Notes under the pieces: generated by a model
What the model saw: the letters and a program-made list of their open reading frames with translations, nothing else
Databases searched by the model: none
Told to the model about the DNA's origin: nothing
Shown: piece after piece, positions 1-22,383 of the stretch
Layout: each line of letters begins with the position of its first letter
How positions within the stretch are numbered: position 1 is the stretch's first letter
Source: a virus
Virus record (IMG/VR): IMGVR_UViG_3300008110_001887
Location: 8,047-30,429 of that record
DNA: 22,383 bases
Strand: one strand, 5' to 3'
Position numbers and translations under genes: made by a program

Positions 1-127
1 TACTTTCCGAATCACCAGTAATAGCATCGTATTTGTGGTATCTTTCGGCGAATTTTTGTAATCCCAACTCATCCAATTCTTTATGGATTTGTAATATATT
101 ACTTACATAACATCTGTTAAATCCCAT
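1..127 (-). CDS. Hypothetical phage protein, C-terminus beyond window
   Basis: Reading left from an ATG at 127, the frame stays open to the window edge (42 codons seen, beginning MGFNRCYVSN). The start lies 2 nt after the TGA stop of the preceding gene at 130-132, as expected for a translationally coupled operon. The visible part is helical and charged (HKELDELGLQKFAERYHKYD) with no domain I can name. It is truncated only by the window end, and its function is unknown. Confidence 0.6.
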   Translation of the reverse strand, partial: MGFNRCYVSNILQIHKELDELGLQKFAERYHKYDAITGDSES

Positions 128-129
128 TA

Positions 130-342
130 TCAGGCATCAAAGTATTTCTGAAGTGCTTTCAATCTATCATCTGCATCCACCAACATTTTCAATGCTTCTT
201 CAGCATTGTTATAGAAATCTGTAGTAGAATGGTCACCAATGCCAACACCGGTGTTTCCCAATAAATCTAAAGTTAGTAATGCTTTAGCTCTATCTGCTTC
301 TGCTGATGTTTTTAACATCAAAATTAAATTTGTATTCATCAT
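130..342 (-). CDS. Small hypothetical phage protein (70 aa)
   Basis: A short protein with a hydrophobic start (NLILMLKTS), a glycine-rich middle (GNTGVGIGDHST) and a helical C-terminus (AEEALKMLVDADDRLKALQKY). I do not recognise the family. Two ATGs lie side by side at 342 and 339. The second gives an MNT start like three other genes here, and the leader before it (AACGATAAAAT) is nearly identical to that of the gene starting at 13727, so 339 may be the true start. It lies 14 nt after the preceding gene. Confidence 0.7.
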   Translation of the reverse strand: MMNTNLILMLKTSAEADRAKALLTLDLLGNTGVGIGDHSTTDFYNNAEEALKMLVDADDRLKALQKYFDA

Positions 343-356
343 TTTATCGTTTAGTA

Positions 357-686
357 TTAATCAAACCATTGCGAACGATGGGTTTTTACTTTTATCGTAC
401 TATCTTTAAATTTAGGATTACCACCTAATTTAATTTCAGCATTAACAATTTCTTCCATTTTAGCTTCATCACCTGCTTTACCAATTTGTTTTGCTCTTTT
501 CAATTCTTCAGTAGTAACTTCACTACCTTTGGTAGCGGCTAGAAATTGCTTGGTATGGTATGTATCTAATGGTTGAGTAAATTGTTTTAAGTATTTAGCC
601 TTCGAATCTAAATATTCAAAAAAAGAATTTTCATCCAAAGAATCCATCTCTTTATCTGTTAATTCATTTTTAGGGTCATACTTCAT
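357..686 (-). CDS. Hypothetical phage protein (109 aa)
   Basis: A highly charged, lysine- and glutamate-rich protein predicted to be mostly helical, with a basic C-terminus (STIKVKTHRSQWFD). No signal peptide, membrane segment or recognisable catalytic motif is visible. Its ATG at 684-686 overlaps the TGA of the upstream gene in an ATGA arrangement, supporting both the start and coupled translation. Function unknown. Confidence 0.7.
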   Translation of the reverse strand: MKYDPKNELTDKEMDSLDENSFFEYLDSKAKYLKQFTQPLDTYHTKQFLAATKGSEVTTEELKRAKQIGKAGDEAKMEEIVNAEIKLGGNPKFKDSTIKVKTHRSQWFD

Positions 687-1057
687 ATCTGTTTCTGCGC
701 AATATCGTTTGAAATAGTTTCTAATAATTCAACTTCATTTTGAAAAACCGCATTTTCAAATTCATCTCTACTCTTTTCAATAGCAGTTTCTACTATCTTA
801 ATTAATTTCGATTGATAGGTTTGCGGAGCCATGTGTGTAAATGTAAATTTATGGTTTGTGATTGTAATACCATCTTCCCACACACGCACCCAATACTCCA
901 ATTTTTTATTAACCAAAAAGTATCTACCGGTAAGCGGAGCCATCTTAATATCGGTTTCGGAATGAGTACACAAATGTGTAATAATATCCAAAATCAATTG
1001 TTCTTTTGAATTTAATTTGTAAGATGGAATTAGTTTGTTTTTTATCCAATTCAACAT
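683..1057 (-). CDS. Hypothetical phage protein (124 aa)
   Basis: A mixed alpha/beta protein with a tryptophan-rich beta-like middle (YWVRVWEDGITITNHKFTF) and a helical C-terminus (KLIKIVETAIEKSRDEFENAV). No family recognised. It lies 18 nt downstream of the 1076-1423 gene, so both are probably transcribed from the promoter at about 1462-1493. Its stop overlaps the next start by 4 nt. Confidence 0.7.
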   Translation of the reverse strand: MLNWIKNKLIPSYKLNSKEQLILDIITHLCTHSETDIKMAPLTGRYFLVNKKLEYWVRVWEDGITITNHKFTFTHMAPQTYQSKLIKIVETAIEKSRDEFENAVFQNEVELLETISNDIAQKQI

Positions 1058-1075
1058 AGTGTTATAATTTAATGA

Positions 1076-1423
1076 TTAAAGATATGATGGTCCGTATGTA
1101 CTATAACGAGCAGTTCCATCCATAATGTTACCTCTCGCATGCTTTGCTGGTGCTTTCCAACTGGCTGGTTTTAACAAGTCACCTTTCTTAATTGGTGCAC
1201 CTTTTAAATCACCATCAACTCTACTGATGAATCCCCAACAGGTTGAACCTGTCCACAATCGAAGGAATTTGTTACCAACTTCCAACACCAAGTGTGTAGG
1301 AGTTAAACTACTTAAATTTTTTGCGTAATACGCATCGATGTCAGCGTTTACTTTTTTAATAAATTCAGAAACGGCTGGATTGTTCTGAAGATAATCTAGG
1401 GATTTTTGTGTCATTACTCTCAT
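1076..1423 (-). CDS. Conserved-looking hypothetical phage protein (115 aa)
   Basis: First gene after a promoter. It has a helical N-terminal half, a beta-like core (THLVLEVGNKFLRLWTGSTC) and a basic C-terminus (SWKAPAKHARGNI and a terminal YGPSYL). The C-terminal pattern resembles uncharacterised phage proteins I have seen, but I cannot assign a function. Two starts are possible, ATG at 1423 or the fourth codon (MTQK) at 1414. The first has CCCCC 7 nt upstream, the spacing seen at other genes here, so I prefer it. Confidence 0.75.
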   Translation of the reverse strand: MRVMTQKSLDYLQNNPAVSEFIKKVNADIDAYYAKNLSSLTPTHLVLEVGNKFLRLWTGSTCWGFISRVDGDLKGAPIKKGDLLKPASWKAPAKHARGNIMDGTARYSTYGPSYL

Positions 1424-1461
1424 TTTATTAGGGGGTTTAGGTTTTAACTCTCACTACTCTG

Positions 1462-1493
1462 TAAAACTACAAAAAAAACTTGGTAATTCCAAG
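1462..1493 (-). promoter_or_regulatory. Bacteroidota-type promoter before the 1423 gene
   Basis: -33 box ACTTG (TTG at 1490-1492), a 20-nt spacer, then TAGTTTTA at 1462-1469. Box order and spacing match five other sites in the window. The spacer carries a run of eight T that is also the tail of a small hairpin. Transcription would start near 1450-1455, just at a TAGTGAGAG sequence. Confidence 0.6.
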
Positions 1494-1494
1494 T
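1471..1494 (-). terminator. Short intrinsic terminator overlapping a promoter
   Basis: On the minus strand ACTTGG (1489-1494) and CCAAGT (1478-1483) form a 6-bp stem with a 5-nt loop, followed at once by a T8 run. It lies 13 nt after the stop of the 1507-1758 gene. The stem is short and only half GC, so termination may be partial. The same bases form the -33 box and spacer of the next promoter. Confidence 0.5.
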
Positions 1495-1506
1495 CTTTTG
1501 TTAAAT

Positions 1507-1758
1507 TTAATTTAAGTATGCGTAATCACACGCTGCCACAATTACTTTGAGGTTCTGCAAACATTGAGTATCTGCATTTGAAATTGCACCTGACAAATCA
1601 TTATCTACTACCGATTCAACGAAACTACCACCCCGTATTCCTTTACCATCTCTTGTCATCATTACCGATGCAATGATATTAATGATATGGGGATTGGTTA
1701 CCTCATATTCCAATGCAAACTCTTGTGCTGCTGATTGATACTGATTTACTATGTCCAT
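1507..1758 (-). CDS. Hypothetical phage protein (83 aa)
   Basis: A small soluble protein with a helical N-terminus (MDIVNQYQSAAQEFALEYEV), a glycine-containing turn (DGKGIRGGSF) and a hydrophobic C-terminal helix (LQNLKVIVAACDYAYL). No known motif. It starts 3 nt after the stop of the 1762-1989 gene and is the last gene before a terminator-like hairpin. Function unknown. Confidence 0.7.
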   Translation of the reverse strand: MDIVNQYQSAAQEFALEYEVTNPHIINIIASVMMTRDGKGIRGGSFVESVVDNDLSGAISNADTQCLQNLKVIVAACDYAYLN

Positions 1759-1761
1759 ATA

Positions 1762-1989
1762 TTATTTTTTATAAAATTGATAAGAGTATAAAGTTTTACG
1801 GTCATCATCGTCAAGTTCATGCTCTACGATTACCGCTTCATTGCCAACAATTTCTTGCAGTTTATTAAAATCAACTCGTCTTCCAAGTGGAAATTTGAGA
1901 AAGTTATTATTAGTACCGAGTACTCTATCTACTACAAACGAACCAATTTCAGTTTCAATTTTTTCAATTACTTCTAAAGAAAAATACAT
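1762..1989 (-). CDS. Hypothetical phage protein (75 aa)
   Basis: A small acidic protein with a helical start (LEVIEKIETEIGSFVV) and a DDDD stretch near the C-terminus. No family recognised. The ATG is preceded at 7 nt by CCCC (minus strand), one of the repeated C-tract leaders of this region, placed right after the stop codon of the preceding gene. Confidence 0.7.
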   Translation of the reverse strand: MYFSLEVIEKIETEIGSFVVDRVLGTNNNFLKFPLGRRVDFNKLQEIVGNEAVIVEHELDDDDRKTLYSYQFYKK

Positions 1990-2001
1990 AGTTTTAGGGG
2001 T

Positions 2002-2409
2002 TTAAAGTTTTTGTATTTTTTCCATTACATCTGTTACATCCTCTGGTCTTAAATATCCAATCACATCGGAAGTAATTGGTGTATCATAGCAGATACTACC
2101 ATCTTTGAGTACTGCCAACTCATACAATCCTATTCTACCACCATAGCTATATGCGTGTCTAACTACACTAGCACCATATCCATTATCAAAATGTTCTCTA
2201 GCCATCTCCCCACCACCAGGGTATGGTTGAAAGTTTAAATCTTTAAATGTCTTCATAACTTCTTCTCTTTCTATTTCCTCTAACTTTATAGCAATTTCTA
2301 AATCTGTTAATTGTTTAGGTTTTTCAATAAACTTATCAAAACCATAACCACCAACTGTAATCTCTGAACCAAACTCATTTACAGGAATTAACTCAATTTT
2401 ATTTTTCAT
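2002..2409 (-). CDS. Hypothetical phage protein (135 aa)
   Basis: An alpha/beta protein with a lysine- and glutamate-rich helix (LTDLEIAIKLEEIEREEVM), glycine-rich turns (PGGGE, YSYGGRIGLYELAV) and a beta-rich C-terminal half that reads like a compact domain. No catalytic motif recognised. It follows the 53-aa gene by 18 nt. Its leader has a CTCC variant of the C-tract about 9 nt before ATG. Confidence 0.7.
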   Translation of the reverse strand: MKNKIELIPVNEFGSEITVGGYGFDKFIEKPKQLTDLEIAIKLEEIEREEVMKTFKDLNFQPYPGGGEMAREHFDNGYGASVVRHAYSYGGRIGLYELAVLKDGSICYDTPITSDVIGYLRPEDVTDVMEKIQKL

Positions 2410-2427
2410 AACTTTATAGGAGTTTAA

Positions 2428-2589
2428 TTAAGCGTTTTCAAATATGTAATCTATTTCCGTTTCATTTAAGGAATCCACTAGCTCTTCCAATTCATCAGCT
2501 GCTTCTAAATTAGCAGAACCTGTCAAATCAATCTGGAAGTTAATCATTTCTTGCAATTGGAAAAATCGTTGTACTCTATCAGTATTCAT
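2428..2589 (-). CDS. Small acidic hypothetical protein (53 aa)
   Basis: ATG at 2589, TAA at 2428-2430. It begins MNTDRVQRFFQLQEM and continues as a helical, strongly acidic peptide ending ETEIDYIFENA. It fills the gap between its neighbours. The leader has CCCCC 6 nt before ATG, directly after the stop of the 2601-2798 gene, and the first codons (ATG AAT ACT) match those of that gene. Function unknown. Confidence 0.65.
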   Translation of the reverse strand: MNTDRVQRFFQLQEMINFQIDLTGSANLEAADELEELVDSLNETEIDYIFENA

Positions 2590-2600
2590 AGTATAGGGGG

Positions 2601-2798
2601 TTAAAGATAATCGTATCGTGAAGCTTCTAATTCGTAATCGTACTCAACTGCGTTATCCACATCCCAATCGTAATCATGGGACTCCTCAACAAATGTGGAG
2701 GTTTCTCCGGAGATGGTATCGAGTCCATCCCAGCACTCCTGGTCGGTGATAGAACCATTCACATAAAGAGCAATCAAATCGTTTAATTCAGTATTCAT
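2601..2798 (-). CDS. Small acidic hypothetical protein (65 aa)
   Basis: Begins MNTELNDLIALYVNGSITDQ and becomes very acidic and aromatic (SHDYDWDVDNAVEYDYELEA). An in-frame ATG further upstream (2870) would give 89 aa, but a promoter-like element (2836-2868) lies between the two ATGs and a CCCC leader sits 7 nt before ATG 2798, so the short form is much more likely. The charge pattern would suit a nucleic-acid mimic or inhibitor, but that is speculation. Confidence 0.7.
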   Translation of the reverse strand: MNTELNDLIALYVNGSITDQECWDGLDTISGETSTFVEESHDYDWDVDNAVEYDYELEASRYDYL

Positions 2799-2835
2799 AT
2801 TTTTAGGGGTTAGTAGTATCTCTCTCATTACCTTA

Positions 2836-2868
2836 CAAACATACGAAATTCCGCTGAATAATCCTAGC
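2836..2868 (-). promoter_or_regulatory. Bacteroidota-type promoter before the 2798 gene
   Basis: The -7 box TATGTTTG at 2836-2843 matches TAnnTTTG exactly. A 20-nt spacer upstream ends at GCTAG (2864-2868), a one-base variant of the GCTTG seen at other sites. Downstream follow AATGAGAGAGATAC and the CCCC leader. It lies about 22 nt downstream of the stop of the 2891-3154 gene. Confidence 0.6.
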
Positions 2869-2890
2869 ACTTTCTCAAATATTTTTTAAT

Positions 2891-3154
2891 TTATTTTACC
2901 CATTCCATATATCCGTAATCAATGGCATCTAAATAATCTGAAATGTTTAGATTATCCCATCCACCTTTTAATTCAGAATCTACTTCTAAATGCCTGTGTG
3001 CAAACTCCATTACTTCGTATAACACACCAGTTTCATCGGCATTGAGAACAACATAATCAAAAGTTCCATGATATTCAGGATATTCATCACACATTTTATG
3101 TTTGAATAACCAAAACCATTTACTTAAATTATTCTCTGCAACTTCTTTTGTCAT
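2891..3154 (-). CDS. Hypothetical phage protein (87 aa)
   Basis: An aromatic-rich soluble protein (NLSKWFWLFKHKMCDEYPEY and a terminal DAIDYGYMEWVK) with several acidic positions. No known domain seen. It starts 4 nt after the stop of the SWIM-motif gene and is the last gene before the promoter at 2836-2868. Function unknown. Confidence 0.7.
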   Translation of the reverse strand: MTKEVAENNLSKWFWLFKHKMCDEYPEYHGTFDYVVLNADETGVLYEVMEFAHRHLEVDSELKGGWDNLNISDYLDAIDYGYMEWVK

Positions 3155-3158
3155 ATTA

Positions 3159-3341
3159 TTATAATTTATGTCCTAATTTTTGATTTATTGATTTCATGTG
3201 TTTGCAGGGTTGGTATCTTCTAAACATCCTAGCATCACAACTACAATCTTTGATTACCCAATCTTTAACTACCACTTTGTAATACTTCAACTTACCGGTT
3301 TTTTTATCCCGCGAACCCATTTCATTATAAAACCATTCCAT
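3159..3341 (-). CDS. Small SWIM-type zinc-finger protein (60 aa)
   Basis: The 60-aa product has a CxCx10CxH motif: Cys33, Cys35, Cys46 and His48 (CSCDARMF...QPCKHM). This is the zinc-binding pattern of SWIM domains, which occur in proteins that bind DNA or other proteins. Ahead of it is a basic beta-like segment (KTGKLKYYKVVVKDWVIKDC). There is no other domain, so it is probably a stand-alone binding module. It lies 6 nt after the frameshifted gene. The domain call is based on the motif alone; target and role are unknown. Confidence 0.65.
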   Translation of the reverse strand: MEWFYNEMGSRDKKTGKLKYYKVVVKDWVIKDCSCDARMFRRYQPCKHMKSINQKLGHKL

Positions 3342-3347
3342 AGTATA

Positions 3348-3840
3348 TTATTTTAGAGTTTCGATAAATTTGTTTTGATTCAGTATCAATTCATCGGATA
3401 GATTAAAACAACTATCCTCCGTCTCAAAATACTTTTCTTTAGGGATTCTACCATTTTCCGATAGTGGGAAGTACAAAAATTTGGATTTCAATAGTGTAAC
3501 AATATCTTCTCTATACAATTTGAACCTCCTATCACAAATGGAATCGTAGTTATTCATTTTTGTAGGTGAACTGATTACAAAAAATGGGATTTCGATACCC
3601 TTGTCCAAACATTCGGAGAATATTTCAGCAGCATTGGAAATTGCTCTACCCAAAAAGCAAGAATCAATATAGTGACCTTTGTCCTCTTCGAGTATTAGTA
3701 CTTTATCACATCCTCCTAAAGGATTCGTACTGCTCTCCGATAATATCTTTACCTGCTTTTTCTGAATCTACTCTCCAGCGTTGGTAGGATTTGTCATAGA
3801 ATTCGGAGTTGAATAAATTTTTGAAATCTTGAATTTCCAT
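3348..3840 (-). CDS. Phage gene split by a +1 frameshift
   Basis: ATG at 3840 follows a promoter and a CCCCCC leader and opens a frame of 44 codons (MEIQDFKNLFNSEFYDKSYQ...) ending in TGA at 3706-3708. The +1 frame is open from 3767 to the TAA at 3348 and reads as a normal protein from its first codons (VKILSESSTNPLGGCDKVL, then LILEEDKGHYIDSCFLGRA). Joining the frames at the A5 run at 3757-3761 gives one protein of about 163 aa. The internal ATG at 3653 would start in the middle of the coherent sequence. Cause could be mutation, a base error in the A run, or +1 recoding. Family unknown. Confidence 0.6.
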
Positions 3841-3877
3841 AGTTTGGGGGGTTAAAAGTTATCTCTCACTAACAAAT

Positions 3878-3909
3878 TAAATGTAGTAAAAATAATTCAC
3901 AATTCCAAG
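3878..3909 (-). promoter_or_regulatory. Bacteroidota-type promoter before the 3840 gene
   Basis: ACTTG with TTG at 3906-3908, a 20-nt spacer, then TACATTTA at 3878-3885. The -33 box touches the stop codon of the HAD-like gene. Downstream is TTAGTGAGAGATAAC, shared with other promoters, then the C6 leader. Confidence 0.6.
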
Positions 3910-4434
3910 TTATCGATTAAGTTTCTTTATACATTCATCAACCTTATCTCGCAACATTCCACCATTACCCCAATCACCACTAACCTGTACATGATGCCAT
4001 TGTGGGATACCTAATGATTTGTATTCAAAGTTTAATTGCATATCATCGATAGAAATCCAATTGGTAGGTTTGAATGATTTGACCCATGTCTCAATCTCGC
4101 ATGCCCTATCCCATTGGCCAGATGAACTCAATTTCTTTTTAGGATTGAAATGGGTTGTGGTATCTAATAAGTTCCATCTACCAATACCATAGTATTCGAA
4201 TATCATAGCCAAATCGGGAAGAGTATAATGCTTCCTCCAATCAGATGATACTACTAATCTAGCATCGGTTTGTTTTATGATTTCACTCAATGCATCGCAA
4301 TTCTCCTTATCCCAAGGGTATGGTATTGTAAACTCGTGTGCGGTATTTTTCATTATCTTAACTTTACCATCTCCCCAAGTTCCCCAAGCTAATGGACCAT
4401 CAACATCAATGAATATAATTTTCCCTTCCATCAT
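3910..4434 (-). CDS. HAD-like phosphatase, phage type (174 aa)
   Basis: The protein has the hallmarks of the haloacid dehalogenase superfamily: motif I FIDVDGPL with Asp10 and Asp12, a motif II-like strand VVSSDWRKH (Ser63/Ser64), and motif IV WISIDDM with Asp130 and Asp131. The DWR after motif II and the R..EI..W segment (110-118) resemble the HAD-like proteins grouped with RNA-repair 'Swiss army knife' families and found in phages. By family it would hydrolyse a phosphate ester, possibly on a nucleotide or nucleic-acid end; the substrate is not visible. Two ATGs are adjacent (4434, 4431). It starts 3 nt after the previous stop, and a promoter for the next gene abuts its own stop. Confidence 0.8.
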   Translation of the reverse strand: MMEGKIIFIDVDGPLAWGTWGDGKVKIMKNTAHEFTIPYPWDKENCDALSEIIKQTDARLVVSSDWRKHYTLPDLAMIFEYYGIGRWNLLDTTTHFNPKKKLSSSGQWDRACEIETWVKSFKPTNWISIDDMQLNFEYKSLGIPQWHHVQVSGDWGNGGMLRDKVDECIKKLNR

Positions 4435-4437
4435 TTG

Positions 4438-4923
4438 TTACCAAGAAGATGTGTAAGAAAAATCAGCAGGATAATAATCTCTACCCTTTTCATTTACTAC
4501 TTTTTCTAGCAATACTTGCTCTAAAATTTCAATAGTATATTCAATATCTCGCATATAGTATTCATCATAATCCGTTCCACCAAAGAAAAATCCTTCAGTT
4601 GTTGGCAGCAATTCATCTGCTTTCGATGGGTTTTCCTTTACTTGCTTACATACTTCTAGCAAATTTATCAAATCGGAAACTTCCACATAGTATTCTCCGC
4701 AGTTATCATTACCATCCTGAACATTATCTACGAACCATTTGTGAATGTGGTTTGCCTTTCTCCAATATCCAGCTTCTTCTACAATGTACTTTACTCTTTT
4801 TGGTTGTATGTGTTTTACTGGCTTTCCACCTCTGGTAATCTCCACATCATATCTTTCTTCCGGAGTGTGATGCTCCCAATTTTGAACATAAGTTTTTTTG
4901 TTCAAATACATATCTAGTCCCAT
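4438..4923 (-). CDS. 'GLDMYL' family phage protein (161 aa)
   Basis: The start MGLDMYLNKKTYV and the later segment EAGYWRKANHIHKWF...GNDNCGEYYV are typical of a small-protein family widespread in phages and other mobile DNA, which I know only as uncharacterised. The conserved WRKANxIHxWFV core with Cys75 suggests a folded soluble protein. It starts 4 nt after the 54-aa gene and is followed closely by the HAD-like gene. Function is not known. Confidence 0.75.
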   Translation of the reverse strand: MGLDMYLNKKTYVQNWEHHTPEERYDVEITRGGKPVKHIQPKRVKYIVEEAGYWRKANHIHKWFVDNVQDGNDNCGEYYVEVSDLINLLEVCKQVKENPSKADELLPTTEGFFFGGTDYDEYYMRDIEYTIEILEQVLLEKVVNEKGRDYYPADFSYTSSW

Positions 4924-4927
4924 ATCT

Positions 4928-5092
4928 TTATTTTTGTTTATTTTTCAAAAACTTATCAAGAGCATCAAGCATTCGTTGTACCGGATAAGTACCTTTTTCA
5001 GCAGGGTCCCATAAATGATAATCTTCACAAGCAATGTAGTAGAATTCTTCCAATTCACTAACTGGCATCATGTTTGTAGTTTTAGTTTTCAT
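4928..5092 (-). CDS. Small hypothetical protein (54 aa)
   Basis: ATG at 5092 and TAA at 4928-4930 give MKTKTTNMMPVSELEEFYYI followed by an aromatic-acidic segment (ACEDYHLWDPAEKG) and a basic helical end (DALDKFLKNKQK). It lies 4 nt ahead of the GLDMYL gene start. It sits just after the terminator of the AAA+ gene with no clear promoter of its own, so it may depend on read-through. Function unknown. Confidence 0.6.
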   Translation of the reverse strand: MKTKTTNMMPVSELEEFYYIACEDYHLWDPAEKGTYPVQRMLDALDKFLKNKQK

Positions 5093-5129
5093 AACTTTAT
5101 TTTTTAGTTTTTAATTAATTTGTAAATTT

Positions 5130-5160
5130 AAAAAGGAAGAGGGGACAATTTGTCCCCCCG
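5130..5160 (-). terminator. Intrinsic terminator after the AAA+ ATPase gene
   Basis: The minus strand has GGGGAC (5152-5157 region) and GTCCCC (5141-5146) around AAATT, within a longer perfect palindrome at 5141-5157, followed by TCTTCC and T5 at 5130-5134. It lies about 20 nt after the TAA of the ATPase gene. It is the strongest GC stem in the left half of the window. Confidence 0.7.
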
Positions 5161-5178
5161 TCCACCATTAAACTATTA

Positions 5179-6405
5179 CTACCACACAATAGTATTTTCA
5201 GGTTCTTCGTCCTTAACCTCGTTGAAAAGTGTTTCATTAGAATCACTTACAATATATTTTTGAATCAATTGCTTCATAAACACTCTTTCAGAATCCAACC
5301 CACCATCATTAGAGAAGTAAGGTAGGATTGCGATTTCCGCTGCCTCCATAAGTGAGAACCCATCGTAAATCAACCCAGCAGCTTCCACATTGGTACGGGT
5401 AGAAATCATAGTTGAAATCTTACTCGCATCCGTTTTAATCAAATCACGAGTGGTAGATGCAATCTCTGCCAATGCGTTGAGTGAGTAATCATCTGCTTCA
5501 GAATAGATAGTTTTTAACAATTCGTATTCTGATTTCTTATCTAGCAAATCCATTTCGATAGTTACAAATCGGTCCATCATAGCTCTATCCATGATGCGGG
5601 TAGATGTGTATTCATTACCCACGTTAGCCGTAGCGATAAAGGTAACTCCTTCAGCAACTTTCACAATTGGTGAACCATCTGCCTCATCCAATCGTAGGTA
5701 TCGTTGTCCTGCATCCAACACAGTCATTAGGATGTTCCAAGCCTCTGGGTGTGCTCTACTCAATTCATCCAATAGAATGATTGCGTTTGGAGTTTTGATT
5801 GCTCTAACAAATGCGGATTCTGAAAAGAATGTACCCTTAACTTTGTCGAAGTGAGTATTACCAATTAGGGTTGCTCTCGGGTCTTGTGTTGCTCCCAAGT
5901 TGAAGTAGTAATCAGGTCGGTTAAGTGATTTAACCAATGATTGAGCTGCCAATGTTTTACCACATCCAGTCGGTCCAGTCATCATAATGTTCTTACCTCT
6001 AACTGCTGAACGAAGTAGATACTTCCACTTCAATTCATCCATAAACAACCCATTAGGTTTTAGTTGGTAACCTGTGTTGTGGATAAATGATTTGAGTGCC
6101 TCATGTGTTTCAAACACTTCATTTACCGATTCCGCTTTGGTTTCTTCAGTAGAATGAGTCATTTTTTTGAACTCGTCAATTTCAACAAGTTTGTAAGTTG
6201 TTTTGCCAGATTTGGAAACATAACCACGAATGGCTTTGTTTTGGTCAAACGCCGTTTTCATACGGGTTTTTGTAACACCTGCCACTTTTGTAGCAGTTTG
6301 GTTATCAGCGGTGAGCATTGCGAATGTACGTCCTACTTTGATAACTTGGTAGATTTCATTAGTGAAACCTACAATAACATCGGATTTTCTTTTGGTAGTA
6401 GCCAT
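5179..6405 (-). CDS. MoxR/CobS-like AAA+ ATPase (408 aa)
   Basis: Walker A GPTGCGKT at residues 144-151, Walker B IILLDE with Asp213/Glu214, sensor 1 in FIATAN (Asn261), candidate arginine fingers in RAMMDRF (Arg274, Arg279) and a possible sensor 2 in STRTN (Arg338) define an AAA+ ATPase of the MoxR/CbbQ/CobS type. Such ATPases form rings that remodel a partner, usually a VWA-domain protein. A VWA gene lies directly upstream on the same strand. About 115 N-terminal residues precede the ATPase core and look like a small basic beta-rich domain followed by a linker. It has its own promoter (6462-6495) and terminator. Cyanophages carry cobS-like genes, but this is probably not cobalt chelation, since no cobalamin genes are near. 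Confidence 0.88.
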   Translation of the reverse strand: MATTKRKSDVIVGFTNEIYQVIKVGRTFAMLTADNQTATKVAGVTKTRMKTAFDQNKAIRGYVSKSGKTTYKLVEIDEFKKMTHSTEETKAESVNEVFETHEALKSFIHNTGYQLKPNGLFMDELKWKYLLRSAVRGKNIMMTGPTGCGKTLAAQSLVKSLNRPDYYFNLGATQDPRATLIGNTHFDKVKGTFFSESAFVRAIKTPNAIILLDELSRAHPEAWNILMTVLDAGQRYLRLDEADGSPIVKVAEGVTFIATANVGNEYTSTRIMDRAMMDRFVTIEMDLLDKKSEYELLKTIYSEADDYSLNALAEIASTTRDLIKTDASKISTMISTRTNVEAAGLIYDGFSLMEAAEIAILPYFSNDGGLDSERVFMKQLIQKYIVSDSNETLFNEVKDEEPENTIVW

Positions 6406-6461
6406 AATGGTATATTTAAGTGTTTTAGAGTTTAAATGGAGAACCGTTCCCTCATTGTTTA

Positions 6462-6495
6462 CACAATATATGAAGAAAAATCGGTTTTTCCAAGC
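6462..6495 (-). promoter_or_regulatory. Promoter of the AAA+ ATPase gene
   Basis: GCTTG with TTG at 6491-6493, a 20-nt spacer, then TATATTGTG at 6462-6470. Both boxes and the spacing are the same as in the promoter of the VWA gene, although the spacers differ. About 10 nt downstream is AATGAGGGAAC, a variant of the TGAGAGATA element. The leader is about 50 nt long. Confidence 0.65.
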
Positions 6496-6526
6496 GTTTT
6501 AGATAATATTTTTTTAATTAATGAGA

Positions 6527-6559
6527 TGTGAAAATGGGGAATTTCACCCCAAGTTCACA
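6527..6559 (-). terminator. Long two-part hairpin after the VWA gene
   Basis: TGTGAA (6554-6559) pairs with TTCACA (6527-6532), and inside it TGGGG pairs with CCCCA around TGAAATT. The stem is long and GC-rich in its inner part but lacks a T run afterwards. It could be a factor-assisted terminator or an mRNA 3' end stabiliser. Confidence 0.5.
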
Positions 6560-6572
6560 GGCTTTCCGAGCC
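6560..6572 (-). promoter_or_regulatory. Small hairpin abutting the VWA stop codon
   Basis: GGCT and AGCC form a 4-bp stem around CGGAA, 1 nt after the TAA. Its GCTCGGAAA stretch (6563-6571) is the exact complement of TTTCCGAGC in the leader of the same gene (8804-8812), so leader and 3' end could pair. Confidence 0.4.
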
Positions 6573-6573
6573 A

Positions 6574-8802
6574 TTATTTTTGTAAGAATAATTCGTTCAT
6601 TGTTCTGGCAACATCAAACATATTTGCTACATTTACTGATTTTGCTCCCTTACCATAACATTGTTCGAAGATTCTCCAAGCTGCAGATTGTTTAACATCA
6701 CCATGATAATCACTAATAAAGTAAGATAGAGTCTTAATACCTGCTTCTTGCATTTTATTAATCTGCTTTCTAGTATGTTTAGCAGCTGCCATCCCACCAT
6801 AGTTAATTTCATCATCATTTCTGTTAATGGAAAAACAAGGTTCACCATCGGAGAAGTTTAAGAAATATGAATCCGAATCATTATTAGATGGAATCAATTG
6901 CTTCTGAATTGCTTCGAAACACAAACCTTCTGGTGTGGTGTTGTTTGCCTGTAAGATACTCATGTTCTTACAGAACTCTTTGAAACTTTTTTTAGTAGAA
7001 TCATGTACAAGTGCGATATAAGGTAATCCACCATAACTCGAATCCGTAGAACGAATCGATACTTGCACATTGATGTTTCTTGCCATCTCACAAGCTTTAA
7101 CAATCGCCACAGTCGAAGTAACTGCTTTTCTTAACTTCTCACCACTCATTGAGCCAGAGTAATCGATTGATATGTGTAGGTTAGCTTTCTTATACTGGTC
7201 AACCTCACGAGTGTAAAACACGTTGCTGTTATCGTATCCCAAAGAAGCAATCATTCTACCATCAATCTTACCTTTAGTCAGTCTGGAGTAGATGGTTTCA
7301 CGACTCTCATTACGAACTTGCAATTTCTTACCCAACATAGTTCCTAATACAACACCACTCTTAACTTCTTCTTCTGCCCAACGATACGCTTTCTTTGTAC
7401 TCCAATCCAATGAACTGAATGGGAATGATTCATCATTGATTAATGCTTCAGTTAGATTTTTAACTACAATACAATCTACACCCTTTCCAATAGGTCTACC
7501 ACGCTCATCAACATACTCATTACCAACACGTACCATTTCAGTGCCTGATTCGTTTATGTTTTCTAATTTTACAAGTTCACCTTTCTGAAGTTTTTTCTTT
7601 CTAACTTTATTGTTTAGAAAATCCTTCTGTTTTTGGAATTTGTTACTCAATTGTTTGGATGCAGATTTGGTTGGTTTACCGTTGGTATCGGAATCGGATG
7701 ATTGAGAATCAGAATCACTATCTGAATCAGATTCCTCTCCTTCGATACCTTCGGAACTGGCATTCACACCACCTTGTTCATCTGATTTCTCATCACCACT
7801 CTGTCCACCACCTTGTCCTTCTTCTCCATTGGAATCATTACTTTGCTCACCATTTTCTCCATTGGATTGTTCTGATTCTGATTCAGAGATTGGTACATAT
7901 TTAAGGATTTCAGACATCACATTAATTGCCAACATAAATGCATCTTCGGTGGATTTTAATCGGCCGATGTTTTTCAAATCAATCATACGATAGATTGCTC
8001 TCAATCCTTTCAACTTACTCAAATCAGTTTTCTCATTGTGTAAGTTAATGATACGGAACATATACGATTCGAAATTCTCATCAGTATACTCGTCTGAAAT
8101 AACACCTTTGGTAATTACTTTATCATTGAAGTAATAATCGTACATAGATGTATAATAATCTCTATATCCAGGTGCAGTTGTAAATATATGATAATCAATT
8201 CTTCGGTCCTCAATCCAATTGGTTAGGTTACCAATTAAACCATTAACTTCATAAGTTAATCTACCATACGAACCAACTTTACCGGTAGATAAATACATTT
8301 CTTTGAATCCAGCATAGTATTTTAGATTGCTCAACAATCTATCTATTTTGTAATCGATAGAAAATGTGGGGTCAGCAATACTATTTTCATAAGAAATATA
8401 TGCCCAGTCCACTTCTTGCCACGCTTTACCCATCTCTTCTAGCAATTTGAAGTCAGAAAGTACAATGTGAGAACCTTCGTGTAATGCCAACCCAACGGAT
8501 ACATCAAAGTTATCATTTACATCCGCTGATAGAATTACCTGCTTACCATCGGTTTGGGAAGAGGATTTACTCGCAAAGGTAACAGGAATGTTCTTTTGTG
8601 TTACAATTTGAACGAAGTTTGCAATTGCTCTCCTAGTCGCGGATAGCTTATAGAGGTCATTTGTTTTCTTAAATGCCTCCAATTTGGTGGAATCCATATC
8701 GGAATATGTATCCAAATAATCGTATGATGTGTTGTAATCATCATACCAAAAGGAACTGGCTGATTTCTTTGAATCACCCTTAAATTTGTTGTACCAACTC
8801 AT
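6574..8802 (-). CDS. HExxH and VWA domain protein, CobT-like partner of the AAA+ ATPase (742 aa)
   Basis: N-terminal region (1-300): a metallopeptidase-like helix with HEGSH at 108-112 and a downstream NWIEDRRID (Glu198/Asp199) that could supply a third ligand. Residues about 306-375 are an acidic Ser/Asp/Glu/Gly-rich linker (EESDSDSDSDSQ). C-terminal region (about 540-740): a VWA domain with a complete MIDAS, DYSGS (Asp547, Ser549, Ser551), Thr622/623 and SDG (Asp652). This architecture is that of CobT/CoxE-like VWA proteins that work with MoxR/CobS ATPases, with the N-terminal part resembling VWA-associated metallopeptidase-like domains. Peptidase activity is possible but unproven. The start has its own promoter; the leader is about 35 nt. 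Whether it acts in virion assembly or against the host is open. Confidence 0.85.
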   Translation of the reverse strand: MSWYNKFKGDSKKSASSFWYDDYNTSYDYLDTYSDMDSTKLEAFKKTNDLYKLSATRRAIANFVQIVTQKNIPVTFASKSSSQTDGKQVILSADVNDNFDVSVGLALHEGSHIVLSDFKLLEEMGKAWQEVDWAYISYENSIADPTFSIDYKIDRLLSNLKYYAGFKEMYLSTGKVGSYGRLTYEVNGLIGNLTNWIEDRRIDYHIFTTAPGYRDYYTSMYDYYFNDKVITKGVISDEYTDENFESYMFRIINLHNEKTDLSKLKGLRAIYRMIDLKNIGRLKSTEDAFMLAINVMSEILKYVPISESESEQSNGENGEQSNDSNGEEGQGGGQSGDEKSDEQGGVNASSEGIEGEESDSDSDSDSQSSDSDTNGKPTKSASKQLSNKFQKQKDFLNNKVRKKKLQKGELVKLENINESGTEMVRVGNEYVDERGRPIGKGVDCIVVKNLTEALINDESFPFSSLDWSTKKAYRWAEEEVKSGVVLGTMLGKKLQVRNESRETIYSRLTKGKIDGRMIASLGYDNSNVFYTREVDQYKKANLHISIDYSGSMSGEKLRKAVTSTVAIVKACEMARNINVQVSIRSTDSSYGGLPYIALVHDSTKKSFKEFCKNMSILQANNTTPEGLCFEAIQKQLIPSNNDSDSYFLNFSDGEPCFSINRNDDEINYGGMAAAKHTRKQINKMQEAGIKTLSYFISDYHGDVKQSAAWRIFEQCYGKGAKSVNVANMFDVARTMNELFLQK

Positions 8803-8844
8803 AGCTCGGAAATTTATTTGTTGTTAGTTAATTACTGATTGTTC

Positions 8845-8878
8845 CACAATATACGACTAATTTGGCAAATAAACAAGC
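8845..8878 (-). promoter_or_regulatory. Promoter of the VWA gene
   Basis: GCTTG with TTG at 8874-8876, a 20-nt spacer, then TATATTGTG at 8845-8853. The boxes are identical in sequence and distance to those of the ATPase promoter. It lies about 24 nt after the stop of the 56-aa gene. Confidence 0.65.
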
Positions 8879-8901
8879 TTTGGTGGATTTATTTTTAAAA
8901 A

Positions 8902-9072
8902 TTAAAATTCGAAATTTTCATCGGATTTCAGTCCTTTGGTAGTTTTCTGTCCTTGTCCGTTTCCGACTACCGTAATTTTTGTTGTTGGTTGTTGATTCAG
9001 TTGTTGTTCTTTTAGAGTATCTCTAATTTCTTCCAACAGCTTTTTAATCGTAGTAAATTGTTCTAAATCCAT
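8902..9072 (-). CDS. Small hypothetical protein (56 aa)
   Basis: ATG at 9072 and TAA at 8902-8904. The N-terminal half is a helix with coiled-coil character (MDLEQFTTIKKLLEEIRDTL), then a Q/T-rich linker, then TTKITVVGNGQGQKT and an acidic end (SDENFEF). It lies between the tRNA region and the promoter of the VWA gene, and would be transcribed with the tRNAs. No family recognised. Confidence 0.6.
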   Translation of the reverse strand: MDLEQFTTIKKLLEEIRDTLKEQQLNQQPTTKITVVGNGQGQKTTKGLKSDENFEF

Positions 9073-9092
9073 ATTTGTTTATTTTATGTTTG

Positions 9093-9180
9093 CTGGTAAG
9101 GATGGATTCGAACCACCACGAGGACTTTAGCCAAAGGACATTGCATGCATTGTGGTCAACCCATTATCCTTCGTTTATCA
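9093..9180 (-). tRNA. tRNA-like element, cloverleaf not closed
   Basis: A T arm is clear: GGTGG-TTCGAAT-CCATC at 9101-9117, followed by CTTACCA and G at 9093-9100, as expected for the 3' half of a tRNA (A72 and G73, as in tRNA-Gln). I could not find a proper anticodon arm or an exact TGGTAAG partner. A weak acceptor partner (CTGATAA, one mismatch) begins near 9180, and TGGTAA occurs at 9227-9232. It may be decayed, interrupted or unusual; the 5' limit given is a guess. Confidence 0.4.
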
Positions 9181-9361
9181 GTTACTCCCCACCCCCGAGA
9201 CAGGAGGGTTATACGAGTTTCAAAGGTTACCATTTCATTCATAGCGTCCGTTCCGTCATTCGTTTCCGAATCGTTACAATCTTTTACTTATAACACCCTA
9301 TGTGTATAGTACCCTTACTTCTAGTTCCCAATCGAGTCCCTTCGTCATAAGATGTTATATG
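9181..9361 (-). other. Structured non-coding stretch between tRNA elements
   Basis: No plausible gene. On the minus strand I see a hairpin with a GAAA tetraloop (ATTCG/CGAAT, 9258-9271), a second with a 7-nt loop (ACCCTC/GGGGGT, 9191-9209), and a 7-bp long-range match TATAACA (9353-9359) with TGTTATA (9289-9295). The class of RNA is not recognised. A plus-strand frame crosses it but has no coding character. Confidence 0.4.
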
Positions 9362-9446
9362 CAGAGGAGGAGGGATTCGAACCCCCGTTACCTTTCAGTA
9401 AAACGGTTTTCAAGACCGCCGCGTTCGACCGCTCTGCCACTCCTCT
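9362..9446 (-). tRNA. tRNA-Ser (UGA)
   Basis: An 85-nt class II cloverleaf: acceptor AGAGGAG/CTCCTCT, D arm with AGCGGTCGAA, anticodon stem GCGGT/ACCGT with loop CTTGAAA (anticodon TGA), a 16-nt variable arm with TTAC/GTAA, and T arm GGGGG-TTCGAAT-CCCTC. Discriminator G; CCA is not encoded. It reads serine UCA codons. Its first base is the last base of the stop codon of the SGNH hydrolase gene, so it is processed out of that mRNA. Confidence 0.93.
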
Positions 9447-10138
9447 TAATAAAATTTTTTATTTTCAATTTTTTCTAAAATTTTGTTAGCTATATAAATA
9501 TGCCCATCATTATTTAAATGATAATCGTTTGGGATACCTTCTATATTATGTTCTGATATGTCTGCTATCCTTAATTTATTCATGCATGCGTATCCATACA
9601 AAGAATATGTATTTTCAAATTTTATAAAATTATTCAGTTCATAAAATGAATTTGTATAATACTCCGAGTCCGCATCGTAGTCCATTGCAAAACAAATAAA
9701 CTTTACATTTTTTGAACGTAACCATGCGCACATTAAATCCACCTGTTTTCTAAATTCCCTGATTCTACCTTTTCTTGAATAAAAGAACTTTAACCAATCA
9801 TTATAAAAATTAATAAATATTGATTCAGTGTAATCATCTGGGTTTTCTCTCTTACACATTGAAATAAATTCATCTACCAAATCCGAATATATACCAAATC
9901 TATCATTAAAACTAAATTGAACTATATGAATGTCATCACCATTCATACTAGAGTTGCAATGGGTATAAACATCATCTATAATTTTTTCATTTGAATTTCC
10001 TGCGTGAGAATGGTCCTCACCAATATATTCAACTTTTTCAGAAACTATATTTCTAAAATTATTAAATACATGTGTGGTATCACTATTTTCTAATCTAGTA
10101 AATGAGCAACCGAAAAAATGCAAGGTAGGTTTATTCAT
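9446..10138 (-). CDS. SGNH/GDSL-type hydrolase (230 aa)
   Basis: Four SGNH blocks are present in order: FFGCSFT with nucleophile Ser12, SHAGNSN (Gly47, Asn48 or Asn50), FSFNDRF (Asn78) and NDYHLNNDGH (Asp205/His207 or His213). By family this is an esterase or acyl-hydrolase acting on acetyl or lipid esters, for example on surface polysaccharide. No signal peptide or membrane segment is visible, so it acts in the cytoplasm or on the virion. Phages carry such proteins near tail genes; the tail operon here is 4 kb away. The sequence is rich in Asn, Ile and Lys. The TAA overlaps tRNA-Ser by one base. Confidence 0.8.
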   Translation of the reverse strand: MNKPTLHFFGCSFTRLENSDTTHVFNNFRNIVSEKVEYIGEDHSHAGNSNEKIIDDVYTHCNSSMNGDDIHIVQFSFNDRFGIYSDLVDEFISMCKRENPDDYTESIFINFYNDWLKFFYSRKGRIREFRKQVDLMCAWLRSKNVKFICFAMDYDADSEYYTNSFYELNNFIKFENTYSLYGYACMNKLRIADISEHNIEGIPNDYHLNNDGHIYIANKILEKIENKKFY

Positions 10139-10154
10139 AGTTTAGAGTTAATTT

Positions 10155-10454
10155 TTATTTTTGTAATTCATATTTACAATCACTAAATTTCAATCCCCAC
10201 ATCAAACAAATCATTCCCATTTCTTTTTCTGCTGCGATTTTCTTGTATTTGAATCTTTTTTGGATTTCAGTTACACCCCATCGTTTCCACTCATCATTTT
10301 GTTCTACGGTCATAGTCCATTCGGTATACCACTCATCCGTTCTACCAACAATATCATCAAAAGTTACAGAATGACCCGCAATTTCAAACATCTTATTGAT
10401 TGAATCTTTGATAAAGCAATCTTGCTTTTCTTGTAATGTTAATCTTTTAGCCAT
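10155..10454 (-). CDS. Conserved phage protein of unknown function (99 aa)
   Basis: A helical protein with several Trp residues in a GRTDEWYTEWTMTVEQNDEW core, which I recognise as typical of a small uncharacterised phage family. No catalytic motif is obvious. The start is 3 nt after the stop of the 10458-10688 gene. It lies directly before the SGNH hydrolase gene (16 nt). Confidence 0.72.
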   Translation of the reverse strand: MAKRLTLQEKQDCFIKDSINKMFEIAGHSVTFDDIVGRTDEWYTEWTMTVEQNDEWKRWGVTEIQKRFKYKKIAAEKEMGMICLMWGLKFSDCKYELQK

Positions 10455-10457
10455 AAC

Positions 10458-10688
10458 CTATAGTTTACCAAATTGTTGATGATTTTGTTTAATATCACTC
10501 GATACTTTTATGCCCAACCATACATCACTGAAAAATCTTTTGAGTTTTTTCATAAATGTATTATCTTCTTTATAGTTTTTAATCACTTCTTCTTCAAGTA
10601 ATTCTACCATTCTACCATATGAAATTTTTTCTCTCCCAACTTGGAGTTCTAAATCTCTAACAAATGCGGTTTTAAGATATTTTGCCAT
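10458..10688 (-). CDS. Hypothetical phage protein (76 aa)
   Basis: A basic, helical protein (MAKYLKTAFVRDLELQVGRE...) with an amphipathic segment LKRFFSDVWLGIKV that is not long enough to be a clear membrane helix. No family recognised. It lies in an operon, 12 nt after the 10701-11201 gene. Function unknown. Confidence 0.68.
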   Translation of the reverse strand: MAKYLKTAFVRDLELQVGREKISYGRMVELLEEEVIKNYKEDNTFMKKLKRFFSDVWLGIKVSSDIKQNHQQFGKL

Positions 10689-10700
10689 ATTTTTGTTAAT

Positions 10701-11201
10701 TTAATCCCACCAATGTCTGATGTTATGTTCTATGAATCTCCAAAGTAATTTTTCTGCTTTCTTTTGTTTTTCCCGCGATTGTTTTACGAGTTCCCTTTTT
10801 ACTTTTTTAATTTCTTCAGCATTATCCCACTTTTCGTATTTGTTTGTAATAAAAGATGAACCAGTACCATCACCAGTATCTTCAAACTCCCAATCTAATG
10901 CGTCTTCACCGAATTGTTCTTCAATTTTAGCAACCCACTCCGTCTCATATCTATCATCATAAACTCTATCTATTAATTCGATTGCAGTTCGGATTCGGGA
11001 TGCAGTATTTTTTGCATCTGAAATATATGCTTTACCACTTTCGAAAAACTTTGCCTGTCTTTCTAATTGTTTTTGAAAAAGTTCCAAAGAATAACGATAA
11101 TCAAAATCAAATCCCTTCCAAATAATTGGTAGAAAATCGATTACTCGCTCAATCTGTCTGTATTTTCTCTTAAAGAAGTAACTTATATTAGTATAGCTCA
11201 T
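10701..11201 (-). CDS. Hypothetical phage protein, RxxR and Trp-rich (166 aa)
   Basis: A helical protein with the N-terminal pattern RVIDFLPIIWKGFDFDY, a long helix with YSLELFQKQLERQAKFFESG, ASRIRTAIELIDRVYDDRY, and a basic C-terminus ending IEHNIRHWWD. This layout resembles an uncharacterised protein common in large tailed phages. No enzymatic motif. The start overlaps the previous stop as ATGA (11198-11201). Confidence 0.72.
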   Translation of the reverse strand: MSYTNISYFFKRKYRQIERVIDFLPIIWKGFDFDYRYSLELFQKQLERQAKFFESGKAYISDAKNTASRIRTAIELIDRVYDDRYETEWVAKIEEQFGEDALDWEFEDTGDGTGSSFITNKYEKWDNAEEIKKVKRELVKQSREKQKKAEKLLWRFIEHNIRHWWD

Positions 11202-11359
11202 TTTATTGTATTGTAATTTGGTTCTAATCGTTTGTTTAATTCATCTAACAACCTAACTTCCAATTTATCAGCAGTGGTTGTACCTAATAATTCACCATAT
11301 TTGCGAGCTATCTCTATACAATAGATTAACTCATTTAATTCTCTCATTGATAATTCCAT
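11198..11359 (-). CDS. Small helical protein (53 aa)
   Basis: ATG at 11359, TGA at 11198-11200 overlapping the next start. The product (MELSMRELNELIYCIEIARK...) is almost entirely helical with a leucine-rich C-terminal half (DKLEVRLLDELNKRLEP), suggestive of a coiled coil or adaptor. It lies 3 nt after the small membrane peptide gene. Function unknown. Confidence 0.65.
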   Translation of the reverse strand: MELSMRELNELIYCIEIARKYGELLGTTTADKLEVRLLDELNKRLEPNYNTIK

Positions 11360-11362
11360 ACT

Positions 11363-11449
11363 CTATCTAATAGTAGTAAATAGATATAGTATTATAGTAA
11401 CCAATCCAATTAATGCCCAAAATGATGGGTCTTTGATGTTATCTTTCAT
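11363..11449 (-). CDS. 28-aa single-pass membrane peptide
   Basis: ATG at 11449, TAG at 11363-11365. The peptide is MKDNIKDPSFW followed by ALIGLVTIILYLFTTIR, that is a short polar N-terminus and one hydrophobic helix of about 17 residues ending in Arg. The start overlaps the end of the previous gene by 11 nt, and the next gene starts 3 nt after the stop, so it fits the operon exactly. Such small peptides can modify membranes or membrane proteins, but none is recognised. Confidence 0.5.
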   Translation of the reverse strand: MKDNIKDPSFWALIGLVTIILYLFTTIR

Positions 11450-11687
11450 TATCATCAATCAATTTGATACATTTTTTGATTGCTCTAAATTGCCCATAAG
11501 TAAGACCCAAATGTCTCTCACCACTAGAATCGTAAATATGAATATCATATCCTTCACCATTAGACCATTCAGTAACTTCCAAAAAATCACCTTTATTCTT
11601 TCTATCTTCACCTACAGACCCCACGCACCAATCTTTCAGTTCTACGAATGCGGCTTTTCGATTTGTTAAACTAATTTCTTTTTTCAT
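11439..11687 (-). CDS. Hypothetical phage protein (82 aa)
   Basis: A mixed alpha/beta protein with GDFLEVTEWSNGEGYDIHIY followed by a C-terminal helix (GQFRAIKKCIKLIDDNER). The beta-hairpin plus helix pattern, with LTYGQFRAIKKCI, is reminiscent of small phage proteins of unknown role. It starts 5 nt after the 11693-11881 gene and overlaps the membrane peptide start. Confidence 0.7.
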   Translation of the reverse strand: MKKEISLTNRKAAFVELKDWCVGSVGEDRKNKGDFLEVTEWSNGEGYDIHIYDSSGERHLGLTYGQFRAIKKCIKLIDDNER

Positions 11688-11692
11688 AACTA

Positions 11693-11881
11693 TTATTTTC
11701 CTCTACCTGCTTTTTTGATGCCTGTATTTTTTATTTGTGGTTGATTCTTATTGATTTTTACCTTCGTAGTTGGTAAGGATTTCCAATACGAATTTGATTT
11801 AGGTTGTGTTAATCCACCTATTAAATTATAATCTTCCAAATGTAAGTTTATCGGTTCTGGGTTTTCTTCTTCTTCTTTCAT
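11693..11881 (-). CDS. Small disordered hypothetical protein (62 aa)
   Basis: A short protein with an acidic start (MKEEEENPEP) and a strongly basic, proline- and lysine-containing end (KIKNTGIKKAGRGK-like). It appears mostly unstructured. Its position 7 nt after the 11889-12152 gene and 5 nt before the next supports it as a real gene. The basic tail could bind nucleic acid, but this is only inference. Confidence 0.55.
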   Translation of the reverse strand: MKEEEENPEPINLHLEDYNLIGGLTQPKSNSYWKSLPTTKVKINKNQPQIKNTGIKKAGRGK

Positions 11882-11888
11882 AATTTAA

Positions 11889-12152
11889 TTAAAATGTAGT
11901 ATGTACCCATATAGGTGTCATTTCTCCAACGAATGTATTAAAGGTATTGTATTCTAACCAGTCTATTGCCTCTTCTGGTGTTGTATTGTACTCTTTAGTA
12001 TATATTTCAATCATCTTTTCAATGGAATACACCAATTTACCATCGTTGGAAATTCCAATCAACGCATCGTCATACAGAGAATCATTTCCATTTTCACCTA
12101 TGGGTTTAAGTGATTCAAAATCTTCTGCCATTGCCAGTATTGCCTTTTTCAT
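11889..12152 (-). CDS. Conserved phage protein of unknown function (87 aa)
   Basis: The segment DALIGISNDGKLVYSIEKMI followed by EEAIDWLEYNTFNTFVGE and TPIW is a pattern I associate with an uncharacterised small protein common in phages. It looks like a compact alpha/beta domain with a beta-hairpin. It starts 3 nt after the 12156-12809 gene. Function unknown. Confidence 0.72.
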   Translation of the reverse strand: MKKAILAMAEDFESLKPIGENGNDSLYDDALIGISNDGKLVYSIEKMIEIYTKEYNTTPEEAIDWLEYNTFNTFVGEMTPIWVHTTF

Positions 12153-12155
12153 ATC

Positions 12156-12809
12156 TTATATCGGTTCATCTGGATACCATGTATTTGAAGTTTCTACAAT
12201 TTCTTTAATCCTTAACTCACTATACAATTTTTCCAAACTTTCTAAATTCGTATTAGTAATTTTAGCAGTAGGGTCTAATCTTTTAATCTCACCTATCACT
12301 TCTTCAATTCTACCTCTTTTGTGGAATCCCCTTTCTATATCATCTGCCAATTCTTGTAGATGTTTGGGTGCAGATAGAGTAATTCTCAAATCATAATGAC
12401 TCCATTTGGTTTTATAATCCCATATAAAAATACCTTTGGTTAGTTTTTTTTCTAAATTGTGCAATCTAAAGTTTCGGACTCTCACAACTGATTTATCACT
12501 ACCAAAAGTGTGTAGAAAACGAAGAAACCATCTTGGACAACTCTTTGGTCTTGCCTCATAATCCATTGCTAGAATAAGTGGATACATTGCCTTAAATATC
12601 TCACTATCCTCTCTGTATGGAACTGAACCCAAGTACCCATACTTTTCTTCAAACGATTGTGGAAAAAAGATTTCTCTAATATCATCCCATTCAATGTTTC
12701 TAGTGTATATCATACCTCTCTTTCTACCTCTCCAAAATAGGAGGGATTCCAAAAAATCTACTACCTTTTCTTTCAAAAGTCTAGTATCTTTGTATTCAAA
12801 TTTGCTCAT
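12156..12809 (-). CDS. Hypothetical phage protein (217 aa)
   Basis: A basic protein with ARPKSCPRWFLRFLHTFGSD and VRVRNFRLHNLEKKLTKGIF in the middle and a helical C-terminus (APKHLQELADDIERGFHKRG). I do not recognise a named family, though the RWFLRFLH and RNFRLHNLE segments look conserved. No membrane segment. It overlaps the upstream gene by 4 nt. Function unknown. Confidence 0.72.
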   Translation of the reverse strand: MSKFEYKDTRLLKEKVVDFLESLLFWRGRKRGMIYTRNIEWDDIREIFFPQSFEEKYGYLGSVPYREDSEIFKAMYPLILAMDYEARPKSCPRWFLRFLHTFGSDKSVVRVRNFRLHNLEKKLTKGIFIWDYKTKWSHYDLRITLSAPKHLQELADDIERGFHKRGRIEEVIGEIKRLDPTAKITNTNLESLEKLYSELRIKEIVETSNTWYPDEPI

Positions 12810-13165
12810 AACTTAAATAATTCATATACCGAATTTGTGGTTTTAAATTTCACATATTCATCTCGTTGTTCTAAAATTTCGGTGACGGTTGTAGTTTGCC
12901 AAGTAAAATAATCACTAAATGGAGACATGATAAGGGAACGATTCAAACCAATATCATCATACTTTTCTTTGAATCTACCATCATCGTTAAATTCAATCCA
13001 CATTACCTTTTCTGATTGTTTACTCAACCCATCTCGTTCTCTGACGAGTTTCCAATTAAATTTGTTTTCTACTAATCCCATTAGTTCTGCTTGTAGGGGG
13101 TCTAAATGAAAGTTTCCATTATCATCAATAGAAACTAATAATTTTGGTTGTACTCCAGTTATCAT
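12806..13165 (-). CDS. Hypothetical phage protein (119 aa)
   Basis: A soluble alpha/beta protein (PKLLVSIDDNGNFHLDPLQA at the N-terminus, IEFNDDGRFKEKYDDIGLNR in the middle). No catalytic motif. Two nt separate it from the 13168-13431 gene, and its stop overlaps the next start by 4 nt. Function unknown. Confidence 0.7.
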   Translation of the reverse strand: MITGVQPKLLVSIDDNGNFHLDPLQAELMGLVENKFNWKLVRERDGLSKQSEKVMWIEFNDDGRFKEKYDDIGLNRSLIMSPFSDYFTWQTTTVTEILEQRDEYVKFKTTNSVYELFKL

Positions 13166-13167
13166 AA

Positions 13168-13431
13168 TTATATTCCACTTTCCATTCGTTGAATCCTTTC
13201 GTGATGGTCTGCCTCTGAATACTCCACTACTGAAAGTCTTGGATTAAACTTGGTTTGGTATAAACCTCTGCCAAATACCGAAAGAATATTATCTATATAA
13301 TCTTGAATCATATAGGTCATATCAGATGAACCAAACCCTTGGTCTTCTGGCCAATCACTTGTCCACTCACTTGTTGTATCAAGTGCGATTTGTAATAAAT
13401 CCCAATTTGGAACTTTGAGTTCGTAAGTCAT
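13168..13431 (-). CDS. Hypothetical phage protein (87 aa)
   Basis: I place the start at ATG 13431 (MTYELKVPNWDLLQIALD...). It overlaps the TGA of the upstream gene as ATGA, the arrangement repeated in this operon. An in-frame ATG at 13467 would add 12 residues and a 40-nt overlap and is less likely. The protein is Trp- and Asp-rich (TSEWTSDWPEDQGFGSSD), acidic and soluble, with no recognised family. Confidence 0.7.
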   Translation of the reverse strand: MTYELKVPNWDLLQIALDTTSEWTSDWPEDQGFGSSDMTYMIQDYIDNILSVFGRGLYQTKFNPRLSVVEYSEADHHERIQRMESGI

Positions 13432-13727
13432 TTGGGCAAAACCATCAACTCGAAGAGAGTTAAACAATAAAGATTAATTTCAATAAATCTGATTGTGTTT
13501 GCAATTCGTTGGAGAATGTGGGTAGGTAATCCATATTGTTTAGCTGATTCCAACATCTCTGTGTAAAGGTATCCATCCCATACACCACACAATTTGTTAT
13601 ACAAATCGTTAAACCAAGATTCATCATTGGCGATGTAGAAATCCTCTACCATTCGTAGGGTTTGGGAGTGATAGTCCATCCAATCTTGGTTGAATAATTC
13701 GTGGCGGTTAAATCTTACAGTGTTCAT
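13428..13727 (-). CDS. Hypothetical phage protein (99 aa)
   Basis: First gene of the middle operon, about 30 nt downstream of the promoter region. It begins MNTVRFNRHELFNQDWMDYH and is helical with many aromatic residues; the C-terminus (IRFIEINLYCLTLFELMVL) is hydrophobic but not a clear membrane helix. No family recognised. Its leader contains AACGATAAAAT, shared with the gene starting at 342. Confidence 0.7.
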   Translation of the reverse strand: MNTVRFNRHELFNQDWMDYHSQTLRMVEDFYIANDESWFNDLYNKLCGVWDGYLYTEMLESAKQYGLPTHILQRIANTIRFIEINLYCLTLFELMVLPK

Positions 13728-13760
13728 ATTTTATCGTTTTAAGTATCTCTTATCTACAAA

Positions 13761-13793
13761 GCTAATATATGAAAAAAAGTTGAGCTTTCCAAA
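13761..13793 (-). promoter_or_regulatory. Promoter of the middle operon
   Basis: TTTG (13790-13793), 20-nt spacer with a T7 run, then TATATTAG at 13762-13769. A second -7-like match, TAGCTTTG, lies 5 nt further down (13757-13764) and fits TAnnTTTG better but at a longer spacing. Downstream is AGAGATAC, shared with other promoters. The spacer overlaps a terminator-like hairpin. Confidence 0.6.
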
Positions 13794-13812
13794 TGAATAC
13801 CCAACTTTTTTC
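13771..13812 (-). terminator. Terminator-like hairpin overlapping the middle-operon promoter
   Basis: GAAAAAAGTTG and CAACTTTTTTTC flank a 19-20 nt loop on the minus strand, giving about 10-11 bp, mostly A-T, with T7 at its end. It would end tail-operon transcription. The core is only 4 bp with GC, so it may be weak. Confidence 0.45.
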
Positions 13813-13833
13813 AAAAAAATTTTAATTTTTTTT

Positions 13834-14532
13834 TTATTTTCCCCAATGTTTTTCTCGGAGTTCGTAAATATCAATTGGTTCTCGTTTCATATGTGAACCC
13901 TGATTAAAATATGCACCCTTTTTCAAATAACCACCTAAAAGGTTTCTTCTAAATCTATTAGAGTTATTTGGTTCTGAACCATGAACGGTATGTGAATGAA
14001 GTAAAACTACTTCCCCTTTACGAAGGTAACCTTCTACCTTTTTAAAATCATGTCCTTCTGGCATTACACAAGGTTTACCTCTTTCGTTTCTCCAAAACTT
14101 GGGATTACTTTTAGTTCTTTCTTCATCCACTTCAATTGGTAGAACTGGTAATCGATGTGAACCTTCATAGTTCCACACTGCACCATTTTCGGGGTCATGA
14201 TTATCTAATGCCAAAGCTGTATTGATAATTTCATTATGTCCACAACCAGTATAGAATGCGTTTTGATGCATATCTCTACCCAACTGTCCCGGTGGTTTGA
14301 AATATGACCAAGTTTGTAAACCTACCAATTCACCTTCCATCAAGAACTCCATTGCCTCGATAAGTTTTGGATGTGCAAAAATTGATTCTAATTTTGGTGA
14401 TAATTTATGTGGATACGCAAACGGGTCCCATTCTCCCCACTCTTCACCATTTTCTTTGGTAGTTAGAGCTCGTTCTTGTCGTAATCGTTCTAATTCATTG
14501 TTGATTTCATCACATTGCTCCTCGGTAAGGTG
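13834..14532 (-). CDS. PhyH-family 2OG-Fe(II) oxygenase, start missing
   Basis: The frame from 14532 to 13834 reads as one PhyH-type domain: LTEEQCDEINNELERLRQ and WGEWDPFAYPHKLSPK, then the double-stranded beta-helix core with MHQNAFY, ENGAVWNYEGSHRLPV and HTVHGSEPNNSNRFRR (His124, Arg135 counted from the internal Met at 14352). It would oxidise an unknown substrate with iron and 2-oxoglutarate. A TAA (14533-14535) precedes the frame and there is no ATG, GTG or TTG before the internal Met at 14352, so about 20 N-terminal residues seem lost. The usual first iron-ligand motif HxD is H-Q-N here. It lies 24 nt after the tail gene. It may be a remnant or a changed enzyme. Confidence 0.65.
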   Translation of the reverse strand, partial: HLTEEQCDEINNELERLRQERALTTKENGEEWGEWDPFAYPHKLSPKLESIFAHPKLIEAMEFLMEGELVGLQTWSYFKPPGQLGRDMHQNAFYTGCGHNEIINTALALDNHDPENGAVWNYEGSHRLPVLPIEVDEERTKSNPKFWRNERGKPCVMPEGHDFKKVEGYLRKGEVVLLHSHTVHGSEPNNSNRFRRNLLGGYLKKGAYFNQGSHMKREPIDIYELREKHWGK

Positions 14533-14556
14533 TTATTAATTTTATATAAATATATA

Positions 14557-14946
14557 TTACTTGTGAAATTGTAAAAGATTTGGTAAATAAAATTTTAAAT
14601 TTGGTATTGTGTTATTTACTAATGAAATTGCTATTCTATTTGATTCTCTAACACCTTTATCTAACACAGTACCACTTGAATCATATTGAGTTGTAATTGG
14701 ACCTGAAATTCTCCATCTTATCAAAACTCCTGTGTATAAAGCATTCGATAAAATTTTACTATATTCAGAATAATTTACTTCATATATAGTTGCACCTTTA
14801 TCATTAGTTTTTTGAATAAAATATCGTGTAATCCATCCTCTCCCATAATCACTATTAGTTGGACTTGGAAAATGGGTATCGATATCAGAATTCAATAAGA
14901 ATAATGAATTAATTTTTAAATTTGAATATTTTTTATTATTATCCAT
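14557..14946 (-). CDS. Probable tail-operon protein of unknown role (129 aa)
   Basis: A basic, beta-rich protein (YGRGWITRYFIQKTNDKGA, then YTGVLIRWRISGP). One nt separates it from the large hub-like gene, so it belongs to the tail operon, and it is the last gene in it with an intact start. No family recognised; a virion or assembly role is inferred from position only. Confidence 0.6.
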   Translation of the reverse strand: MDNNKKYSNLKINSLFLLNSDIDTHFPSPTNSDYGRGWITRYFIQKTNDKGATIYEVNYSEYSKILSNALYTGVLIRWRISGPITTQYDSSGTVLDKGVRESNRIAISLVNNTIPNLKFYLPNLLQFHK

Positions 14947-14947
14947 A

Positions 14948-17257
14948 TTATTTTAATTTCATTTTTCCACCCACCATAGTTGTCCACAATCCTTGATCTA
15001 AAGTGTGTGAAATACTAGTGACAGTAAATGCACATTTATCTCTATATTGAGCCGGTAAATCTGCTATTTCAAATAAATCACCAGTTTTAATACCAGAAAC
15101 ACCATGTATTTTAAAATCAAATGCTATTTCTACTAGAATATTATTTGGAGTTGTGGAATTTCGTAGATTAAAAAAATCACTAAATGTACTTTTTGCAACA
15201 TCTCTATTAATATTTCTATCCTTTATAGTAGGAACAACCGTAGCGTGTTGCATGAAAAGTTCATAATTTTGTTTTCTTGCCTCCTTTTCCGCTTCTTCGG
15301 CATCAACTGCTTCTGCCGGTTCATTATTTGGGTCCTGATTGGGATCTTGGGTAGTACGGTCTTGGGTTTCTTTAATTAAAGCTTCTTTATAATTAGCTAT
15401 TATTTCAACAACTGGGTCTGGTTTAGAAGCAAATAATGCACCTGATTCTATTGGTAAATTACCTTCAGGTGAAGAATCGACAGATATACTATTACCTTCT
15501 GCAGCAGTTCTTTCAGCAATAATCATGTTCTTCATTGCAGCAGGAATTTCAAACGCAAATTGAGAATCTATAAAAGGACAATCTATACCACTTGAAAAAA
15601 ATCCAGTTATACCATCTTTGTTGGGTTTTCCTTGAAAATTTAAATCAGCTATTTCAAGTTGGTATCTTCCTTTATTTTCAGATCTACGAGATGGTATTTG
15701 TACTATTTCAAAATACCAAATTGAGTTTGCTGCAACAGAAACACCATTTAGTATTTCATAGTATATATCTTTAGCAACATAATTAGATTTTTCTAATACT
15801 TCAATAAAAAATTCAAAATTTACATACAAATCTTTTAAATACCCCCATTGACCAGATTCTGCAGTAAATGCAACTGCATCGGCTGGGAAAAGTGATGCAT
15901 CTAATGCAGTTGTTTGTGGAAATTTAAATGAATTACCTGCCGGATCTTTTTGTTCTAAATTAACAGTTCTTTCTGGTTTTCCATCTGCATTCAATATAGG
16001 TCCTACTTGCTGAACGGTTGTTGCAGATAATGCTTGAGCCATTCCAAAATCAGGAGTTAAAGTATTAGGTATAATTAATTTACTACCATCAATAGAAAAC
16101 ATATGTGGATGTGCTCTACAAATAGTATCTCTATATTCTATTGCTAGTGGAAATGTTGGTACATCTGAACCACAAACCGATGCAACTGATTTTGTTTCAT
16201 ACGCAACTTTGTTTAAAATTTCAAAAGCAAGTTCTAAACGAATGTATGAATTTTCACTAACCAATGGCATTCCTGCCGGTACGGCAGCCTCTCCAGATGT
16301 AGAATTTTCTCCTTCACCACCTTCTTGTTGTGTTGTTTCTACTGCAGTATCTTCTAATTCACCAATTAAATCTTTTCGAATTTCATCATCCATGTTGATA
16401 AAATTGGCTTCACTTATAAATGAAATTCCTCTACTATCTACCTCATTTATTAGTTGTTTGACCCTTTCGGTTTTCTTGGCCATTGGTAAACGATTATACA
16501 TTTGCATAAATAGAGCCAATCCAACATTTGATTCGGCAGTAGATTCGATTGTTCTGTTATCATATCGTTCACCACCTTCATTTTTTTTATCATCTTTTTT
16601 ACCACCACTTCTATGTTGTTGTAAATAAGCTGCAACTTCACCTATTGATGTCAATTCAACTTTTAAAATATAAGTTTCACCAGTACTGGTAGTGAATCCA
16701 CCATTTGTAATATACCCTAAAAATCCATCGTAGGTATAACCAGAAGCACTTTGTTTTTCTTTTAAGTGGTCATAACTGTTAAACTTTGCAATTTCACAAG
16801 GACTTAAATTAATTTTTTGTGAAATTGATTTTTCTATATTCCAACCAAATTCTACTAAAACGGTATATCCTGGCTCAAGAAAATACTTGGATAATTCTTC
16901 AGCTTGTTTTAAACTAAAACATTTAATCTGAAATTGTGATTTTCGTGTTAATCCACCATCACCGAAATCAATACCCATAGATTCAATGACAGGAGATGGT
17001 CTAAATCCTCTATCACCTTCTACAAATACTGGTGTTCCACTAAAAGTGGTACCAATTCTACCTGATTTATTTGTATCACCGTATCTAAGTGAAAATGAAT
17101 TATCTCCATCGGATGGAGTTGATTCTAATACCAACCCACTTGAAGATGAGATTCTCATCCAACCTTGTAATGAAGAAACACTTGCATTGTTTCCTGCTCT
17201 TGATTGAATAAGTTCTTTTATTTTTGGATTGAAATACGAATTAAAAGGAAATAACAT
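14948..17257 (-). CDS. Baseplate hub-like protein (769 aa)
   Basis: Residues about 105-140 (KSQFQIKCFSLKQAEELSKY and TVLVEFGW) and the C-terminus (FTVTSISHTLDQGLWTT) resemble hub proteins of contractile tails (gp27/gpD-like fold), which hold the spike and attach the tail tube. Between these are a charged insert with KKDDKK and a glycine- and glutamate-rich linker. The call rests on these patterns and on its place beside the LysM and tape measure genes; the fold was not checked. No spike or lysozyme domain is seen. Confidence 0.65.
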   Translation of the reverse strand: MLFPFNSYFNPKIKELIQSRAGNNASVSSLQGWMRISSSSGLVLESTPSDGDNSFSLRYGDTNKSGRIGTTFSGTPVFVEGDRGFRPSPVIESMGIDFGDGGLTRKSQFQIKCFSLKQAEELSKYFLEPGYTVLVEFGWNIEKSISQKINLSPCEIAKFNSYDHLKEKQSASGYTYDGFLGYITNGGFTTSTGETYILKVELTSIGEVAAYLQQHRSGGKKDDKKNEGGERYDNRTIESTAESNVGLALFMQMYNRLPMAKKTERVKQLINEVDSRGISFISEANFINMDDEIRKDLIGELEDTAVETTQQEGGEGENSTSGEAAVPAGMPLVSENSYIRLELAFEILNKVAYETKSVASVCGSDVPTFPLAIEYRDTICRAHPHMFSIDGSKLIIPNTLTPDFGMAQALSATTVQQVGPILNADGKPERTVNLEQKDPAGNSFKFPQTTALDASLFPADAVAFTAESGQWGYLKDLYVNFEFFIEVLEKSNYVAKDIYYEILNGVSVAANSIWYFEIVQIPSRRSENKGRYQLEIADLNFQGKPNKDGITGFFSSGIDCPFIDSQFAFEIPAAMKNMIIAERTAAEGNSISVDSSPEGNLPIESGALFASKPDPVVEIIANYKEALIKETQDRTTQDPNQDPNNEPAEAVDAEEAEKEARKQNYELFMQHATVVPTIKDRNINRDVAKSTFSDFFNLRNSTTPNNILVEIAFDFKIHGVSGIKTGDLFEIADLPAQYRDKCAFTVTSISHTLDQGLWTTMVGGKMKLK

Positions 17258-17258
17258 A

Positions 17259-17546
17259 TTATCTGAAATTATTTAATATCTCTATATAATTTTTTGGAAC
17301 TCTTAAAATAGTACCATCGGGTACTGCAAATGGTGCATCGTGAATGTTGTTTGCAGTTGCAATAATCCACCATAGGGATTGATCTCCATAGTATTGATAT
17401 GCAAGAGTATCCAATCTATCACCGCCCTGAGTCACGATATATATATCACTATCTCTTAATGGTATATTTGGGTATATTTTAGTTCTATATACCTCTCTGC
17501 CATCTTTTAGTTTTTGTATCTGATTTCTTTCGTATCTACTTGCCAT
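17259..17546 (-). CDS. LysM-domain baseplate protein, gp53-like (95 aa)
   Basis: Residues about 34-85 form a LysM-like domain: SDIYIVTQGGDRLDTLAYQY, YYGDQSLWWIIATANNI, then PDGTILRVP. In contractile tails a small LysM protein (T4 gp53, Mu/P2 gpX type) joins wedge and hub. The gene is 1 nt before the hub-like gene. LysM fold is well supported; the gp53-like role is by analogy. Confidence 0.8.
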   Translation of the reverse strand: MASRYERNQIQKLKDGREVYRTKIYPNIPLRDSDIYIVTQGGDRLDTLAYQYYGDQSLWWIIATANNIHDAPFAVPDGTILRVPKNYIEILNNFR

Positions 17547-17562
17547 GATTTATTTTGTTATA

Positions 17563-19938
17563 TTACCAACTACCATTCTTTGTTCCTGCTACTTGAGAAC
17601 CTCTTTTTTGTGTTTGCAATATATTTTCACTTGCAGTCTTATTGGTTTTCGGGGATGATTTTGTAACCGAACTTGTTGGTTTCGGTAATTCTTTATTTAC
17701 ATCAACACCATTCAATCTAGTTGCAACTGCATTTGGATAATTAACAACTGTTATTTGATCGGAATATACGGTAATAAATTGTGTATAAGTAACTGATAAA
17801 GTACCTTTGTGTTTACTTGGTACAACTACTAAGTGTGAATAATTAGTTTCAGATATTTTCTTTACACTATTTATATCATAAGTTGGGTCTGCCCAATACG
17901 AAAGAAGTACATCATCATCCACAAATGGGAATACCTTTTTAGCCTCGGTAAATCTTTGATCTAAATTAGCCAAAAATTCAGATGTAAATGCATCACTTGT
18001 TGTAATTGTACCACCTTGGTCTTGTTGTGGTGTAGATTCTGTTTTACCAGTTTCTAAATTAGTTTGTGGTTTATTTACACCAGCCTCTCTTGGTGGAGTT
18101 ACTGCATTACCATTTTTATCAATTTTAAGATTTTTTCCAAAATTTCCAGTTGCTGCTAATGCATCTGCTCTAGCCTGTGTTGCAATTGCATCATTTTGGA
18201 AAGCATCCGAAAGACTAAAATTGTATAAAGCAATTCCTGAACTTCTATCTTCAATAAATTTAATAGTCATAGATACTTCAATATATCTTGGTAATAATAA
18301 ACCAGCACTGTCAGTTTCCCAACTATTATTATCAGGAATACTATAAGAAAGAGAATCAATAAATCCAGTTTTATTTAAATAAATATTTCCTAATCTAAAT
18401 GTAATAATTGGAGGTTGCACATAATTTTTACCATCTACTGCTGCAAAGGATGGATATGTTTGTTGGGTTAAAAATTGTAATTTTTCCCAATTAGCTGCCA
18501 ATTCTAATTTATTAAAACATACAACATTTAACACGAACTGAACACTTCGTTCAACACCAGTGTATGTATAAAATTTGTAAGGATTTCCAAAAAAATTACT
18601 TGATTCCCAACTAGGTGTAGTTGATTCAGATAATCCTGTGATATAACTTCTAAAATGTACCGTTTTTGAATCTCTTAACGATTTAAACCAAAGTGGAATT
18701 AAATCTCTTCCTTCCATTTCTGATAATTCTTCAGCAGAACGAATTTTTGCTGGGGATTGATTTATAAGGTCAAAACTATTATCCAATCCATATACAGTTT
18801 TCCAAGTATTTTTCTTTCCTGAAAGTACTCCATAAGTATTTCCTTCGGTTGGGTTATATGCAGAATATACACCAGTATTATTTTTTCTATCAGAAAATCC
18901 ATATTCGGTTTTTCCATATCTACCACCATTATCTTTTCTATCTACACCAAAAACTGGTGATACTAATGATAAATCGATAATAGGAGTATTTGCTTCTCGA
19001 TAATCTTCTCGATAATTACCAAGAGTTTCGGAATATTTAAAATCAGGATTTGGTTTTGGATTACGAGTTTGTTCCTCAACCGCTTTATCTAATGCATCTT
19101 TACTTGCGTTAGATGTTCCTTTTAATTTGTTTTTTATCTCTACAGCTTCAGCACCAAGTTTTCTTTTTAATCTTTCTTTCTCTAATGAAGCTTTTATCAA
19201 AAAATCATTTGTTGCCTCTAATAATGGAGCCAAATCTTTTTGTTGTTGTGCTCTTTCTCTAGCTACACGAATTTTATCAGAATAACTAAATTGAGATGAA
19301 TACTCATACGCTCCATTTGCAGGTTGTGCTGTGTTTGCACCCAATGCATATGGGTCTCCCAAGAAAAAATCTCGTACTTTATCTTTTACCAAGGATATAC
19401 CTTGTCCTAAAAGTTGTTTTCCAATAGTTTGAGGGTTACCTCCCCCTGATTGTTTCAAAAATTGACCTAATAATGTTCCTGTTGCATCGTTTTTTATACG
19501 AGCGATGGTAATCATAGTATCAGGTTCTATGTTTCGTTGTAGTTCACCTGTGTTCTTTACATAAGTTGGTATTGTGAGTTGTGGAATACCCAATCGTGTG
19601 TTTATACCATCTCTGGCTTGATTTAATGAACTTACCTGTCCTCCAAATACAAATCTACCAAACCCACCACTAGTTATTTGTGCCAATCCTTGACCAACTA
19701 CTCCACCATCCACCAACACTTGGTTGAGTCCGGTTGCTCGTTTCATTTGTTCTACTGCAGAAGTAGAACGGGTGGCAATACGAATAGATTGATTACCATA
19801 TAGTAAAGGATTGTTTAATTCAACTGCAGAACGAGGTCTGATACCAGTTGTTTCAAATTCAACTAACGTATCTTTATCCGACTCTACAGCCGTATCAAAG
19901 GTTGATCCTTTAAATAAATCTAATATCGTTTTTCCCAT
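17563..19938 (-). CDS. Large tail or baseplate protein, possible tube initiator (791 aa)
   Basis: The N-terminal quarter is Gly- and Thr-rich. Residues about 222-292 are a charged coiled coil (RVARERAQQQKDLAPLLEAT). A beta-rich domain follows at about 415-560 (WFKSLRDSKTVHFRSYITGL, then NWEKLQFLTQQTYPSF). The C-terminus is Ser/Thr/Lys-rich and looks disordered. The middle domain with W-KL-LTQ-TYP is like tube or tube-initiator proteins near the baseplate (gp48/gp54 type). It lies between tape measure and LysM gene. Role inferred by pattern and position. Confidence 0.55.
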   Translation of the reverse strand: MGKTILDLFKGSTFDTAVESDKDTLVEFETTGIRPRSAVELNNPLLYGNQSIRIATRSTSAVEQMKRATGLNQVLVDGGVVGQGLAQITSGGFGRFVFGGQVSSLNQARDGINTRLGIPQLTIPTYVKNTGELQRNIEPDTMITIARIKNDATGTLLGQFLKQSGGGNPQTIGKQLLGQGISLVKDKVRDFFLGDPYALGANTAQPANGAYEYSSQFSYSDKIRVARERAQQQKDLAPLLEATNDFLIKASLEKERLKRKLGAEAVEIKNKLKGTSNASKDALDKAVEEQTRNPKPNPDFKYSETLGNYREDYREANTPIIDLSLVSPVFGVDRKDNGGRYGKTEYGFSDRKNNTGVYSAYNPTEGNTYGVLSGKKNTWKTVYGLDNSFDLINQSPAKIRSAEELSEMEGRDLIPLWFKSLRDSKTVHFRSYITGLSESTTPSWESSNFFGNPYKFYTYTGVERSVQFVLNVVCFNKLELAANWEKLQFLTQQTYPSFAAVDGKNYVQPPIITFRLGNIYLNKTGFIDSLSYSIPDNNSWETDSAGLLLPRYIEVSMTIKFIEDRSSGIALYNFSLSDAFQNDAIATQARADALAATGNFGKNLKIDKNGNAVTPPREAGVNKPQTNLETGKTESTPQQDQGGTITTSDAFTSEFLANLDQRFTEAKKVFPFVDDDVLLSYWADPTYDINSVKKISETNYSHLVVVPSKHKGTLSVTYTQFITVYSDQITVVNYPNAVATRLNGVDVNKELPKPTSSVTKSSPKTNKTASENILQTQKRGSQVAGTKNGSW

Positions 19939-19942
19939 CTAA

Positions 19943-22383
19943 TTAAGCAAATTGAGTTCCAAATTTATTATCGGTACTCGTTTCAGTTTTTTTCCTTACA
20001 ACACTTGTAACCTTTGCACTATCCATATACGGAGCCCCACCTCCTCCACTCATTGAATCTGCTAATCCTGCAGGATTTTTAGTTGCTATTAAGAAGTCAT
20101 CAGGATGAGTTGATACAACTTGTCCGTTTTGGACTACACCATCATTTATCGATTCACCTGATTCATTTGTTGGTGGAGCAGCTGAGCCAAGTGTACCAAA
20201 TGAAACGGTATTAAGAAGGTCTCCTGCTTTAACTAATGGTTGGATAAGATATTCATCTATAACACTTGATATGGATTGAATACCTTCTGTCAAAAACATT
20301 ATAAAATCCATAACCGGAGTTAATACAAATGCTAAACCTTCTGCTATAAATCCAATAACTTCAAATATTTTTCCCATTCCCCAAACCATAAAATCTATAA
20401 AGTAACCCATTGGTCCAGCATCTACTTGTGCGGCAAATAAATCACCTAACTTTCGAAATATCTCCATAATAGGTTCTATTGCTTCCATTGTTTTTGATTT
20501 TAATTCTTTAAATTTATCAAACAATGGTTGTAATCTTTCTACAACTCTTTGAATAGGTGTGATTAACATTTCTAATATCGCCCCACCTATTGCATATATT
20601 GGCCCAACTACTGCCTGAAATACATCATTCATAGCACCAAGAACACCAAAAATTATACTGAATAACGCTCCAAAAAATTTCATTATTGGTCTTACAATTA
20701 CACCCATATTTTTCATTTGGTCTAACAAGTTATTCATAATAGTTGAACCAAGAGGAGCCATCATGTCCATAAATCCAGTACTCAAAGAACTAACTTCATT
20801 TTTCAATGCATCGGTTACTGATTGCATCTCTTGTTGTTTTGCTAGTTTATCGGTCTGTGCCTTTAAATCGGCCTCGGATAATTCGGATATATCTTTACCC
20901 GCATCAGCAAGAGCTAATGCAGCTGCTAAATTTTCTTTATCTAAAACTCCAAATCGTTCTCTAATTTTTTGTTGAGTTGCTAGAGATTCGATTGTCATAT
21001 TACTTGCTTCTGCAATTTTTTCTTGTTCAAAGGAATTGAGTTTTGTTACATCACCTAACTTCATCACCTCATCAACCACAGCTTGTTGAGCACCAAGTAC
21101 ATCTTTGGTTGCTGCTAGTTGTCTTGCTCTACCAAAATTTAAATTTTGGCCTAACATAGCAGATGCTTCTAATTCAGATGATATAGATTTTTCAAAATCT
21201 AATAAATTATCTGCTACTTTACCTGCTTCTCCAATAGAGGTTCCTAATTTAGCTGCTTCAACTGCTGCATTTCTTAATTCTTCAGCCGAACCTCCAAAGT
21301 ATTTGTAAGCATATTCGGAATTATCCGCCATATCCTTAATAACCTTATCAGGTGAAACACCTGCCAATTTGGCCATTTCAACAGTTTGACCTATTAATGC
21401 TTGAGATTGTTCTGCAGTTAAATCTCCAATGTTTTGGAATACTTTATTTAATTTCGTTGCTTCGGTTATCGAAACTCCAAAGTTCTTGTTTAATACTAAA
21501 ATAGAACCCATTACAGCTTCAGATGGTTGTTGTAATCCATCAAATGCATTTGTAAATTCGGCTGCTGCTTTTGCTGCGTTTTCGGCACTTACACCTAAAT
21601 TAGCGAAATCAACATTCGTATTACGAATGTTTTGTTGCATTCCTCTTGTTTGGGAAACTAATAAACCAGTTTCCTCTCTAAAAGCTTTTGCTGCTTGGTC
21701 AAGTTCCGAGAATCTCTTTATTGCCATAGCGATTGTTGCCACTACTGCAGCAACTACTATTAATACTGCACCAATTGCAATTGCAGTTGCAGCTGCACCA
21801 GTTGAAAGACCACCCATTGCACCTCTTAGAGCAGTTATAACACCTTGACCTTGCCCTAAATTACTTGCAAAATTTGTAGTAAATTGTTTTGATGCAACTC
21901 CTAATTGTTGTTTAAAAACCGAAGAACCCATTTTACCAAGTTTGGATAGCATACCACCAACTAGGGGAATTTCATCGAACGTATCAACTAAACCATCAAA
22001 AGCATCACCCATGCTACTTCCTAACTTTTGTGCAGCATCATCTACCTTTTGTATAGTGGTTAATCTTTTTAAATCTAATTGTAATCCTTCATTTGTTATT
22101 TGTAAAGCAGCTACCCTTTGTTCAACATCTTTTCTATTTGCATCAGTAATACCTCTTTGGAGATTATTTATTGCCTTATTATTTTTTATAATTTGTTTTT
22201 GAACATCTTCGGAATCTTCTAAACTTTTTACCGAACTTTGTAAATTTTGAATATATTTTTTTGTAGCACTACTTATATCATTTGTGTTATTAATTTGGTC
22301 TTCTAAATCTTGAACTATTGCACCAGCTATTGATTGAGATACTCTTAATGCCTCATTATATTCATTTTGTAATTTTAGTATTT
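19943..22383 (-). CDS. Tail tape measure protein, N-terminus outside window
   Basis: The frame is open from the stop at 19943 to the right edge (at least 812 codons), so the Met at 22012 is internal. The visible N-terminal part is coiled coil (QNEYNEALRVSQSIAGAIVQ). It is followed by a hydrophobic segment (AIAIGAVLIVVAAVVATIAM), Ala-rich helical repeats, a second hydrophobic region (FFGALFSIIFGVLGAM) and a Gly/Ser C-terminus. Length, composition and position before baseplate genes are typical of tape measure proteins, which fix tail length and assist DNA entry. Real length is unknown. Confidence 0.85.
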   Translation of the reverse strand, partial: ILKLQNEYNEALRVSQSIAGAIVQDLEDQINNTNDISSATKKYIQNLQSSVKSLEDSEDVQKQIIKNNKAINNLQRGITDANRKDVEQRVAALQITNEGLQLDLKRLTTIQKVDDAAQKLGSSMGDAFDGLVDTFDEIPLVGGMLSKLGKMGSSVFKQQLGVASKQFTTNFASNLGQGQGVITALRGAMGGLSTGAAATAIAIGAVLIVVAAVVATIAMAIKRFSELDQAAKAFREETGLLVSQTRGMQQNIRNTNVDFANLGVSAENAAKAAAEFTNAFDGLQQPSEAVMGSILVLNKNFGVSITEATKLNKVFQNIGDLTAEQSQALIGQTVEMAKLAGVSPDKVIKDMADNSEYAYKYFGGSAEELRNAAVEAAKLGTSIGEAGKVADNLLDFEKSISSELEASAMLGQNLNFGRARQLAATKDVLGAQQAVVDEVMKLGDVTKLNSFEQEKIAEASNMTIESLATQQKIRERFGVLDKENLAAALALADAGKDISELSEADLKAQTDKLAKQQEMQSVTDALKNEVSSLSTGFMDMMAPLGSTIMNNLLDQMKNMGVIVRPIMKFFGALFSIIFGVLGAMNDVFQAVVGPIYAIGGAILEMLITPIQRVVERLQPLFDKFKELKSKTMEAIEPIMEIFRKLGDLFAAQVDAGPMGYFIDFMVWGMGKIFEVIGFIAEGLAFVLTPVMDFIMFLTEGIQSISSVIDEYLIQPLVKAGDLLNTVSFGTLGSAAPPTNESGESINDGVVQNGQVVSTHPDDFLIATKNPAGLADSMSGGGGAPYMDSAKVTSVVRKKTETSTDNKFGTQFA

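Follow-up and report, generated by a model that had tools for sequence, protein, structure and literature searches.

The two adjacent genes analyzed here encode a CobS/MoxR-type AAA+ ATPase and a VWA protein, and the start region of the ATPase mRNA was shown to be specifically complementary to the sequence following its own stop codon, the complementary sequences differing by clade. The reading which we regard as moderately probable is that of a MoxR-VWA remodelling machine equipped with a zincin-type protease domain, the likeliest client being a virion protein, with fold-back of the ATPase mRNA as an additional layer. The pairing of MoxR with a vWA-metallopeptidase is of an already published kind; the leader:tail complementarity of the ATPase gene is new here.

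The window, a stretch of 22,383 nucleotides, is part of a 30,429-base IMG/VR virus record; this record and nearly all of its relatives are contigs of uncultured viruses, and many are fragmentary. Both open reading frames were found where the initial annotation had placed them, head to tail on the minus strand. The VWA gene (6574-8802) encodes a 742-residue protein which, based on fold and alignment, consists of a predicted zincin-like N-terminal domain, an acidic Ser/Glu linker and a VWA (MIDAS) part. The AAA+ gene (5179-6405), located 168 nt downstream, encodes the ATPase of 408 residues. The annotation had also put the pair next to the tail operon; the two are separated by approximately 6 kb, in which a tRNA and numerous small genes are found. 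In the three large relatives where tail genes were found, their homologs are approximately 90-150 kb away from the pair, and closeness to tail genes is not conserved. No Rfam family except tRNA was matched at the gathering threshold.

The ATPase was assigned by its matches to Pfam AAA_5 (1e-16), to CbbQ_C (above cut-off), to PHROG 249 (phage CobS, 3e-27) and, in the PDB, to midasin, NorQ, CbbQ and CobS (CobS at 2e-6). The Walker and sensor motifs that had been ascribed to it are visible as Walker A GPTGCGKT, Walker B ILLDE, sensor IATAN and MDRF. The full MIDAS ascribed to the VWA protein is likewise present: D547, S549 and S551 of the DYSGS motif (residues 547-551; 7150..7164, minus strand), T623 and D652 are invariant in 29 aligned relatives. 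By fold this part is closest to the NorD VWA of NorQ-NorD complexes (E 9e-8) and to the Rea1 MIDAS, two systems in which a MoxR-type ATPase also engages a VWA/MIDAS partner; neither NorD nor Rea1 is known to have a metallopeptidase-like domain of the kind seen in the window protein.

The HEGSH motif (residues 108-112; 8467..8481, minus strand) reads HE[GA]SH, followed downstream by ED, in 111 of 111 distinct viral proteins with complete N-termini. In the window protein the ED is E198-D199 of IEDRRID (8206..8211, minus strand), a candidate third metal ligand which is invariant in two alignments (A1, A2). By sequence the protein conforms to the gluzincin pattern of an HExxH with a downstream Glu ligand, H108, E109, H112 and E198 being invariant. 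In four distant phage homologs, annotated as CobT, peptidase or hypothetical, the motif reads HESAH, HEVGH, HETLH or HEGCH, with EDxR[IV][DE] downstream in every case. Of four cellular CobT proteins whose genes lie near CobS, none has HExxH. The possibility raised earlier, that the HEGSH region is not a metal site in homologs, runs against the invariance of HExxH and ED (111/111).

The structure of the N-terminal domain was predicted with a pLDDT of 92, and the best viral fold matches of the model were phage CobT-like proteins (E 6e-5). In a Foldseek search against the PDB no match to the model was individually significant (best E 2.3), and a second-look PDB list was headed by zincins at Z 4-4.9, that is, at Z below 5, its top rows being BlaR1, abylysin, selecase, M1 aminopeptidase, LTA4 hydrolase and ArdC. 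With HExxH and ED in every complete homolog and zincins leading this list, a metallopeptidase-type N-terminal domain appears to be fused to the vWA part. The fold of the N-terminal domain is probably zincin-like, and its intact HExxH + Glu site would bind metal and might be proteolytic. The CobT structure 9uka, which was matched by sequence, was not among the N-terminal fold matches. A common origin of the phage N-terminus and cellular CobT is not claimed because the profile comparison was weak (E 0.13). The N-terminal alignment also matched mitofusin weakly by profile, which was discounted as chance, and IMUP-like Pfam matches on the acidic linker were set aside as low-complexity artefacts.

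Scans of viral contigs gave 407 relatives with the ATPase, of which the best 80 were kept, and 397 with the VWA alignment. The two genes lie on one strand in 112 of the 112 viral loci with both, some of which are overlapping stretches of one contig; the loci are related, so that the counts are of non-independent events. The VWA gene comes first in 94 of these, and the median gap is 290 nt. All 17 records carrying the ATPase also had the VWA gene. The ATPase was found in 7 of 13 VWA-bearing records, which had mostly been chosen for the ATPase not being nearby; in one of the seven it is a fragment where the contig ends, and the six records in which it was not found are contigs of 38-70 kb. Judged by gene content, the MoxR-VWA pair with a peptidase-like N-terminus is a true co-inherited and widespread pair, and the earlier proviso that the homologs might never occur together can be dropped.

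A common promoter at equal spacing had been proposed for the two genes. The motif GCTTG-N20-TATATTGTG was identified exactly twice in the window, with 0 occurrences expected by chance, at 8845..8878 upstream of the VWA gene and, with identical motif and spacing, at 6462..6495 upstream of the AAA+ gene (both minus strand). Relatives have equivalent boxes at the same positions, several of them reading TTG-N20-TAnnTTTG-like, a form which we take to be the Bacteroidota promoter consensus. Being of this form and shared with relatives, the box suggests a Bacteroidota host rather than a private regulon. Of the hairpins said to close each gene, that of the AAA+ gene is firmly supported, as terminator scanning and RNA folding identified an intrinsic-terminator-like hairpin (5139..5159, minus strand). 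For the VWA gene the case is weaker: the downstream RNA is more stably folded than shuffled sequences (z -3.1), but the scan found no terminator 3' of this gene on the minus strand.

The complementarity at the ends of the ATPase gene was analyzed by comparing the start region (-28 to +3) with the 60 nt after the same gene's stop codon, the null being partners swapped among loci and the start codons of relatives being the first in-frame ATG. Over 74 non-redundant loci the longest complement was 7.26 nt vs 5.65 nt when permuted (z 12.6), and matches of at least 9 nt were present in 30% of loci vs 3.7% with swapped partners; approximately 60% of loci have no perfect 8-bp match. Shifted control windows gave z 0.8-2.9. 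In terms of duplex energy the ATPase gene had a z of -10.6, and 250 further genes from these loci gave +1.1. Since the signal emerged from inspection of the data, the weight is carried by the same-locus controls, in which the leader of the ATPase gene shows a preference for its own tail within the locus (p 2e-9), as does the tail for its own leader (p 3e-5), and by a small held-out set of 19 loci, which agreed (z 2.9, 6/1000 permutations) with one shifted window also mildly raised (z 1.9). The initial annotation did not mention leader:tail complementarity.

In the window, the start-region site ACCAUUA (6405..6411, minus strand; -6 to 0) pairs with the tail sequence UAAUGGU, and a second, competing leader site, GUUCUCCAUUUAAACU (6429..6444, minus strand), lies at -39 to -24. 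The post-stop element AGUUUAAUGGUGGAC (5160..5174, minus strand), identified from the model and the family-wide statistics, can pair with either. Modelled probabilities were approximately 0.23 for the first site and 0.76 for the second, in secondary-structure models which leave out ribosomes and proteins and in which long-range pairings are poorly calibrated. The pair ACCATTA/TAATGGT occurs in the window, L010 and L012, and becomes ACTATTA/TAATAGT in L013 and L014. Other loci have AAATCACCA/TGGTGATTT (L119), GAGGTTACC/GGTAACCTC (L067, L084) or AACCCCTTAA/TTAAGGGGTT (L125), and among SD-using phages AGAAAAAGGAG/CTCCTTTTTCT was found inside a hairpin loop (L082). No convincing leader:tail pair was seen in the distant phage cobS genes of S-RIM32, OC and BS162P1.

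The VWA gene is bracketed by a 9-nt pair, TTTCCGAGC directly before the start and GCTCGGAAA just after the stop. The leader word TTTCCGAGCT is located directly 5' of the start codon (8803..8812, minus strand) and the complementary tail word GCTCGGAAA at 6563..6571 (minus strand). Both words were found in 12 loci and neither in 123, while two loci, truncated at the 5' end, had the tail word only. The tail was the leader's best hybridization site in 11 of 11 VWA mRNAs tested, and whole-mRNA partition functions gave 0.64-1.00 per base pair in all of five (0.69-1.00 for the window mRNA). The VWA gene set as a whole gave no leader:tail signal (z 0.7), and the pair is confined to the TTTCCGAG clade, which includes the window. 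A virus-wide search with the 14-nt leader gave 65 matches, of which 51 were at non-VWA genes; these were taken as chance because none had the tail word within 6 kb.

We consider it rather likely that, in a broad group of phages, the CobS/MoxR-type ATPase is under the control of a cis fold-back that is conserved in arrangement while its sequence changes, and that one clade has added a second, independent pair around the VWA gene. The 3' end of the ATPase mRNA may fold back onto its own translation start, so that a finished, full-length transcript would be poorly translated and ATPase output would be limited; the VWA mRNA of the one clade would have its separate pair. That the complementarity acts on the termination of transcription or on the stability of the mRNA (end protection), rather than on translation, is somewhat unlikely. 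The tail sites do sit beside the 3' hairpin, and in several phages within its loop, but most of the complementarity falls at -28 to +3, about the start codon, or at the SD in SD-using phages, a placement that an effect on stability would not require. For the words flanking the VWA gene, a role as DNA inverted repeats for recombination or as protein-binding sites is improbable. In its favor, they are nearly invariant in their clade, so that base-pair covariation cannot be shown; however, one is placed precisely between the promoter and the start codon and the other immediately behind the stop, and the ATPase gene has the same arrangement with sequences that differ by clade. If real, the fold-back of the ATPase mRNA would be a conserved 3'-to-5' self-pairing maintained across a whole phage gene family despite sequence change, and a switch not previously described for a gene that is widespread in viruses: the literature searches of this analysis returned no report of such pairing across a phage gene family with changing sequence.

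As to the function of the proteins, the two genes would encode a chaperone and its co-chaperone, a phage form of the MoxR AAA+/VWA couple. In it the ATPase, as a ring, would act via the VWA protein, the MIDAS of which, by analogy with NorQ-NorD and Rea1, may hold an acidic residue of the motor or of the substrate. Because the N-terminal domain is predicted to be zincin-like with an intact HExxH + Glu site, the complex probably cleaves as well as remodels a protein, and a virion protein in assembly or maturation would be the likeliest client. The pair itself showed no tie to virion genes, the tail genes of relatives being far from it.

The initial annotation had treated the combination as one of unfamiliar function, and it had in fact been published, with two proposals that disagree. 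Iyer et al. 2021 (PMC7824862) describe, for group 2.2 jumbo phages, a MoxR AAA+ protein with a metallopeptidase-fused vWA protein, for which they propose a role in virion assembly. Liu et al. 2021 (PMC8651126) regard such viral pairs as cobST and hold that CobT was mistakenly annotated as a peptidase. Given the conserved active-site residues, we would argue that the peptidase label on phage CobT-like proteins is not simply a mistake. That the pair works with host CobN to insert cobalt and so boosts cobalamin supply during infection, the proposal of Liu et al., seems to us quite doubtful. The likeness to viral cobST (cyanophage cobS with a 'peptidase') is considerable: a CobS-like ATPase (by the PHROG 249 and PDB matches above) adjoins a CobT-like VWA protein with CobT_C similarity, the N-terminal domain is nearest in fold to phage CobT proteins, and HExxH..EDxR is also present in the S-RIM32 'peptidase' and the Ochrobactrum phage CobT. 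Some distant relatives (L105, L106) have an adenosylcobalamin-dependent (B12-dependent) ribonucleotide reductase, which leaves room for a cobalamin link, but two near relatives (L103, L104) have a class I enzyme instead. CobN was not found in the phage records of 17 relatives, although a host CobN could serve, and the CobT family profiles (PF06213/PF11775) fell below the curated Pfam cut-offs (CobT_C 16.5 bits vs 21; CobT 9.5 vs 26.1). The presence of HExxH and ED in every phage homolog examined, and in none of the four cellular CobT proteins, favors a remodelling protease over a cobalt chelatase. A role against host proteins (takeover or counter-defence) in place of the virion is also unlikely, if less so than cobalt insertion. 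The genes sit among small genes of unknown function outside the tail operon, and MoxR-vWA couples also work in bacterial conflict systems (PMC7159879), but both genes and their active-site residues are broadly conserved over a large phage set, which argues against a fast arms-race role, and PADLOC models match the ATPase only weakly and partially and the VWA protein not at all.

The remodelling protease that we favor is nearest, by description, to the pair of Iyer et al. (PMC7824862), having the same MoxR AAA+ gene with a vWA protein bearing an N-terminal metallopeptidase domain, and the presence of the two genes on one strand in 112/112 loci, and of both in 17/17 records, is in keeping with it. 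The virus of the window differs in its Bacteroidota-type promoters and in the gene-end complementarity, of which the passages on the pair in that paper make no mention. The complementarity resembles the fold-back control of icaR, where 3'UTR-5'UTR pairing joins the mRNA 3' end to its own translation start (PMC3868564), and of hok. The ATPase mRNA is similar to both in that its 3' end is complementary to its own start, as seen in the family-wide and held-out statistics (z 12.6; 6/1000) and in the window mRNA model, and differs from both in that the pairing recurs over a phage gene family with unrelated sequences.

The VWA gene of the window is framed, exactly at its start and stop, by the mutually complementary words TTTCCGAGCT and GCTCGGAAA (8803-8812 and 6563-6571, minus strand). 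Both words were found in 12 relatives, and neither in 123. The word after the stop codon is contained in a small hairpin of its own, G(G)CU-CGGAA-AGC(C), in the relatives' loci L010 (7831-7880) and L012 (7756-7800) and in other VWA tails; this hairpin may compete with the long-range pairing of leader and tail in the VWA mRNA.

The pair was also found on contigs assigned to cellular MAGs of Flavobacteriaceae (L097) and Nitrosopelagicus (L096), which are probably viral contigs binned together with their hosts or misbinned. Two distant relatives encode a monomeric adenosylcobalamin-dependent ribonucleotide reductase matching TIGR02505 above cut-off (L105, 553-2565; L106, 802-2808, minus strand), whereas L103 and L104 carry a class I enzyme.

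Three further window genes, all on the minus strand, were noted. A tRNA-Ser(TGA) gene (9361-9446) separates the pair from the upstream small genes. A HAD_SAK_2 phosphatase-like protein (3910-4434; Pfam 3e-19) bears a domain name taken from RNA-repair proteins. The third encodes a PhyH-type 2-oxoglutarate dioxygenase (13834-14352; Pfam 6e-16); in the cultured Microcystis phage Mel-JY01, an annotated prolyl 4-hydroxylase gene immediately precedes the VWA gene.
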